A DNA stretch of 64,000 nt from Arthrobacter gallicola. GTDB taxonomy: Bacteria > Actinomycetota > Actinomycetes > Actinomycetales > Micrococcaceae. Location: positions 115,016-179,015 of the forward strand of contig NZ_JACSQD010000004.1 in assembly GCF_014836775.1 (NCBI RefSeq), written 5' to 3'. Under the pieces are notes generated by a model. That model worked only from the letters and a program-made list of their open reading frames with translations. It had not been told where the DNA came from and did not search any database. A program made the position numbers and the translations under genes. Shown here piece after piece: positions 1 through 64,000 of the stretch; the stretch's first letter is position 1; each line of letters starts with the position of its first letter.

Positions 1-46
1 CGACGGCGGGGCCCGCCAGACGCGGGCACCGCCGTCGAACTGTTTT
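1..46 (+). terminator. Rho-independent terminator of a gene left of the window
   Basis: Bases 1-9 pair perfectly with 29-37, and inside them 11-16 pair with 22-27 around a five-base loop. The hairpin is followed on the plus strand by a T-tract at 42-46. The T-tract orientation means it ends a plus-strand transcript entering from the left. It may also stop the minus-strand alcohol dehydrogenase transcript, whose stop codon is at 56-58. Confidence 0.75.
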
Positions 47-55
47 TCAGAAGCG

Positions 56-1102
56 TTACTTCATATGCGGAACAACGACGGCGCGGCCGCTGAGTTCGCC
101 TGCCTCCAGCTTCCGGTAAGCCTCCAGCGCGTTGTCCATGCTGTAGAGCTCAACCTCCGGCTTGATCTGCCCGGCGCGGTACATGGCCACGACTTCGTGC
201 AGATCCTCGATGGTGCCCCAGTAGGTGTTGGTGATGGTGGATTCGTACGGCGTGGTGAAGAAGCTCCACTCATACGATCCGCCGGCAATGCCCACCACGG
301 TAAACCGGGACTGCGGTGCCATCGAAGCGGCTGCAGTTTTGATGGTCGGGCCCACACCCACGAAGTCGAACGCAGCATCCACGCCGCGGCCGCCGGTGAT
401 CTCGCGGATGCGTTCCACCTGGCCTTCACCACCGGGAACCACAATGGCCCCGGCAGCTTCGGCCTTCTGCATGGCCTCTTCCTTCATGTCCGTGGCGATC
501 ACGGTGGCGCCGGTGAGCGCCTTGAGGATCTGCACGGCCATCTGGCCCAGCCCGCCGAGGCCGATCACCAGGGCGAACTTACCGCCTCCGGCCAGGTTCG
601 GCAGGGAGTTCTTGATGGCGTGGTACGGCGTCAGGGCCGCGTCGGACAGCGGAGCTGCGGCAACGGGATCTGCGTCCCCCAGCGGCACCAGGTTGCGGAC
701 CGGGACCACCAGGTACTCAGCCATGCCGCCGTCGCGGCCCAGCCCCATGCCCAGGTAGGGCATCTCGGCGGCGTTCTCACAGTAGGTGTCCTGTCCGCGG
801 GAGCAGGCCTTGCAGTGCCCGCAGCCCACCGGACCGTAGACCAGGTAGGCCCCGCCGATTTCCACACCGCTGACACCTTCACCCAGCTCTTCGACCCAGC
901 CGGAGTTCTCATGGCCCAGGACGAAGGCGGGCGGAATCGAGCCCGGAGCACCTTCGGCGAAGTCCTTGTAGAGTGCGACGTCGGAGTGGCAGGCACCGGC
1001 GCCTGCCACCTTCAGCAGGACCTCCCCCGGGCCCGGCTTCGGCTTTTCGACCTCGGTCAGGGACGGGAAAGTCTGCCACTTCTCAAATACAACTGCACGC
1101 AT
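56..1102 (-). CDS. Zinc-dependent NAD(P)-dependent alcohol dehydrogenase
   Basis: Medium-chain alcohol dehydrogenase of 348 residues, expected to oxidise alcohols or reduce aldehydes/ketones with NAD(H) in the cytoplasm. Candidate catalytic zinc ligands are Cys38 (GACHSD), His64 (GHE) and Asp154 (PLSDA). The structural zinc is held by Cys94, Cys97, Cys100 and Cys108. The dinucleotide fold shows GLGGLGQ near residues 180-186. Asp in place of the usual third Cys ligand recalls the Rhodococcus erythropolis (S)-alcohol dehydrogenase group. The start is supported by AGAAGG upstream of the ATG. The upstream region (1103-1383) contains an AT-rich patch near 1153-1178 that could hold the promoter, and GGAGGT/ACCTCC arms that could fold in the leader. 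Transcribed alone; the physiological substrate cannot be read from the sequence. Confidence 0.9.
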   Translation of the reverse strand: MRAVVFEKWQTFPSLTEVEKPKPGPGEVLLKVAGAGACHSDVALYKDFAEGAPGSIPPAFVLGHENSGWVEELGEGVSGVEIGGAYLVYGPVGCGHCKACSRGQDTYCENAAEMPYLGMGLGRDGGMAEYLVVPVRNLVPLGDADPVAAAPLSDAALTPYHAIKNSLPNLAGGGKFALVIGLGGLGQMAVQILKALTGATVIATDMKEEAMQKAEAAGAIVVPGGEGQVERIREITGGRGVDAAFDFVGVGPTIKTAAASMAPQSRFTVVGIAGGSYEWSFFTTPYESTITNTYWGTIEDLHEVVAMYRAGQIKPEVELYSMDNALEAYRKLEAGELSGRAVVVPHMK

Positions 1103-1383
1103 AACGCCTTCTTCTTTGAATCGGGTTGGCGGAGGTTATCCGCCACCTCCACCATATATACATTTACATCTATCTGCCCGGCGGGGGCGGGGGCTTCCGC
1201 TGCAGGGGCCGGTTGCGCTAGTGTTTGCAGTGCTTCACGAGATGTGGCCTCCTTCCCCCCGGTACCAACCGGTCAGGAAAAGCTCCGACTGGCCTCACAC
1301 CAACCCCATTGTTCGGCGGGTGGTTCGGATGACGAAGCGGCCCGCTTCCAACCGGAGCGGGCAAGGACAACTCCCTGCGAAGG

Positions 1384-1794
1384 ATGAACACTGTGGCTTA
1401 CTCCAGTGACTCCCCCACCCGCGCCTCTTCGGTGCACCCGGGCGACGGGCTTCCGGCTGTTCCGGCCCGCGCCCTGTCCGGCTACGACGAATGGGTCGAT
1501 GTGGAAGTCCATGCCGATCCCGGTCTCGACGTTATTGCCCTGGTGGTCGACGGCACCCAGCAGCTGATGTGGCACCAGGACGTAGCCCGTCTCGCACTGG
1601 CCCTGGCCTCCGCTGGCGGAAATCCGCAGTGGTGCGCACTGCACTCCATCCTGCTGGTCCCCGGTGGCTTCAACAGCCCCGCCGGCAGCTCTTTTTTCTG
1701 CTTGGCCGCCACGGAACGCGCGCACCGGTGCCCGGAGACTACGGTCCGCGCTGAGGCTCCGCATTCCGTCCCGCAACCGGCTTCACGCCCGTAG
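1384..1794 (+). CDS. Hypothetical protein, 136 aa
   Basis: Not recognised. Codon use is typical of real genes here (G/C-rich third positions), and the overlapping minus-strand frames look like shadows. The middle of the protein (about residues 35-85) looks like a small alpha/beta domain with DVEVHADPGLDVIALVVDG followed by a Trp-His pair and an Ala/Leu-rich helix. The last 30 residues are Pro/Arg-rich and probably disordered. No signal peptide or membrane helix is visible. The ATG sits directly after GAAGG, an unusually short spacing, so the start is uncertain. Its stop lies 18 bases from the stop of the convergent phosphatase gene. Confidence 0.55.
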   Translation: MNTVAYSSDSPTRASSVHPGDGLPAVPARALSGYDEWVDVEVHADPGLDVIALVVDGTQQLMWHQDVARLALALASAGGNPQWCALHSILLVPGGFNSPAGSSFFCLAATERAHRCPETTVRAEAPHSVPQPASRP

Positions 1795-1812
1795 CGGCTC
1801 CCCCGGCCCCGG

Positions 1813-2559
1813 TCAGCAGGTTTCATCCAGCAGCCGTGCCCGAAGCCGATCCAGCGTCTGCCTGTCCACTCCAGCCCGGAGCAGGAAGTTCCAGCTGTCC
1901 AGGCTCCCGGCCACGGCCAGAAGTTCCTTCCGTGCCGCAGCGCTTCGCCCGGCAAGTTCGTGGTCATCCAGCGGACGCTCCCGCGGCTGCTTCTGGAGCC
2001 GGTGCCACTCATTGATTCCCGCGAACGCTGCCGCATAGTCCGCGGCGATCGCCTCCGGTGCCGCACCTGCGAGCTGCAGCAGGAGCAGGGTGACCAGCCC
2101 CGTGCGGTCCCGTCCGGCGGAGCAGTGAATCACGACGCCGCCGGCTGGAGCTTCGGCGATAGTCCGGACTATCGCAGCGAATTTCTCCGGCCAGCGCGCA
2201 AGGTTGTCAGGGTAAAAGCGCGGTGAGTTCATATATGGTCCGGTGAGGGCGGTGAACTCGGGGTCAGCGGATTCCTGGGTGGGCCGGTTCAATACCGCTA
2301 TGTGCTGGACGGCCGACGGCGGCACTGCCGGATCGGTGTCCCGCCTGCCGATTTCGGCCTCGTTCCGCAGGTCCACCACGGTGCGGACACCGGCGTCGTA
2401 TGCCTGTTCCCAGCCGCGCGCAGTGAGCCATTCGGAGCGTCCCATCCGGAAGAGTCTGCCCGGCTGGATGGTGCGGCCACCTGCCACGGGGATGCCTCCG
2501 AGGTCCCGGGCGTTCACCGCACCTTCCCAGTCCACTGTCCGGTTTCTGGCGCTGTCCAT
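1813..2559 (-). CDS. Tyrosine/serine-type protein phosphatase, 248 aa
   Basis: Cysteine-dependent phosphatase of the bacterial Y_phosphatase3 (LipA/MptpB-like) family, acting on phospho-Tyr/Ser proteins or phosphoinositides. The catalytic loop HCSAGRDRTG (Cys-X5-Arg) lies near residue 140, and the family N-terminal motif NARDLGG lies near residue 14. The frame is open upstream to 2967, but that extension overlaps the divergent gene and has no family character. The ATG at 2559, giving MDSARNRTVDW, fits the family start and leaves about 100 bases to the neighbouring start. Single gene; the target is unknown. Confidence 0.85.
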   Translation of the reverse strand: MDSARNRTVDWEGAVNARDLGGIPVAGGRTIQPGRLFRMGRSEWLTARGWEQAYDAGVRTVVDLRNEAEIGRRDTDPAVPPSAVQHIAVLNRPTQESADPEFTALTGPYMNSPRFYPDNLARWPEKFAAIVRTIAEAPAGGVVIHCSAGRDRTGLVTLLLLQLAGAAPEAIAADYAAAFAGINEWHRLQKQPRERPLDDHELAGRSAAARKELLAVAGSLDSWNFLLRAGVDRQTLDRLRARLLDETC

Positions 2560-2662
2560 GGCTCCAGCGTAGGGGGCGGACGGATCAACCGTGCCCGCAG
2601 CTGGCGGGTGCTGCGCCGGCAAGGCAGGATGGGCGGGTGACCCAACGGAGAGAACCCAGGAC

Positions 2663-3226
2663 TTGAGCCAGGCACTGGTGCGGTTGTGGTGGCTGCCGGT
2701 AGGTGCCGGCGGCCGTGTGGTGGTCCACACCAGCCGCTGGTGGGAGCTGTGGCAGGCGCGGAAGGAGCGGCGCCGCCCCCAGCCGCTCTTCCATACGGCA
2801 CTGGAGGTCACCGTTGAGGGTTCCAGGTATGCCATCGAGATGGCACCGGCGTGGGGAAAGGGTTCGGGCCAGGGCTGCGTAGTGGCAACCGGTTCCGTCG
2901 GATTACGCCGGGCCGGCGCCTTGAGGCTCTTCCGGTATGAAGTCCGCTGCTCCCGGAACGGAGTCATCCCGGACCTCGGTTACGCGGCGGCACCGCCCGT
3001 GGATTGGGGTGTTTCCCAAGCCGGTGCCGAAGCGCTCATTGGCCGCGTGGGGCAGGTGCCGCGGCTGGTCTGGGGAGAGAAAATGCCGGACGGCGACATG
3101 TGGAACTCAAACTCCCTGATTTCCTGGCTGCTGCAGACCGCAGGGATCGACGCCGCAGCACTCCAGCCGCCGGATAACGGGCGCGCTCCCGGATGGTACG
3201 CAGGGATTCAGGAAGCGCGCCGTTGA
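2663..3226 (+). CDS. Hypothetical protein, NlpC/DUF3750-like appearance
   Basis: Not firmly recognised. The readable part begins around VRLWWLPVGAGGRVVVHTSRW and runs to APGWYAGIQEARR. A histidine in the strand-like segment FHTALEV and a later GDMWNSNSLISWLL segment recall permuted papain-fold or DUF3750-type proteins, where the pattern NSN-x-F marks a conserved helix. That likeness is by eye only. A catalytic Cys is not obvious; Asn stands where NlpC-type enzymes would have Cys. The frame is open back to a GTG at 2591. The TTG at 2663 was chosen because GGAGAG lies nine bases upstream; GTG 2678 is another option. Confidence 0.6.
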   Translation: MSQALVRLWWLPVGAGGRVVVHTSRWWELWQARKERRRPQPLFHTALEVTVEGSRYAIEMAPAWGKGSGQGCVVATGSVGLRRAGALRLFRYEVRCSRNGVIPDLGYAAAPPVDWGVSQAGAEALIGRVGQVPRLVWGEKMPDGDMWNSNSLISWLLQTAGIDAAALQPPDNGRAPGWYAGIQEARR

Positions 3227-3266
3227 CGGCCGGTGCCGGGCAGCCCCTCGTGAGCTCAGCGGCGGG

Positions 3267-4115
3267 TCAGCTCCAGTCGAAAAAGCCCTTGCCGGATTTC
3301 CGGCCCAGCTCGCCGCGGGCCACCTTGTCCCGCAGGATCTGCGGCGGCTCGAAGCGCGGACCGAGGGTGGAGGCCAGGTACTCGGCGATGCCGAGCCGGA
3401 CATCCAGGCCCACAATGTCGGTGGTCTTCAGCGGGCCGGTCGGGTGCTTGTAGCCCAGCACCATGGCGGCGTCGATGTCCTCCGCGGAGGCCACGCCTTC
3501 CTCGACCATGCGCATGGCTTCCAGGGCGATCGCCACGCCCAGCCGCGAGCTGGCGAAGCCGGGAGCATCGTTGACAACCACGGGTGTTTTGCCCAGGTCG
3601 GCAACCCAGGTGCGGGCTTCAGCGGCCAGTTCCCCGGAGGTCCGTTTACCGAGCACCACCTCGATCAGGGTCGATGCCGGAACCGGGTTAAAGAAGTGCA
3701 GGCCGCAGAACCGGTCTGGGCGCTGCAGCTTCTCCGCCAGTTCGGAGACGGAGAGCGAGGAGGTGTTGGATGCCAGCCAGGCATCGTGGTCCAGCTGTTC
3801 CTCGACCGCCACCAGCGCCGTCGCCTTCAGGCTGAAGTCCTCCGGCACCGCTTCGACCACCAAACCGGATCCGGCGAAGTCGGCGTAATCGGTAGACACG
3901 CTCAGCCGCGTGGTGAGGGCCTCCAGCGTCTCAGACGTAGTGCCGCGCTCCACACTCCTGGCCAGATTCCCGGCCACGCGTTCGTAGGCTGCCTGGGCGG
4001 CGGCGTCGTCGCGTTCCACCACGACGACGGCGGCACCGGCCGTGCAGAAGGCGTGGGCAATACCTGCGCCCATGCGGCCACCGCCGAGGACACCGACCTT
4101 GGGAGGAACTGTCAT
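3267..4115 (-). CDS. 3-hydroxybutyryl-CoA / 3-hydroxyacyl-CoA dehydrogenase
   Basis: Oxidises (S)-3-hydroxyacyl-CoA to 3-oxoacyl-CoA with NAD in fatty-acid or phenylacetate-type beta-oxidation. The 282-residue length matches stand-alone HbdA/PaaH enzymes. An N-terminal Rossmann motif GGGRMGAGIA is near residues 11-20. The segment ASNTSSLSVSEL and the signature GLHFFNPVP (catalytic His) follow, then the C-terminal domain with DAPGFASSRLG and HPTGPLKTTDIVGLD. It is the last gene of a three-gene operon; its ATG overlaps the hydratase stop by four bases (ATGA), implying translational coupling. Whether the operon serves aliphatic or aromatic acids is not decided by the sequence. Confidence 0.93.
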   Translation of the reverse strand: MTVPPKVGVLGGGRMGAGIAHAFCTAGAAVVVVERDDAAAQAAYERVAGNLARSVERGTTSETLEALTTRLSVSTDYADFAGSGLVVEAVPEDFSLKATALVAVEEQLDHDAWLASNTSSLSVSELAEKLQRPDRFCGLHFFNPVPASTLIEVVLGKRTSGELAAEARTWVADLGKTPVVVNDAPGFASSRLGVAIALEAMRMVEEGVASAEDIDAAMVLGYKHPTGPLKTTDIVGLDVRLGIAEYLASTLGPRFEPPQILRDKVARGELGRKSGKGFFDWS

Positions 4116-4867
4116 TTGTTTTTCTTCCTTTCCAGGAAAGCCTGCATACGGTCGAACTTCGCCTCGGACTCGAACAGGATGCCCTGGGCGAGGGTGTCGA
4201 TCACTGGGTGCGCCTCAGCGGGAGCGTGGAACACGGATTTGGTGATGCGCACGGCCAGGGGGTCCTGTTTGGCAATGCGGTCGGCCAGGGCGTTCGCTGC
4301 GTCCAGCAGGTTCCCTGCGTCATGGACTTCGGTGACCAGGCGGGCTGCCAGAGCTTCCTCGGCGTTCAGGATCCGGCCCGCCAGGAGAATCTCCTTGGCC
4401 AGGGGTTCGCCCACCAGTTCCTTCAGCCGCCAAGTTGCGCCGGCTGCAGCCATAATGCCGAGCGAGGTTTCCGGGTTGCCGATCTTCACGGTGGGGGTGG
4501 CGAGGCGGAAGTCGGCGGCGAAGGCCAGCTCCGCTCCCCCGCCCAGCGCGTAGCCGTCCAGCGCGGCGATGACCGGCATGGGCAGTTTGGCGATCCGGTG
4601 GAAGATCGATGAGTTGATGCCGCGCAGGGCGTCTTCCCGGCGGCGTTCGCGCAGCTGGGCGATGTCCGCGCCGGAGGCAAAAACGCCGTTGGTGCCGGAA
4701 AGGATCAGGATCTTCGGGTCGCTTTCCAGCACTGCGCAGAGTTCGTGCAGCTCATCGACCATGGCCTGGTCAATGGCATTGCGGACCTCTGGCCGGTTGA
4801 GGACGGCGGAAATCCGGTCCCCGCCAACGCTAACCTGCAGCGTGGTGAAGTGCTCGAAGCCCGCCAT
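4112..4867 (-). CDS. Enoyl-CoA hydratase/isomerase family protein
   Basis: Crotonase-fold enzyme of 251 residues that hydrates trans-2-enoyl-CoA. The CoA-binding/oxyanion-hole segments are visible: NRPEVRNAID near residue 24, ASGADIAQL near 64, and ALDGYALGGGAELAFAADF near 100. Glu residues in GGGAELA and in NPETSLGI lie where the two catalytic acids of crotonases fall. The ATG is directly adjacent to the thiolase stop codon (4868-4870), so its ribosome site lies inside thiolase. Middle gene of the beta-oxidation operon. The substrate chain length is unknown. Confidence 0.92.
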   Translation of the reverse strand: MAGFEHFTTLQVSVGGDRISAVLNRPEVRNAIDQAMVDELHELCAVLESDPKILILSGTNGVFASGADIAQLRERRREDALRGINSSIFHRIAKLPMPVIAALDGYALGGGAELAFAADFRLATPTVKIGNPETSLGIMAAAGATWRLKELVGEPLAKEILLAGRILNAEEALAARLVTEVHDAGNLLDAANALADRIAKQDPLAVRITKSVFHAPAEAHPVIDTLAQGILFESEAKFDRMQAFLERKKNK

Positions 4868-6079
4868 TTAGAGCGCCTCAATCAGCATCGCGGTTCCCTG
4901 CCCAACGCCCACGCACATGGTCGCGATGCCGCGGGAAGCGCCTTCGCGTTCCATGCGGCCCAGCAAGGTGATGGCGATGCGTGAGCCGGAGGAGCCCAGC
5001 GGGTGGCCCAGGGCGATCGCGCCGCCGTCGTTGTTCACGATTCCCTCGTCCAGGCCCAGGCGGCGGATGCAGGCCAGGGACTGGGTGGCGAAGGCTTCGT
5101 TGAGTTCGACGGCGCCGATCTGATCGAGGCGGACGCCGCTGCGCTGCAGCACCTTCTGCGTCGCCGGAACCGGGCCGATGCCCATGATTTCCGGCGGCAC
5201 ACCGGCGGAGGCGCCGTCGACAATCCGGGCGCGGGCGGTGAGCCCGTATTCCTTGATGGCGCGCTCGGAGGCAACGATGATCGCGGAGGCGCCGTCGTTC
5301 AGGGAGCTGGCGTTGCCGGCGGTGACAATTCCGCCGGGCTTGACCACCGGGCGCAGCTTGCCGAGGACCTCCAGGGTGGTGCCCTCGCGGGGGCCTTCGT
5401 CGGTATCCACGACGGTGTCCCCCTTGCGGCCCGGAACCGTGACCGGGACGATTTCGTCCTTGAAGCGTCCCGCAGCGATGGCGGCCAGCGCCTTTTCGTG
5501 TGAGCGGACGGCAAACGCATCGGCGTCTTCCCGGGAGATGCTGTCCGTGGCGGCCAGTTCCTCGGCGGTTTCCGGCATCGAGTAGGTCATCTTTCCATCG
5601 CGGGAGAGGTCCCCGGAGGCGAAGCGTTCGTTGGCGAAGCGCCAGCCGATCGAGGTGTCGAAGGTGTCACCGGGCTTGGCGAACGCCTTGGTGGGTTTTT
5701 CGGTGACCCACGGCGCGCGGCTCATGGACTCGGTGCCGCCGGCAATGACAATGTCCGCGGCACCGGACTTGATCATGTGCGAGGCCATGATGATGGCAGA
5801 CAGCCCCGAAGCGCAGAGCCGGTTCACGGTGATGCCGGGGACGGTGTCCGGGAACCCTGCGAGCAGTGCGGCCATGCGGGCGACGTTGCGGTTCTCTTCG
5901 CCGGCACCGTTGGCGTTGCCGAGAATGACTTCATCGACGACGGCGGGATCCAGGCCTTCACGGGCCACCAGTTCCTGCAGCGTCAGGGCCGCGAGGTCGT
6001 CCGGGCGGACGCTGGAGAGCGCACCCCCGTAGCGGCCCACCGGGGTCCGAACTCCGCCTACGAGAAAAGCCTCAGCCAT
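4868..6079 (-). CDS. Acetyl-CoA acyltransferase (thiolase), PaaJ/FadA-like
   Basis: Cleaves 3-oxoacyl-CoA with CoA to release acetyl-CoA, the last beta-oxidation step. All thiolase signatures are present: the nucleophilic Cys in NRLCASGL (near residue 88), GGTESMSRAPW, the NEAFA loop, GHPLGSSGSR with the catalytic His, and the C-terminal Cys in CVGVGQG. The ATG at 6079 was chosen over an in-frame TTG at 6091 because GGGAG sits seven bases upstream. First gene of the operon thiolase-hydratase-dehydrogenase. The upstream stretch 6141-6166 carries an ACCGACC half-motif and an AACGTT palindrome that may bind a regulator. Confidence 0.94.
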   Translation of the reverse strand: MAEAFLVGGVRTPVGRYGGALSSVRPDDLAALTLQELVAREGLDPAVVDEVILGNANGAGEENRNVARMAALLAGFPDTVPGITVNRLCASGLSAIIMASHMIKSGAADIVIAGGTESMSRAPWVTEKPTKAFAKPGDTFDTSIGWRFANERFASGDLSRDGKMTYSMPETAEELAATDSISREDADAFAVRSHEKALAAIAAGRFKDEIVPVTVPGRKGDTVVDTDEGPREGTTLEVLGKLRPVVKPGGIVTAGNASSLNDGASAIIVASERAIKEYGLTARARIVDGASAGVPPEIMGIGPVPATQKVLQRSGVRLDQIGAVELNEAFATQSLACIRRLGLDEGIVNNDGGAIALGHPLGSSGSRIAITLLGRMEREGASRGIATMCVGVGQGTAMLIEAL

Positions 6080-6249
6080 GTCTGCTCCCAAAGAGTTGCC
6101 AGTCTGCCGCCGGGCTTCGCTGCCCGCGGCTGCCGGATTTACCGACCAAACGTTCTATAAACAATTGCAGAACCCGGCGGAGCGGTCAAACACATGAAGG
6201 GGCCCCCGGAGAGTTTGGGTAATGTACCCGGGTCCGGTGCGAAGCCAGG

Positions 6250-6492
6250 TCAGTCCTGCCGGAGTTCTGCGGTCAGGTCAGCGACATCCGTCCGGCTGGG
6301 GGCAGTCCAGCCTGCCTGCCAGATTGCTGAGCAGGCTTCCCGGACAGCCCTTACCTGCCGCGCCGAGAGGCCCTCGAAAAGGTCCGGCCACCGCACCAGG
6401 GGATCCAGCCCGGCGGGAATGACCGCGGGAGCGATCCAGTTCGGCTGCCTGCCCATTAGGCGCAGCATTACGTCATCGTGGAACTCCAGCAT
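6250..6492 (-). CDS. Hypothetical protein, 80 aa
   Basis: Not recognised. A short soluble protein beginning MLEFHDDVMLRLMGRQPNW and ending in a predicted helical segment (TDVADLTAELRQD). It has no transmembrane helix, signal peptide or Cys motif. The ATG at 6492 is backed by a strong GAGAGGGG ribosome site; the open frame further upstream (to 6588) has no such support and would run into the divergent promoter. It is divergent from the VOC gene and stands about 170 bases past the thiolase promoter region. Confidence 0.6.
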   Translation of the reverse strand: MLEFHDDVMLRLMGRQPNWIAPAVIPAGLDPLVRWPDLFEGLSARQVRAVREACSAIWQAGWTAPSRTDVADLTAELRQD

Positions 6493-6607
6493 GTTTTCCC
6501 CTCTCTCTCGGTGCCGCCCGGTCGGGCACAACTGAATTATCTTCATGCGGACACAAGTTGTCCTGAACGCCGCCGACCGGGACTTCATCGTGCCCTAGGT
6601 TTAGGCC

Positions 6608-7048
6608 ATGGCCTACGACATTCAGATCTGCATCGACTGCGAAAACGCCCATGCCCAGGCTGACTGGTGGGCCACAACCCTTGGCTGGCCGGTGGAGGAA
6701 ACCAACCAGGGCTTCATAGATGACATGCTCGCGAAAGGCTATGCCTCCCCGGATGACCTGATCGAGCACAACGGTGTCCGGATGTGGCGCGGCGGTTCCG
6801 CCATCCTGCAGCCGGTTCCGGACGCTTCGCCCGTGACACCCATGCGCATCCTGTTCCAGCCGGTTCCGGAACCGAAAACCGTCAAGGACCGGATCCACCT
6901 GGACATCCGGCTGGCCGGAGCTGACAAGGACGCCATCCGCGCGGACCTCGAGGCGCGGGGTGCGAAGTTCCTCTGGGAGGCCAATGAGGGTCCGCATGCC
7001 TGGTACACGATGGCAGATCCGGAAGGCAACGAATTCTGCATCAGCTGA
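6608..7048 (+). CDS. VOC (glyoxalase/bleomycin-resistance) family protein
   Basis: A 146-residue single-copy vicinal oxygen chelate protein, made of two beta-alpha-beta-beta-beta modules. The N-terminal module starts IQICIDCENAHAQADWWATTLGW and the second contains HLDIRLAG and ends DPEGNEFCIS. Metal ligands of VOC proteins typically come from the first strand of each module and from the final Glu, and His/Glu occur at the expected places in the second module. The enzyme reaction cannot be inferred. The stop is four bases from the stop of the convergent protease gene. Confidence 0.85.
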   Translation: MAYDIQICIDCENAHAQADWWATTLGWPVEETNQGFIDDMLAKGYASPDDLIEHNGVRMWRGGSAILQPVPDASPVTPMRILFQPVPEPKTVKDRIHLDIRLAGADKDAIRADLEARGAKFLWEANEGPHAWYTMADPEGNEFCIS

Positions 7049-7052
7049 GCCG

Positions 7053-7817
7053 TTACTGCTGCAGCAGCTCCACCGGCACGGCGTAAGTGATCACCACGGC
7101 AAGCAGGTTCTTAGCGGCATGCACGGCGTAGGAGAGCATGAAGTTGTTCCCGGCCCAGACGTATACGCCCACCAGGACCGCGCCCATGGCGAGGTACGGG
7201 GTCAGGACAGCCAGGGAGAATTCGGTTTCCTGGACAACGTGGATTCCGGAAAACAGCAGGAGCGAGAGCAGGCAGCACACCCAGAGATTCCACCGCCGGG
7301 ACAGCTTGCCGATCAGCAGGTGCCGGAAGATGTACTCCTCCACAAACGGTGCCAGCACCACGAACAGCGGAACGATCACCCAGGGGGACATGGAGACCAG
7401 TAAACCCTGGGCCGCCTCCTGGTTCACCGCCGTCTGCGGCGGGCCGGTGAACAGCACCAGGACCATGGTGGCGACCAGCATCGCGATCACTGCGAGCGGT
7501 ATAACGCTGAGGGTGAGCCAGGGCCGGGTGGCAAGGATGCGGGTTTCCCGCACTACGTAGGCACGGGCTGCCGTGAACGCCAGGATGCCCGCGATGAGGT
7601 AGAAGGTGAAGTTCACCGCGTAGGACGCCGTCACCGGATCCGGCACAAGCGCGGTCACCGCGAGCGCCGCCGGCGTCAGGCTCAGCAGCATCAGCGCCCC
7701 GGCGTAGAACGCCAGCGCCACACCGTCCGCCCGGGTGAACCGGTAGCTCAGCGGAGGCTCCTGCAGGACCGCACGGCGCCGGTCTGCGGGACGGGCCGGG
7801 AATTCGGGGGTTGCCAT
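7053..7817 (-). CDS. CPBP family intramembrane metalloprotease
   Basis: Multi-pass membrane protein (about seven or eight hydrophobic helices) of the CAAX-protease and bacteriocin-processing (ABI/CPBP) family. The diagnostic EEYIFRH (EExxxR) motif, the later histidine in SGIHVVQETEF, and a polar motif near the C-terminus are visible. Members cleave within the membrane or act as maturation/immunity factors; the substrate is unknown. The ATG at 7817 follows a GATACT box by about ten bases with no Shine-Dalgarno, so it may be translated from a leaderless message. An upstream in-frame start at 7841 would remove that promoter. Confidence 0.88.
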   Translation of the reverse strand: MATPEFPARPADRRRAVLQEPPLSYRFTRADGVALAFYAGALMLLSLTPAALAVTALVPDPVTASYAVNFTFYLIAGILAFTAARAYVVRETRILATRPWLTLSVIPLAVIAMLVATMVLVLFTGPPQTAVNQEAAQGLLVSMSPWVIVPLFVVLAPFVEEYIFRHLLIGKLSRRWNLWVCCLLSLLLFSGIHVVQETEFSLAVLTPYLAMGAVLVGVYVWAGNNFMLSYAVHAAKNLLAVVITYAVPVELLQQ

Positions 7818-7884
7818 CAATCCACAGTATCGGTCCCGCATCCGGCAGGCATCACCCGCCCGCCGGAGCGGGACCTCAAAGGAA

Positions 7885-8754
7885 TCACACGGTCAGTTCG
7901 GCCATAATCTGCGGCATCGCCTCAAGCAGTTCGCTGGCCAGGAAGCTGAGCGGACCTTTCGAGGAGGACAACCGGTCCCCGGCCGTGGCGTGCAGATAGG
8001 TTCCCCAGCAGGCACCCTGTTCCGGAGCGGCGCCGCGGGCCAGGAACCCGGCCACCGCGCCGGCCAGGACATCGCCGCTCCCCGAGGTGGCCAGGCCGGG
8101 ATTCCCCGCGGGAACCTCCCAGGCGCGTCCGTCGGGTGCGGTGATCCGTCCCTGGCTGGTGACCACGGCGCCGTAGGTCCGTGCGATATCCGCCGCCGCG
8201 GACGCGGCGTCGTCCACTTCCTTCCGGCCCAGCAGCCGGGCCGCCTCCGTCCGGTTGGGGGTCAGCACCAGCCGTCCGGACAGGAGCGGGTGCAGCTCCG
8301 GCAGGTCGCGGAACACCCCGAGGGCATAGGCGTCCAGCACCACTGCGGCTTCCGCGGGGATTCCCGGGACGACTGCCCGCAGCAGATCGGCAGTGTCCTC
8401 GGCATTGTCCAGTCCGGGACCCACCGCCACTACGCTGGCGGCAGCCAGGTCTTCCGCCAGCGCTTCCGGTGCCGCGGCCCCGTCGATCCTGCCGTTACGC
8501 TCCGGAAGTCCCACCGCGCCGCTTTCCGGCAGCGCCACGGCGGAGGCGACAGCCACCGACTCCGCCACGGCCAGTGTCAGGCGGCCCGCTCCGACGCGCA
8601 GTGCGGTCCGGCCCGCCAGCAGGGCAGCTCCGGGCGTCCGGCGGGCACCGCCGACAATCAGGACTGTGCCGCGGTCGTCCTTGCCTTCAGCGTCCCGTGA
8701 CACCTGCCACTGGCGCAGCAGCGCGGGGGTGATCAGTTCAGCGCGGATGGACAT
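7885..8754 (-). CDS. nnrD: ADP-dependent NAD(P)H-hydrate dehydratase
   Basis: Repairs damaged NAD(P)H hydrates by ATP/ADP-dependent dehydration; YjeF C-terminal (ribokinase-like) fold without the N-terminal epimerase domain. Visible motifs are GTVLIVGGARRTPGAALLAG near the N-terminus, VGPGL, LTPNRTEAARL, and the nucleotide/active-site loop NPGLATSGSGDVLAGAVAG. The ATG at 8754 (MSIRAELITP) was chosen; the frame is open further but the extension lacks family character. The start overlaps the end of the upstream histidine-phosphatase gene by 17 bases, so the two are probably cotranscribed and coupled. Confidence 0.9.
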   Translation of the reverse strand: MSIRAELITPALLRQWQVSRDAEGKDDRGTVLIVGGARRTPGAALLAGRTALRVGAGRLTLAVAESVAVASAVALPESGAVGLPERNGRIDGAAAPEALAEDLAAASVVAVGPGLDNAEDTADLLRAVVPGIPAEAAVVLDAYALGVFRDLPELHPLLSGRLVLTPNRTEAARLLGRKEVDDAASAAADIARTYGAVVTSQGRITAPDGRAWEVPAGNPGLATSGSGDVLAGAVAGFLARGAAPEQGACWGTYLHATAGDRLSSSKGPLSFLASELLEAMPQIMAELTV

Positions 8755-9463
8755 TACCCTCCCCGGCATGTTCGGTGACCGGTGCTCCCGCACCGGACAG
8801 GTGGTCCACCACGTTGAACTCCGCAACCTGCCAGAATCCGGTGCCGGTGGGCCGGACCAGCCGGGTCACCGACCCGTTCCGGACACTGCTGGTGGCGGCG
8901 ATCTCCAGCAGGTCCGCTTCCGAAAGGCCCTCGCAGACGTAGCGCAGCAGCAGGATCACGGCATCATGGCAGACAACGGCAACCCGCCGGCCGTCTTCGC
9001 TGTCATCCAGGTCCCGCAGCAGCGAGCGCAGCCGCAGCGCGACGTCGGCCCAGGACTCCCCGCCCGGCGGACGGTAGGCGAACTTCCCCAGCCACTGTTT
9101 GCGCTCCGCCTCGGCGGGATAGCGGGCGGCGACGCCGCGCGCGGTGAGCAGGTCCAGGATTCCCAGTTCCCGGTCGCGCAGGCGTTCATCGACCCGGTTC
9201 GGTGCCAGGCCGGCCAGCTCGGCCGTCTGCCGCGCCCTCAGATACGGCGAGCACCACACGGAGTCCGGCCGTTCGGCCTCCGGTAATCCGGCCAGCCACT
9301 GCCCCAGCGCCTGGGCCTGCTGCGCGCCGGCATCGCTGAGCGGCACATCTGGATCACGCAGGCCGACGTCGATTACCTCGGCCCCGTTTTGCTGGGCCCG
9401 CGTGGCAGCGACATTGCCGGCGCTTTCGCCGTGACGGATGAGAATCAGCTCTGTTGCACCCAT
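8738..9463 (-). CDS. Histidine phosphatase (phosphoglycerate mutase-like) family protein
   Basis: A 241-residue branch-1 histidine phosphatase. The N-terminal phosphohistidine motif ILIRHGESAGN and the second catalytic His in VAVVCHDAVI are present, together with the acid in the PPGGESWADV segment. The cofactor-dependent mutase reaction is unlikely by length and motif; a broad phosphatase is more probable. The ATG at 9463 follows GGAGG with only one spacer base, so initiation may be weak. Its 3' end overlaps nnrD. It starts 38 bases after the narK-like gene and could be read through from the nar operon. Confidence 0.88.
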   Translation of the reverse strand: MGATELILIRHGESAGNVAATRAQQNGAEVIDVGLRDPDVPLSDAGAQQAQALGQWLAGLPEAERPDSVWCSPYLRARQTAELAGLAPNRVDERLRDRELGILDLLTARGVAARYPAEAERKQWLGKFAYRPPGGESWADVALRLRSLLRDLDDSEDGRRVAVVCHDAVILLLRYVCEGLSEADLLEIAATSSVRNGSVTRLVRPTGTGFWQVAEFNVVDHLSGAGAPVTEHAGEGNVHPR

Positions 9464-9501
9464 TCCTCCGACTCTACCCCCGGCCGCCCGCAGGCCAAGG
9501 G

Positions 9502-10740
9502 CTAGGTCTCGGCGCGGGTCCGTTCGTCCGTTTTTCCGCCGTTGCGCACGGTGAAGGTGAGCAGCAGTGCCAGCGCCGCGAAGACGGCCAGCAGGGTGAG
9601 GCCCACGAAGTAGCTGGACCGCTCGGCGTCGTAGGTGGCGCCCATCACCAGCGGCGGGAAGTAGCCGCCCAGTCCGCCGGCGGCGGCGATGATGCCGCCG
9701 ACCGTACCAACGTCTCTCACCGGTGCTGCCCGTCCTACCCAGGCGAAGACCCCTCCGGTACCCAGACCGAGGAACAGTGCCATCAGCAGGAACGCGGTCC
9801 CGTAAACCCGTTCCTGGCTGGGCTGGAACGCCACCACCATGGCCAGGACCACGGTCCCGGCAAAGGACGTGAGCGTGACGATCTTTGGCCCGACCTTGTC
9901 CGCAATGGTTCCGCCGATCGGCCGGGCGATCACGGCGGCAACCGCGAAACCGGCTGTCCGGGTGCCGGCGGCCGTCGCATCGTAGTCGTAGACGTTGCCC
10001 AGATACGTGGGCAGGTAGTTGGAGAAGGCCACGAAGGCACCGAAGACGACGCCGTAGAGAAAGCACAGCTGCCAGGTCACCTTGAGCGTGAAGGCATGGC
10101 GGATCTTGGGCAGCGTTGGCTCCGTGGGCCGGCTCCACGCCGGCGATTCCCGCAGGACCAGCCAGCAGATCACCGCCATGGCCGCGACGATGCAGGCAAT
10201 GATGAGGTGGGTATTGAAGTAGCCCACCGCGCTGACCAGCCGCGGTGTGAAGAACGCCGACACCGCGGTGCCCACCATTCCGGCACCGAAGATGCCGGTG
10301 GCGAAGCCCTTGCGGGTGCGGTCGTACCAGGCCGAACAGAACGGAATGCCGATCGCGAAGACCGTGCCGGCGATGCCCAGGAAAAAGGCGACGACGACGA
10401 TCAGCGCGTAGCTGCCTGTCTCTCCGGCCACGGCCGTCAGCAGGACCAGCGGTGCCGTGGCGCCCAGGACGGTGGTGAACATCCGCCGGCCGCCGTACCG
10501 GTCCGTCCAGGCGCCGACCGGGATCCTGGCGATGGACCCCACGAGGATGGGCATCGCCACCAGCACCGACGCCTGGGTGGGGGTAAGGTCCATGTCCGCC
10601 GTGTACCGGGCGGAAAGCGGGCCGATGATGGTCCAGGCCCAGAAGCCCACGGTTGAGGCAGTGGTGGCGGTGATGAGGTTCAGCAGCTGCCCGGACTTGA
10701 GGTTCGGTGCCGCGGAGGGGGCGGACGGTGACGCTGCCAT
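9502..10740 (-). CDS. narK: MFS nitrate/nitrite transporter (NarK/NasA type)
   Basis: A 412-residue major facilitator with about 12 membrane helices. Features of nitrate/nitrite porters include TTASTVGFWAWTIIGPLS in helix 1, the loop RIPVGAWTDRYGGRRMF, the glycine-rich nitrate-signature-like helices GFATGIFGAGMVGTAVS and GGIIAAAGGLGGYFPP, and the equivalent IARPIGGTIADKVG loop in the second half. It lies 21 bases after narI on the same strand. It probably imports nitrate or exports nitrite for the reductase encoded directly upstream. Symport versus exchange type cannot be settled by eye. Confidence 0.92.
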   Translation of the reverse strand: MAASPSAPSAAPNLKSGQLLNLITATTASTVGFWAWTIIGPLSARYTADMDLTPTQASVLVAMPILVGSIARIPVGAWTDRYGGRRMFTTVLGATAPLVLLTAVAGETGSYALIVVVAFFLGIAGTVFAIGIPFCSAWYDRTRKGFATGIFGAGMVGTAVSAFFTPRLVSAVGYFNTHLIIACIVAAMAVICWLVLRESPAWSRPTEPTLPKIRHAFTLKVTWQLCFLYGVVFGAFVAFSNYLPTYLGNVYDYDATAAGTRTAGFAVAAVIARPIGGTIADKVGPKIVTLTSFAGTVVLAMVVAFQPSQERVYGTAFLLMALFLGLGTGGVFAWVGRAAPVRDVGTVGGIIAAAGGLGGYFPPLVMGATYDAERSSYFVGLTLLAVFAALALLLTFTVRNGGKTDERTRAET

Positions 10741-10761
10741 GGCTGTCCTATCTGTGGTTCA

Positions 10762-11595
10762 TCACTGCGGAGGAACGCCTCTGCGGTCCCGGTCCGGGGT
10801 GCCGATCGGCGCCCATCCGCGGCGCGGCGGCAGGGCACCCGGTACCGGCCGCCTGCCGCGGGAGCGGTAAACGATGTAGGGGCGGAAAAGGTACTGGAGC
10901 GGGGCCGTGAAGGCATGCACCAGCCGGGTGAAGGGCCAGATCGCGAAGAGGGCCAGCCCCCAGAGCGTGTGGATCTTGAAGGACAGGCTGGCTGCCGTCA
11001 TCGCGGCAATATCGGGCTGGAAAATGAAGATGGAGCGGAACCAGGGGGAAACCGTTTGGCGGTAATCGGTGACGTTCGTATCGAAGACGGAGATCAAGGT
11101 TGTGGCGAGTCCAGCCAGGAGGGCGCCGAGCAGCACGATGTACATGAACTTGTCATTGTTCGTGGTTGCCATAAAGACCGGTCCCGTGGTGCGCCGGCGG
11201 TAAATGAGCAGCACAATCCCGACCAGGGTGCCGATGCCGGCAATGATCCCGATGCCAAGCGCCATGGCGTGGTACAGGCCTTCCGACACCCCCACCTGCT
11301 CAGTCCACGATTTGGGGATTACCAGTCCGATGAAGTGTCCGACGATCACCGCCAGGATCCCGAAGTGGAACAGCGGGGAAGCGATGCGAAGGATGCGTGC
11401 CTCATACAGCTGCGAGGACCGTGTGGTCCACCCGAACTGGTCATACCGGTAGCGCCAGATCGAGCCCAGGACCAGGACGGCGATCACCACATAGGGCAGC
11501 ACACCCCAGAGCATCACGTCGCCGAGCGTGACGGTGACGTCCTGCGGCGGAGCGGCGTCTGCGGGGAGCTGCAATGCGGCGGCCACGGCGCTCAT
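10762..11595 (-). CDS. narI: Respiratory nitrate reductase, gamma subunit (cytochrome b)
   Basis: Membrane diheme cytochrome b that oxidises menaquinol and passes electrons to NarH and NarG. At 277 residues it has five hydrophobic helices, with heme-ligand histidines expected in SPLFHFGILAVIVGHFIGL and in FKIHTLWGLALFAIWPFTRLVHAFT, the standard NarI pattern. The C-terminal tail (PPRRGWAPIGTPDRDRRG) is basic and cytoplasmic. The start overlaps the narJ stop by four bases. Fourth gene of narGHJI. Confidence 0.96.
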   Translation of the reverse strand: MSAVAAALQLPADAAPPQDVTVTLGDVMLWGVLPYVVIAVLVLGSIWRYRYDQFGWTTRSSQLYEARILRIASPLFHFGILAVIVGHFIGLVIPKSWTEQVGVSEGLYHAMALGIGIIAGIGTLVGIVLLIYRRRTTGPVFMATTNNDKFMYIVLLGALLAGLATTLISVFDTNVTDYRQTVSPWFRSIFIFQPDIAAMTAASLSFKIHTLWGLALFAIWPFTRLVHAFTAPLQYLFRPYIVYRSRGRRPVPGALPPRRGWAPIGTPDRDRRGVPPQ

Positions 11596-12290
11596 GGTGT
11601 GTTCCTCTCGGCAAGCGGCAGCAGCCGGGAGCTGTAGGGCTCCAACCCCACAGTCTCCGTGGGCGGCCCGTATCCAGCGGTGCGCATCACGGTCTGGGCG
11701 TCCTCGGGTGAGACGCCCGGCAGGGTGGAGCAGACCAATGCCAGCACGTGTTGATAGGGCAGATCCGCGTCCCGCAGGGCCAGCCTGAGCAGTTCCAGGG
11801 ACGGCCGGTAGCGCTGCAGCAGCTCATAGCCGTCCTTCGCGGAAACCTTCGCCGCGAATTCCAGCACCAGGGGCAGGTAATCGGGGAGCTCAGTACCGTC
11901 CGGGAGCATCCCGTGCTCCCGGTAAATTTCCTTGAACGCGGCCAGCGCCTCGCCGCGGCGGCGGGTGTCCCCGTCCGTCCAGTAGGTCAGGTGCAGGCTG
12001 TGCCGCTTGGACAAGTCGAATTCCTGCACATAGTCCGCCTGAACGTCCGGCAGCGCACGGGCGGTGTACCAGTCGAAAAGCTCCATCATGCCGGGCCCGG
12101 CCGCATCGACCTCCTCCAGTGCCCGGCGCAGCACCGGCAGCGAGGAAATCAACTGCTCGTCGGGGTATTCCAGCAGCAGCGAGGCGACCTGCCGGATCAC
12201 GGCGCTGCGCCGCGGGTTCCGGTCCGCGTAGGCCTCCGGCTCTACCGTTCCTTTACCGGGCTTGCCCAGAATCTTTTCCAGCAGGCTCAT
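11592..12290 (-). CDS. narJ: Nitrate reductase assembly chaperone NarJ
   Basis: Cytoplasmic chaperone (232 residues) needed to insert molybdenum cofactor into NarG and to hold the enzyme until membrane docking; not part of the mature enzyme. The all-helical TorD/NarJ pattern is visible, with the family stretch VQEFDLSKRHSLHLTYWTDGDTRRRGEAL near the middle and the EYPDEQL-type segment near the N-terminus. Its start overlaps the narH stop by four bases and its stop overlaps narI. Confidence 0.95.
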   Translation of the reverse strand: MSLLEKILGKPGKGTVEPEAYADRNPRRSAVIRQVASLLLEYPDEQLISSLPVLRRALEEVDAAGPGMMELFDWYTARALPDVQADYVQEFDLSKRHSLHLTYWTDGDTRRRGEALAAFKEIYREHGMLPDGTELPDYLPLVLEFAAKVSAKDGYELLQRYRPSLELLRLALRDADLPYQHVLALVCSTLPGVSPEDAQTVMRTAGYGPPTETVGLEPYSSRLLPLAERNTP

Positions 12291-13963
12291 GTCCGTTCGC
12301 CTCCGTCGCCCTGGTCCGGCGGGAACAGTCCCTGCGGGGATCCGCGGCCGTCCCAGTTCAGCAGGTTGACCCGCCCGGCCATGTCGCGGTTCCCGGCCGG
12401 ATCATCCCCCCGCTGACGGGCCTCCAACGCGGCGAAGTTCTCCACGGCCACCGGCATGGGACGGCCGGAGGCTTCCCCGAACACGCCGGTCTGGCCCATG
12501 CCCGGCCCGCCTTCGGTATCGAGCGAGCAGCCGATCTCTTCCAGATTGTGCGCATCCTCGAGGTGGGCGCTGGGGATCACGTAGCGTTCCTCGTACTTGG
12601 CGATCGCCATCAGCCGGTACATCCGCACGATCTCTTCCCCACTCATCCCCACCCCCTCGGCAATCGATGCGTCCGGCGGATCGCCCAGGGTGATGTCCCG
12701 CATGTACGCGCGCATGGCCGCCAGCCTGCGCAGCACGTTGGTCACCAGGTCCGTGTCTCCCGCGGTGAACAGTTCCGCCAGGTACTCCACCGGGATGCGC
12801 AGTGCTTCGATGGCACCGAACAGGTTGCCTGCGTCCTCGCCGTCGTGCCCCTGCCCCTGCAGCACATCCACGATCGGGGACAGCGGCGGCACGTACCAGA
12901 CCATCGGCATGGTCCGGTACTCGGGGTGCAGCGGCAGGGCCACCCGGAATTCCTTGGCCAGTGCATACACCGGGGAGCGGCGGGCGGCGTCCAGCCAGTC
13001 CTCCGTGATCCCCTGGGCCCGGGCCGCGGCGATCACCTCCGGATCATTGGGGTCCATCATCAAATCCAGCTGCGCCTCGTAGAGGTCCTGCTCGTTGGGG
13101 GTGGCAGCGGCCTCGGTGACCCGGTCGGCGTCGTACAGGAAAATCCCGATGTAGCGCAGCCGGCCCACGCAGGTTTCCGCGCACACCGTCGGGATCCCCA
13201 CCTCGATCCGGGGGTAGCAGAAGGTGCACTTCTCCGCTTTGCCGGACCGGTGATTGAAGTAGACCTTCTTGTACGGGCAGCCGGTAACGCATTGCCGCCA
13301 GCCGCGGCAGCGGTCCTGGTCCACCAGCACAATGCCGTCTTCCTCGCGCTTGTAGATCGCGCCGGACGGACAGGAGGCCATGCAGGACGGGTTCAGGCAG
13401 TGCTCGCAGATCCGCGGCAGGTAGAACATAAAGGTCTGGTCGAATTCGAACTTGACCTTATCTTCGGCCTCCCGGCGCATCTTCTCCAGCACCGGGTCCT
13501 GCTGCGCCGTCTCCGGCGCCCCGCCCAGGTTGTCATCCCAGTTCGCGGACCACTGGATCTTCATGTTCTCCCCGGTGATCAGGGACTTGGGCCGGGCCAC
13601 CGGGAAGTCGTTGCCCGCCGGGGCCTGGATGAGGTTCTCGTAGTCGTAGGTCCAGGGCTCGTAGTAGTCGTTCAGCTCGGGCTGGACCGGGCTGGCGAAC
13701 AGCCCCATGAGCTTGGCCATGCGCCCGCCCGACTTCAGTTTGAGGTTGCCGCGCCCGTTCAGCTCCCAGCCGCCGCGCCATTTCTCCTGGTCCTCATAGC
13801 GGCGGGGGTAACCGAGACCGGGGCGGGTCTCCACGTTGTTGAACCACACATATTCAGTTCCGGCGCGGTTGGTCCACGCCTGCTTACAGGTCACGGAACA
13901 TGTATGACAGCCGATGCATTTGTCCAGCGCCATCACCATGGCGACCTGGGCCATGATCCTCAT
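12287..13963 (-). CDS. narH: Respiratory nitrate reductase, beta subunit
   Basis: Iron-sulfur subunit (558 residues) that carries electrons from NarI to NarG at the inner face of the membrane. Four cysteine clusters are visible: CIGCHTCSVTC (Cys16, 19, 22, 26), CEHCLNPSCMASCPSG, CRGWRQCVTGCP (with Trp in place of one Cys, as in the 3Fe-4S cluster of known NarH), and CTFCYPRIEVGIPTVCAETC. The length and order match NarH. The ATG overlaps the narG stop by a single base. Confidence 0.97.
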   Translation of the reverse strand: MRIMAQVAMVMALDKCIGCHTCSVTCKQAWTNRAGTEYVWFNNVETRPGLGYPRRYEDQEKWRGGWELNGRGNLKLKSGGRMAKLMGLFASPVQPELNDYYEPWTYDYENLIQAPAGNDFPVARPKSLITGENMKIQWSANWDDNLGGAPETAQQDPVLEKMRREAEDKVKFEFDQTFMFYLPRICEHCLNPSCMASCPSGAIYKREEDGIVLVDQDRCRGWRQCVTGCPYKKVYFNHRSGKAEKCTFCYPRIEVGIPTVCAETCVGRLRYIGIFLYDADRVTEAAATPNEQDLYEAQLDLMMDPNDPEVIAAARAQGITEDWLDAARRSPVYALAKEFRVALPLHPEYRTMPMVWYVPPLSPIVDVLQGQGHDGEDAGNLFGAIEALRIPVEYLAELFTAGDTDLVTNVLRRLAAMRAYMRDITLGDPPDASIAEGVGMSGEEIVRMYRLMAIAKYEERYVIPSAHLEDAHNLEEIGCSLDTEGGPGMGQTGVFGEASGRPMPVAVENFAALEARQRGDDPAGNRDMAGRVNLLNWDGRGSPQGLFPPDQGDGGERT

Positions 13964-16900
13964 CAGTAGCTCACCTCCTGCGCGCGCTTGCGGACCACCG
14001 AAACGATGTCCCGCTGGTTCCCTGTAGGGCCCAGATAGTTAAAGGCCCAGGACAGCTGGGCGTATCCGCCGATCATGTGGCTGGGTTTGACCAGGATCCG
14101 GGTCACCGAGTTGTGGATCCCGCCGCGGCGGCCGGTCGCCTCGGATTTGGGGACGTCGATGATCCGTTCCTGCGCGTGATAGACGTAGACGACGCCGGCG
14201 GGCATCCGGCTGCTGACGATCGCCCGGCCGACCAGAACTCCGTTGGTGTTCACGCATTCCACCCACTCGTTATCCGCCACGTTGATCAGGGCGGCGTCCT
14301 GCGGGCTCATCCAGACCGCTGTTCCGCCGCGGGACAGGGACAGCATCAGCAGGTTGTCCTGGTACTCGGAGTGGATGGACCACTTATTGTGCGGGGTCAG
14401 ATAGCGCACGGCTACGGAAAGCTCGCCGCGGGTCCCCAGCTCCGGTTCGCCGAAGAGCCGGTGCATGTCCAGCGGGGGACGGAAGATAGGCAGTGCCTCC
14501 CCCATGTCCCGGATCCAGTCGTGGTCCAGGAAGAAATGCATTCGTCCGGTGAGGGTGTGGAAGGGTTTGAGCCGTTCAATGTTGATGGTGAACGGGGCGT
14601 AGCGGCGGCCGCCGGATTCGGAGCCGGACCATTCCGGTGAGGTAATCACCGGCGTCGGCCGGTCCTGCGTATCGCGGAAGGTGATCAGTTTTTCCTCGGC
14701 ACCTTCCGCCAGGTCCGCGAGCCGCCTGCCGGTGCGTTTCTCCAAGGTCTTGAACCCTTGGACGGCCAGTTCGCCGTTGGTGGTCCCGGAGAGCATCAGG
14801 ATGGTCTCGGCCATCCGCGCATCGGTGTCGATCGCGGGCCGCCCGCGTGCTGCACCGGAATCGTAGACCCCGTGTTTCGCGGCCAGCTGTCCGACCTGTT
14901 TCGTGACGTCGTAGGTGATGTATTTGGTGGTGAATCCCGCTTTATCGGCCAGCGGCCCCAGGGCGGTGAACTTGTCCGCGATAGCGGTGTAATCGCGTTC
15001 CACCACGGCCAGGGACGGGAGGTTTTTACCCGGCACCGCGGGGATGTCCGTCCCTTTCCAGTCCGGGGCGTGGCCGCCGGGCTGGGCGATTTCACCGGGT
15101 GTGTCGTGGGTCAGCGCCGTGGCTACCAGGTCTTTGCGCACACCGAGGTGCTTTTGGGCCTGCCGTGAGAATTCCACGGTCAGCAGCCGGAACAGCTCAA
15201 AGTCGGACTTGGCTTCCCACGGCGGCGGAATAGCCGGGGTGAAGGCGTGCACGTACGGGTGCATGTCGGTGGAGGACAGGTCGTACTTCTCGTACCAGGT
15301 CGCCGCGGGGAACACGACGTCGGAAAGCAGGGTGGAGCTGGTCATCCGAAAGTCGGCGGAAACCAGCAGGTCCAGCTTCCCCTGCGGAGCGTCTTCCCGC
15401 CACACCACGTCCTTGGGGCGGGAATCACCGTGGTCCTTGCCCATCACGTTGTTCATGGTGCCGAGTAGATGCTTCTGGAAGTACTCCTCTCCCTTCGCGG
15501 AGGAACCGAGCAGGTTCGAGCGCCACAGGATCAGGGTGCGGGGCCAGTTCTCCGGGGCATCAATATCCTCCACGGCGAAGCGCAGGCTGCCTTCCTTAAG
15601 CCGGTCGGCCACCCAGCGGGCCTCATTGGGCGCCTCCCCGCGGGCCACCCCGTCCGCTGCTTCGTCGGCGACGTCGAGAGAGTTCTTAGCGTCAAACTGC
15701 GGGAAGAACGGCATCCAGCCCATCCGGGTGGACTTGGCGATGACATCGGCCGAGTGCATACCGCGCAGGTGCCCCTCGGCCAGCGGCGACTGCACCGCGT
15801 CGGTGGAATACCCGTCGGAACGGAACTGGTCTGTGTGCATGTACCAGAAGGCGGTGCCGATCATGAACCGCGGCGGCCGGCTCCAGTCCCCAGCCGAGGC
15901 CATGGCGGCCCAGCCGGTGATGGGCCGGCATTTTTCCTGGCCCACATAGTGCGCCCAGCCGCCGCCGTTGCGGCCCTCGCAGCCGGTGAGCATCAGCATG
16001 GCCAGGATGGCCCGGTAGGTCACGTCCCCGTGGTACCACTGGCAGATGCCGGCGCCGAGGATGATCATGGACCGGCCCTTGGACTTTCCCGCGTTGGCGG
16101 CAAACTCCCGCGCCGTGCGGATCACGGCGGACGGCTTCACCGAGGTGAGTTCTTCCTGCCACGCGGGGGTGTAGGCGGTGCCGGCGTCGTCGTATCCGGC
16201 GGCCCAGTCCCCCGGGAGCCCCTCCCGTCCCACTGCGTACTGGGCGAGCATCAGGTCAAAAACGGTGGTGACGCGTTTGCCTGCCACGTCCATCACGGGC
16301 ACGCCGCGGTGGACCACGCTTCCGGCTCCCGCGGGGTCGGCGAAGACCGGCAGATCCACCGGGGACGTCTCCCGCGTCCAGGAGGCGGCGTCCGCCAGCG
16401 ACAGTGCGGGCCGTACTCCCTGCAGGTCCAGGTTCCATTTGCCGGCGTCGGCGTCGTTGTAGCGGAATCCCAGGGAGCCGTTCGGCACCGTGGGCAGGCC
16501 GGTATCCCGGTCCAGCAGCACGGTTTTGAAGGCCGGGTCCGACGCCGTGCCCGAGTCACCGCCCAGATCCGCCGCGGTAAGGAACTTCCCGGGCACGGTG
16601 GTTCCATCGGGTCCGTCCACCAACGTCACCAGGAACGGCAGATCCGTGTACTGCAGTACATAGTCCTCGAAGAACGGCACCCGCCGGTCCACGAAGTTCT
16701 CTTTCAGGATCACGTGCCCCATGGCCATAGCCAGAGCGGCATCCGAACCGGCCTGCGCGGGCAGCCATTCGTCGGCGAACTTGGTGTTGTCCGCATAGTC
16801 AGGGCTGACGGAGACCACCTTTGTTCCCCGGTAGCGGCCCTCGACCATCCAGTGCGCGTCCGGGGTGCGGGTGACCGGAATATTGGATCCCCACATCATC

Positions 16901-17688
16901 AGGTAGGTGGCGTCCCACCAGTCCCCGGATTCCGGAACGTCTGTCTGGTCCCCGAAGACCTGCGGACTGGCCACCGGCAGGTCCGCGTACCAGTCGTAGA
17001 AGCTGTTCATCACGCCGCCGATGAGGTTGATGAACCGGGCCCCGGCAGCGTGGGAGACCATGGACATCGCCGGGATCGGGGAGAATCCGGTACATCGGTC
17101 CGGCCCGAAATTCTTGATCGTGGCCACGTGCGCTGCCGCAGTCATTTCCAGGGCTTCCTGCCAGCCGGAGCGCACCAGCCCGCCCTTGCCCCGGGCCTGC
17201 TGCCAGGTGCGCCGCTTCTCCGGGTCCGCGATCAGCGACTCCCACGCCAGCACCGGGTCTCCCCCGCTGCCCCGTTTGGCTTCCCGGTAGAGGTCCAGCA
17301 GCACCCCGCGGATATAGGGAAACCGGACCCGGGTGGGCGAATAGGTGTACCAGGAAAACGCGGCTCCGCGCGGGCAGCCGCGGGGTTCATACTCCGGCCG
17401 GTCCGGGCCGACGGTGGGATAGTCCGTTTCCTGGGCTTCCCACGTGATGATCCCGTCCTTGACATAGATCTTCCAGGAGCAGGATCCCGTGCAGTTCACG
17501 CCGTGGGTGGAGCGCACCACCTTGTCGTGACTCCACCGGTTCCGGTAGAAGGCGTCCCCTTTGCGGCCACCCTCGCGGAACACCGCACGGCCATCGGCGG
17601 TCTCGTCCCAGCGGGTGAAGAACCTGCCGAGTTTCAGTAGTGCATCGGATGCGGGGCCGTCTGTCCCCGTAACGGAGCTGCTAGCCAT
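13963..17688 (-). CDS. narG: Respiratory nitrate reductase, alpha (catalytic) subunit
   Basis: Molybdopterin catalytic subunit (1241 residues) that reduces nitrate to nitrite in the cytoplasm. The N-terminal FS0 ligands are His62, Cys66, Cys70 and Cys105, the His-Cys3 pattern of NarG. The segment NSFYDWYADLP contains the Asp expected to bind molybdenum, followed by MMWGSNIPVTRTPDAHW. No Tat signal is present, as in cytoplasm-facing NarG. The ATG has no clear Shine-Dalgarno, but a TAGCTT box lies six bases upstream (17695-17700), so the transcript may be leaderless. First gene of the operon; divergent from menB. Confidence 0.97.
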   Translation of the reverse strand: MASSSVTGTDGPASDALLKLGRFFTRWDETADGRAVFREGGRKGDAFYRNRWSHDKVVRSTHGVNCTGSCSWKIYVKDGIITWEAQETDYPTVGPDRPEYEPRGCPRGAAFSWYTYSPTRVRFPYIRGVLLDLYREAKRGSGGDPVLAWESLIADPEKRRTWQQARGKGGLVRSGWQEALEMTAAAHVATIKNFGPDRCTGFSPIPAMSMVSHAAGARFINLIGGVMNSFYDWYADLPVASPQVFGDQTDVPESGDWWDATYLMMWGSNIPVTRTPDAHWMVEGRYRGTKVVSVSPDYADNTKFADEWLPAQAGSDAALAMAMGHVILKENFVDRRVPFFEDYVLQYTDLPFLVTLVDGPDGTTVPGKFLTAADLGGDSGTASDPAFKTVLLDRDTGLPTVPNGSLGFRYNDADAGKWNLDLQGVRPALSLADAASWTRETSPVDLPVFADPAGAGSVVHRGVPVMDVAGKRVTTVFDLMLAQYAVGREGLPGDWAAGYDDAGTAYTPAWQEELTSVKPSAVIRTAREFAANAGKSKGRSMIILGAGICQWYHGDVTYRAILAMLMLTGCEGRNGGGWAHYVGQEKCRPITGWAAMASAGDWSRPPRFMIGTAFWYMHTDQFRSDGYSTDAVQSPLAEGHLRGMHSADVIAKSTRMGWMPFFPQFDAKNSLDVADEAADGVARGEAPNEARWVADRLKEGSLRFAVEDIDAPENWPRTLILWRSNLLGSSAKGEEYFQKHLLGTMNNVMGKDHGDSRPKDVVWREDAPQGKLDLLVSADFRMTSSTLLSDVVFPAATWYEKYDLSSTDMHPYVHAFTPAIPPPWEAKSDFELFRLLTVEFSRQAQKHLGVRKDLVATALTHDTPGEIAQPGGHAPDWKGTDIPAVPGKNLPSLAVVERDYTAIADKFTALGPLADKAGFTTKYITYDVTKQVGQLAAKHGVYDSGAARGRPAIDTDARMAETILMLSGTTNGELAVQGFKTLEKRTGRRLADLAEGAEEKLITFRDTQDRPTPVITSPEWSGSESGGRRYAPFTINIERLKPFHTLTGRMHFFLDHDWIRDMGEALPIFRPPLDMHRLFGEPELGTRGELSVAVRYLTPHNKWSIHSEYQDNLLMLSLSRGGTAVWMSPQDAALINVADNEWVECVNTNGVLVGRAIVSSRMPAGVVYVYHAQERIIDVPKSEATGRRGGIHNSVTRILVKPSHMIGGYAQLSWAFNYLGPTGNQRDIVSVVRKRAQEVSY

Positions 17689-17694
17689 TTCTCA

Positions 17695-17700
17695 AAGCTA
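17695..17700 (-). promoter_or_regulatory. Candidate -10 box of the narG operon (leaderless)
   Basis: TAGCTT (TAnnnT type) ends six bases before the narG ATG and there is no Shine-Dalgarno sequence, which fits leaderless transcription. No -35 box or FNR/CRP-like TGTGA palindrome was found in the 129-base narG-menB gap. Confidence 0.4.
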
Positions 17701-17804
17701 CGCCCGGCCTGAAAGGGTCAACAGGGACCTGCTCAAAACCGGGCCCTGGACCGCTCAGTCTGTTCCCGCCTCCGGGCTCCGAAGGTTATCCTTCCCCGCC
17801 GCGA

Positions 17805-17810
17805 TAAACT
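17805..17810 (+). promoter_or_regulatory. Candidate -10 box of the menB operon (leaderless)
   Basis: TAAACT ends seven bases before the menB GTG, with no Shine-Dalgarno between. This placement would put the transcription start on or next to the GTG. A convincing -35 box is not visible. Confidence 0.45.
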
Positions 17811-17817
17811 CGACACC

Positions 17818-18771
17818 GTGAGCACACTACTTCCCGCGCAGGTCTCTGACATTTTCGATCCCCGGCAGTGGCGGGTGGTTGGCGGCTTCGATGATTTCCA
17901 GGACATGACCTACCACCGTCAGGTGGAGCGCGGCGCCGACGGCACGGTGCTGCGGGACCTGCCCACCGTGCGGATCGCCTTCAACCGCCCCGAGGTACGC
18001 AACGCGTTCCGGCCCGGCACCGTGGACGAGCTGTACCGGGCCATGGACCACGCCCGGATGAGCCCCGATGTTGCCACGGTGCTGCTCACCGGCAACGGCC
18101 CCTCCCCCAAGGACGGCGGGCACTCCTTCTGCTCCGGCGGCGACCAGCGGATCCGCGGCCGGGACGGGTACCGGTATGCAGACGGAGAAAAGTCGGAAAC
18201 GATCGATCCGGCCCGGGCCGGACGGCTGCACATCCTGGAGGTTCAGCGGCTGATGCGCACCATGCCCAAGGTGGTCATCGCCGTCGTTAATGGCTGGGCG
18301 GCCGGCGGCGGGCACAGCCTGCACGTGGTGGCGGACCTGACCATCGCTTCCCGGCAGTTCGGGAAATTCAAGCAGACAGACGCCACGGTCGGCAGCTTCG
18401 ACGCCGGTTACGGCTCAGCCCTGCTGGCCCGGCAGATCGGGCAGAAGCGCGCCCGCGAGATCTTTTTCCTGGCCCGCGAGTACTCCGCCGAGGACATGGT
18501 TGCCATGGGCGCCGTCAACGAGGCCGTGGACCACGAAAACCTGGAGAAGGTGGCGCTGGAATACGCTGCGGACATCGCGCGCCAGTCCCCGCAGGCCATC
18601 CGCATGCTGAAGTTCGCGTTCAACCTGGCGGACGACGGGCTGGCGGGCCAGCAGGTTTTTGCCGGCGAAGCGACCCGGATGGCCTACATGACGGATGAGG
18701 CGGTGGAGGGCAAAGAAGCGTTCCTGGCCAAACGGGACCCGGACTGGTCCTCCTTCCCCTACTACTTCTAG
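17818..18771 (+). CDS. menB: 1,4-dihydroxy-2-naphthoyl-CoA synthase
   Basis: Crotonase-family enzyme that cyclises o-succinylbenzoyl-CoA to 1,4-dihydroxy-2-naphthoyl-CoA in menaquinone biosynthesis. At 317 residues it has the long actinobacterial MenB form. Motifs include RPEVRNAFRPGTVDEL, the MenB-specific FCSGGDQRIRG and GYRYADG, VNGWAAGGGHSLHVVADLTIA, QTDATVGSFDAGYGSALLARQIGQKRAREIFFL, and the C-terminal PDWSSFPYYF. The GTG start fits a -10 box seven bases upstream. It is followed after six bases by menE. Menaquinone is the likely electron donor for the divergent nitrate reductase. Confidence 0.97.
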   Translation: MSTLLPAQVSDIFDPRQWRVVGGFDDFQDMTYHRQVERGADGTVLRDLPTVRIAFNRPEVRNAFRPGTVDELYRAMDHARMSPDVATVLLTGNGPSPKDGGHSFCSGGDQRIRGRDGYRYADGEKSETIDPARAGRLHILEVQRLMRTMPKVVIAVVNGWAAGGGHSLHVVADLTIASRQFGKFKQTDATVGSFDAGYGSALLARQIGQKRAREIFFLAREYSAEDMVAMGAVNEAVDHENLEKVALEYAADIARQSPQAIRMLKFAFNLADDGLAGQQVFAGEATRMAYMTDEAVEGKEAFLAKRDPDWSSFPYYF

Positions 18772-18777
18772 GACGTT

Positions 18778-19914
18778 ATGGAACTCCTCCCCGTCCATAC
18801 GCCCGCAGGCTATAACGCCGGGGACCTGCTGGCCCCGCTTGCGGCGGCGCTGGCCGGTGAAGGCCCGGCGGTGGCGCCGCATGCCGACCCGGCCCAGACC
18901 TTCTCCGGGGAACTGCCCAATGATGACATTGCCCTGGTCATCAGCACCTCCGGTTCCACGGGCACGCCCAAGCAGACCATGCTCAGCATCGACGCGCTGG
19001 CCGCCTCCTCGATGGCCACGGCCCTGTCCCTCAAGCAGGACGGGCAGTGGCTGCTGGCCCTGCCGGTGCACTACATTGCCGGCGTCCAGGTGCTGATCCG
19101 TTCCCTGTTCGCGGGAACCCAGCCGGTCCTGCTGGACACGGCGAAGCCCTTTGACCCCGCAGCGTTCACCACTGCCGCCCTGGAGATGACGGACAAGACC
19201 CGTCTGACCTCCCTGGTGCCCACCCAGCTGCACCGCCTGCTCACCGAACCGGCCGCGGATACCCTGCACGCCCTGCGCCGTTTCGACGCGATCCTCCTCG
19301 GCGGCGCGGCCGCCGGCCCTGCCCTGCTGGCGGAAGCCCGCGGCCGGGGACTCAATGTGGTGACCACCTACGGCATGAGCGAAACCGCCGGCGGCTGCGT
19401 GTACGACGGCGTTCCGCTGCCCGGCGCGGACGTCCAGGAATACCAGGGCCGGCTCTGGATTGCCGGGGACATGCTGGCCGACGGCTACCTGGGGGCGCCG
19501 GAGCTGACCGCTGACCGGTTTGCGTTCCACTCCGGCAAACGCTGGTTCCGCACCGATGACACCGGGTCCGTGGCCGCAAACGGGACCGTGTCGGTTTCCG
19601 GCAGGCTCGACGACGTTATTGTCACCGGCGGGGTCAAGGTTTCCGGAGCTGCGGTGGCTGCGGCCGCCGAACAGCTGCCGGAGGTGCACCAGGCCATTGC
19701 CGTTGGCCTTCCCGACGCCGAGTGGGGCTCCGTGGTGGGGCTCGCCGTCGTCGGTCCCGTCAACCTGGACAGCCTGCGCGCGGCGATCCGCGCCGCGCTC
19801 GGCGCACCGGCGGTGCCCAAGACCGTGGTGGTGCTGGAGCACATTCCCCTGCTGCCCAACGGGAAAACCGACCGGCTGGCTGTCCGCAGCCTGCTCAGTG
19901 CCGCCCGTTCCTAG
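18778..19914 (+). CDS. menE: o-succinylbenzoate-CoA ligase
   Basis: ATP-dependent acyl-CoA ligase that activates o-succinylbenzoate for MenB. At 378 residues it is the short actinobacterial form. The AMP-binding loop ISTSGSTGTPKQTML is near residue 60, TTYGMSETAGGCVYDG gives the second motif, and WFRTDDTGSV, GRLDDVIVTGGVKVS and the C-terminal PNGKTDR lysine motif complete the ANL family signature. The ATG follows the menB stop by six bases. The last codons and stop lie in a 16-bp tandem duplication that supplies a second copy of the stop context just downstream. Confidence 0.95.
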   Translation: MELLPVHTPAGYNAGDLLAPLAAALAGEGPAVAPHADPAQTFSGELPNDDIALVISTSGSTGTPKQTMLSIDALAASSMATALSLKQDGQWLLALPVHYIAGVQVLIRSLFAGTQPVLLDTAKPFDPAAFTTAALEMTDKTRLTSLVPTQLHRLLTEPAADTLHALRRFDAILLGGAAAGPALLAEARGRGLNVVTTYGMSETAGGCVYDGVPLPGADVQEYQGRLWIAGDMLADGYLGAPELTADRFAFHSGKRWFRTDDTGSVAANGTVSVSGRLDDVIVTGGVKVSGAAVAAAAEQLPEVHQAIAVGLPDAEWGSVVGLAVVGPVNLDSLRAAIRAALGAPAVPKTVVVLEHIPLLPNGKTDRLAVRSLLSAARS

Positions 19915-19936
19915 TGCCGCCCGTTCCTAGGAACGG
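19897..19936 (+). repeat. 16-bp tandem duplication over the menE stop, creating a palindrome
   Basis: The unit AGTGCCGCCCGTTCCT occurs at 19897-19912 and again at 19913-19928. The first copy contains the final menE codons. The second copy, joined to the following bases, forms the perfect 16-bp palindrome CCGTTCCTAGGAACGG at 19921-19936. Confidence 0.9.
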
Positions 19937-20066
19937 CTGCTCCTCCCCTGTTTTCGTCCTGCGCGCACAGGTGCGGGAGAATATGACTGCCCGGCATTGC
20001 ACCGCCGGCTAACCCGCACAACCTGACTGAGCAACAAAAACTGAGCAAGAAAAGAAGGAAGATACT

Positions 20067-20954
20067 GTGGCCACAGCGGCGCAATGGTTCGAAGGAGCAC
20101 GCCCCCGGACACTGCCGATGGCGGTGGCCCCGGTCATCATCGGTACGGCAGCTGCGTTCGATCTCGGCTCCTTCCGCTGGGTCAACGCCCTGCTGGCGGC
20201 CGTCGTCGCGATCCTGCTTCAGGTGGGCGTGAATTACGCCAACGACTACTCCGACGGCGTACGGGGCACCGATGACAACCGGGTCGGGCCGCTGCGCCTC
20301 ACCGGTTCCGGCGCTGCCCCGGCAAAGCAGGTGAAATACGCTGCCTTCGCCTGCTTCGGTGCTGCGATGGCCGCGGGCCTGGCCCTGGTTCTGCTGTCAC
20401 AGGCCTGGTTCCTCCTGCTGGTGGGCGTCGGATGTATCGCCGCCGCGTGGGGGTACACCGGCGGCCGTAACCCGTATGGCTACCTGGGCCTGGGCGACGT
20501 TTTCGTGTTTGTGTTCTTTGGGCTGGTCGCCACGCTGGGCACCACCTATACCCAGGCCGGAGAAATCAACGCTGCGGCCCTGATCGGTGCGGTCTCCACC
20601 GGCCTCATCGCCACCGCACTGCTGATGGCCAACAACGTGCGGGACATTCCGACGGACCGCGAATCCGGAAAACGCACGCTCGCGGTCCGGCTGGGAGATG
20701 ACGCCGCCCGGATTACTTACGTCATGATGCTGGCCCTGGCGCTGCTGCTGCCCCTGCTGCTGGTTGGTGACTATCCGTGGGTGCTGCTGGTCCTGCTGCT
20801 GCTCCCGGCCTGTCTGATGCCCAGCTGGCTGATGCTCAAGGGCAAGAAGCGCCGCAGTCTTATCCCGGTGCTGAAGCAGACGGGCCTGATCAACCTCGGG
20901 TTCAGCGTGCTCTATGGCCTGGCACTGGTGCTGACGCACCTGCTGGCGCACTAG
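20067..20954 (+). CDS. menA: 1,4-dihydroxy-2-naphthoate polyprenyltransferase
   Basis: Integral membrane UbiA-family prenyltransferase (295 residues, eight or nine helices) that attaches the isoprenoid tail to dihydroxynaphthoate, giving demethylmenaquinone. The first Asp-rich motif is NYANDYSDGVRGTD and the second is RDIPTDRESGKRTLAVRLG. The N-terminal WFEGARPRTLPMAVAPVIIG is typical of MenA. The GTG at 20067 follows AAGGAAG with good spacing. It lies 152 bases after menE, so it may have its own promoter. A perfect 30-bp palindrome follows its stop by two bases. Confidence 0.96.
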   Translation: MATAAQWFEGARPRTLPMAVAPVIIGTAAAFDLGSFRWVNALLAAVVAILLQVGVNYANDYSDGVRGTDDNRVGPLRLTGSGAAPAKQVKYAAFACFGAAMAAGLALVLLSQAWFLLLVGVGCIAAAWGYTGGRNPYGYLGLGDVFVFVFFGLVATLGTTYTQAGEINAAALIGAVSTGLIATALLMANNVRDIPTDRESGKRTLAVRLGDDAARITYVMMLALALLLPLLLVGDYPWVLLVLLLLPACLMPSWLMLKGKKRRSLIPVLKQTGLINLGFSVLYGLALVLTHLLAH

Positions 20955-21217
20955 GGGCCGGCCACACGGCCGGCCGTGTGGCCGGCGCTGCGGCTGCTGC
21001 GCGGCCGGATAACACCGAGGACCACGCCCAGGAACAGGACCGCGGAGGCCAGCAGGAAGACCAGTGCGGTCAGCCAGGCGGCGTCAGTCCAGCCTGCTTG
21101 TAGTCCGTCAGCGTGGCCTGGGGCCGCGCCGGCCAGGACTCCGACGCCGCACCAGGACAGCAGGTGGACACCCGCCGCCACGACGCCGAGGTGCCCGGCC
21201 TGTCCGGCTGCCTTCAC
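20951..21217 (-). CDS. Small membrane protein, 88 aa, coupled to a response regulator
   Basis: Not recognised. Two hydrophobic helices are visible (about residues 9-32 and 46-70), with a basic cytoplasmic tail RPRSSRSAGHTAGR. The GTG start is three bases after the stop of the response-regulator gene, so it is likely translated from the same message. Its C-terminal codons are written across the 30-bp palindrome and its stop overlaps the menA stop on the other strand. This makes the last 12 residues unlikely to be under protein-level selection. Confidence 0.55.
   Translation of the reverse strand: MKAAGQAGHLGVVAAGVHLLSWCGVGVLAGAAPGHADGLQAGWTDAAWLTALVFLLASAVLFLGVVLGVIRPRSSRSAGHTAGRVAGP
20957..20986. 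terminator. Perfect 30-bp palindrome between convergent menA and the two-component operon
   Basis: The 30 bases are exactly self-complementary with no loop, centred at 20971/20972; the half-site is GCCGGCCACACGGCC. No T-tract follows on either strand. The position, two bases after the menA stop and inside the end of the convergent gene, suggests a bidirectional factor-independent terminator of the GC-only actinobacterial kind. A protein-binding site is also possible. Confidence 0.6.
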
Positions 21218-21220
21218 CGC

Positions 21221-21904
21221 TCAGCCGCCCAGCAAATAACGCTCATGGGCAAAGCTCACCAGCTGAATCCGGGTGCGCAGCTCCAATTTGTCCAGGACGC
21301 TGCGCAGATGCGTCTTGATCGTGGCCTCGGAAACGAACAGGCTCTGCGCCATTTCGCCGTTGCTGAGCCCCTTCGCGGCCAGCAGGAACACGTCCCGTTC
21401 CCGGGCCGAGAGGACCTCAAGGACCGACAGGTCCGGCTGCGCCGCCGGAGCATTTCGGGCGGCGTGGTCGAAGAGCGAGTGGATGGAGCCCGGAGCAATT
21501 ACGGAGTAGCCCGAGTGGACGGTCCGGATAGCGGCAAGGAGAAATTCGGGTTCCGCGCTTTTCAACAGGTAGCCGCTGGCACCTGCCTGGACTGCCTGGA
21601 CCACCGCCTGGTCCCGGTTGAATGTGGTCAGGGCGATGATCCTCGGGTGTTCGGTTCCGGCCGCGTCCGCGTTTCCAATAATCGCGCGGGTGGCGGCAAC
21701 GCCGTCGAGGACGGGCATTCGCAGGTCCATGAGCATCACGTCAGGGCGCCGCTCGGCAACCCGGTCAACTGCCTGCTGTCCGTCACCGGCCTCCCAGCAG
21801 AACTCCATGTCGGTCTGGCTGTCTATCAGCATGCGGATCCCGGCCAGGAACAGCGGCTGGTCATCAACCAGGGCTACGGAAATCCGGGTGCCGGACTCAG
21901 GCAT
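21221..21904 (-). CDS. LuxR/NarL-family response regulator
   Basis: DNA-binding response regulator (227 residues). The receiver domain carries the acidic pair in ALVDDQP, the phosphoacceptor Asp60 in VMLMDLRMP, Thr in IALTTFN and Lys in GYLLKS. The C-terminal GerE helix-turn-helix runs LSARERDVFLLAAKGLSNGEMAQSLFVSEATIKTHLRSVLDKL. Its start overlaps the end of the kinase gene by eight bases. It is the output protein of the kinase next to it; target genes are not evident. Confidence 0.94.
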   Translation of the reverse strand: MPESGTRISVALVDDQPLFLAGIRMLIDSQTDMEFCWEAGDGQQAVDRVAERRPDVMLMDLRMPVLDGVAATRAIIGNADAAGTEHPRIIALTTFNRDQAVVQAVQAGASGYLLKSAEPEFLLAAIRTVHSGYSVIAPGSIHSLFDHAARNAPAAQPDLSVLEVLSARERDVFLLAAKGLSNGEMAQSLFVSEATIKTHLRSVLDKLELRTRIQLVSFAHERYLLGG

Positions 21905-23297
21905 TATTGGTTTCCTTTCCGATCGTGCCGGGAGCCGTTCCGGCAGGCGCGGGTCCCGTCAGTGCCGGCTGCCGGTGCTCGCGGTCCCGTTCTGGCTGCT
22001 CGATCCCGGCTCTTTCCCCGGCCCCGGCTCGATCTCCCGCGCCGGCCCCGTCCCTGTCCCTGTCGCCGGGATGTCCGTACGGGATGAAGACGGTTACCCG
22101 GAAGTGTTCGCCGTCGGGCCCGGCTGTGAGCCAGCCTCCCGCCAGATGAGCCCGTTCACGCATACCGGCCAGCCCGCGGCCCGGCCGGCCGGGTTCTTCA
22201 GCTGTTGCGGGCTCTTGGGCCAGTGCGGAAGCTGCGTGAAGGGTCAGCCCCGGTCCGCTCCAGTCGAGGTGCAGGCGAACCTCGGCGTCCCGGCCGCCGT
22301 GTTTCAGCGCGTTGGTGAGGCACTCCTGAACAATGCGGAATACCGCCAGCTGCTGCCCGCTGGACAGCTCCACCGGCTGCCCGGAGGCGCTGTCTCGGAT
22401 CTGCAGGTTGCTGCGCATCCCCTCGACCATGCCGGTGATGTCCTTCATCTGCGGCTGGGGCGCGGTCATTCCGTCCTCGCTGACGCCCTCAATCACCCGC
22501 TGCGCGTCCACCAGCGCACTCCGCGCCGAACCGGCAATGGTTTCCAGGGCCTTGAGCACGGGCTGCGGCTGGTCCTTCACCAGGTACCGGGCGCCGTCGG
22601 CCTGTGCGGCGATCACCGCGAGTGAGTGCGCCAGGACGTCGTGCAGGTCCCGGGAGATCCGGGTCCGTTCCTGCTCCACGATCAGGTCAATTTCCGTGTC
22701 CTGGAGGGTGCTGCGGGCGAGGTCGCGGGCCTGAAAAAGGCTGCCGCGCTCCTGGTACAGGGACAGAAGCAGTCCGACGGCGAAGCACCCCGCTGCGATG
22801 AGCATCAGGAGGGAAAATAGCTGCCATCCATAGACCCTTAGGGTCAGCAGATCCCCGCCGTAGAGTGGTGGGAACCAGCCAACTCCTGCTCCATAACGCC
22901 AGGAGAGCATCTGGAAAGCCATGACAGCGGCGAAGACGATGTTCGCGGAGATGGCGATAACCCGCATCCGTTTAGTCCCGGCCCAAGCGATGACGCCCAG
23001 TGCAATGAATGAGCCAAGGTAAATGGCCCAATGCGTCGATCCCATGGGTGAAATCAGAAGGAATAGCTGGCCCAGGAGCAGGAGTCCGGTCAGCGCCAGT
23101 GACAGGATCGGCCACCTCGACGCGACGGCGATGGCCGCAGTCATCAACACGAGCGGAGCCGCACCGGGCCAAAACACGGGAAGGATGCCAACCGGCGCAC
23201 CCATCCGTCCAGCCTCCGCGACGCACCACAAAACAAAGAAAATCACGGCCCCTACCGGGGCGCCCCAGCGCCGGGCGTGATTCAAGACTGATTCCAT
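21897..23297 (-). CDS. Sensor histidine kinase, HisKA_3 family
   Basis: Membrane sensor kinase (466 residues). Six or so N-terminal hydrophobic helices lack a large extracellular domain, as in DesK/LiaS-type sensors. A short coiled segment (LYQERGSLFQARDLARSTLQ) leads to the dimerisation/phosphotransfer helix RTRISRDLHDVLAHSLAVIA with the phosphorylated His. The ATPase domain shows the N-box IVQECLTNALKHGG and a G-box GRGLAGMRERAHLAGG. The C-terminal 50 residues are a low-complexity Asp/Arg/Ala/Gly tail. The ATG at 23297 was chosen; no Shine-Dalgarno is seen, and TAGTGT eight bases upstream suggests a leaderless start. Confidence 0.92.
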   Translation of the reverse strand: MESVLNHARRWGAPVGAVIFFVLWCVAEAGRMGAPVGILPVFWPGAAPLVLMTAAIAVASRWPILSLALTGLLLLGQLFLLISPMGSTHWAIYLGSFIALGVIAWAGTKRMRVIAISANIVFAAVMAFQMLSWRYGAGVGWFPPLYGGDLLTLRVYGWQLFSLLMLIAAGCFAVGLLLSLYQERGSLFQARDLARSTLQDTEIDLIVEQERTRISRDLHDVLAHSLAVIAAQADGARYLVKDQPQPVLKALETIAGSARSALVDAQRVIEGVSEDGMTAPQPQMKDITGMVEGMRSNLQIRDSASGQPVELSSGQQLAVFRIVQECLTNALKHGGRDAEVRLHLDWSGPGLTLHAASALAQEPATAEEPGRPGRGLAGMRERAHLAGGWLTAGPDGEHFRVTVFIPYGHPGDRDRDGAGAGDRAGAGERAGIEQPERDREHRQPALTGPAPAGTAPGTIGKETNNA

Positions 23298-23405
23298 GAC
23301 TGTCACACTATCCACGGCAAGGGGACGCAATGCGCGGAAACCCCCGGATGACGGCAATCTCAAACCTGGGGCCAGCGGAATTCATCCCGGAAGCCAGCGG
23401 GCCGC

Positions 23406-24506
23406 CTACGGTTGTTTCCGTGAACCGGAAACCGTTCCAGCTCCCCGGTCCGATTCCTTAGTCCGGTATGCATTAACCAGGGCACAGGCGCGGGCCGCAG
23501 TCTCGGCGTCGGGCATTGAGAAGACATAGCGCTGCGCAAAGCCAGCCTCCAGAATCAGCGCCGGACCGCTGCCCATAATAAAACCAACACTTCCTCCATT
23601 GAGCCGGTAACCCCAGCCACCGAAGTCCATGGCCTTAATATCCTGGACGGAGGCGGCGCGTATCTCCCCGTAAGTCAGCGGCATAAGTTTCCAGAAGCCG
23701 CCGGCGAGTGCGCGGACACCATTCGGATCGATGATTACCCGGCCTTGGCAGAACACCCACAGCAGGGCAGCTGCCGGAACGCCGCACAGGGCCAGCGCCG
23801 GATGGATGAAGACCAGGCTCAGCGCCACGGCTGCTCCGGTCCCCAGACTGGCGGCCCACTTCCACCGGCCCATCGAGACACTAACCGCCAGCGGCTGCTC
23901 ATCGGCCGCCAGTTCTCGGGCGGCCAGGGAGACGGCTGACCCTCGATCCGCGGCGGCGTCGTCCAGGGCGGATGTTTCGGGGCTTTGCGTGCGCTCGTAC
24001 GTGCCGGGCCGGTACAGCCAGGCGCCGGCGGCCGCGGCCAGCACCGCCACCCCAGCTGCAGTCCAGATGACAGGTGCGGAAATTTCAGCCCGGGAGGAGT
24101 CTGCCAAACCGATCTGTCCGGCCACCACCGCAACGGAGAGCCCCGTCATCAGAACACCGAATCCGAGGCCAAAGCCCACCCCGAGCCGGGCCATAAGCGG
24201 GGATTGACCACGTGCGAGGACACCCAATGCGGTGATCAGGGCACCGCTTCCGCCGCCCACCAGAACGACGATCAAGGCGTGACCTGCCAGGGACATATAA
24301 CCGTCCACCCCGTCCCGGCCCCAGTGGCTGGCCAGCGGATCCGGCAGTTCCCCGGCGACGCTGAACATCCAGGCTGCGGCCAGGAAGCCAAGCCCCAGAT
24401 TTCCAGCGACAAGTCCGATCACCCATCGCCGGGTGTAGACCTGCTCGGCCGCAGGGGTGCGCAGGTTTCCACCGCTGGTTTCGGTCTGGCTGTGGGCGTC
24501 GCTCAT
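23406..24506 (-). CDS. DUF1648-type integral membrane protein
   Basis: A 366-residue membrane protein with about six helices. The N-terminal third resembles DUF1648 (helix, then ELPDPLASHWGRDGVDGYMS, then helix), a module seen in SdpI-like and phage-infection-like proteins. The C-terminal third (GRVIIDPNGVRALAGGF...LTYGEIRAASV) looks like a PH-like strand-rich domain ending in an amphipathic helix and a basic tail. No enzymatic motif is visible. Flanked by the sensor kinase operon (108 bases) and a DUF4229 gene. Confidence 0.75.
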   Translation of the reverse strand: MSDAHSQTETSGGNLRTPAAEQVYTRRWVIGLVAGNLGLGFLAAAWMFSVAGELPDPLASHWGRDGVDGYMSLAGHALIVVLVGGGSGALITALGVLARGQSPLMARLGVGFGLGFGVLMTGLSVAVVAGQIGLADSSRAEISAPVIWTAAGVAVLAAAAGAWLYRPGTYERTQSPETSALDDAAADRGSAVSLAARELAADEQPLAVSVSMGRWKWAASLGTGAAVALSLVFIHPALALCGVPAAALLWVFCQGRVIIDPNGVRALAGGFWKLMPLTYGEIRAASVQDIKAMDFGGWGYRLNGGSVGFIMGSGPALILEAGFAQRYVFSMPDAETAARACALVNAYRTKESDRGAGTVSGSRKQP

Positions 24507-24624
24507 GGCTGCGAGCCTACCTGAGAATGTGGTGCCGATAAGCCGGGCGGGGCTGGCCAGGAGGATGGCCGGGGTTGGGCAGACCGGGGCAGGGGCTGGG
24601 CAGGCCGGGGCCCGTCAGCAGCTT

Positions 24625-24933
24625 TTAGCTTTCGCGGGGCTTACGGTCGGCGTCGATCGCCACGTCCGGGTTTGCGTCCAGCATGGAATCTTCGGCCTGG
24701 GAGTCGTCCAGCTCGGCGCGGTTGCGTGTCGGCGGAGTCTTTTCGCTGAACCGGCTCTGGATGCTGCGGGCAGCGGCGTCGCGCATGTCCCGGAAGAACA
24801 GGTAGGTGACGCACCAAGCCAGAATGGCCGCGACCAGGGCGGAGAGCACTATTCCAAGCTGCAGGAACAGCCCGGCAATGAAGAAGACGACCACCAGACC
24901 AAGGCGGAGAGCGGTAAATTTCCAGAAAGCCAC
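24625..24933 (-). CDS. DUF4229 family membrane protein
   Basis: A 102-residue protein with two adjacent N-terminal helices (residues 8-27 and 30-47) and a charged cytoplasmic tail beginning FFRDMRDAAARSIQSRF, the DUF4229 layout. The last 40 residues are acidic and probably disordered. The function is unknown. In related actinobacteria such genes sit near cytochrome c maturation and menaquinone genes, as here. Confidence 0.8.
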   Translation of the reverse strand: MAFWKFTALRLGLVVVFFIAGLFLQLGIVLSALVAAILAWCVTYLFFRDMRDAAARSIQSRFSEKTPPTRNRAELDDSQAEDSMLDANPDVAIDADRKPRES

Positions 24934-25045
24934 GGCCCTATTCTACGGGTAGTGCCAGGGAACGGTTTCCAGGTAATTAGGGCGTTCAGGAGGTTCCCGG
25001 GATTCGCCGGGCCGGGCCGCAGCGGTCTCCTCTACAATTGGGGGC

Positions 25046-25423
25046 ATGCCCCGCTTCGTACTCATCGGCGTCATTGTCGTCGCAGTCTTGATCATCTACT
25101 CGCTCATTGACTGCATCATGTCCAAAGCCCACGAAGTGCGCAGCATCTCGAAGACTGCCTGGCTCTTCACGATCGTGCTTCTGCCGGTCCTGGGCGCCAT
25201 CCTGTGGTTCCTCTTTGGGCGCCCGATGCATGGTCCGGAGCCAAAACCGCGGGCCACCCGGCACCCCACCGCCCCCGATGACGACCCCGAGTTCCTGCGG
25301 AACCTGGAAATCCGCCGCCGGCAGAAGGCGAAGGAAGAGGAACTCAAGCGCCGCGAACAGGAGCTCGCCGACAGGGAGAAGCGTGCCCGCCAGAAGAACG
25401 ACGACGAAACTCCCAGCCCTTAG
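25046..25423 (+). CDS. PLDc_N-domain small membrane protein
   Basis: A 125-residue protein with the phospholipase-D-nuclease N-terminal (PLDc_N) module: helix 1 VLIGVIVVAVLIIYSLIDCI, the linker MSKAHEVRSISKTAWLFTIVLLPVLGAILWFLFGRP. The PLD catalytic HKD domain is absent. The C-terminal half is a highly charged coiled-coil-like helix (KAKEEELKRREQELADREKR). A role in membrane-associated assembly is conceivable but not shown. It is followed by a strong terminator. Confidence 0.85.
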   Translation: MPRFVLIGVIVVAVLIIYSLIDCIMSKAHEVRSISKTAWLFTIVLLPVLGAILWFLFGRPMHGPEPKPRATRHPTAPDDDPEFLRNLEIRRRQKAKEEELKRREQELADREKRARQKNDDETPSP

Positions 25424-25444
25424 CCACCAAGCACCAGGTCTGCT

Positions 25445-25474
25445 GCCCCGTCCCGGATTTCTCCGGGGCGGGGC
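25445..25474 (+). terminator. Terminator of the PLDc_N gene
   Basis: A 13-bp stem, 25445-25457 with 25462-25474, containing one G-U pair and a four-base loop, followed on the plus strand by ATTTTG. Confidence 0.8.
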
Positions 25475-25731
25475 ATTTTGCTGGTCGGAAGGTTTCAGCA
25501 GGGAGGGGGACGGCGCTTACCCCGTTTCCCTCCCCATAGGAACTTCCAGCCCGGGGTTCCCACACTTCGTTACCTGTGTGAAAAGTGAGACCACACCAGT
25601 CACAGGGAAAACACTGGGTGGGAACAATGGTCGCCTGGCCCGTCTGTCGGGTCTCGGCCGGCCAGATCGAGGAAACGCGTCCCAGAGGCCCACCCCGTCC
25701 CCACACACCCCGCACCGCCACGAAACCAAAA

Positions 25732-25764
25732 GGCCCCGCCCCGGAACGCGTCCGGGGCGGGGCC
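25732..25764 (-). terminator. Terminator of the ccsB operon
   Basis: A perfect 14-bp stem (25732-25745 with 25751-25764) around a five-base loop. On the minus strand it is followed by TTTTGGTTT, so it ends transcription coming from ccsB. Confidence 0.85.
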
Positions 25765-25786
25765 TTGGTCAGCACCAGCAGAGAGG

Positions 25787-26830
25787 CTAGACGCCGGAGT
25801 AGCTGTGCAGACCGGAGAAGAAGACGTTCACGATCGTGAAGTTGAAGACCACGCAGAGGTAGCCGACGATTGACAGCCACGCAGCACGGGTTCCGGTCCA
25901 GCCGCGGGTGGCCCGGGCGTGCAGGTAACCGGCGTAGACAACCCAGATCACGAAGGTCCAGACTTCCTTGGTGTCCCAGCCCCAGTAACGGCCCCAGGCC
26001 TGTTCGGCCCAGACGGAACCGGCCATCAGGGTGAACGTCCACAGCACGAATGCCACGGCGTTGATGCGGTAGGAGAAGGTTTCCAGCGACTGGGCGGAGG
26101 GAACGATCTTCAGGAAGGCCAGGCGTTCGCGGCCGCCGGCACGGACCTTGGCTTCGCGGTCCGCCTGCAGCAGCTGCAGGACCGACATAGCGAAGGTCAG
26201 GGTGAACAGTGCGGAGGCAATCACGGCAACGGAGACGTGGATGATCAGCCAGTAGCTCTGCAGTGCGGGGATCAGGTGGCCCACCGGGGTGGGGAAACCG
26301 ATGGTTGCTGCCATCATCATGATCAGCACCAGGCCGATAACGAACGTGCCCAGGAACCGCAGGTCACGGCGCAGCAGGACGAGCAGGAAGACAACGGCAA
26401 CGACCATCGCGCCGGTGGTGCAGAACTCGTACATGTTGCCCCAGGGCACGCGGTGCGCGGCCAGGCCGCGCATCACGACGGCGGCGACATGGATGAGCGT
26501 TCCCAGCACCGTCAGGGCGACGGCGATGCGGGCGGCGTTGCGCCGTTCCCCGGTGTAACCCATGGCATCATCGGCGGTGAGGGCAGCACCGCTGGTGTCC
26601 CAGTTGCGGTTCGAGCCCTCCGGCCCGGAAGGAGCACCCGCCGAGACCATGGCCTTTTCCGCCGGGACCGCTGCCTGCAGCGCACCGGCCTTCTGGTCAA
26701 TGGCACGGAGCGTTTTACTGCTCTTGGCCAGGTCCCAGGTGAAAGCCAGGAACGCCACCGTGTAGGTGAACGCGGCCAGCAGCATAAAGAGGTCGCTGTA
26801 CTCAGCGAGCTGGTAGTCGATGGAGGGCAT
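25787..26830 (-). CDS. ccsB: Cytochrome c biogenesis protein CcsB (CcsA/ResC type)
   Basis: Heme-handling membrane protein (347 residues, about eight helices) of the System II cytochrome c synthetase; with ResB it moves heme outward and attaches it to CXXCH apocytochromes. The WWD-type heme loop is seen as WGRYWGWDTKEVWTFVIW, and conserved flanking histidines occur in RVPWGNMYEFCTTGA-adjacent helices and in YLHARATRGW. The ATG overlaps the resB stop by one base. Last gene of the maturation operon, ending in the terminator at 25732-25764. Confidence 0.95.
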   Translation of the reverse strand: MPSIDYQLAEYSDLFMLLAAFTYTVAFLAFTWDLAKSSKTLRAIDQKAGALQAAVPAEKAMVSAGAPSGPEGSNRNWDTSGAALTADDAMGYTGERRNAARIAVALTVLGTLIHVAAVVMRGLAAHRVPWGNMYEFCTTGAMVVAVVFLLVLLRRDLRFLGTFVIGLVLIMMMAATIGFPTPVGHLIPALQSYWLIIHVSVAVIASALFTLTFAMSVLQLLQADREAKVRAGGRERLAFLKIVPSAQSLETFSYRINAVAFVLWTFTLMAGSVWAEQAWGRYWGWDTKEVWTFVIWVVYAGYLHARATRGWTGTRAAWLSIVGYLCVVFNFTIVNVFFSGLHSYSGV

Positions 26831-28593
26831 TAGTCGTCCTTACCTGATTCTTCCGTGCGTCCGGTGCTGCCGGCCACTGATGCGTCGGCCAGGGTGTCCG
26901 GGCCGTCCTTCCGCGGAGCGGCCCCGGCCGCCATCCACTTCTTTTCCAGCAGGTTGCGCAAAGCTTCGGCTTCGGTTTCCAGGCGGGCGTCTTCGCCGCG
27001 CGCCAGCAGACCGTACTCGACCATTATGCGGCCATCATCGTTCGTTCCCGTACGGACCCACACCCGGCGGCGGGCCAGGAACAGTGATGCGCTGAGTCCG
27101 GTCAGGCTGAGCACGGCAAAAATGAGCACTGCGTACTTGGCCGGATCGTAGTGGATGTCCAGTGCGGCATAACGCAGAAGGCCGTCAAAGCTGATGGACC
27201 CCTTGCCGTCCGGGAGGTCCTGGATCTGGTTCATTGCCAGGACAATGCCGCCGGAGTCCAGGTCACGGTTGTTCAAGGGCGTCAGGCCCTCTGTGTCCAG
27301 GACGAAGACGTTGCCCGGGACGCCGTCGTCCAGTCCCAGGTCCCCGTAGTAGGAGTTGAGGTTCAGCTGCGGGTTGGCCGGGTCCGGGTCGCCGGAGAAG
27401 GACACGCCGTTGCCGTCGATCAGCGCGGTGGGCAGGAAGAACCCGACGAACCCCAGCTGATCCGGTTTCGCGTCCGGGGCCTTGATCACCATCAAGGAGG
27501 TGTACACACCGTCAGTGGGGACACCGACAACCGGCCCCTGGAAGGCGATGTTGCCCTCGCCGTCGCGCACGGTCACTACGGGAGCGTAGCCGTTGCCGAC
27601 GAGGAAGACCCGGGTTCCGCCGATGGTCAGCGGTTCGTTGACCTTGAGGGTCTCCGTCCGCGGCTCATCATTCGGATCCTCCTTGACCGTCACGGAAGCG
27701 GTGAAGTCAAGCGGCTGGACCTTGCCGGTGCTGCTCTGCCGGTCGAAGGTGACGTCGAAATCATCCAGGGTGATCGAATACGGGGCCAGCTGCGACTCGG
27801 TGAAATTCGTGCCGGGGCTGAAGGTGTCATAGCCGACCAGTGTGTTCACAAAGGTTTCGCCTTCAACGACCACGCGCTGCCCGTTGTAACCGAACAGCCC
27901 GCCCACGGCGATTGAACCCAGCACACCGATCAGGCACACGTGGAAAACCAGGTTTCCGGTTTCCTTGGCGAAGCCGCGCTCGGCAGCGACGGAGGGCCGG
28001 TCGGTCTCCAGGTCGCGGGCCTCTACCCGGTAGCCGCGTTTGCGGAGCAGCTGCGCAGCGTCTTTGGCTGCTTCGGCTGCCGTCAGGCCGGCACCGGCCG
28101 GGACGGCGAGCGTGCCGTATTCGGGGAGCCGGGAGAGGTTCTTCGGGGTCCGCGGCGGCTTGGAGCGCAGCGCTTTCCAGTGGACCTTGGCCCGGGGAAT
28201 CACACAGCCGATCAGGGAGATAAACAGCAGCAGGTAGATCGCCGAGAACCAGGCGGAGGAGTACACATCAAACAGCTGGAACCGGTCAAGCCACGGGCCG
28301 GTGCCCGGGTTGTCCTGGATGTACTGCGTAACCGATGCCGGGTTGGCCGGACGCTGCGGGAACAGCGAGCCGGGCACCGCGGCGACGGCAAGCAGCAGAA
28401 GCAGGAACAGTGCGGTACGCATGCTGGTGAGCTGGGTCCACGCCCAGCGCAGCGTGCCAACCAGCCCGAGGGCCGGCAGGGCGACATCGTCGCGCTGGCG
28501 TCCGCGTTTCGTCTTGCCGCCCTGCGCCGGCGCGGAGTCAGGCGTATCCGGGGGCAGGGTCTGCGTCTTTTCGCTGTCCGGTTCAGGTTTCAA
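26830..28593 (-). CDS. resB: Cytochrome c biogenesis protein ResB
   Basis: Partner of CcsB in System II (587 residues). An N-terminal cytoplasmic stretch is followed by helices near residues 60-80 and 110-135, then a large outward-facing domain of about 330 residues and a final helix (YAVLIFAVLSLTGLSASLFLARRRVWVRT). The N-terminal sequence LRWAWTQLTSMRTALFLLLLLAVAAVPGSLFPQRP is typical of ResB. It binds apocytochrome and heme together with CcsB. It is 67 bases after ccdA, on the same strand. Confidence 0.95.
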   Translation of the reverse strand: MKPEPDSEKTQTLPPDTPDSAPAQGGKTKRGRQRDDVALPALGLVGTLRWAWTQLTSMRTALFLLLLLAVAAVPGSLFPQRPANPASVTQYIQDNPGTGPWLDRFQLFDVYSSAWFSAIYLLLFISLIGCVIPRAKVHWKALRSKPPRTPKNLSRLPEYGTLAVPAGAGLTAAEAAKDAAQLLRKRGYRVEARDLETDRPSVAAERGFAKETGNLVFHVCLIGVLGSIAVGGLFGYNGQRVVVEGETFVNTLVGYDTFSPGTNFTESQLAPYSITLDDFDVTFDRQSSTGKVQPLDFTASVTVKEDPNDEPRTETLKVNEPLTIGGTRVFLVGNGYAPVVTVRDGEGNIAFQGPVVGVPTDGVYTSLMVIKAPDAKPDQLGFVGFFLPTALIDGNGVSFSGDPDPANPQLNLNSYYGDLGLDDGVPGNVFVLDTEGLTPLNNRDLDSGGIVLAMNQIQDLPDGKGSISFDGLLRYAALDIHYDPAKYAVLIFAVLSLTGLSASLFLARRRVWVRTGTNDDGRIMVEYGLLARGEDARLETEAEALRNLLEKKWMAAGAAPRKDGPDTLADASVAGSTGRTEESGKDD

Positions 28594-28660
28594 CTGGTTC
28601 TCATTGTTCTCTGGGGACTGGTTCCGGGGGTCCGGCGGACTCGGGGCATCGTTGAGGTCA

Positions 28661-29464
28661 TCAAATCGGCAAGGTCACACTATCCACCCAGCCTTGGAGT
28701 TCATTGATCCAAAGCGTCCACACGCCGGTGGCCATCAGCAGGCCGAGGACGATCAGCATGCCGCCGCCGAAGCGCTGCATGGCGACCCGGTGGCGGCGGA
28801 AGAAGGAAAGGGCGCCCATGCCGCGGCGGAATCCCAGGGCGATGAACAGGAAGGGCAGACCCAATCCAAGGCAGTAGACAAAGGTAAGCAGTGCGCCCTT
28901 GGCCGCAGAGGCATCGTCACCGGAGAAGGAGAGCAGCTGCACCGCCGAAAGCGTCGGCCCCATGCAGGGTGCCCAGCCAAGACCGAAGGTGACACCCAGC
29001 AGCGGTGCTCCCCAGAGTCCGGCGGGCGGCTTCGCTTCGATCTTGCGGTCCCGCTGGAACCAGGACAGCCCGCCCATAAAAATAACGCCCATCAGGATAA
29101 TGAGCACACCCAGCAGCTGCGGGATCCAGGCCTGGTCCGCGCCGCGGAGCCAGGCTCCGAGCTGCCCGATTCCGGCGCCGATGGCGACGAAGACCACGGA
29201 GAAGCCCAGCACAAACAGCCCGATCCCGGTGAGCATCCGCCCGCGGCGCTGGTTCTCCAGGTCCACCCCGGAAAGTCCCGTGACGTATCCCAGGTAGCCG
29301 GGCACCAGGGGCAGGATGCACGGCGAGAGGAAGGACACCAGCCCAGCGAGGGCGGCAACGGGGATGGCGAGCAGCATCGATCCGTTGAGGATCGTTTCCG
29401 CGAACACATTCGCCGCCGGCAAAGCTGCGGCGGGCAAGGCTGCGGACAGGAGGACGGTGGGCAC
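28661..29464 (-). CDS. ccdA: Thiol-disulfide transporter CcdA
   Basis: Six-helix membrane protein (267 residues) that passes reducing equivalents from cytoplasmic thioredoxin to the extracytoplasmic TlpA/ResA protein. The redox Cys pair lies in SFLSPCILPLVPGYLGYVTG (first repeat) and in GVTFGLGWAPCMGPTLSA (second repeat), in the symmetrical CcdA arrangement. The start is five bases after the tlpA stop, so the pair is cotranscribed. Confidence 0.94.
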   Translation of the reverse strand: MPTVLLSAALPAAALPAANVFAETILNGSMLLAIPVAALAGLVSFLSPCILPLVPGYLGYVTGLSGVDLENQRRGRMLTGIGLFVLGFSVVFVAIGAGIGQLGAWLRGADQAWIPQLLGVLIILMGVIFMGGLSWFQRDRKIEAKPPAGLWGAPLLGVTFGLGWAPCMGPTLSAVQLLSFSGDDASAAKGALLTFVYCLGLGLPFLFIALGFRRGMGALSFFRRHRVAMQRFGGGMLIVLGLLMATGVWTLWINELQGWVDSVTLPI

Positions 29465-29469
29465 AGCTG

Positions 29470-30111
29470 CTACGCGGCCAACGCGTCGCTGATCAGGGCC
29501 TTCAGTGTGCCCTTGTCTGCCAGGCCAAGAATCCTGGCGGCGACTCTGCCCTCACGGTCCAGGACCAGTGTGGTCGGCACGGCCTGCGGCGGAACAAAGC
29601 GGGTCATGGCCAGAAGCACGTCCCCGTTCCGGTCCTCGAAGCTGGGGTACGGAATGGCGAAGTTCCGTTCGAAGGCCTCGGCTGTCCGGGCTTCATCACG
29701 GACATTCACCCCGTAGAAACGCGCTCCCTCTGAGGCGAAGGTCTCATGGAGTTCCACCAGGTCCGGCGCTTCCTTGCGGCACGGAGCGCACGCGGCGTAC
29801 CAGAAGTTAAGGACGACGACGTCGCCGGCCCAGTCAGCGGCGCTGACTTTCGTGCCGTCAAACAGAGTGCCGGTCAGCTCCACCGGCTCACCGCGGTCCG
29901 AAGCGGCGTATTCGGTGACGGAGCCGTCTCCGGCAATGTAGTTCTTGTTGTCGCCTGCTTTCGCCTGCTCGGCCAGCGGATCGTCCGCCGTGCATCCTGC
30001 CAGGGCGGCAGCCAGCGGCACGCCAACGGCCAGCCCGGCGCCGATCCGCAGAAAGGATCTGCGGTGCATGGCACCAGCCTGGTTTTCGCTCTCAGATTTC
30101 TTCAAGGACAT
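29470..30111 (-). CDS. TlpA/ResA-type thioredoxin-like lipoprotein with Tat signal
   Basis: Extracytoplasmic thiol reductase that keeps apocytochrome CXXCH cysteines reduced for heme attachment. The thioredoxin active site is WYAACAPCRKEAPDL (Cys-Ala-Pro-Cys). The N-terminus carries HRRSFLRIGAGLAVG, a twin-arginine-type signal (RRSFL), ending in the lipobox LAGC, so the protein probably leaves by the Tat route and is lipidated. ATG 30111 gives a 213-residue protein; ATG 30069, at the methionine directly before HRRSFLRIG, is an equally reasonable start. It lies between the phosphatase gene and ccdA. Confidence 0.9.
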   Translation of the reverse strand: MSLKKSESENQAGAMHRRSFLRIGAGLAVGVPLAAALAGCTADDPLAEQAKAGDNKNYIAGDGSVTEYAASDRGEPVELTGTLFDGTKVSAADWAGDVVVLNFWYAACAPCRKEAPDLVELHETFASEGARFYGVNVRDEARTAEAFERNFAIPYPSFEDRNGDVLLAMTRFVPPQAVPTTLVLDREGRVAARILGLADKGTLKALISDALAA

Positions 30112-30164
30112 CCAGCTTTCATCGCGGCAGGGGGCGGCCACTTCTACAACGCGTAGTAATTGTA

Positions 30165-30827
30165 TTATGCGCCGGGGATGTTAGCCGCACCGGGCAGCAG
30201 GTCTGCGGACGGCTCGGCGTACCGGACGCCGGTGAGCTGTCCGCCGTCGAAGTCCAGTGTGGTGACCGAGGTCAACGTGCATTCCCGGTTGCGGGGATCA
30301 TGCCAGAGCCGGCGGCCTTCGGCGGCCAGCCGGGTAACCCAGATCGGCAGCTGGTGACTGACCAGCACAGCCTCAGAATCCTCGCCGCCCAGTTCCAGGG
30401 CACGGATGCGTGCATCCTCAACGGCTGCCATAACGCGCTGCACCTGGGCGGCGTACGGCTCACCCCAGGAAGGCTTTATGGGGTTGCGCAGCAGCGGCCA
30501 GTACTTCGGATTACGGAGCCGGCTCTTGACGCCGGAGAGCCCTTCGAAACGGTTCTCGGCCTCCAGGATCCGTTCATCGGTGACGATCTCCAGGCCGAGT
30601 GCAGCGGCAATGGGGGCAGCCGTCTCCTGCGCACGGGTCAGCGGCGAGGCCACCACCTGCACCAGCTTGGCGCCGCTGTTCTGCTGCTCCTGGAAATAGG
30701 CAGCTACGCGGCGGGCCATCTCCTGGCCCAGGTCTGACAGGTGGAACTCGGGCAGACGGCCATACAAAACACCGTCCGGGTTGAAGACTTCGCCGTGACG
30801 GACTAGGTGAATTGAGGCTCGGGACAT
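30165..30827 (-). CDS. Histidine phosphatase family protein (Rv0525-like)
   Basis: A 220-residue phosphoglycerate-mutase-like phosphatase with IHLVRHGEVFNPDGVLYGRLP at the N-terminus and the second catalytic His in EAVLVSHQLPIWVTR. It heads the cytochrome c maturation cluster; the same gene order (phosphatase, TlpA, CcdA, ResB, CcsB) is remembered from M. tuberculosis Rv0525-Rv0529. The ATG at 30827 removes a 31-residue extension that overlaps promoter sequence. The substrate is unknown. Confidence 0.88.
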   Translation of the reverse strand: MSRASIHLVRHGEVFNPDGVLYGRLPEFHLSDLGQEMARRVAAYFQEQQNSGAKLVQVVASPLTRAQETAAPIAAALGLEIVTDERILEAENRFEGLSGVKSRLRNPKYWPLLRNPIKPSWGEPYAAQVQRVMAAVEDARIRALELGGEDSEAVLVSHQLPIWVTRLAAEGRRLWHDPRNRECTLTSVTTLDFDGGQLTGVRYAEPSADLLPGAANIPGA

Positions 30828-30905
30828 AACGACAAGTCTCGCAGAGACCCGTGGGAAGAATAAAACTTCACAAACACTTGAACCTTTGAGCAATCCATGG
30901 CAAGC

Positions 30906-30942
30906 TTGATGCAAATGCATCTACTGGTAGCGTTGCAAACGC
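30906..30942 (+). promoter_or_regulatory. Candidate yceI promoter overlapped by two palindromes
   Basis: TTGATG (30906-30911) and TAGCGT (30928-30933) are separated by 16 bases. GATGCAAATGCATC (30908-30921) and GCGTTGCAAACGC (30930-30942) are inverted repeats lying on the -35/spacer and the -10 region. They could be operators. Confidence 0.5.
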
Positions 30943-30972
30943 AGCACTGCCGTCTATCACAGGAGAAAAAAC

Positions 30973-31512
30973 ATGATCCCCACCGGTCTTAACGCAGGCA
31001 CCTGGAACCTCGACTCTTCCCACAGCGAGGTCGGATTCACCGTCCGTCACGCCGGCATCAGCAAGGTCCGCGGCAGCTTTGACAAGGTCACGTCCGTCCT
31101 GGAGGTCGGAGAAAGCCTGAGCGATTCGAAGCTCAGCGCCGTGATCGACGCCGCGTCCTTCAACTCCAACGACGCCAACCGCGACGCGCACATCAAGAGC
31201 GCAGACTTCTTCGACGTCGAGCAGTTCCCGGAACTGACCTTCACCGCCACGAAGGTTGAAGGTTCGGGCGAGAACTACAAGGTCTCCGGCGATCTGACCA
31301 TCAAGGGCATCACCCACCCGGTCACGCTGGACGTCGAGTTCAACGGCGTTGCCGTTGACCCGTTCGGTGCCACGCGTGCCGGCTTCTCCGGCAGCACCTC
31401 CATCAGCCGCAAGGAATTCGGCCTGACCTGGAACGCCGCACTCGAAACCGGCGGCGTACTGGTTGGTGACAAGGTCACCATCAACCTGGACGTTGCTTTC
31501 GTCGCAGCGTAA
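30973..31512 (+). CDS. YceI family protein
   Basis: A 179-residue lipocalin-like YceI protein that binds polyisoprenoid-type ligands in an eight-stranded barrel. It begins GTWNLDSSHSEVGFTVRHAGISKVRGSFDKV, the family start, and contains AASFNSNDANRDAHIKSADFFDVEQFPELTF, LTIKGITHPVTLDV and KEFGLTWNA. There is no signal peptide, so this copy is cytoplasmic. AGGAG precedes the ATG by eight bases. It is monocistronic, with a palindrome-rich promoter upstream and a 13-bp stem terminator downstream. Confidence 0.93.
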   Translation: MIPTGLNAGTWNLDSSHSEVGFTVRHAGISKVRGSFDKVTSVLEVGESLSDSKLSAVIDAASFNSNDANRDAHIKSADFFDVEQFPELTFTATKVEGSGENYKVSGDLTIKGITHPVTLDVEFNGVAVDPFGATRAGFSGSTSISRKEFGLTWNAALETGGVLVGDKVTINLDVAFVAA

Positions 31513-31527
31513 GTACCCCGCTTCACT

Positions 31528-31570
31528 GCGTAAGGCCCGGAACGCCCAGACGGCGTACCGGGCCTTACGC
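31528..31570 (+). terminator. Terminator of yceI
   Basis: A perfect 13-bp stem (31528-31540 with 31558-31570) enclosing a further 5-bp stem (31542-31546 with 31552-31556). No T-tract follows. Confidence 0.75.
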
Positions 31571-31777
31571 ATACCCGCTTACCCTCCGCCCACCTTCCCT
31601 GCCTGCTTTACCGGTGCCCGGTTCGCCCGAACCGGGTACCGGTGCAGGTGTCCCAGGTCTCCCGGATGGCACGGAGGGATAGACTGGACCTGACTTCGCA
31701 GACGGGGGATCTGCCCTATGGTCAGCACCATCCGGTACGAATCCTCCCGCAGACCATCCACACGGCAGGCGGCTGAC

Positions 31778-32665
31778 ATGACCACTCCCAACTCCCCCGA
31801 TTCCCACGAGCCCGACCGTCCGGAGGGAACGCCTGCTGGCGGTCCTGGCCCGGACGCGGCTCCCGGAGGCACCCCCAGCCCGGACAGCGGGCAGCCCCCG
31901 CAGCGTCCCCAGCCGCGGTACGGGCAGTACAGCCAGCCCGAGCAGCCCCCTGCACCGCCCCATGCCGGCCAGCAGCCGGGCGCCTATGGTCAGCAGTCCG
32001 GCCAGCCGGGCACCTTCGGCCAGGGGCAGCAATATGGCCAGGGCCAGTACGGCCCGGGAACCGGGCAGGCAGGCCAGCAGCCCGGCCCCTACGGTCAGGG
32101 GCAGTACGGTCAGGGGCAGTACGGTCAGACGCCGTACGGCTACCAGGCCGCCCAGCCCTCGGGTTATGCCTACCCCGGTGGACCGGCCGCTCAGTCCGGG
32201 CCCAAGGGACCGCCCCCGCGTGAAGTGATGATGGGCTTCTGGCTGATCCTCGCTGCCGGGGTGCTGGCCTTCATTAACAACCTGGTCACATCCTTCAACC
32301 TTCCGGATCTGCTCACCCCGGCCCAGATCCAGGACCTGCGGCAGGCGAACATCGACGTCCAGGACATCAGCGGATTTATGGTGACTTTCTCGGTCGTCAT
32401 CGCCCTGATTGGTTTGGGCCTGTACGTCCTGATCGCCCTGTTCGTGCGCAAGGGCCACAACTGGGCACGCATCGTGGGGACGGTCTTCGCCGCACTTTCC
32501 TTCTTCGGCCTGCTGGTATCCCTCCCGGCCTACTTCACGTCCGCACTCGGACTGCTGTCCCTGCTGTCCACGTTGCTTGGCATCGCGGGCATCGTCATGC
32601 TCTATCTGAAGCCCAGCAACGCCTACTTCCAGCGCCAACAGTTCAACCCGTACCGCCCTTACTAG
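31778..32665 (+). CDS. Gly/Gln/Pro-rich tail plus four-helix membrane protein
   Basis: A 295-residue protein. The first 145 residues are disordered and rich in Pro, Gly, Gln and Tyr, including repeated YGQGQ encoded by 15-bp DNA repeats. The rest has four membrane helices: MMGFWLILAAGVLAFINNLV, then the VDVQD-type extracellular loop, then two helices around the loop LFVRKGHNWARIVGT, then a last helix. The ATG at 31778 was preferred to 31718 because the extension is not membrane-like and AGGCGG is near. The neighbouring gene at 32817 has the same layout. Such proteins are common and uncharacterised in Micrococcaceae. Confidence 0.8.
   Translation: MTTPNSPDSHEPDRPEGTPAGGPGPDAAPGGTPSPDSGQPPQRPQPRYGQYSQPEQPPAPPHAGQQPGAYGQQSGQPGTFGQGQQYGQGQYGPGTGQAGQQPGPYGQGQYGQGQYGQTPYGYQAAQPSGYAYPGGPAAQSGPKGPPPREVMMGFWLILAAGVLAFINNLVTSFNLPDLLTPAQIQDLRQANIDVQDISGFMVTFSVVIALIGLGLYVLIALFVRKGHNWARIVGTVFAALSFFGLLVSLPAYFTSALGLLSLLSTLLGIAGIVMLYLKPSNAYFQRQQFNPYRPY
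32091..32128 (+). repeat. 15-bp in-frame tandem repeat
   Basis: The unit ACGGTCAGGGGCAGT occurs at 32091-32105 and 32106-32120, with a partial third copy to 32128. It encodes the YGQGQ units of the disordered tail, so copy-number change would keep the frame. Confidence 0.85.
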
Positions 32666-32747
32666 CCGCCTGTAACAATCTCGCTAAAGGCAGCGCAGGT
32701 TCACTGCCTCAGTGGTCACAGCACGGAGCCGGAGACGTAGCGTTTAA

Positions 32748-32783
32748 TGCTCCACGAAGGGCCTGCAGACCCTTCGTGGAGCA
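32748..32783 (+). terminator. Hairpin between the two paralogous membrane-protein genes
   Basis: A perfect 14-bp stem (32748-32761 with 32770-32783) with an eight-base loop, 82 bases after the first gene's stop and 34 bases before the second gene's start. It lacks a T-tract. It probably ends the first transcript, but it could also shape the leader of the second. Confidence 0.65.
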
Positions 32784-32816
32784 CCACTTCCCGCTCTCCT
32801 GAAGGCGGCTACGACT

Positions 32817-33761
32817 ATGACGATTCCCCCTGCAGCACCCAACTCCCCCAGTGCAGGCCCCAATCCCCCGGCTTCACGGGCAGCGCACCTGCGCAGCGGA
32901 TTCCGAGGGAACGGGAACCGTGCTGATTCCTCCGCGGGGCAGGAGCTCCCGGCCCACGCGTTAACGGAAGAGAGCCGGGGACGGGCGTGGCGGCCATGGC
33001 CGGGCACCGCGCTCCGGCAGGCCCTCCACGGACGGTCCGCTTCCCGGCGGCGGTCAGCAGCAGACCACAGGTCCTCCGAGCAGGACCTCACTGCATCCGA
33101 ACCGGCGGGGCACCCCTCCAGCGGGCTCGCTCCGGATCCTGGACCGGGATCGTCCACGGGCGCTGCTGCAGCATCCGCCACCGGAGCTGTTCCGGATCCA
33201 ACCACAGACCAGCACCGGCATAACCCTTGGCCGCTTGCCCAGCCGGCTGCCAAGCTGCCACCCAGGCCACAGCATCCCCCGGCTCCTGCGCCGGAACCTC
33301 CCCGACGGCTGCCGGACCGCCGGATCAGGCGCAAAGCCCCATTCGCTGTCCATGCCGGCGCCTGGCTCATAGCCGCGGCAGGTGTCCTGATCCTGGTCGT
33401 GGGGCTTAGGGCGGCCCTGGACCCGGCCAGGCCTTTCCCTGAAGCTGCCATTCAACTCCAGCAGCTGAAGGTGCCGCCTGAATCTGTGCTCGCGGTGGCA
33501 AGGGTCGCGGATGCGGCGCTCGCGGTCGTAACGTTCGGCCTCTACCTTTTCCTGGCGACCCTGGTCCGCGAAGGAAGAAACTGGGCCAGGGTGTGCTGCT
33601 GCCTGCTGATCACCGCGTCCCTGTTCCTGGGGATCAGAGACAACCTGGCACAGCATGTCGGGGCCGCGCTGCTCGCCGGTGCCGGGGTGGGACTGCTGTT
33701 CCTGCCGCGCGCTGCCCGCTACTTCGCGAGGCGCCGGTCCGGTCCGCAGCCGCTGGGTTAG
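32817..33761 (+). CDS. Pro-rich tail plus four-helix membrane protein (paralogue of the preceding gene)
   Basis: A 314-residue protein with a 180-residue Pro/Ala/Ser-rich disordered N-terminus and four C-terminal helices starting VHAGAWLIAAAGVLILVVGL. The loop LVREGRNWARVCCC matches LFVRKGHNWARIVGT of the gene at 31778, and the spacing of helices is the same, so the two are tandem paralogues. The N-terminal tails are unrelated in sequence. The ATG follows GGCGG. The function is unknown. Confidence 0.78.
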   Translation: MTIPPAAPNSPSAGPNPPASRAAHLRSGFRGNGNRADSSAGQELPAHALTEESRGRAWRPWPGTALRQALHGRSASRRRSAADHRSSEQDLTASEPAGHPSSGLAPDPGPGSSTGAAAASATGAVPDPTTDQHRHNPWPLAQPAAKLPPRPQHPPAPAPEPPRRLPDRRIRRKAPFAVHAGAWLIAAAGVLILVVGLRAALDPARPFPEAAIQLQQLKVPPESVLAVARVADAALAVVTFGLYLFLATLVREGRNWARVCCCLLITASLFLGIRDNLAQHVGAALLAGAGVGLLFLPRAARYFARRRSGPQPLG

Positions 33762-33765
33762 GCAC

Positions 33766-34482
33766 TCAGCGGAGGATCCTGGCCTGGGCGTCCGTGGCGA
33801 GCGCGGACACCTGAGCCCGCTGGGCGTGATAGGCCAGAATCTGCAGCTCCGTTGCCATGTCGACCTTGCGGATCTGCACCTCGGCCGGAGCCTGCAGGAC
33901 CACCGGAGCAAAACTCAGGATGCTCGTGATCCCGGCCGCCACCAGGCGGTCGCACATACCCTGGGCGGCTTCGGCGGGAACGGCCAGTACAGCCATATTG
34001 GCCCTGGTCTTTTCCAGGATGCTCTCCATAGCCTCCACCGGACTGATCCTGAGCCAGCCGACCTCCTGGCCAACCGCCATCTGATCGGCGTCAAACAGGG
34101 CCACCACTTCAAATCCGCGGGACCCGAATCCGGGGTACCCCGCAAGGGCCCGGCCCAAATGCCCGGCACCCACAATTGCCACCCGCCAGTCCAGGGTGAG
34201 GCCCAGGGCTGCCGAGATCTGTCCGCTCAGGTACGGGACGTCGTAGCCGACGCCGCGGGTTCCGTAGGAGCCCAGGTAGGAGAGGTCCTTCCGCAGCTTG
34301 GGGGAATTGACCCCGGCGGCCTCAGCCAGCTCCTCGGAGGAGACCCGCTCGATTCCCTCTGTCATCATGGTGCCGAGTACCCGCAGGTACACGGTCAGGC
34401 GGGCGAGGGATGCCGGAGGGATGTGCCGCCCGTGGCCGGACGCCGCCGGGCGGACCAGGTCACGCTCATCCGGAATACTCAC
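33766..34482 (-). CDS. rex: Redox-sensing transcriptional repressor Rex
   Basis: Senses the NADH/NAD ratio and represses respiratory genes when NAD is abundant. The N-terminal winged helix (LARLTVYLRVLGTMMTEG, VSSEELAEAAGVNSPKLRKDLSYLGSYGTRGVGY) is followed by a Rossmann domain with VAIVGAGHLGRALAGYPGF and the Asp of ALFDAD. The C-terminal swapped helix is also present. GTG 34482 (MSIPDERDLV) is favoured by ACGGAG eight bases upstream; GTG 34509 is the other option. In this window nar and cytochrome c genes are plausible targets, but no clear Rex palindrome was seen. Confidence 0.94.
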   Translation of the reverse strand: MSIPDERDLVRPAASGHGRHIPPASLARLTVYLRVLGTMMTEGIERVSSEELAEAAGVNSPKLRKDLSYLGSYGTRGVGYDVPYLSGQISAALGLTLDWRVAIVGAGHLGRALAGYPGFGSRGFEVVALFDADQMAVGQEVGWLRISPVEAMESILEKTRANMAVLAVPAEAAQGMCDRLVAAGITSILSFAPVVLQAPAEVQIRKVDMATELQILAYHAQRAQVSALATDAQARILR

Positions 34483-34615
34483 TTCTGCAACTCCGTCTGT
34501 CCTCAGCACCGGTCGGTCCCTGCGGACCGCCGGTCCGGTAATGTCCCACTCTAGGACTGTGCACGCCGCCTGACCAAGTGTGTTTTACCATCCGGACTCC
34601 GTGTGCGGCAGCGTG

Positions 34616-34879
34616 TTACGCGGCCAGCAGGCGCCGGAGCCGGGCCTCATCGATCTGCCAGAAGTCACGCTGCACCCCATCGATCATCAGTACCGGGATC
34701 TCCTCCGCGAAGCGTTCCAAAAGGTCCCCTTCCTGCTCGATGGACCTTTCCTGCCAGGGAATTCCGAGGTCCTCAGAGACCCGGCCAAGGACCTCCCTGG
34801 CTTCTTCGCAGAGGTGGCAGCCGGGGCGGGTGAGCAGGAGAAGGTCGGGAACCGCACGGGCAGACTCGGGATCATTCAT
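34616..34879 (-). CDS. Glutaredoxin-like protein (DUF836 family)
   Basis: An 87-residue thioredoxin-fold protein with a Cys21-His-Leu-Cys24 active site in LLTRPGCHLCEEAREVL and the cis-Pro segment EEIPVLMIDG. The family is Rv0508-like (glutaredoxin-like). It probably uses mycothiol or a low-molecular-weight thiol for thiol exchange. It lies 133 bases upstream of rex on the same strand and may share its transcript. Confidence 0.88.
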   Translation of the reverse strand: MNDPESARAVPDLLLLTRPGCHLCEEAREVLGRVSEDLGIPWQERSIEQEGDLLERFAEEIPVLMIDGVQRDFWQIDEARLRRLLAA

Positions 34880-34946
34880 GAGAACAAAGATAGTCCCCTG
34901 CGCGGCACGTCCGCGCGTGGCATGTGTTTTTCAGTAGACTCAATGC

Positions 34947-35759
34947 ATGCCCCGTTCCCGTGCCGTCCGAGCCGCTGATTCACCGGCCGCGGCAGGTACG
35001 CCGGGAGAAGCAGCGTTTTTCGACGTCGACAACACCCTGATGCGCGGCGCCAGCCTGTTCCATGTGGCGCGCAAAATGTACCAGCGCCGGGTCTTCACTC
35101 TCCGCGAGGCCGCCGGTTTCGCCACCAAACAGCTGCGGTTTATGCTCCAGGGCGAGAACCTCAAGGACGTCCACAGCGTGCGCGACGCCGCCCTGGCCTT
35201 CGCGACCGGACTCGCGGCCGAGGACGTCCGGACGCTTGGCGAAGAGGTCTACGACGAGATGATCGTTTCCAAGATCTGGCCCGGAACCCGCGCCCTGACC
35301 GAACAGCACATGAAGGCCGGGCGCCCCGTCTGGCTGGTCACGGGAACACCCGTGGAGGTGGCGTCGGTGATCGCCAGCAGGCTGTCCCTGACCGGGGCGC
35401 TTGGCACGGTCAGCGAGGTGACCGACGGGCTCTACACCGGACGCCTGGTCGGCGAATTCCTGCACGGTCCGGCCAAAGCAGAGGGTGTCCGGCTGCTGGC
35501 GAGCCAGGAAGGGCTGGACCTCTCACGCTGCTGGGCCTACAGCGATTCCTTCAACGACGTTCCGCTCCTGTCCCTTGTTGGCCACCCCGTGGCCATCAAT
35601 CCCGATGCACGCCTGCGCCGGCACGCCCGCGAACACAACTGGCCGGTCTATGATTTCCGCTCGGGCCGCCGGGCCGCCACTTTCGGGCTGAAGACGGCAT
35701 CGGTGGCCGGAGCCGCGTACGGCCTGTGGCGGGGGTTTTCCTGGGTCCGTTCCCGCTGA
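34947..35759 (+). CDS. HAD-IB family hydrolase (SerB-like)
   Basis: Phosphatase of the haloacid dehalogenase superfamily, subfamily IB (270 residues). Motif I is FFDVDNTLMRG with Asp26 and Asp28; motif II is the Thr in WLVTGTP; motif III Lys lies in PAKAEGV; motif IV is YSDSFNDVPLL. The small cap domain between motifs I and II is helical. It resembles Rv0505c (SerB1-like), though phosphoserine phosphatase activity should not be assumed. A C-terminal hydrophobic segment (VAGAAYGLWRGFSWV) may touch the membrane. Confidence 0.88.
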   Translation: MPRSRAVRAADSPAAAGTPGEAAFFDVDNTLMRGASLFHVARKMYQRRVFTLREAAGFATKQLRFMLQGENLKDVHSVRDAALAFATGLAAEDVRTLGEEVYDEMIVSKIWPGTRALTEQHMKAGRPVWLVTGTPVEVASVIASRLSLTGALGTVSEVTDGLYTGRLVGEFLHGPAKAEGVRLLASQEGLDLSRCWAYSDSFNDVPLLSLVGHPVAINPDARLRRHAREHNWPVYDFRSGRRAATFGLKTASVAGAAYGLWRGFSWVRSR

Positions 35760-35827
35760 TGCGCCGCGCCCGCAGCCGGCACCGGAGCACCCGCCTCTGT
35801 CCTCGCTTCAGACGGCGTTAAAAAGCT

Positions 35828-35862
35828 GAAGCCCGCCTGATCCTTTTCGGATGGCGGGCTTC
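35828..35862 (-). terminator. Terminator of the bS22 gene
   Basis: A 10-bp stem (35828-35837 with 35853-35862) with an inner ATCC/GGAT stem, followed on the minus strand by AGCTTTTTAAC. Confidence 0.85.
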
Positions 35863-35880
35863 TGCGGCACTAAGAAGAAT

Positions 35881-35979
35881 CTACTTCTTATTACGGCGCT
35901 GGTGACGGGTCTTGCGAAGCAGCTTGCGGTGCTTCTTCTTGGCCATACGCTTGCGGCGCTTCTTAATAACTGAACCCAC
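35881..35979 (-). CDS. 30S ribosomal protein bS22 (AURKAIP1/COX24 type), 32 aa
   Basis: A very small, extremely basic protein, starting MGSVIKKRRKRMAKKKHRK and ending in Arg/Lys-rich sequence through RRNKK. This matches the actinobacterial bS22 subunit known from mycobacterial ribosomes (Rv0500B-like). It begins with GTG at 35979; GAGGA lies four bases upstream. It is too short for most gene finders. It has its own terminator downstream and lies near the BldC-type gene, as in M. tuberculosis (Rv0500A, Rv0500B). Confidence 0.93.
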   Translation of the reverse strand: MGSVIKKRRKRMAKKKHRKLLRKTRHQRRNKK

Positions 35980-36162
35980 AGAGTCCTCACAAACTGAAAT
36001 AGGAGCCATGCCGGTCCCGGGGCCGGAGGCCTAACGGCCCGCACAGCTTCGGTTCCGGCAGATACTAGCCATGATTGAAACGTTCCTTAACAGGGTACCG
36101 CCTCCGCGCTGCCATTCCGGACAGCGCCAGGGCGCACCCGCGGCCGGTTACAGCCGGCAGAC

Positions 36163-36375
36163 TCAGGCCGTGCCGGACTGGCGGTCGATCACGGCGTTGC
36201 GCAGAACCTGCTCCACCGCAGATTCCGGAACGCGGTAAGACCGTCCGAAACGGACTGCCGGAAGTTCTCCGGAATGTACCAGCCGGTAAACGGTCATCTT
36301 GGACACACGCATGACATCCGCAACCTCTGACACCGTCAGAAACCGCACGTCCGAGAAATTGCTCTCGTCTGCCAT
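36163..36375 (-). CDS. BldC/excisionase-type helix-turn-helix protein
   Basis: A 70-residue MerR-like winged-helix protein: RFLTVSEVADVMRVSKMTVYRLVHSGELPAVRFGRSYRVPESAVEQVL, the BldC/Xis-type DNA-binding domain with no effector domain. It starts MADESNFSD at ATG 36375, with GAAGGAA upstream. It corresponds to Rv0500A-like genes next to bS22. In Streptomyces BldC is a developmental regulator; the role here is unknown. Confidence 0.88.
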   Translation of the reverse strand: MADESNFSDVRFLTVSEVADVMRVSKMTVYRLVHSGELPAVRFGRSYRVPESAVEQVLRNAVIDRQSGTA

Positions 36376-36622
36376 TGATCTACTGTTCCTTCGTTCGGGA
36401 AGCAACCTGCGCCTGATATGACCACGGCCCGGAACTCCGCGGTCTGCGGTGTTCCCTGATCCGTTCGTCCTACAGCCGGCGGCGTGTCGCCTTGATGACC
36501 ATCTAGTGACCGTCTAGCACTCTACTCTAGTGGCCAGAGTAACCATAGTGGAAGTTTTCGCGCGTATTTGAGGCGCTCCGGACCCGATTAGCCGCCTCTT
36601 GCAGCGGGCCGGTTCCGGGTGC
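36376..36622. promoter_or_regulatory. Promoter region of the BldC-type gene with TCTAG cluster
   Basis: The 247-base gap between the DAHP synthase stop and the BldC-type gene. TCTAG occurs at 36502, 36513 and 36526, and TCTAGTGACC (36502-36511) recurs as TCTAGTGGCC (36526-36535). CTAG is scarce in high-GC DNA, so this may mark a binding site or the promoter. Confidence 0.35.
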
Positions 36623-37732
36623 TCAGGCTGCTGCGCCACGGACGGAACGCCGGCGGCGGGCAGCCCCGGCCAGGACGGCCAGGATCCCGGCCGAGGTGTC
36701 CCAATCCATGCACGCATCCGTAATACTCTGCCCGTAGGTCAGCGGACCGGGGCTGGCGCTGTCATGTGCCTGGGCGCCGCCCACCAGGAAGCTCTCCAGC
36801 ATGATGCCGGCTACCAGGTCCGCGCCGGTTGTTCCCGATTCAACCTGGGCCGCCAGTTCCAACGCCACCTGGGCCTGCCTGCGGTGGTCCTTGCCGCTGT
36901 TGGCGTGGCTGGCATCCACGATGACCCGGGGATTCAGGCCCTTGGCCGCCAGCGACGCCGACGCAGCCGCTACATGGCCGGCGTCGTAATTTGGTCCTGA
37001 GCTGCCCCCGCGGAGAATCAGGTGCGTGTCCGGGTTGCCCGCGGTGCCGACCATCGCTGCCCGCCCGCCGCCGTCGATCCCCAGGAAGGACTGCGGCGCA
37101 GAAGCTGCGGCACAGGCGTCCAGCGCGATCTGCAGCGACCCGTCGGTGCCGTTTTTGAAACCCACGGGCATGGACAGTCCGGAGACCAGCTGGCGGTGGA
37201 TCTGGCTTTCAGTGGTCCGCGCGCCGATCGCTCCCCAGCTGACCAGATCGGCGACGTACTGCGGGCTGATGGGTTCCAGGAATTCGGTCGCCGTCGGCAG
37301 GCCCAGTTCCCCGGCGGCGAGGAGGAAGCGGCGTGCAGCGTGGAGACCGCCGGCGATGTCGTGGCTGCCGTCCAGATGCGGATCATTGATGAGGCCCTTC
37401 CAGCCCACCGTGGTCCGCGGCTTTTCGAAGTAGGCCCGCAGCACCACCAGCAGGTCCTGGCGGTGTTCCCGGGCAGCCTCAGCGAGGCGGCGCGCGTAGT
37501 CCAGTCCGGCGTCGGGATCATGGATCGAGCAGGGGCCAACGATCACCAGGAGGCGGTCGTCGACGCCGTCGAGCACCGCGCGGATTTCATCGCGGCTTGA
37601 GCTGACGGCGGCGGCGAGTTCGTCCGAAAGCGGCAGCTCGGCCCGCAGGTCCGCGGGCGCCGGAAGCGGACGGAATTCGCTGACGCGCAGGTCGGAAGTG
37701 GATTTGGAATGCTGCGTGGTGGTGAGGTTCAT
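36623..37732 (-). CDS. 3-deoxy-7-phosphoheptulonate synthase (DAHP synthase, class I-alpha)
   Basis: First enzyme of aromatic amino acid synthesis: phosphoenolpyruvate plus erythrose 4-phosphate give DAHP. At 369 residues it matches AroF/AroG/AroH enzymes. Motifs are VIVGPCSIHDPD near residue 65, AYFEKPRTTVGWKGLINDP, GAIGARTTESQIHRQLVSGLSMPVGFKNGTDG, RGGSSGPNYD and VIVDASHANSGKDH. The start ATG at 37732 lies 118 bases past the stop of an aromatic-rich leader peptide, so expression is probably set by attenuation. Which aromatic amino acid inhibits the enzyme cannot be read by eye. Confidence 0.95.
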   Translation of the reverse strand: MNLTTTQHSKSTSDLRVSEFRPLPAPADLRAELPLSDELAAAVSSSRDEIRAVLDGVDDRLLVIVGPCSIHDPDAGLDYARRLAEAAREHRQDLLVVLRAYFEKPRTTVGWKGLINDPHLDGSHDIAGGLHAARRFLLAAGELGLPTATEFLEPISPQYVADLVSWGAIGARTTESQIHRQLVSGLSMPVGFKNGTDGSLQIALDACAAASAPQSFLGIDGGGRAAMVGTAGNPDTHLILRGGSSGPNYDAGHVAAASASLAAKGLNPRVIVDASHANSGKDHRRQAQVALELAAQVESGTTGADLVAGIMLESFLVGGAQAHDSASPGPLTYGQSITDACMDWDTSAGILAVLAGAARRRRSVRGAAA

Positions 37733-37754
37733 GGTCCCGTTATCCGTGTGTGAA

Positions 37755-37877
37755 CCGGCGGGAGTAGTCTTCAGAAACCCCGCCGGATATGGCGAAGGGC
37801 AAGGGATGAATCCCCTGCCCTGTTGGCTCTGAAGGTTGGCGTCAGCGAATTATCGCGCGGGCTCCTCCAGAGCCAAC
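37755..37877 (-). promoter_or_regulatory. Candidate transcription attenuator of DAHP synthase
   Basis: On the transcript, GTTGGCTCTG (37877 to 37868, inside the leader ORF) can pair with CAGAGCCAAC (37831 to 37822). The overlapping CTTCAGA (37834 to 37828) can instead pair with TCTGAAG (37775 to 37769). That last segment is the loop of a hairpin whose arms are 37786-37779 and 37762-37755 (8 bp). A further imperfect stem spans 37820-37797. The two pairings of the middle segment exclude each other, which is the logic of an attenuator. No T-tract follows the last hairpin. Confidence 0.6.
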
Positions 37878-37906
37878 GAAAAATACGCATACCAACGGTT
37901 AGTCAT
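37850..37906 (-). CDS. Leader peptide of the DAHP synthase gene, 18 aa
   Basis: Predicted peptide MTNRWYAYFSLALEEPAR. Residues 5-9 are Trp-Tyr-Ala-Tyr-Phe, so four of five consecutive codons are aromatic: a sensor for charged tRNA-Trp, tRNA-Tyr and tRNA-Phe. The ATG stands six bases after a -10 box and has no Shine-Dalgarno, so the peptide is probably translated from a leaderless message, as proposed for several actinobacterial amino-acid leader peptides. The codons after the aromatic run form one arm of the first RNA hairpin. It lies 117 bases upstream of the enzyme's ATG on the same strand. Confidence 0.8.
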   Translation of the reverse strand: MTNRWYAYFSLALEEPAR

Positions 37907-37912
37907 GGGTAG

Positions 37913-37941
37913 ACCGTAAGCCCCCAGCGCGCGCATGGCAA
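37913..37941 (-). promoter_or_regulatory. Promoter of the leader peptide-DAHP synthase unit
   Basis: TTGCCA (37941-37936) and TACGGT (37918-37913) are separated by 17 bases. The ATG of the leader peptide follows the -10 box by six bases, placing the transcription start at or next to the first codon. Confidence 0.65.
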
Positions 37942-38013
37942 GTTTCGTCCCTGGCCTTCGCTTTGTGACACCGGCCCGGCCGCTGGATGACGACGCCTGA
38001 CGACGCGCATGGT

Positions 38014-38064
38014 GCCGGCTTGGACCGGGGGCGGCTGGGCGCATTCCGGTCCCGCCCGGAATGG
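38014..38064. repeat. Direct repeat, left copy (partner 38431-38479)
   Basis: About 50 bases from GCCGGCTTGGACC to CGGAATGG recur nearly unchanged at 38431-38479, with small length differences. The two copies flank the 41-bp array. Confidence 0.8.
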
Positions 38065-38129
38065 TTTGCCTAGGCTGCATTCGCCGGAGGCGCGGTCCCG
38101 AGGGTTTACCTCCCGTTTGGAACGTGCCA

Positions 38130-38345
38130 GCCGTTCCGTGACGGGCTTCCCTCCGCTTTGGGAAAACCCAGCCGTTTTGTGACGGGCTTCCCTCCGCTTT
38201 GGGAAAACCCAGCCGTTTTGTGACGGGCCTCCCTCCGCTTTGGGAAAACCCAGCCGTTTTGTGACGGGCCTCCCTCCGCTTTGGGAAAAACCAGCCGCTT
38301 TGTGACGCGGTTTGCCTCCGTTCTGGGAAAACCCAGCCGTTTTGG
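38130..38345. repeat. 41-bp tandem repeat array, five full copies plus edges
   Basis: Copies start at 38130, 38171, 38212, 38253 and 38294, and a partial one at 38336. Degenerate sequence before 38130 looks like another half copy. The inner copies are nearly identical and the outer ones more diverged. Each unit carries GGGAAAACCC and CCGTTTTGTGACGG, both with small self-complementary arms. Confidence 0.92.
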
Positions 38346-38430
38346 ACTTTCCCTCCGGCGCGCGCTGGCAGGGATTTCCCAAACTGGTCGATTTGTCCCA
38401 AGCCGGAGGGTTTTCGCGGCCGCACTCGCA

Positions 38431-38479
38431 CCGGCTTGGACCGGGGCGGCTGGGCGCATTCCGGCCCTGCCGGGAATGG
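38431..38479. repeat. Direct repeat, right copy (partner 38014-38064)
   Basis: The right-hand copy of the roughly 50-bp repeat, on the lldD side of the 41-bp array. Confidence 0.8.
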
Positions 38480-38488
38480 ATCGGGCCG

Positions 38489-38604
38489 ATTCGCCGGACA
38501 CCAGCCTGGCGGGCGAGCGGGACGGAGCCGCCGGACGCTCGGTTCGATTCGCCGGACGCCCAGCCTCGCCGGCGGGAGGGACGGTGCCGCCGGACGCAAC
38601 ATGC
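38489..38604. repeat. 58-bp repeat, two copies
   Basis: ATTCGCCGGAC starts at 38489 and 38547. Each copy continues through an AGCCT..GGCGGG segment to GCCGCCGGACGC, with several substitutions between the copies. Confidence 0.75.
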
Positions 38605-38678
38605 CTTGTCACAGCCCCGCACGCGTCCGTAGGCTCAAAGGCACAGAGCAGCATGCTTCGAAAGGCAGTGTTATTCCC

Positions 38679-39959
38679 TTGACTTCCAAACCCCAGGCCC
38701 TGACCCGCCGGATCCCCCGCGTCCATGACCTTGCACCCTTGATGCAGTTCAAGAAACCGCAGCTGGGACCGGCAGCGAAACTAAAGCGGGCCAGTACCGT
38801 CTGGGATTTGAGGGACCTGGCCAAGCGGCGCACCCCCAAGGCCGCCTTCGATTACACCGATGGGGCGGCCGAGGCCGAAATCACCCTTCGGCGCGCACGG
38901 GAGGCCTTTGAGCAGCTGGAGTTCCGTCCCGGAGTCCTGCGCAACGTTTCATCCGTGGATCTCACCACGTCCGTGCTGGGGCGGGAATCTGCCCTGCCGT
39001 TTGGAATAGCTCCCACCGGCTTCACCCGGATGATGCAGTCCGAAGGTGAATACGCCGGTTCCCAGGCCGCGGCAGCAGCCGGGATTCCGTACACACTCTC
39101 CACTATGGGCACTGCCTCCATTGAGGACGTAGCCGCCGAGGCACCGGACGGGCGGAACTGGTTCCAGCTCTATCTGTGGACGGACCGGGACAAATCGCTG
39201 GAGCTGATCAACCGCGCCGCGGCCGCCGGGTTCGATACCCTGATGGTCACGGTGGACACCGCCGTCGCCGGTGAGCGGCTGCGGGACGTGCGCAACGGCA
39301 TGACAATCCCTCCGGCGCTGACCGTCCGAACCGTGCTGGACGCTTCCTACCGGCCGGCCTGGTGGTTCAACTTCCTCACCCATGAACCGCTGTCTTTCGC
39401 CACGCTCAACCGGTACTCCGGCACCGTGGCGGATCTGATCAACTCCATGTTCGATCCCACGCTGACCTTTGATGACCTGGCCTGGCTGCGCCGGGTATGG
39501 AAGGGAAACCTGGTGGTGAAGGGCATCCAGACACTGGAGGATGCACGCCGGGCTGTGGACCATGGCGCAGACGGCATCGTCCTGTCCAACCACGGGGGAC
39601 GGCAGCTCGACCGGGCGCCGATCCCGCTGCACCTGCTTCCGGTGGTGGCCGCTGAGCTCAAGGGGAAAACCAGCATCATCCTGGACACCGGCATCATGAG
39701 CGGCGGGGACATTGTTGCCGCGCTCGCCCTGGGCGCGGACTTTACGCTGATCGGCCGCGCCTACCTTTACGGTCTGATGGCCGGAGGCCGGGCGGGTGTG
39801 GACCGGACCATCCAGATCCTCTCCTCACAGGCCGCCCGGACCATGGCACTGATGGGCGTGGACCGGATTGCGGACCTAACTCCGGACCACGTCCGGCTGC
39901 TCTCCGCCTATTCCCCCGTAACAGCTGCTGCGGCCGAGCAGCAGCCGGTCCTGGGCTAG
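38679..39959 (+). CDS. lldD: FMN-dependent L-lactate dehydrogenase (quinone-linked)
   Basis: Alpha-hydroxy-acid oxidase family enzyme that oxidises L-lactate to pyruvate and reduces the quinone pool at the membrane. Motifs include [67 protein letters not shown], the active-site [13 protein letters not shown] and [18 protein letters not shown] with the FMN phosphate site [13 protein letters not shown]. The start is uncertain: TTG 38679 gives 426 residues and the expected [23 protein letters not shown]-terminus; GAAAGG lies 13 bases upstream. The frame upstream reads into the repeats and is not credible. Confidence 0.93.
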
Positions 39960-39998
39960 GATCCGCCCGCCCCCCTGAAGGCAGGGGGCACAGCGCCA

Positions 39999-40042
39999 AG
40001 GCCCGGTGCCGGCGCCCGGAACGGGCTGCCTGCACCGGGCCT
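39999..40042 (+). terminator. Terminator of lldD
   Basis: A perfect 11-bp stem (39999-40009 with 40032-40042) followed by CTGTTT. A smaller hairpin (CCCCCT with AGGGGG, about 39970-39987) lies just before it. The position suits both lldD and the convergent gdhA. Confidence 0.7.
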
Positions 40043-40069
40043 CTGTTTGAGGTCACTAATCCAAAACGG

Positions 40070-42057
<1,988 letters not shown>

Positions 42058-42108
42058 TACCTTAGCCGCATATATTCCACTGACTGCTCAGGGCAGGGTT
42101 TCCGGCTC

Positions 42109-43323
42109 TCAGTCGAACCAGGGGTCCAACCCGTGCAGCGGAAATATTTCCTTGCGGGTAGCCATGACGGTCCGGTCGATCTCATCATTGGGGTCATAAC
42201 CAACCTCCCAGGAACGCCACCACACGTCGTCGCCGTCGCCCAGGACGGGCGGGGTTTCAATGCCGTGCCGTTCACGGACGTAGTCCCGCCAGCTGCGCGG
42301 CACCGGCGTCGTAACCGGCATGCGCGTGTTCGCCGCCACGGCCAGCAGCAGGCTCCAGGACCGGGGGACGACGCTGGCCACGTTGTACCCGCCGCCGCCC
42401 GTGGCCACCCACCGGCCGCCGCAGAACTGGTCTGCCAGCCCGGAGATGCTCAGGGCGGCCTGCCGCTGCGTCTCCACCGACAGCCGCAGATTCGAAAGCG
42501 GATCATCCCGGTGGCCGTCGCAGCCGTGCTGGCTGATGATCACCTCCGGTGCGAACGCGCCGGTGAGCTGCGGGACGATGGCGTGGAAGGCGCGCAGCCA
42601 GCCGGCGTCCGTGGTGCGCGCGGGGAGCGCCACGTTTACGGCCGTGCCGGCCGCATCCGGCCCGCCCGCTTCGTTCGCGAAACCGGTACCCGGGAAGAGC
42701 GTCAGCCCCGTCTCGTGCAGTGAAATCGTCATAACCCGCGGATCGTTCCAGAAGATCGACTGGGTTCCGTCGCCGTGGTGCGCATCAACATCGATGTACA
42801 GCACCCGGGAATAACCCGCCTCCAGGAACCGCGCAACGGCGGCAGCGGCGTCGTTGTAGATGCAGAACCCCGAGGCCTTTCCGGCCGCGGCATGGTGCAT
42901 TCCGCCGCTGAAGTTCACGGCGTGCAGGGCCTCACCGGAGAGCACCGCCTCCGCGGCGGCGAGGGAGCCGCCCACCAGCCGGGCACTGGCCTCATGCATG
43001 CCCTCGAACGCCGGATCGTCTTCCGTGCCCAGCCCCAGCGCCTCGTTGGAGCGGTCGGGGTTGCGGCTGATCTCCCGCACGGCGGCGATGTAGCCGGGCT
43101 CGTGCACCGTGGCGAGCTGGGTGTCTGCAGCGACGAAGGGCTCCCCCAGGCTGACCTGCGGCAGATCGAAAATTCCGAGTTCCTTCGCCAGTCTGGCGGT
43201 CAGGTCCAGCCGGAGCGGATTCATGGGATGACCGGGGCCAAAGTTGTAGGCCAGCAGTGACGCGTTCCACACAATGCGGGTGGGGACCGCGGGAAGGCTG
43301 AGCCCGGTACTCGTCATGGTCAC
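42109..43323 (-). CDS. acuC: Acetoin utilisation-type deacetylase (histone deacetylase family)
   Basis: Class I-like zinc deacetylase (404 residues). The AcuC hallmark GHPMNPLRL is near the N-terminus; the catalytic His pair lies in SGGMHHAAAGKASGFCIYND and the zinc ligands in YIDVDAHHGDG (Asp and His) and in the later QHGCDGHRDDPLSNL. In Bacillus AcuC deacetylates acetyl-CoA synthetase and supports acetoin/acetate use. In this window no acsA neighbour is present, so the target is open. The start lies about 100 bases from the divergent potassium transporter. Confidence 0.92.
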   Translation of the reverse strand: MTMTSTGLSLPAVPTRIVWNASLLAYNFGPGHPMNPLRLDLTARLAKELGIFDLPQVSLGEPFVAADTQLATVHEPGYIAAVREISRNPDRSNEALGLGTEDDPAFEGMHEASARLVGGSLAAAEAVLSGEALHAVNFSGGMHHAAAGKASGFCIYNDAAAAVARFLEAGYSRVLYIDVDAHHGDGTQSIFWNDPRVMTISLHETGLTLFPGTGFANEAGGPDAAGTAVNVALPARTTDAGWLRAFHAIVPQLTGAFAPEVIISQHGCDGHRDDPLSNLRLSVETQRQAALSISGLADQFCGGRWVATGGGGYNVASVVPRSWSLLLAVAANTRMPVTTPVPRSWRDYVRERHGIETPPVLGDGDDVWWRSWEVGYDPNDEIDRTVMATRKEIFPLHGLDPWFD

Positions 43324-43425
43324 AGGCTACGCGATCCTCTTCCGCGCCCGGCACCGCCGCCGGCAACGTTAAGTGGTTTACTACTCAGCAGGACCACAGC
43401 GCACAGAACTGGAATTTTTCGACCC

Positions 43426-44832
43426 ATGGCATCCCCACAGCAGCCTCCGCTGCAGCCGAGCCGGCGACCCCTCGGCTTCGTCGCAGCAGGCCGGGACTTT
43501 ATCGACGCCGTCGCCAACAGCTCCCCCGCACGCCTGGCGCTGATCGTCTTCAGCCTGGTGATCCTGGTCTTCACAGCACTGCTGTCCCTTCCCGCGGCGT
43601 CCGTCTCCGGCGACGTCACCCCACTGCACGATGCCATGTTCACGGCGGTCTCCGCGGTCTGCGTCACCGGCCTGACCGTGGTGTCCACTGCAGCGTACTG
43701 GTCCGTGTTCGGGCAGGTGCTGATCCTGGTGGCCATCCAGGTCGGCGGCCTGGGCATCCTGACCATGGCATCCCTGCTGGCGCTGGCCGTGAACCGCCGG
43801 CTCGGTGTACGCGGGAAGCTGATTGCCCAGGAGGGAATGAACACCGGCCGGCTCGGCGAGGTGGGTTCGTTGCTGCGGATTGTCGTGGCCACCACGGTGC
43901 TGATCGAACTGGCGCTGGCGGCGGTGCTGGCGCCGCGGTTTATGCTGCTCGGCGAACCGCCGGTCCAGGCCATCTGGCATGCGGTGTTCTACTCCATCTC
44001 CTCATTCAACAATGCCGGCTTCACCCCGCACTCAGACGGTCTGGTGCCGTATGAAAACGATCCCTGGATCCTGATCCCCCTGATGCTGGGCGTGTTCATT
44101 GGTTCCCTCGGTTTCCCGGTCATCATGGTTCTGCTCCAGAGCCGGCTGAAGCCGCGCAGATGGAACCTGCACACCAAGCTGACGCTGGTGGTCTCCTTTA
44201 TCCTGCTGGGCGCCGGCAGCCTGCTGTGGGCCGCGTTTGAGTGGTTCAACCAGCAGACCATCGCGGGCATGGGCGTCGGAGACAAGATCCTGCACGCCGT
44301 TTTCGCCTCAGTCATGATGCGATCGGGCGGATTCAGCCTGGTGGACATGGCAGACCAGGACGCCAGCACCCTGGTGATCACCGACATGCTGATGTTCGCC
44401 GGCGGCGGTTCGGCCTCGACCGCGGGCGGCATCAAGGTCACCACCATCGCCGTGATCTTCCTGGCCATCATCGCCGAGGCCCGTGGTGACACCGATGTGC
44501 GGGCCTTCGCACGGAACATCCCCGCAGGTGCCCTCCGGGTCGCCATTTCAGTGGTGATGCTCGGTGCCACCATGGTCGCCGTCGCCACTCTGGCCCTGCT
44601 GGTGATCACGGATCAGACCCTGCAGCCGGTACTGTTCGAGGTGATCTCCGCGTTCGCTACCGTAGGACTGAGCATTGGGCTGAGTCCTGAACTGCCGCCG
44701 GCGGGCAAGTACGTGCTGGCCGCGACCATGTTCGCCGGACGCGTTGGAACGATCACGCTCGCGGCCGCCCTTGCCCTTCGGCAGCGCAAGCCGCTGTACC
44801 ACTATCCGGAAGAAAGGCCCATCATTGGCTGA
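43426..44832 (+). CDS. Potassium uptake channel subunit (KtrB/TrkH family)
   Basis: Integral membrane potassium channel of 468 residues with four M1-P-M2 repeats. The four selectivity-filter turns are seen as AVCVTGLTVVST, SSFNNAGFTPHSDG, MRSGGFSLVDMAD and ATVGLSIGLSP. The cytoplasmic gating segment is rich in Gly (GGGSASTAGGIKVTTIAV). The KtrA-like regulator starts eight bases before its stop, so the two are coupled. Sodium versus proton coupling cannot be read here. Confidence 0.93.
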   Translation: MASPQQPPLQPSRRPLGFVAAGRDFIDAVANSSPARLALIVFSLVILVFTALLSLPAASVSGDVTPLHDAMFTAVSAVCVTGLTVVSTAAYWSVFGQVLILVAIQVGGLGILTMASLLALAVNRRLGVRGKLIAQEGMNTGRLGEVGSLLRIVVATTVLIELALAAVLAPRFMLLGEPPVQAIWHAVFYSISSFNNAGFTPHSDGLVPYENDPWILIPLMLGVFIGSLGFPVIMVLLQSRLKPRRWNLHTKLTLVVSFILLGAGSLLWAAFEWFNQQTIAGMGVGDKILHAVFASVMMRSGGFSLVDMADQDASTLVITDMLMFAGGGSASTAGGIKVTTIAVIFLAIIAEARGDTDVRAFARNIPAGALRVAISVVMLGATMVAVATLALLVITDQTLQPVLFEVISAFATVGLSIGLSPELPPAGKYVLAATMFAGRVGTITLAAALALRQRKPLYHYPEERPIIG

Positions 44833-45493
44833 AAGACCGCCGCACAACGCCCCCGTCCTGGTGATCGGGCTGGGCCGTTTCGGCTCCGCCACCGCCGAGC
44901 AGCTGGTGAAGCAGGGCCGGGAGGTCCTGGCCATCGAACGTGATCCGGACCTGGTGCAGAAAGCAGCCGGCAAGCTCACGCATGTGGTGCAGGCCGATGC
45001 CACCAACCTTGACGCGCTCAAGCAGCTGGGCGCGCAGGACTTTTCCGCCGCCGTCGTAGGCGTGGGTACTTCGATCGAATCCAGCGTGCTGATTACGGTG
45101 AACCTGGTGGACCTGGGCATCGAGCACCTCTGGGTCAAGGCCATCACCCCGGCCCACGGCAAGATCCTGACCCGGATCGGGGCCAACCACGTGATCTACC
45201 CGGAGGCTGACGCCGGGCAGCGCGCGGCGCACCTGGTCGGTGGCCGGATGCTGGATTTCATCGAGTTCGACGACGATTTTGCCATTGTGAAGATGTATCC
45301 GCCCAAGGAAACCCAGGGCTTCACACTGCGCGAATCCAATGTCCGGTCCAAGTACGGCGTGACGATCGTGGGCGTGAAATCGCCGGGCGAGGACTTCACC
45401 TACGCGCAGGCTGACACCAAGGTCTCCAGCCGTGACGTGCTGATCGTCTCCGGCCATGTTGACCTGCTGGAACGGTTCGCGGCGCGGCCCTAA
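44825..45493 (+). CDS. Potassium channel regulatory subunit (KtrA/TrkA RCK protein)
   Basis: Cytoplasmic RCK protein that gates the channel in response to bound nucleotide. The N-terminal Rossmann fold shows VLVIGLGRFGSATAEQL and an acidic residue at the end of the second strand (VLAIERDPD). A TrkA-C domain follows (IVKMYPPKETQGFTLRESNVRSKYGVTIVGVKSPGEDFTYAQADTKV). The start chosen is TTG 44825 (MAERPPHNAPVL), overlapping the channel stop by eight bases, with GAAAGG upstream; reading further upstream would translate channel codons out of frame. Confidence 0.93.
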   Translation: MAERPPHNAPVLVIGLGRFGSATAEQLVKQGREVLAIERDPDLVQKAAGKLTHVVQADATNLDALKQLGAQDFSAAVVGVGTSIESSVLITVNLVDLGIEHLWVKAITPAHGKILTRIGANHVIYPEADAGQRAAHLVGGRMLDFIEFDDDFAIVKMYPPKETQGFTLRESNVRSKYGVTIVGVKSPGEDFTYAQADTKVSSRDVLIVSGHVDLLERFAARP

Positions 45494-45563
45494 GCGCGCG
45501 GTACGGCCGTAGCTGCACCGTCGCGGCGGCGCCTTTGCTGGCTTCGCCTGCTGCGCGCCGTCG

Positions 45564-46409
45564 TTAGGAAGCGGCGTTGAGCTCCGCCGTGATCTGCGCT
45601 GAACGCTCCGCCGCGGCGGCCATGCCGGCGGCGATGGTTCCGGGCAGGTCCTGCTCGCCGAACACGCGGATCGCTGCCTCCGTGGTGCCATTGGGGCTGG
45701 TCACAGCCTTGCGCAGCGCAGCGGCGTCCGCACCGGGCTCAGCCAGCATGGCTCCGGCTCCGGCAATGGTCTCTGCGGCCAGGACAGCGGCGAGCTCCGG
45801 GTCCAGGCCCAGTTCCACACCTGCCTTGGCCATTGCCTCTGCCAGGTAGAAGGCGTAAGCCGGACCGGATCCGCTGACGGAACCGACGGCGTCGAGCTGG
45901 CTTTCGGGTACCTCGACGACGCGGCCGGTGCTGGCGAGCAGGGAACGGACCACTTCCACCGAGTTCGGGGCGGCCGAGGAACCGAGGGCCAGGGCGGTGA
46001 CGCCGCGGCCCAGTTTGGCCGGGGTGTTGGGCATGGTGCGAATGACCTGCGTGCCAGTCGGCAGGGCGGCTTCCATCAGTTCCAGCGGAACTGCTGCGGC
46101 GACGCTGACGACGACGGCTCCCGGGGCCAGCGATCCGGCCACCTCGGTGAGCATGGCCCGGACCCCCACCGGCTTCACTCCGACAATCACGATGTCCGCT
46201 TCGGCCGCGGCCGTGGCGTTGGCGCTGGCGTTCTCTTCCCCGGCCAGGACGGTGATCCCGTGCCGCTCCCGCAGTTCCGCAGCCCGCCCGGCACGGCGGA
46301 CGGTGGCGGTGATGCGGTCCGCCGGGAATCCACCGGCAAGGATGCCGCCGAGGATGGCTTCGTTCATGGAACCGCAGCCGAGGAAGGAAAGTCGGGGGAG
46401 ATTTTGCAT
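45564..46409 (-). CDS. proC: Pyrroline-5-carboxylate reductase
   Basis: Last enzyme of proline synthesis; reduces pyrroline-5-carboxylate with NAD(P)H. At 281 residues it has FLGCGSMNEAILGGIL (Rossmann), VGVKPVGVRAML, VSVAAAVPLE, RTMPNTPAKLGRGVTAL, and the signature VGSVSGSGPAYAFYLAEAMAKAGVELGLD with TSPNGTTEAAI. In related genomes proC stands close to a TIM-barrel protein gene and ppx; here those are 8.5 kb away beyond the polyol cluster, still in the same orientation. Confidence 0.96.
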   Translation of the reverse strand: MQNLPRLSFLGCGSMNEAILGGILAGGFPADRITATVRRAGRAAELRERHGITVLAGEENASANATAAAEADIVIVGVKPVGVRAMLTEVAGSLAPGAVVVSVAAAVPLELMEAALPTGTQVIRTMPNTPAKLGRGVTALALGSSAAPNSVEVVRSLLASTGRVVEVPESQLDAVGSVSGSGPAYAFYLAEAMAKAGVELGLDPELAAVLAAETIAGAGAMLAEPGADAAALRKAVTSPNGTTEAAIRVFGEQDLPGTIAAGMAAAAERSAQITAELNAAS

Positions 46410-46567
46410 GCCCCGATTCTTTCACGGGCCCGCGGCGGGGCCGAACGCTGTTACGGGCCCGGATCTGCGGTACAGGGGAAAGGCAACGGGGAAAGGCCGC
46501 GGGAGAAGGCAGCGGAGAAGGCCGGGCACCGGCAGCGGGCCACCCGGTCCTCCCCCGCCACAGCGGC

Positions 46568-47311
46568 TTAGACGATGGTGTAGCCGCCGTCAATGATCAG
46601 GTTCTCGCCCGTGATCATGGCTGCCTGCTCGGAGGCCAGGTAGCCGATCAGTCCCGCGATCTCCTCCGGCTGCGCGAAGCGCCCCACCGGGATCTGCCCG
46701 CGCATCCTCCGCCCCGGCTCGCCCGCCCAGGCCTGGCGTCCGAGCTCGGTTTCCACGACCGTCGGGGAGACAGCATTGACCGTCACCCCGCTGCGGGCCC
46801 ACTCCGCCGCAAGCACCTTTGTCATTCCGACGACGGCGGCCTTGCTGGCGCCGTAGGCCACGTGCCGGTCAAGGGCCACAACGCTGGCCTGCGAGGCCAG
46901 GTTCACGATCCGCCCGTAGCCGGCCGCCGTCATCACCTTCCCGGCGGCCTGCGACATCAGGAACGTCGCGGTCAGGTTCAGGTCCAGGCTTTTGCGCCAG
47001 GCGTCCTCCGAGATATCCAAGGCTGAATCCAGCAGTGCTGCTCCGGCGGAGTTCACCAGAACATCGATCCGCCCGGCCACCGCCACGGCCTCGGCGATAA
47101 TCCGGGCCGGAGCACCCGCTTCACACAGGTCAGCAACAATGGCATGGTGACCACTGCCCGGCAGGGCACCGAGCGTCTCCTGCAGCGCCTGGCTGCGGTC
47201 CACCCCGATGACTGCCGCGCCTTCAGCGGCAAACCACGCGGCAGCTGCCTGCCCGATTCCCTGCGCTGCACCGGTGACAACTACTGTCCGGCCGGTGAAC
47301 TGCCCGGCCAT
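46568..47311 (-). CDS. Short-chain dehydrogenase, probable polyol dehydrogenase (DthD-like)
   Basis: NAD(P)-dependent SDR (247 residues): TGAAQGIGQ cofactor motif near residue 14, NSAGA, catalytic Ser in LASQAS, and YGASK with the catalytic Tyr and Lys. By context it is likely a sugar-alcohol dehydrogenase; mycobacterial D-threitol dehydrogenase (DthD, giving D-erythrulose) is an SDR encoded with the same partner enzymes. Last gene of the polyol operon; its ATG overlaps the isomerase stop by one base. The substrate is inferred from context only. Confidence 0.85.
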   Translation of the reverse strand: MAGQFTGRTVVVTGAAQGIGQAAAAWFAAEGAAVIGVDRSQALQETLGALPGSGHHAIVADLCEAGAPARIIAEAVAVAGRIDVLVNSAGAALLDSALDISEDAWRKSLDLNLTATFLMSQAAGKVMTAAGYGRIVNLASQASVVALDRHVAYGASKAAVVGMTKVLAAEWARSGVTVNAVSPTVVETELGRQAWAGEPGRRMRGQIPVGRFAQPEEIAGLIGYLASEQAAMITGENLIIDGGYTIV

Positions 47312-47775
47312 TAGACGGCCTCGTAGGCGCAGATGGCGTCGACCTTCGCGGCCGAGGCGCTGGCCGGATCAAACGTGTATCCAAGCCATTCTCGGACCAG
47401 CCTGCGTGCCAGTTCCAGGCCAATCACGCGCTCACCCATGCACAGCACCTGGGCGTTGTTGCTCAGTACCGAACGCTCCACGGAGAACGAGTCGTGCGCC
47501 GTGACGGCACGGACGCCGGCCACCTTGTTGGCGGAAATCGCCACCCCCAGTCCCGTACCGCAGACCAGCAGTGCCCGGTCAGCCCGGCCGTCCGCAACCA
47601 TCCGGGCTGCTTCCACGGCCACATGGGGATAGTCGGTATCCTCGGTGGCGGAAATCCCGACATCTACGACGCCGGCCACGCGTTCGTCCCGTTCCAAGTC
47701 CAGTTTCAGCGCTTCCTTGTAGTTGAAGCCGGCGCTGTCGCTGCCGACAACAATGCGAAGTCCGTTCGTGCTCAC
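47311..47775 (-). CDS. RpiB-family sugar-phosphate isomerase (probable DerI)
   Basis: RpiB/LacAB fold isomerase of 154 residues: [17 protein letters not shown] at the N-terminus, the catalytic Cys in [31 protein letters not shown], and [19 protein letters not shown]. RpiB interconverts ribose and ribulose phosphates; in C4-polyol clusters a relative (DerI) converts D-erythrulose 4-phosphate to D-erythrose 4-phosphate, a central metabolite. The SNNAQ version of the usual HNDAN motif fits the specialised group. Its start overlaps the kinase stop by four bases. Confidence 0.88.
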
Positions 47776-49538
47776 TGCTCTACCTTCTCCTTCTTAGTGG
47801 TGTCTTCTGCGCTGGTGTCCGCCGCAGCATCCGGACCGGTGCCCAGGATCTCCCGTCCCACCGCGCTGAGGATCAGCGCGATCGAGGTGGCTCCGGCGTC
47901 GGGCGTTCCGAGGCTCTTTTCAGCCAGCGGCCGGGCACGCCCAACCTGCGGGCGCAGGCGCGCGGTGTCCGCTGCGGCGCTCGTGGCGGTGGCCGCTGAG
48001 ACCTCCCAGGCAGCAGTCAGTCCCTGCCCGATGGCCGAACGCAGTTTCTCGGTAAAGGGAACGAGTGCGTCAAGCATCGTTTTATCGCCGGGCTGCGCCC
48101 CGCCAAGTTCCTGGATGGCGCGGGTGAAGGCGTCGACGGCGGCACAGGCGTCGTCGGCGTCAAAAGCGTCCGCGTCCTCGTCCAGGACGGAACCGGCGGC
48201 CTCGAGGGCGGCTCCCCACAGGACTCCGGAGGTCCCGCCGGCCTTGGCTGCCCATGACCTGCCGGCGGTGCGCAGCAGCCAGCCGGCGCCGGCGTGCTCC
48301 GGCAGGGCTTCCACGGAAGCCAGGGCGCCGGAGGCGCCTTTAACCATGCCCCGGCCGTGGTCGCCGTCGCCGGCCACCGCGTCGATGGCGCCCAGCTCCG
48401 CCTCGTTCAGGCGCAGTACACGGTCCACGGTGCGCAGCCCGGCGAGCACCTGCCCGGCCAGGGCGCGCGACGCTGCACCGGCCTCCGGCACCTGCTCGGC
48501 GTGCTCGGCTGCTGCCCCGCGCCGCGCCGCCGTATCCAGTCCGGCCAGGGGTCCGGCCTGCTTGCGGTAGGCCGGAGTGTAGGCATCCGCGCGCCAGTAC
48601 TTTTCCAGTTCGTCGGTCAGCCAGAAGAGGGTCAGCGAGCAGCCGCCCATGTCGAGGCTGGTCACCAGCTCCCCGACCTCGGGATCAACGAGCTCACAGC
48701 CCGCTGCCCGCAGCAGCGGCGCGACGTGGCCCCAGAGCAGGAAAAGCTCCTCATACTTGGTGGTGCCGAGCCCGTTCAGGATCACACCGACCCGGGTTCC
48801 GGATCCCTCCGGCGCCGCGGACAGGAGTGCGGAAACCAGCGTCTGGGCGAGCTGATCCGCTGACGGCAGCGGCTCGTCGCGGATGCCTGGTTCGCCGTGG
48901 ATGCCAAGGCCCAGTCCCAGGTGCCCCTCCGGAACGGTGAACAGCGGCTGCTCCGCGCCCGGCATGGTGCAGCCGGAGAAGGCCACACCCAGGGTCCGCG
49001 TGGCGGCGTTCGCCTCGCGGCCCACCCGCTCGACGCCGTCGAGGTCCAGCCCCGCGGCGGCCGCCGCGCCCATAGCTTTGAACACGGTGAAATCACCGGC
49101 AATCCCGCGCCGTTTGTCCTCCTCCGTGGCGGAGGCGACGTCGTCAGTCACCACCACAATGCGGGTGTCGATCCCCTCCTCCCGGAGCCTGCGGGCGGCG
49201 ATGCCGAAGTTCATGTTGTCCCCGGCATAGTTGCCGAAAGTCAGGATGACGCCGCGGCCCTGGTCGGCGGCTTTGGCTACGGAATAGACCTGCGCGGCGG
49301 ACGGGGACGTGAAAATGTTGCCGACGACGGCCCCGGTTGCGAAGCCCGGGCCGACCAGGCCCGCGAACGCGGGATAGTGGCCGGAGCCGCCGCCGACGAC
49401 GACGGCAACCTGCGGTTCGCCGGAAGGCAGCGCCACGACGCCGCCGGGCACGGCCCACAGCCGGTCAGCGTAGAGGTCCGCAAAGCCAGCGAGCTGGTCC
49501 TCGCAGAATTCGCTGGGGTCGTTGAAAATCTTGGTCAT
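47772..49538 (-). CDS. DhaK-DhaL fused kinase (dihydroxyacetone/erythrulose kinase)
   Basis: ATP-dependent kinase of 588 residues: DhaK domain (about 1-330) with [18 protein letters not shown] and the His214 of LGIHGEPG that binds the ketose carbonyl covalently, then a DhaL domain (about 375-555) with [13 protein letters not shown], the ATP-Mg site. The fusion is that of single-chain ATP-dependent kinases, not the PTS-fed type. In mycobacterial C4-polyol clusters such kinases phosphorylate erythrulose (DerK/LerK). The C-terminal 30 residues are low complexity. Its ATG is 28 bases after the MFS stop. Confidence 0.93.
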
Positions 49539-49565
49539 GACGCTGCTTTCTTAGTGGCCGGGTGG

Positions 49566-50888
49566 TTAGTGGGAGGACTCGGCTGAGCCGCGCTCAGCCG
49601 CGCTGGTTTCAGGCTGCGGTTCCAGGGTCAGATACCGGGTGAGGTAGAAGGCCAGGGCGTAGAGGACGACGAACGCCCAGACGACGCCGGCGTTTCCGCC
49701 CCACGGCAGCACCACGGCGACCACGGCTGATCCCAGGAAGGCCGCTCCGCCGGCGGCGGTGGTGTACATGGCCATTGCCGCTCCCTTGTGGTGAGGGGTC
49801 ATCGCGGGCATGATCGCGCCCATCGGCACGAAGCCGGCGAGCATGATGCCGAAGGCGACTCCGGCCAGTACCGAGAGCCAGTAGCCCCATTCAGAGCCGG
49901 GCTCGACCAGGTGCGGGACGTACCACCAGGCCAGCAGGCCCAGGGCGGAACCAAACACGCCGAACCAGCGAACCGTCCGCCGCCAGCCCCATTTGTCCCC
50001 GATCGCGCCGAAGACCGCGTTGAAGGCAATATTGGACGCGTACACAAGCACGGTCATGATCAGCCACTGCGACTGGCTCCAGCCCAGCTGATCCACCATC
50101 ACGGCGGGCAGGATGATGAACATGCCGTATTGGGGTGCGGTGTTAATGAGCCGGACCACGAAGCCGACGGCGATCCGCGGTTCGCGGACCATCACCCGCA
50201 GTCCGCTGAAGATGACGGCGGAGGAGGACTCACCCTCGGGAGCGAGCCGGCCGCGGCCCCTGGGATCCTTGACGGCCAGGAAACCGATCAGGAATCCGGC
50301 CAGCACCAGGATGATGGAAATCCACATGGCACCGGTTTCACCGCTGAAACCGCCGCCGAACGCCGGAATGGCCAGGACCGCCACCAGCGAACCCAGTGTG
50401 GGCAGCCCGCCGGTAAACATGACGTAGAACCAGCCGACGGCCGTGCCGCTGCGCTTCTGCGGAGCGACAGCGTTGATCCAGACCAGGAAGGCAAAGGCAT
50501 AGAGGGGATACCCGAAGCCGCGGAGGAAGTACGTGGCCATCACGGCAGTGGCCGAGCCGGTGGAGATGGCACCGATGAACAGGACTTCGAAAACCACCCA
50601 GACGATGAAGCCGAGCAGCATCACCTTGCGCGGCCCCCAAAGATCGGCCAGGGCGCCGGAGAGGTAGGAGCCGATGGTCACTGAGACGCCGTACAGGGTG
50701 ATGATCGTTGGGACCAGATAGGCATCGGACCCCAGCGCAGTGCTGAGGTGCGGGGAGATGAAGTTGGACTCCACGCCGTTGCCGGTCATAAAGACCAGGA
50801 CGGCGAGGAAGCCCCATTTGATTGAACTGGGAATACCCAGCTTGTCCAGGCGGGTTTCCGGCAGGACGGAAGTGGGAGCAGTACTCAT
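49566..50888 (-). CDS. MFS polyol transporter (RbtT/DalT-like)
   Basis: A 440-residue major facilitator with 12 helices. The MFS loop is LADLWGPRKVML, and the N-terminus (DKLGIPSSIKWGFLAVLVFMTGNGVESNFISPHLS) and helix pattern resemble ribitol/D-arabinitol proton symporters of the RbtT group. Encoded between the zinc dehydrogenase (71 bases) and the kinase (27 bases), it is the likely uptake system for the polyol of this cluster, where mycobacterial versions use an ABC transporter. The substrate is inferred. Confidence 0.9.
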   Translation of the reverse strand: MSTAPTSVLPETRLDKLGIPSSIKWGFLAVLVFMTGNGVESNFISPHLSTALGSDAYLVPTIITLYGVSVTIGSYLSGALADLWGPRKVMLLGFIVWVVFEVLFIGAISTGSATAVMATYFLRGFGYPLYAFAFLVWINAVAPQKRSGTAVGWFYVMFTGGLPTLGSLVAVLAIPAFGGGFSGETGAMWISIILVLAGFLIGFLAVKDPRGRGRLAPEGESSSAVIFSGLRVMVREPRIAVGFVVRLINTAPQYGMFIILPAVMVDQLGWSQSQWLIMTVLVYASNIAFNAVFGAIGDKWGWRRTVRWFGVFGSALGLLAWWYVPHLVEPGSEWGYWLSVLAGVAFGIMLAGFVPMGAIMPAMTPHHKGAAMAMYTTAAGGAAFLGSAVVAVVLPWGGNAGVVWAFVVLYALAFYLTRYLTLEPQPETSAAERGSAESSH

Positions 50889-50959
50889 GGTGTTCCTTCT
50901 GGGGGAGCCGTGCCTCCGGCCGGGGCGGCGACGGTGCCGCCCAAGCCCGAGGAGCGGCG

Positions 50960-52054
50960 TCAGTTGGGCAGGATGGAGACCTTCACGGATTCACCACTGG
51001 AGTCCGCTACCTTGTCCAGGGCCTCCTGGAACTTCTCGAGCGGGAACTGGTCAGTGCAGATTTCGTCCAGGGGAAGGATGCCGGACTCGATCATCTTGAT
51101 CGCGGCGGGCCAGCAGTGCGGGCCAAGATGCGCCCCGAGAACGTTCAGTTCCTTGTCATCGCTGATGATCGACCAGTCCACGGTCACGTCGGAGCCGAAG
51201 ACGGAGTATTCGACGTAGGTGCCGAGCTTGCGCAGCAGGTTGAGGCCCTGCTTGACCGCCGAGGGGTGGCCGGTGCCTTCAATGTAGACGTCTGCGCCGT
51301 ATCCGTCGGTGAGTTCCTTGATCTTTTCCACCGCGTCTTCGCGGGAGATGTTGATCGTGATGTCGGCGCCGCATTTGCGGGCCAGGTCCAGTTTGTGGTC
51401 GGACATGTCCAGGGCGATGACCGTCATCGGGTTCTTCGCCTTCGCGCCGGCAACCATGCCCAGGCCGATGGGCCCGCAGCCGGCGACCACCACAACGTCG
51501 TCGAAGGTGATTCCCGCACGTTCCACCGCATGCAGCGAGCAGGCCAGCGGCTCGGCGAAGGCGGCGTGGGCCGGGGGAAGATCGGCTGAAACGCGGTGGA
51601 CCCGGGCCTTGATGGGCACGAGCATGTATTCAGCCATGGCGCCGTTGTAGTTGCGGAAACCGAACATGTCGTGCGGGCCGCACATCCAGTACTGGCCGCG
51701 CTGGCAGTAGCGGCACTCGCCGCACGGAACGATCTGCTCGCAGGCGATGCGCTCGCCGACCTTCACGCCGTGGTGCGCCAGGGCGGCGTCGGTGGCCTCC
51801 ACGATGGTGCCCACGAGTTCGTGACCGGGAGTGACACCCTCCTGCGCCCATGCGGGACGGTTTTCATCCCCCCAGAACTTTGCAGCTCCGTGGTAACACT
51901 TCAGGTCGCTGGCGCATACGCCCACGGCCTCCACCCGAATGAGCAGCTGCCCGTCTTCCACGGCTGGTACCGGGAGGGTTTCCAGTTTGTAGTTTTCGGG
52001 GCCGTGGCAGACTACGGCCGACATGGTTTCGGGACGCTCAAAGGCGGCAACCAT
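50960..52054 (-). CDS. Zinc-dependent erythritol/L-threitol dehydrogenase-like protein
   Basis: Medium-chain zinc dehydrogenase of 364 residues. Catalytic-zinc ligands are Cys47 (VGVCASD) and His78-Glu79 (PGHE); structural Cys111, 114, 117 and 125 follow (CGECRYCQRGQYWMC); the NAD fold shows VAGCGPIGLG. The sequence resembles mycobacterial EltD, which oxidises erythritol and L-threitol to L-erythrulose, and the neighbours supply kinase and isomerase for erythrulose. GAGGAG precedes the ATG. First gene of the operon, with a good promoter at 52095-52122. The family call is from memory and context. Confidence 0.88.
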   Translation of the reverse strand: MVAAFERPETMSAVVCHGPENYKLETLPVPAVEDGQLLIRVEAVGVCASDLKCYHGAAKFWGDENRPAWAQEGVTPGHELVGTIVEATDAALAHHGVKVGERIACEQIVPCGECRYCQRGQYWMCGPHDMFGFRNYNGAMAEYMLVPIKARVHRVSADLPPAHAAFAEPLACSLHAVERAGITFDDVVVVAGCGPIGLGMVAGAKAKNPMTVIALDMSDHKLDLARKCGADITINISREDAVEKIKELTDGYGADVYIEGTGHPSAVKQGLNLLRKLGTYVEYSVFGSDVTVDWSIISDDKELNVLGAHLGPHCWPAAIKMIESGILPLDEICTDQFPLEKFQEALDKVADSSGESVKVSILPN

Positions 52055-52094
52055 TAGGTGCTCCTCACTTCGTTGTGACTCAAATAACTCCTCT

Positions 52095-52132
52095 ACGCTA
52101 TACCTAGCTGCACATATGTCAAGAACATACGT
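52095..52132 (-). promoter_or_regulatory. Promoter and candidate operator of the polyol operon
   Basis: TTGACA (52122-52117) and TAGCGT (52100-52095) are separated by 16 bases, giving a leader of about 35 bases. ACATATGT (52112-52119) and ACATACGT (52125-52132) form a 13-base-spaced direct repeat lying on the -35 box. This is a plausible site for the divergent SorC-type regulator. Confidence 0.6.
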
Positions 52133-52272
52133 TCACGGAGTCGGTTCTGCCGCGGTATGCCCCGTAATGTTGTTGGCGGTCCGGCCCGGCCTCCGGTGTA
52201 CGGCCCGCAGTCTTGATGTCCCCGCAGTGTTACAGTGCGATTTGATCTGTTCGATCCATGGAAGGTGCCTCC

Positions 52273-53238
52273 TTGACCACCCAGCCCAGGCCGGCATCGG
52301 CCGTGCCCGGCTCCAACCCGGCTTTTGAAGCAGCACGGGCCTATTACGAGCACAATGAGACCCAGGCGGAAATCGCCGCGCGGATGGGCGTTTCGCGGGC
52401 CACGGTAAGCCGGTTGCTGACCGATGCCCGGGAAAGCGGGATTGTCCGCATTCAGGTCATCAACCCGGACCAGGGCGGCCTGGAAGATCTGGCCGCCCGG
52501 ACCGCTGCAGCCCTGGGTGTTCAGCGGGTTTATTTGGCTGCGGGCAACCAGTCCCGGGAGCTGGGCCGCGGCGTCAACCCGCAGGCCCGCCAGGCCCTGC
52601 TCGACATGCATCTGGTCCCTGGTGACGTCCTGCTGGTTTCCTCCGGGCGCACCCTCTACGAAGTTGGACGCACGCAGCTGCCGCCGCTGCCCGGCGTCGT
52701 TGTGGCCCCGACGGTGGGCGGGCAGGCCGAACCCGAGCCCTGGTACCAGACCAATGAAATCACCCGGGCCGTGGCCCAGCAGCTGCAGGCCCACCCCGCA
52801 TTCCTGTTTGCCGAAGCCAAACCCTCCCCGGTCATGTTCGAGGCTCTCCAGCATGATCCCGGGTTCGGTCACATCCAGCAGTTGTGGGCGGGCGCCAGAG
52901 GCGCGCTGGTTGGCATCGGCGCACCGACGAGCACCCGCAGCTCCATCTCGCCGGCGATTCCCACCGAGAGTGAGGCCCTGCGGCATGCCGTGGGCGACGT
53001 CTGCCTGAACTTCTTCGAAATCGACGGCACCCCCCTGGATTTCCCCGGACACGAGCGGATGATCCGGACACCGCTTTCTGTCCTGCGGGACATGGAGCAC
53101 TGCGTGGGGATCGCCATCGGTGAGCACAAAACGCCGAGCATCCTCGGGGCCGCCCGCGCGGGAATCATCAACCGCCTGGTCACCGACGAACACACGGCCG
53201 AGGCGATTCTGAGGGCACTGGGAGAACCGTCCGCCTGA
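52273..53238 (+). CDS. SorC-family sugar-binding transcriptional regulator
   Basis: A 321-residue regulator divergent from the polyol operon. The N-terminal helix-turn-helix is AARAYYEHNETQAEIAARMGVSRATVSRLLTDARESGIVRIQV. The C-terminal SorC sugar-phosphate-binding domain shows LGVQRVYLAAGN, VLLVSSGRTLYEVG and GIGAPTSTRSS. It likely senses a polyol-derived sugar or sugar phosphate and controls the operon from its 204-base divergent promoter region. TTG 52273 was chosen because GGAAGG stands seven bases upstream; ATG 52258 is the alternative and would contain that site. Confidence 0.88.
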   Translation: MTTQPRPASAVPGSNPAFEAARAYYEHNETQAEIAARMGVSRATVSRLLTDARESGIVRIQVINPDQGGLEDLAARTAAALGVQRVYLAAGNQSRELGRGVNPQARQALLDMHLVPGDVLLVSSGRTLYEVGRTQLPPLPGVVVAPTVGGQAEPEPWYQTNEITRAVAQQLQAHPAFLFAEAKPSPVMFEALQHDPGFGHIQQLWAGARGALVGIGAPTSTRSSISPAIPTESEALRHAVGDVCLNFFEIDGTPLDFPGHERMIRTPLSVLRDMEHCVGIAIGEHKTPSILGAARAGIINRLVTDEHTAEAILRALGEPSA

Positions 53239-53310
53239 ACCCCGGCCGGTTCGCCTTACCGTTTACGCCGCGCCCGGCCGCGGCTGGCTGCGTGTGTTGA
53301 CCCCAGGAGG

Positions 53311-54789
53311 CTAGCTGCGCCGCTGAACCGCAGCCAGGCTGTGCATGGCTGCCCGGGTGGCGGGGTAGAGCCCGTCATAAACCTCAAAGAGTTCTCCGTA
53401 CACCTCTGCCGTCCGGGGGTCCGGCTCGATGGTCTCACCAATGACCGCCCAGTCGGTTTCCGGCGGTACGGCGCCGGTTCCGATGGCGGCCATGTGGGCG
53501 TCACCGAAGCTGGCTCCGATGGCCTGGGCCGGCAGGGACTGCTCACGGCCGGTGACGTCACTGACGATCTGCAGCCACAACCGTGCCTGTGTCCCGCCGC
53601 CCACTGCGACCAGCCGGCTGGTCTCCTCCGCAGCCTCGCCCATAAAACTGAGGATCTGCCGAACCCCGTAGGCCACACCCTCATAGGTGGCCCGGAACAG
53701 GTCTCCGCGGCTGTGACTCAGCGTGAGGCCGGTGATGGTCCCGCGGGCGTCCGGGTCGAAGATCGGGGTCCGTTCGCCGGCAAAATAGGGCAGCACAATC
53801 AGCCCGTTGGCTCCCGGGGCGGCTGCGGAAGCCTCTGCCACCAGGTCTTCGAAGGAGGGGTCGCCGAAAAGCCGCTTCATCCAGGTGGTGAGGCTGCCCG
53901 AGGTGGACATTCCGCCGGCTATGCACAGCGAGTCCTTTTCGACGCCGGTGGTGGTCCACAGCAGTTCATGGGAGCGGTAGTCGTGCAGGTTCTGGACGAA
54001 GAAGAAGGTGGAGCCGTACATCAGCATGGTGTCACCCGGCCTGCGGGCACCGGCGCTGAAGGCCTCCGCCCAGGCATCAATGGTGCCGGCACACACCGGC
54101 GTGCCGGCGGGGATACCGGTGAGTTCGGCGGCCCGGCGGTGCACCTGGCCAACAACGTCCAGCGGCCAGGCCAACCGGGGCACCTCGAGGTGCCCGGCGA
54201 CGGCGGCATAGTGGTCCCGTGACCAGGCATTGGCCTGCAGATCGTACAGCGGGTCGGACTGGCTGGCGGAATGGTGGTCCTGAATGTATTCGCCGGTCAG
54301 CCGGGCCACGATGAAGGAGTTCAGGCCGAACCAGTGGGTGGCGGAGCTGAAAACCTCGGGTTCGTTCCGGGCCAGCCAGCGCAGCTTCGGTCCCACGGAC
54401 TGTGAGCTGAGCATTTTTCCGCCCAGCTGATAGAGCTCCCCGGACCCGAATTCGGCGTTCAGCTCGGTAATCTCCCGGTGCGCGCGTGTGTCGATCCCGT
54501 AGAGGATCGCGGGGCGCAGCGGGCGGAAGTCGGCATCGGTCACCACCAGGGAAGGGCCCATGCCGCTGACGCACACTCCCTGCAGTGCGGAGGCATCGCG
54601 GCCGTCGAGCAGCCTGCGGCTCAGGCGGCAGGTCTCTTCCCACCAGACGCTCTCTGCATCGAACTCCGCCCAGCCCGGATGCGGCATCGACATCTCGTGG
54701 GCAATGGTGGCCTGGTCCAGGACCGTGCCTTCGCTGTCCACCAGCACCGCCTTGCTGCTCCCGGTGCCAATGTCTATGCCAAGGAACAT
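53311..54789 (-). CDS. FGGY-family carbohydrate kinase (xylulokinase-like)
   Basis: ATP-dependent sugar kinase of 492 residues. The phosphate-1 motif is GIDIGTGSSKAVLVD at the N-terminus; the substrate-binding half contains AGTIDAWAEAFSAG; the adenosine motif is LVAVGGGTQARLWLQIVSDVTG. Xylulokinase-like members phosphorylate ketopentoses, erythritol or L-ribulose; the substrate here is unclear. It points the same way as the polyol operon but is separated from it by the regulator gene. If the pathway runs through erythrulose and DhaK-L, this kinase is an extra entry route, for example for a pentitol. Confidence 0.88.
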   Translation of the reverse strand: MFLGIDIGTGSSKAVLVDSEGTVLDQATIAHEMSMPHPGWAEFDAESVWWEETCRLSRRLLDGRDASALQGVCVSGMGPSLVVTDADFRPLRPAILYGIDTRAHREITELNAEFGSGELYQLGGKMLSSQSVGPKLRWLARNEPEVFSSATHWFGLNSFIVARLTGEYIQDHHSASQSDPLYDLQANAWSRDHYAAVAGHLEVPRLAWPLDVVGQVHRRAAELTGIPAGTPVCAGTIDAWAEAFSAGARRPGDTMLMYGSTFFFVQNLHDYRSHELLWTTTGVEKDSLCIAGGMSTSGSLTTWMKRLFGDPSFEDLVAEASAAAPGANGLIVLPYFAGERTPIFDPDARGTITGLTLSHSRGDLFRATYEGVAYGVRQILSFMGEAAEETSRLVAVGGGTQARLWLQIVSDVTGREQSLPAQAIGASFGDAHMAAIGTGAVPPETDWAVIGETIEPDPRTAEVYGELFEVYDGLYPATRAAMHSLAAVQRRS

Positions 54790-54939
54790 GCCTTCACCTT
54801 CCGTGCCGCCGATAGTTTCAGGAAAACCGCCCGCGGGCTGGTTTCCCAGTTCACACTATCGGCAACGGTGACCGGTGTCGCATTTCCTCAAAGCGCGTCC
54901 GCTGTCCGGGTTCGGGGCGGCGGAGCAGACGTAAGCGGC

Positions 54940-55773
54940 CTACTCGTCCAGCACCTGGTTGAGGTTTATCCGGGCGAATTCCAGGGTCTGCCGCAGCATT
55001 TTCTCCCGCTCCCCAGGTTCCTTCGCCCGGCGGGTACTGACTTCAATGGCCACTGACCCGTTATAGCCGGTCTCCGAGAGGTACTGCAGCGTCTCGGCAC
55101 AGCGCTGTGTCCCCTCCCCCGGCAGCAGGTGTTCGTCCCTGCCGTTCGGAGTTCCGTCCGTCAGATGCACATGGCTGAGCCGGCTGCCAAGTTTGCGGAT
55201 CTCCTCATAGGAATCCATCCCGGCAATCGCGGCGTGGGAGAAGTCCCAGGTCACGTGGTCATACGGTTCCGGCAGCGGATTCCAGTGCGGCAGGTAGGCC
55301 TTTGCCTCGCGGCCGCGGACCCGCCACGGATACATGTTCTCCACCGCGATAATGACGCCGTAGTCCTCCTCGATGCGCCGGACTCCTTCAGCGAAGTTTT
55401 CCGCGTATCCGGTCTGCCACCGGAACGGGGGATGCGCCACAACAATGCGCGCTCCGACCTCAGCGGCCATCGCGGCAGAGAGTTCAATTTTGGTCCAGGC
55501 TTTGCCCCATACCTGCTGGGTGAGCAGCAGGGTGGGCGCGTGGATGGCCAGCACCGGCAGTTGGTACCTGTCGATCAGTCCCTTGACGGTCTCCGGGTTC
55601 CGACTAATCTGGCTCCCGGTGACCATCACCTCCACCCCGTCGTACCCCAGGTCATGGGCGACGGCAAACGTGTCATGGACGGACAGCGGGTAGACGGAGG
55701 AGCTGGACAGCGCCACCGGGATCGTCGGCAGGTTGGCCGCCGGCTGCGCCGGCTTGGGGGACGTTAGGGTCAT
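54940..55773 (-). CDS. TIM-barrel sugar-phosphate isomerase/epimerase-like protein
   Basis: Xylose-isomerase-like TIM barrel of 277 residues. Strand-end acidic and histidine residues expected to bind a divalent metal lie in VAHPPFRW, IIAVENMYPWR, TWDFSHAAIAG, SHVHLTDG and VAIEVSTRR. It is coupled to ppx (four-base overlap), an arrangement remembered for Rv0498 beside ppx1 (Rv0496). It therefore looks like a core gene, not part of the polyol insertion, although mycobacterial LerI (L-erythrulose-1-phosphate isomerase) is also of this fold. The reaction is unassigned. Confidence 0.87.
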   Translation of the reverse strand: MTLTSPKPAQPAANLPTIPVALSSSSVYPLSVHDTFAVAHDLGYDGVEVMVTGSQISRNPETVKGLIDRYQLPVLAIHAPTLLLTQQVWGKAWTKIELSAAMAAEVGARIVVAHPPFRWQTGYAENFAEGVRRIEEDYGVIIAVENMYPWRVRGREAKAYLPHWNPLPEPYDHVTWDFSHAAIAGMDSYEEIRKLGSRLSHVHLTDGTPNGRDEHLLPGEGTQRCAETLQYLSETGYNGSVAIEVSTRRAKEPGEREKMLRQTLEFARINLNQVLDE

Positions 55774-56801
55774 GGCATTGCTCCGCTCGGTTCACCGGCA
55801 GCAGCCAAGACCAGGGTCCCGGCAGATTCTGGCTGGTAGGGTTCAGGCCCGGCCGGCAGGGGGCCCGGGGTCTCAAAGCGCAGCGTATCCAACCGCTGCA
55901 GGATCAGGCCCTCGCGCAGCGCCCAGGGGCAGATCTGCAGGGACTTGAGGTTGAAGGCTTCCATCGCTGCCTCCGCGACCAGTGCGCCGGCCAGCAGCTG
56001 GGGTGCCCGGAGAGCGGAGACCCCGTCAAGGCGGGACCTCTCAGCCGCGCTCAGCGTGGACAGCCGCAGTGCCAGCCGGGTGAGGTCTTTCCGGCGCAGC
56101 TTGCGCCGGGCGTAGGAACCGGCCGACGACGGCGCCGCGCCGGTCAGGCGGGCCAGCGACCGGAACGTTTTGGAGGTGCCGGTGGCGAGGTGAGGCGGCC
56201 CGTAGGGCAAAAATTCCAGCGCGGCGTCATGCACCGTGTTGCGGATGTAGTTCCGCAGCGCTTCGATGCTCTCCGCGGCCGGCGGATCCCCCGCCAGCCA
56301 ATCCCGGGTGAGCCGGCCGGCGCCCAGCGGGACCGAAACGGCGGCGTCCGGCAGTTCGTCCTGGCCCTGCGCCATCTCGAAGGACCCGCCGCCGATGTCC
56401 AGGTCCAACAGTGTTCCCGCACCCCAGCCGTACCAGCGCCGCGCGGCCAGGTAGGTCATGGACGCTTCCTGCCGTCCGCTCAGTTCCTTGAGTGCGACGC
56501 CGGTTTGGAGCTCCACGTGATCGAGCACGGAAGGGCCGTTGACCGCTTCCCGAAGCGCCGAGGTACAGAAGGCCAGCAGGTCCTGGGCCCGGTGGCGTTC
56601 GGCGAAGTCCCGGGCCTCTTCCACGAATTCCACCAGCAGCTGCTGGCCCTCGAGCGTGATGGCTCCGCGGTCGTCCAGATGGGCCACCAGCTGCAGCGGC
56701 CGCTTGTGGGAGGCAAAGGGCACCGGACGGGCACCCGGATGGGCGTCCACCAGGAGCAGGTGGACGGTGTTGGAACCAATATCCAGGACGCCTAGTCGCA
56801 T
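55770..56801 (-). CDS. Ppx/GppA family phosphatase
   Basis: Exopolyphosphatase/pppGpp phosphatase family protein, 343 residues (the short, two-domain form without the C-terminal extension). ASKHA-fold motifs are LDIGSNTVHLLLVDA at the N-terminus, LLDLDIGGGSFEMA in the second phosphate loop and PHLATGTSKTFRSLA. Family members hydrolyse long-chain polyphosphate or (p)ppGpp; which one cannot be told. Coupled downstream to the TIM-barrel gene. The ATG lies 90 bases past the topA stop. Confidence 0.92.
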   Translation of the reverse strand: MRLGVLDIGSNTVHLLLVDAHPGARPVPFASHKRPLQLVAHLDDRGAITLEGQQLLVEFVEEARDFAERHRAQDLLAFCTSALREAVNGPSVLDHVELQTGVALKELSGRQEASMTYLAARRWYGWGAGTLLDLDIGGGSFEMAQGQDELPDAAVSVPLGAGRLTRDWLAGDPPAAESIEALRNYIRNTVHDAALEFLPYGPPHLATGTSKTFRSLARLTGAAPSSAGSYARRKLRRKDLTRLALRLSTLSAAERSRLDGVSALRAPQLLAGALVAEAAMEAFNLKSLQICPWALREGLILQRLDTLRFETPGPLPAGPEPYQPESAGTLVLAAAGEPSGAMP

Positions 56802-56891
56802 GGTTCCATTATGGCGCGGCCGCAGCCGCGCGCCTGCTCCGGGCCCCGCGCAGGGACCCGGAACAAACGCCCGGCAATCGGCATGGAAAGC

Positions 56892-59609
56892 CTACTTCTT
56901 CGCCGCGGCGCGCTTACGGACAGGCTTTTTCGCCGGGCCCTTCTCACGCTTCTCGGCCAGCAGGTCAATGGCCTGTTCCCGGGTAAGTTCCTCGATCGCG
57001 GTGGAGCGCGGAACCGTGATGTTCGTGATGCCGTCAGTGATGTAGGGGCCGAACCGGCCGTCCTTAACCACAATCGGCTTCTCGGACACGGGGTCGGTAC
57101 CGAACTCAGCCAGCGGGGCCGCGGCCTGCCGGCCGCCGCGCTGCTTGGGCTGCGAGTAGATCTCCAGCGCCTGCTCCAGGGTGATCGTGAAGATCTCCTC
57201 TTCGGAGCCGATCGAGCGGGAATCCGTGCCCTTCTTCAGGTACGGTCCGAACCGGCCGTTCTGCACGGTGATCTCGTTGCCCTCGGCGTCGGTCCCCAGC
57301 ACACGCGGGAGCCGCATCAGCTTCAGCGCTTCCTCCAGAGTGACCGTCTCAACGCTCATCGACTTGAACAGCGAGCCGGTGCGCGGCTTGACCTTGGCAG
57401 GCTTCTTCGGCGGCTTGGGCTTGCCGTTTTTGTAATATTCGACCGGCTGGTTGGCCAGCTCCTCGGCCGTTGGCTCCGGAATCAGTTCAATGACGTAGGG
57501 TCCGTAGCGGCCGTTGCGCGCGACGATGGTGCGCCCGGTTTCGGGGTCCTCTCCCAGCACGCGTTCCTCGGGGCCGGCACTGTTCATCAGCTCGATCGCC
57601 TTTTCGGCAGTCAGCTCATCGGGAGCCAGATCCTCCGGCACATTGGCCCGGTCCGGCTCGGTGCCTTCGGGAGCATCCGCGGGCAGCGGGCGTTCCAGGT
57701 ACGGGCCGAACTTGCCCACGCGCAGCACAATGCCGTCCGCGATCTCGATGGAGTTCACCGCGCGGGCATCGATCTCGCCGAGATCGTTCACAATCGTATG
57801 CAGGCCGGTTTCGACGCGGTCGCCGTAGTAGAACTGGTTCAGCCATTCCACCCGGCCGGCTTCGCCGCGGGCAATCCGGTCCAGGTCCTCTTCCAGCTCG
57901 GCCGTGAAGTCGTAGTCCACGTAGTCCGTGAAGTGCTCCTCGAGCAGCCGCACCACGGAGAAGGCGATCCAGCTCGGCACCAGGGCCTGGCCGCGGCTGG
58001 TCACGTACCCGCGGTCCATGATGGTGGAGATCGTTGCGGCGTAGGTGGACGGGCGTCCGATGCCCAGCTCTTCGAGCATCTTCACCAGCGACGCTTCCGT
58101 GAAGCGCGGCGGCGGGGAGGTCTCGTGGCCGGCGGCTGCCAGCTCGGCTGCCGTCAGCGGGTCGTCCTTCGTCAGGATCGGCAAGCGTCCGTCGCCGGCG
58201 CCGTCCTCCTCGTCCCGGGAGGCGTCATGGCCTTCTTCATAAGCGGCCATAAAACCGCGGAAGGTGATGACCGTGCCGGAAGCCGAGAACTCGGCGTCGC
58301 GCCCATCGGCGGACACGGCACCCAGCTTGACGGACGCCGTCGAGCCCTTGGCATCTGCCATCTGCGAGGCGACGGTCCGCTTCCAGATCAGTTCATAGAG
58401 CTTGAATTCGTCGCCGCGCAGCGAGGACGCCACCTGTGCCGGAGTGCGGAAGGAATCACCGGCGGGGCGGATGGCCTCGTGGGCTTCCTGCGCGTTCTTG
58501 GACTTGCCCTTATAGACGCGGCGGGCTTCAGGCACGTACTCGGGCCCGTAAAGCTCCGACGCCTGGCGGCGGGCGGCATTAATGGCCTGATCCGAGAGCG
58601 ACGAAGAGTCGGTACGCATATAGGTGATGTAGCCGTTTTCGTACAGCCGCTGCGCCACCTGCATGGTCACGCGGGAGGAGAAACGCAGCTTGCGGCTGGC
58701 TTCCTGCTGCAGCGTGGAGGTGGTGAACGGCGCCGCCGGACGGCGGGTGTAGGGCTTGGTCTCCAGCGAACGGACAGTAAACGACGCCGATTCCAGGCCG
58801 GCGGCCAGCGAAACTGCCGCTGCCTCATCCAGGTGGGTGACGGTCTTGGACTTGAGCTCGCCGCGGTCGGTGAAGTCCTTGCCGGTGGCGATCCGGGCGC
58901 CGTCGACCGAGGTCAGACGGGCCTTGAACGTCTCCGAGGAAGAGGTGGCGAAGGTGCCCAGCAGGTCCCAGTAGGACGCGGAGCGGAAGGCCATGCGTTC
59001 GCGTTCGCGCTCCACCACCAGCCGGGTCGCCACGGACTGGACACGGCCGGCGGACAGGCCGCGGGCCACCTTGCGCCAAAGCACCGGGGAGATCTCGTAG
59101 CCGTACAGGCGGTCCAGGATGCGGCGGGTTTCCTGCGCATCAACCATGGAGATGTCGATGTCCCGCATTTCCAGCAGCGCGCGCTGGATTGCTTCCTTGG
59201 TGATTTCGGGGAAGGTCAGGCGGTGGACAGGCACCTTGGGCTTCAGGACCTGGAGCAGGTGCCACGCGATGGCTTCGCCTTCGCGGTCACCGTCAGTTGC
59301 GAGGTAAAGTTCGTCGGCGTCCTTGAGCGCGGCCTTGAGCTCGGCGACCTTCTTCTTTTTATCCGTGGAGACGACGTAATACGGCTCAAAGTCCTTTTCG
59401 ACGTCGACGGCGAACTTGCCCAGCGAGCTCTTCTTCAGCTCCGCGGGGAGGTCCGAGGGCTGGGGAAGGTCGCGGATGTGCCCCATGGAGGCGGTCACCT
59501 CGAACCCCTCGCCGAGGTACCCGGCGATGGTCTTGCCCTTGGCCGGGGACTCGACAATTACCAACTTCTTCTTTTTGCCGGCCGACTTGTCCGTTGCCTT
59601 AACTGGCAC
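56892..59609 (-). CDS. topA: DNA topoisomerase I
   Basis: Type IA topoisomerase that relaxes negative supercoils (905 residues). The TOPRIM motif LVIVESPAKGKTIAGYLG is near the N-terminus, and the active Tyr is in GYITYMRTDSSSL. The C-terminal part lacks Cys4 zinc fingers and has repeated GRFGPYL..-type domains (GKFGPYLERPLP, GRYGPYVIEL, GRFGPYLKKG, GRFGPYITDG), ending in a Lys/Arg/Ala tail, as in actinobacterial TopA. GTG 59609 (MPVKATDKSAGKKK) was chosen because TAGGAG stands five bases upstream; the longer frame to 59636 lacks a site. Confidence 0.95.
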   Translation of the reverse strand: MPVKATDKSAGKKKKLVIVESPAKGKTIAGYLGEGFEVTASMGHIRDLPQPSDLPAELKKSSLGKFAVDVEKDFEPYYVVSTDKKKKVAELKAALKDADELYLATDGDREGEAIAWHLLQVLKPKVPVHRLTFPEITKEAIQRALLEMRDIDISMVDAQETRRILDRLYGYEISPVLWRKVARGLSAGRVQSVATRLVVERERERMAFRSASYWDLLGTFATSSSETFKARLTSVDGARIATGKDFTDRGELKSKTVTHLDEAAAVSLAAGLESASFTVRSLETKPYTRRPAAPFTTSTLQQEASRKLRFSSRVTMQVAQRLYENGYITYMRTDSSSLSDQAINAARRQASELYGPEYVPEARRVYKGKSKNAQEAHEAIRPAGDSFRTPAQVASSLRGDEFKLYELIWKRTVASQMADAKGSTASVKLGAVSADGRDAEFSASGTVITFRGFMAAYEEGHDASRDEEDGAGDGRLPILTKDDPLTAAELAAAGHETSPPPRFTEASLVKMLEELGIGRPSTYAATISTIMDRGYVTSRGQALVPSWIAFSVVRLLEEHFTDYVDYDFTAELEEDLDRIARGEAGRVEWLNQFYYGDRVETGLHTIVNDLGEIDARAVNSIEIADGIVLRVGKFGPYLERPLPADAPEGTEPDRANVPEDLAPDELTAEKAIELMNSAGPEERVLGEDPETGRTIVARNGRYGPYVIELIPEPTAEELANQPVEYYKNGKPKPPKKPAKVKPRTGSLFKSMSVETVTLEEALKLMRLPRVLGTDAEGNEITVQNGRFGPYLKKGTDSRSIGSEEEIFTITLEQALEIYSQPKQRGGRQAAAPLAEFGTDPVSEKPIVVKDGRFGPYITDGITNITVPRSTAIEELTREQAIDLLAEKREKGPAKKPVRKRAAAKK

Positions 59610-59766
59610 TGTTCTCCTACGTACGGGGTAGATCAAATGAAAATGAGGGAGGCGCGGAAAGGACCGCAGGCCTGCTCATCCTAAGACAGTATGGGGTTTT
59701 CCCAAGCACAAGGGTAACCTCAACCGGTCTGGCCCGCCGACGCACCCCCAATTCCGCGCTGTGCTG

Positions 59767-61488
59767 CTAAGACTGCGCGGGCAGCAGGAATCCGTCCAGG
59801 ATAAGGTTGCACACTTCCGCAGCGAGTCCCGCGGCGAACTCCGGATCGTCCCGGCCAAGCAGGGCACCCAGCGCCGCGATGATCGCACCGGCTGGCAGCT
59901 CCCCGTCGCAGGCCGAGACAAACCCGGTGAGCTCGGTGCTCATCAGGTTGGTACGCCGCAGGCCGGCGCCCTGCCGCAGCAGGATGACGCCGGGGTGTTC
60001 CGCGCCGGGACGCTGGTGGCGTTCCTCCGTGACGTCCCCGGCAACCTCCAGGTGTTCAGCGGAGAGGTCCGGATGGGCTGCGGTCCAGTCAAAGAGGTCG
60101 ACGGCGGCGCCGAGGTGCGGGCCAATCGGCGACTCGAGCGGGTGGGCGATTTCCTCGAAACGGCGCAGCGGGGCCGCGTCCGGATCGGCACGGCGGCGCA
60201 TCCAGACCAGGCCGAAGCCGACGGCGGTGGTGTCCCGGGACGCAAAGTCCGCCAGGTAAGCGGCGTAGGAGGCGGCGTATTCGTGCTTGTCGCGGTTCTC
60301 CGCCGCGTCCCGCAGCCACATTTCGGCATATTCCGCCGGACTGAGGGTTTCCCGCTGAATGACCCAGGCGTCCATGGTTTCCGGCAGCCAGGAACGCAGC
60401 CTGTCACTGAACCCGTCCGTTCCCTGGATTTCCCAGTTGCCGAGCATCTGGGCCGTGCCACCGGGCGCCAGGACCGATCCAAGGTCCCGGAACAGTCCTT
60501 CGACAATGCCGTCGCCGGCCATGCCGCCGTCGCGGTAGGTGAAGCGGCCCTCAGCTGTTTCGGCCGCAGAGCGCGGGGTGATCACGAACGGCGGGTTGGA
60601 AACCACCAGATCGAACCGCTCCCCCGCCACCGGTTCCAGCATGCTGCCCAGCCGCAGGTCGATGCGCTGCTCCGGGCGGGCCGGGTCGAGGTCCAGGGCG
60701 GGTGCATTCAGGAGGAGGTTGAAGCGGGTGAAACCCAGTGCCCGTTCAGAAATGTCAGTTGCGGTGACGTGCCCGGCATGGCTGAGCAGGTGGAAGGCCT
60801 GGATGCCGCAGCCGGTTCCCAGATCCAGTGCCCGTTCCACGGGACGGCGGCTGGTCAGCTGGGCCAGGGACAGCGAGGCCTGGCCTATGCCCAGGACATG
60901 GTCGTGGGGCAGCACCCCGGGACGCTGGTGGGCCCCCAGGTCGCTGGCGACCCAGAGCTGGACTCCGGCACTGGCTGCGGGAGGACTGCCTGCCGGGGCA
61001 TCCCCGTCCCGGGCGGAGGCATCGGCGTCGGCGGCGTCGGCATTCTCATCGGCGTCGGCGGCGGCAGCGTTCGCATCGGCAGCGTTCGCATCGGCGGCGT
61101 CGAAAGCGTAGGGCCGCAGGTCAACGGCGGCCCGGAAAAGGTCCGGACTCTCCGGGTCCTGCTCGGCAAGTCCGAGCTGCAGCAGCCCGGCGGCACCGGT
61201 GCGGGGGAAGGCGGCATCGAGCCGGCCCGGGCTCACTGACTCACCGGTAAGCCACAGCTGCACGGCGGCGGCCAGGGGCACCGAAACCCCGGACTCGGCG
61301 GCCGCCCGGCAGATCAGCATCGCCGGGACCACCTGCTCCCGGCCCAGCGCCGCACTAGCCTCCTCCCCCAGGAAGGCGGCAACGCCGTCGACCGTGTAGC
61401 CGGCGTCCTGCAGGTCAGCGGCGAGGCCGGCCAGGAGCGGAAGATTCGAACTCTGCGGAGCGCCCGGGATCCGGGAAAAATCAGTCAC
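59767..61488 (-). CDS. Class I SAM-dependent methyltransferase with Ala/Asp-rich insert
   Basis: A 573-residue protein of the HemK/PrmC-like group with N-terminal helical domain. The SAM site is ALDLGTGCGIQAFHLLSHAGHVTATDISERAL; the NPPF motif VVSNPPFVITPR implies methylation of an amide or base nitrogen. The substrate is unknown. Residues 129-172 are low complexity (ADANAADAN..DADADAS), apparently inserted between the N-terminal domain and the SAM fold. The C-terminal 200 residues have no named motif. It lies upstream of topA on the same strand with 157 bases between. Confidence 0.88.
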   Translation of the reverse strand: MTDFSRIPGAPQSSNLPLLAGLAADLQDAGYTVDGVAAFLGEEASAALGREQVVPAMLICRAAAESGVSVPLAAAVQLWLTGESVSPGRLDAAFPRTGAAGLLQLGLAEQDPESPDLFRAAVDLRPYAFDAADANAADANAAAADADENADAADADASARDGDAPAGSPPAASAGVQLWVASDLGAHQRPGVLPHDHVLGIGQASLSLAQLTSRRPVERALDLGTGCGIQAFHLLSHAGHVTATDISERALGFTRFNLLLNAPALDLDPARPEQRIDLRLGSMLEPVAGERFDLVVSNPPFVITPRSAAETAEGRFTYRDGGMAGDGIVEGLFRDLGSVLAPGGTAQMLGNWEIQGTDGFSDRLRSWLPETMDAWVIQRETLSPAEYAEMWLRDAAENRDKHEYAASYAAYLADFASRDTTAVGFGLVWMRRRADPDAAPLRRFEEIAHPLESPIGPHLGAAVDLFDWTAAHPDLSAEHLEVAGDVTEERHQRPGAEHPGVILLRQGAGLRRTNLMSTELTGFVSACDGELPAGAIIAALGALLGRDDPEFAAGLAAEVCNLILDGFLLPAQS

Positions 61489-61538
61489 CGTTCCAGTCTA
61501 GGTTCCGCTGCCGACCTTCATTGCCCGCCCAAAAGCCA

Positions 61539-61575
61539 GGAGCCGGGCCGTTTGACCCGCAAACGACCCGGCTCC
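61539..61575 (-). terminator. Terminator of the DHA2 exporter gene
   Basis: A stem of 9 bp (61539-61547 with 61567-61575) plus 5 bp (61549-61553 with 61561-61565) interrupted by one mismatch, with a seven-base loop. On the minus strand it is followed by TGGCTTTTGGG. Confidence 0.8.
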
Positions 61576-61596
61576 CAGCCCTGAATCAGGGACAGG

Positions 61597-63087
61597 TTAG
61601 TGCGCCCTGGTGACCTTGATGAACGGTGCGAGCACCAGGCCAAGGGTTGCCAGGATGGCGCCGATGATGAAGGAGACGTGAGCACCCGAGAACAGGGCCG
61701 ACGCCAGATCCGAGCCGGCTTCCAGCTTTCCTGCAGACAGCAGCGACATCACGGTAACGAAAATGGTGGTGCCGATGGCGCCGCCCAACTGCTGGCCCGT
61801 ATTGAAAATTGCCGATCCGTGGCCATAGAGGCGCGGTTCGAGGGAAGCCATGGCGGAGGCGAGCAGACCGGTCATCAGCATGGCCAGTCCAATGCTGAAG
61901 ACCACGTGGCTGACCACGAACATCCACAGTTCGGTATCCGTAGTCACCGTGACGAAAAGCCACTGGCCCAGCGCCAGCATGGCAGCGCCGGGGATCAGGA
62001 CCGGACGGGGGCCGAAGCGGTCGTAGACACGGCCGAAAATCGGAGCCACAAATGCCTGCACCAGGCCACCGGGCAACAGCAGCATTCCGATGGTCAGGGT
62101 GCTCAGGCCGCTGCCGGTCTGGAGGATGATCGGAATCATGACCACGGTGCCAAGCATGGTGCCCATGGCGATCATGATCATGACCACGCTGAAGGTGAAG
62201 GGGCGGTGCTTGAACGGAGTGAGGTTCAGGAGTTCACGGCCGCTCCGGGTGAGGCGGACCTGGCGCCGGATGAAGAGGGCCAGCCCGGCAATGCCGATAA
62301 CGAAGGAGGCGATGGTCACCGCCAGGTTCTCGCTGGCGTGTTCAACGCTGGAGATCGCGTACACGAGGAAACCGAAGGCCACCGCGGACAGGATCACCGA
62401 GAGCACGTCCACCGGAATCTTGCGGGTATTGACCGGAATCCTGATGAAGATCATCCCGAAGATGAGAATGAGGACGGCAAGCGGAGCCATCATCACAAAA
62501 ATGTAGTGCCAGCTGAAGGCATTCACGATCGCACCGGATACGGTCGGCCCGATGGCCGGGCCCACGGAGATCACGATCGAGTTCAGCCCCATGATCGCCC
62601 CACGGTTCCGGACCGGAACCAGCGACAGCGTAGTGGTCATCAGCAGGGGCAGAACAATAGCGGTGCCGACAGCCTGGATGACCCGGGCGATCAGCAGGAA
62701 GACAAAGCTCGGTGCGAAAACCGCCAGGAGCGTGCCGGCCAGGAAGCTGAGCAGCGCAAAGACGAACAGGCTGCGTGTGGTGAACCGCTGGATCAGGAAG
62801 CCCGTGGTGGGGATGACAACGGACATGGTCAGCAGGAAGCCGGTGGTCAGCCACTGGCCGGCTGCCGCTGAGACATCCAGGTCGGCCATGATCGACGGCA
62901 GCGCCACGCTCAGGACAGTTTCGTTCAGGATCATCACAAAGGCCGCGAGGGCCAGGGCACCGATGATTCCCGTCAGTTGTTTGGTGGAAAATACCGGCGG
63001 CGCGGCGGCGTGGGGCCGCTCTACTGCCGGGGCTTCGGGACTGTCGTGACTCAAATGCTTCCTCTTCCTGAATAATTTAGAACTCAT
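61597..63087 (-). CDS. DHA2-family (EmrB/QacA) multidrug exporter
   Basis: A 496-residue proton-driven exporter with 14 predicted helices. The helix-1 segment LNETVLSVALPSIMADLDVS is the DHA2 signature, followed by WLTTGFLLTMSVVIPTTGFLIQRF, and the motif GPAIGPTVSGAIVNAFSWHYIFVMMAPLA is antiporter motif C-like. The ATG at 63087 lacks a Shine-Dalgarno. It is divergent from the TetR gene with a 110-base gap holding inverted repeats, so it is probably induced by its own substrate through TetR. The substrate is unknown. Confidence 0.93.
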   Translation of the reverse strand: MSSKLFRKRKHLSHDSPEAPAVERPHAAAPPVFSTKQLTGIIGALALAAFVMILNETVLSVALPSIMADLDVSAAAGQWLTTGFLLTMSVVIPTTGFLIQRFTTRSLFVFALLSFLAGTLLAVFAPSFVFLLIARVIQAVGTAIVLPLLMTTTLSLVPVRNRGAIMGLNSIVISVGPAIGPTVSGAIVNAFSWHYIFVMMAPLAVLILIFGMIFIRIPVNTRKIPVDVLSVILSAVAFGFLVYAISSVEHASENLAVTIASFVIGIAGLALFIRRQVRLTRSGRELLNLTPFKHRPFTFSVVMIMIAMGTMLGTVVMIPIILQTGSGLSTLTIGMLLLPGGLVQAFVAPIFGRVYDRFGPRPVLIPGAAMLALGQWLFVTVTTDTELWMFVVSHVVFSIGLAMLMTGLLASAMASLEPRLYGHGSAIFNTGQQLGGAIGTTIFVTVMSLLSAGKLEAGSDLASALFSGAHVSFIIGAILATLGLVLAPFIKVTRAH

Positions 63088-63093
63088 AGATTG

Positions 63094-63140
63094 TGTCACA
63101 AACTGACAGTATTTTTGACCAAACGTGGCATACTGTGACA
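63094..63140. promoter_or_regulatory. Candidate TetR operator between exporter and regulator
   Basis: TGTCACA (63094-63100) and TGTGACA (63134-63140) are inverted arms. Inside them ACAGTA (63106-63111) and TACTGT (63131-63136) are also inverted. The stretch covers the divergent promoter region. Confidence 0.5.
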
Positions 63141-63197
63141 GAAACCAAGGCGGGCCGACGACCGCCTGCACGCGCATGAAGCAGGGAGGAGCGCGGA

Positions 63198-63812
63198 ATG
63201 GGAATACGGGACGACCGCAAGGCAGCAACCCGGGGCGAGATTCAGCGGGCAACGCTTGATCTGCTGGAAACCGCCGGATTCGAGGCCACGACCGTCGCCC
63301 GGATCGCAGAGCAGGCTGGCATCTCGGAGCGCACTTTCTTCCGTTACTTCGACTCGAAGGAGTCTGCCGCGATGCCGGGGCAGGGCGAATTGGTGCAGGC
63401 GCTCCTGACCCATCCCCTTCACCCCGCGCTGACCTCCGCGCAGGTTCTCCGCGAGCTGATTGAGGTCTGCCGGAAGCACTTCGCCTACGAGGTCCAGCAG
63501 TACGAGTTCCTGCGGATTTCCCGTTTGGTCCTGCGCGAACCCGGACTCTTGCAGGGAGTGGCCCGGCAGGAACTGCAGCTGGTCTCAGCGCTCAGCGGAT
63601 CGCTGGTCGAACGAAATATCCTCGGCCAGATGCCTGCCCTGCTCGTGGCCGAGCTCATCGCCTGCACGTGGCGGGTGGCCTGGCAGTGCTTCGCCCAGGA
63701 AAGCGCGGACGGCGGCTGCGACCCCGCTGCCCTGTTCGACAAAGCCGTCACAAACCTCGGTGAGATTGTGTCGCCGGCAGCCGGCTCCCCCGCTCCGGTG
63801 CAGCTCGCCTAA
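63198..63812 (+). CDS. TetR-family transcriptional regulator
   Basis: A 204-residue regulator with the TetR helix-turn-helix at residues 8-55 ([45 protein letters not shown]). The C-terminal ligand-binding domain is all-helical and not assignable to a subfamily. GGGAGGAG is ideally placed before the ATG. Divergent to the DHA2 exporter gene, it is almost certainly its repressor. Its stop overlaps the end of the convergent trhO gene by two bases. Confidence 0.92.
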
Positions 63813-64000
63813 GCTGCGCAGCCGTCCGGGCAGCGAAGCGTTGAGGGATCGGAGGCACACTCGGCGCAGTACAGGGTGAGCTCGCGGCACGCGGGATTGG
63901 AACAGTTTTCGAACTTGCTCGTGGGCGCTTCGCACCGGACGCACTGGCCGATAGTGACGGCGTCGTCAGTGAATTCCATGTGCATCCGCTTGTCGAAGAC
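63809..64000 (-). CDS. trhO: tRNA uridine(34) hydroxylase TrhO, C-terminal end (partial)
   Basis: The last 63 residues of a gene entering from the right edge, read as [10 protein letters not shown] through a zinc-binding-like segment with Cys pairs ([35 protein letters not shown]) to the stop at 63809-63811. This is the Cys-rich C-terminus of rhodanese-related TrhO (YceA/UPF0176), which makes 5-hydroxyuridine at tRNA position 34. The catalytic rhodanese Cys lies outside the window. The stop is embedded in the TetR stop region on the opposite strand. Confidence 0.8.

Follow-up and report, generated by a model that had tools for sequence, protein, structure and literature searches.

A probably leaderless aromatic leader peptide and mutually exclusive RNA pairings, a putative attenuator, upstream of a type I DAHP synthase gene in Arthrobacter gallicola

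An aromatic leader peptide before a DAHP synthase gene has a described precedent in aroR of Corynebacterium glutamicum, a leader that is reportedly leaderless. Its Phe-Tyr-Phe run before aroF is published (passages of PMC4046766, and of PMC11802643 and PMC7356990 citing Neshat 2014), it responds to Phe limitation according to the passage of PMC11802643 that cites Neshat 2014, and leaderless small ORFs are reported in a C. glutamicum set (PMC4046766). The 2005 survey of Actinobacteria reported no aro attenuator, nor any conserved element in other amino-acid pathways (PMC1262725), and the excerpted text of an S. lividans survey names no aro leader among its eight (PMC8079986). Leaderless mycobacterial Cys leaders have been predicted (PMC1262725), and translation attenuation of Cys genes is mentioned in the literature (PMC13236596).

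The locus analyzed in this study lies in a window of 64,000 nucleotides from Arthrobacter gallicola (the whole stretch of DNA that was analyzed; positions 115,016 to 179,015 of contig NZ_JACSQD010000004.1, assembly GCF_014836775.1). The following features were recognized, listed in the order of transcription with window coordinates. Helices are named by their segments (1:3, 3:4, 4:5), and 5:SD stands for segment 5 paired with the Shine-Dalgarno region.

37913..37941, minus strand: promoter, with -35 TTGCCA at 37941-37936, a 17-nt spacer and -10 TACGGT at 37918-37913 (from the sequence and relatives)
37850..37906, minus strand: leader ORF of 18 codons plus TAA, MTNRWYAYFSLALEEPAR (from the sequence; conserved in relatives)
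37894-37880, minus strand: sensor codons UGG UAU GCG UAU UUU, within the leader ORF
37864..37877, minus strand: segment 1, GUUGGCUCUGGAGG, within the leader ORF, pairing with segment 3 (screen and covariation)
37859..37867, minus strand: segment 2, around GAGCC at the ORF end, a candidate small hairpin GGCUC/GAGCC with the segment 1 core (by eye)
37822..37835, minus strand: segment 3, CCUUCAGAGCCAAC, with segment 1 or segment 4 as partner (screen and covariation)
37796..37821, minus strand: hairpin T, 11 bp, whose stem resembles a terminator and is followed in the window by a weak U tract (ranked first for covariation in the all-helix screen)
37779..37796, minus strand: hairpin X, UUCGCC (37796-37791) with GGCGGG (37784-37779), an alternative to 4:5 (screen and the fold with segment 3 free)
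37769..37786, minus strand: segment 4, made of a GGCGGG part (pairing with segment 5 or in X) and a part UUUCUGAAG (37777-37769, pairing with segment 3)
37755..37763, minus strand: segment 5, UCCCGCCGG, with segment 4 or the Shine-Dalgarno region as partner (complementarity to its own Shine-Dalgarno region)
37735..37739, minus strand: Shine-Dalgarno-like CGGGA of the DAHP synthase gene, pairing with segment 5 (UCCCG) (from the sequence)
36623..37732, minus strand: type I (aroG-type) DAHP synthase, 369 aa (TIGR00034 aroFGH, 461.7 bits against a cut-off of 173.2)

Like aroR, the locus carries an aromatic leader peptide, here too probably leaderless, before a DAHP synthase gene, and the idea, which the first-pass annotation described as not commonly annotated for Trp, Tyr and Phe together in this group, has a precedent in the published aroR passages. 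Comparison with the Corynebacterium-like leaders L191 (MRNWRFYFEWGSGR) and L192 (MWRFYFSKAPEAETS) showed that both share segment 1, segment 3 and hairpin T with the window, arranged in identical order, the aroR locus itself being compared by description; peptides of this type begin MWRFYF.. and MRNWRFYF... This common segment order makes the window element a further member of the aroR kind. Unlike the F-Y-F run of aroR, however, the sensor run in the window is W-Y-A-Y-F, that is, with Trp added, and the window family differs from L192 in the weak U tract of T and in the presence of 3:4, 4:5 and 5:SD, which are not evident in L192. With the E. coli trp, his and phe leaders and the actinobacterial trp and ilvB attenuators (PMC1262725) the element shares sensor codons, competing pairings and repeated segments, segments 1 and 4 being alike and both complementary to segment 3; unlike them, it has a hairpin between segments 3 and 4, and a segment after 4 that pairs with the Shine-Dalgarno region replaces the U tract. 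The mycobacterial Cys leaders resemble it as short ORFs rich in the sensed amino acid with no clear terminator, but concern another amino acid and another gene.

Outside the actinobacteria, aroG leaders such as MSAKFYFYFFWHLRPLADREG and MITVATSYFWYFSYDSSLAAGGSRSI occur in the Burkholderia group (L030, L040, L055, L061, L062, L071, L074, L078) and likewise in Bradyrhizobium (L068, L076, L079) and Mesorhizobium (L047). In those read, the ORF contains CTGGCGG and a CCGCC..GGCGG hairpin is accompanied by a long T run; judged by these signatures, these leaders are classical attenuators reading Phe, Tyr and Trp. The pairing of the ORF strand with the first arm of a true terminator in Burkholderia and Bradyrhizobium supports the general attenuation logic.

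The enzyme gene, with its start ATG at 37732 on the minus strand, had been named a DAHP synthase gene. The TIGR00034 match upholds the identity, which a PF00793 domain match also supports. The gene encodes one of two first-step enzymes: it is the only type I DAHP synthase found in the genome, and a type II enzyme is also present, as it is in 29/29 genomes of the genus, 12 of which (12/29) have a detected type I gene. Hence the putatively leader-controlled type I gene encodes an accessory first-step enzyme and not the sole one. At one type I locus of the genus (G022:C1:714725-715773) the aroG consists of two overlapping frames, perhaps a broken gene, behind an intact leader (L093). The intergenic region that separates the leader promoter from a divergent L-lactate dehydrogenase-like gene contains a tandem array at 38127..38344 (5.3 copies of a 41-base unit, 92% match) and a second, 59-base array at 38487..38597. 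A SAM-IV riboswitch is found at window positions 1233..1373 on the plus strand (50 bits against a cut-off of 38).

Analysis of the upstream sequence confirmed the -35/-10 pair with 17-base spacing that the first-pass annotation had placed before the ATG at 37906. Six bases (CTACCC) separate the -10 box from this ATG, and no Shine-Dalgarno site was found 5' of it. Among 60 distinct RWYAYF-type leaders, TANNNT ends 6-7 nt 5' of the leader ATG in 59, against a mean of 1.9 and a maximum of 6 when the upstream sequence was shuffled and TANNNT was counted 5 to 8 bases before the ATG; TTG at 17-18 nt spacing above the -10 box was found in 49 of the 60, and the upstream sequence outside the promoter boxes varies freely. 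The position of the -10 box in 59/60 leads to the expectation that transcription starts at, or adjoining, the A of the leader ATG. This agrees with the start proposed earlier, and the leader mRNA is probably leaderless.

The aromatic 18-codon ORF recurs across relatives, and its conservation together with the promoter position rules out a chance ORF. The comparison of related genomes that had been proposed as a check found the leader at every type I aroG locus of the family that was fetched, namely all 12 type I loci of the genus, six Arthrobacter loci of the named collection and all 40 further family loci. The motif CGNTGGTAYGCNTAYTTY was present in 77 of 197 family genomes, 76 of which hold a type I aroG; all 76 have the identical 18 bases CGTTGGTATGCGTATTTT, though the pattern permits 128, and the remaining match (G460) uses different, GC-rich codons. 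Apart from G460, family members without a type I aroG (among the 197 genomes) lack the leader, and the motif with its exact codons occurs once in the A. gallicola genome; use of the element ahead of other genes was accordingly rejected. In the class-wide sample, taken beyond this family, every readable locus has an aromatic leader except 16 (one further locus was masked), counts that are not independent of the motif since the leader search selects aromatic runs. The sensor run appeared as RWYAYF, RWYWRF, RWYWRY, YWRF, RYPYF, YFWF and WRFYF. The leader is real and kept in most of the actinobacteria examined. No Rfam covariance model matched at gathering scores, the best weak match (E 0.63) falling far below the cut-off, and a riboswitch or T-box identity was ruled out.

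The 16 loci of the class sample without a leader all belong to family f23 (L098, L099, L103-L105, L107, L110, L111, L114, L118, L122, L124, L125, L127, L133, L149), which seems to lack or to have lost the element. One clade (L145, L146, L148, L150, L067, L072, L209, L210) has YFWF leaders that stand 11 bases from segment 1; among those read, segment 3 leads directly into a hairpin CGAGCCGG..CCGGCUCG that no U tract follows, and by its sequence this clade has a different version of the switch.

The sensor run consists of four aromatic codons in five before DAHP synthase, and such runs are kept in 129 leaders. The leader peptide probably gauges how much Trp, Tyr and Phe is available. Analysis of codon choice revealed that the Tyr and Phe codons of the leader, UAU and UUU, are the reverse of genome usage. 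In 52 leaders outside the Micrococcaceae-type set UAU outnumbers UAC by 62 to 3 and UUU outnumbers UUC by 54 to 5, whereas UAU 1 to UAC 88 and UUU 0 to UUC 124 were counted in aroG genes from 17 actinobacterial loci, and the genes within the window have UAU 65 to UAC 239 and UUU 95 to UUC 486. The bases that determine UAU and UUU fall outside the 1:3 helix, and the choice could be due to slow wobble reading or else to freedom from structure. Usually one tRNA reads both UAU and UAC, or both UUU and UUC. Leader codon bias has been treated as a matter of competing isoacceptors (PMC1183508), an account that would not apply here if a single tRNA serves the two codons. From the first base of the last aromatic codon to the segment 1 core (GGCYC) the distance is 8 nt in 118/129 leaders, as it is to GGCUCUG in the window; it is 11 nt in nine leaders and 9 nt in two.

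The peptide is strongly conserved within the family, as would also be expected if it were itself active, either as an arrest peptide or as a small functional protein, and not a sensor of codon speed. We consider this very improbable, since across the class its residues change while the aromatic content, the U-ending codons and the distance to segment 1 stay, and since RNA pairing accounts for the C-terminal half.

The leader RNA folds to a minimum free energy of -80.3 kcal/mol, compared with -56.6 +/- 4.5 kcal/mol for shuffled sequences (z -5.3). When every possible helix in 60 aligned leaders was screened without bias, hairpin T ranked first and the 14-bp helix 1:3 second, with 4:5, X and 3:4 also among the highest. 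In a further screen, in which each species' own segments were compared with segments of other species, T and 4:5 emerged again, and in addition segment 5 with the Shine-Dalgarno region. The pairing of the ORF with a segment past its stop codon, proposed earlier as 10/10, exists and covaries, its length being 14/14 with segment 3, including one G-U pair. The strands of 1:3 are nearly invariant within the family. Over 129 actinobacterial leaders (60 distinct combinations) they covary, and the search for compensatory changes suggested earlier found clear ones, such as C-G in 35 and U-A in 16 at core position +5 and U-A in 26 and G-C in 17 at +9. In these 129 leaders own strands pair at 11.9/14 positions compared with 10.4 for swapped strands, and the permutation tests leave some effect of shared ancestry in this and the other covariation and coevolution statistics.

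The alternative pairing of CTTCAGA with TCTGAAG in the loop of the last hairpin, also proposed in the first-pass annotation, is likewise supported: CUUCAGAG (37834-37827, segment 3) is able to pair with UUUCUGAAG, which sits in the loop of the hairpin CCGGCGGG/CCCGCCGG (37786-37779 / 37762-37755) before the enzyme ATG. The 3:4 duplex reaches -15.5 kcal/mol against -9.0 for shuffled partners. Pairings 1:3 and 3:4 are mutually exclusive, and they are placed so that a halted ribosome changes the predicted fold. The earlier scheme had missed the strong hairpin T (37821-37796), which lies between the pairing partners, and a fifth segment able to pair with the Shine-Dalgarno region. A scan for complementarity to the Shine-Dalgarno region gave a single species-specific peak, segment 5 (own -10.0 kcal/mol, other species -7.8 kcal/mol; t -5.4). 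Segment 4 was tried as the main anti-Shine-Dalgarno strand and rejected, for it beats shuffled sequence but without species specificity; segment 5 is therefore preferred as the strand pairing there.

Overall, we hold it reasonably probable that the element works by ribosome-mediated attenuation through a leaderless leader peptide, in which 1:3 would be the ON and 3:4 the OFF pairing. Transcription would begin at the leader ATG, where a ribosome would initiate without a Shine-Dalgarno site. When charged tRNA for Trp, Tyr or Phe is scarce, we infer that the ribosome would stop on UGG-UAU-GCG-UAU-UUU and leave segment 1 free, so that 1:3 and 4:5 would form and the Shine-Dalgarno site of the enzyme would be open. 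With ample aromatic amino acids the ribosome would reach the stop codon and mask segments 1 and 2, upon which 3:4 would form around hairpin T and the released segment 5 would cover the Shine-Dalgarno site, keeping expression low. In the logic of known leaders 1:3 is the shortage state and should thus be ON, which fits the freeing of the Shine-Dalgarno site by 4:5.

A halted ribosome covers about 12 bases beyond the A-site codon. By this arithmetic a halt on Trp5 or Tyr6 leaves segment 1 free, a halt on Tyr8 or Phe9 partly covers it, and one that has reached the stop codon hides the greater part of segments 1 and 2. With the covered stretches masked, folding gave 1:3 a probability of 0.98 for Trp5 and Tyr6, 0.46 for Tyr8 and 0.06 for Phe9, where 3:4 rises to 0.76. 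The end states of the window RNA were 1:3 with T and 4:5 (Trp5/Tyr6), and 3:4 with T, X and 5:SD (segment 3 free). Under a simple stop-codon mask seven bases of segment 1 remain unmasked, so that 1:3 keeps a probability of 0.68; this residual pairing should be impeded by an actual ribosome sitting in the loop.

The same parts could also work with the reverse sign, a halted ribosome covering segment 1 or leaving a 1:2 hairpin, with 3:4 as ON and 1:3, formed after normal translation, as OFF. The 8-nt gap (118/129) would bring a halted ribosome near enough to cover segment 1, the Phe9 simulation yields 3:4, and the mean accessibility of the Shine-Dalgarno site and AUG is slightly higher in the 3:4 state; over 55 species the ON state predicted by the preferred scheme does not raise mean Shine-Dalgarno accessibility (0.35 compared with 0.42, and 0.34 compared with 0.41 in a second run). 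Trp5 and Tyr6, however, at 20 and 17 nt, leave segment 1 free. Sensor codons stand at similar distances in the E. coli trp leader. Moreover, 3:4 releases segment 5, the very strand that coevolves with the Shine-Dalgarno region, and we regard the reversed switch as unlikely. Since a Phe9 halt favours 3:4, the preferred scheme, with 1:3 as ON, does not treat all sensor codons alike, and this misfit together with the mean accessibility limits confidence in its sign to a moderate level.

With regard to the level of control, under classical transcription attenuation T would be an intrinsic terminator and regulation would act there, as has been inferred for aroR of C. glutamicum. The all-helix screen supports T better than any other helix, true U tracts follow it in several relatives (L182 UUUUUUAU, L194 UUUUUUCUUU), and C. 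glutamicum is reported to make short aroF leader transcripts (PMC4046766). In the window, however, the tail of T (UCGCCAUAUCC; UCGCCAUAU) is weak and the terminator scan makes no call; most species have UUCGYCRUUU-like tails, with clear U tracts in few (L182, L194). The helix screens, the unbiased one included, revealed no segment competing for the arms of T, and T folds at all simulated ribosome positions (about 0.98). Termination at T is therefore not switched by the pairings found, and T was rejected as a base-pair-controlled terminator; at the window leader no terminator with a U tract prevented by an alternative pairing was found. Regulated termination at T is, in our view, a doubtful though possible account. 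T may terminate transcription in species of the L182/L194 type, and in the proposed mechanism it may additionally terminate some transcripts. That segment 5 coevolves with the Shine-Dalgarno region speaks for translational control in the family, besides or instead of termination; attenuation probably acts at least partly on translation, and both kinds of control may apply.

No description of the phylum-wide spread, the fixed register or the inverted codon choice was found in the open-licence papers that were searched. Tentatively, these leaders may represent one ancient attenuator class over most actinobacteria, which would read three aromatic amino acids through wobble-read UAU and UUU at a fixed distance and act on translation by a chain of 1:3, 3:4, 4:5 and 5:SD around an inserted hairpin. 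If the attenuator reading is right, a control point of the shikimate pathway in many actinobacteria, producers of antibiotics and amino acids among them, is a leader that gauges Trp, Tyr and Phe supply as one pool. UAU and UUU in GC-rich genomes would then offer a direct test of whether wobble-read codons sharpen attenuators when one tRNA reads both codons, a case that falls outside the selective-charging theory for isoacceptors.
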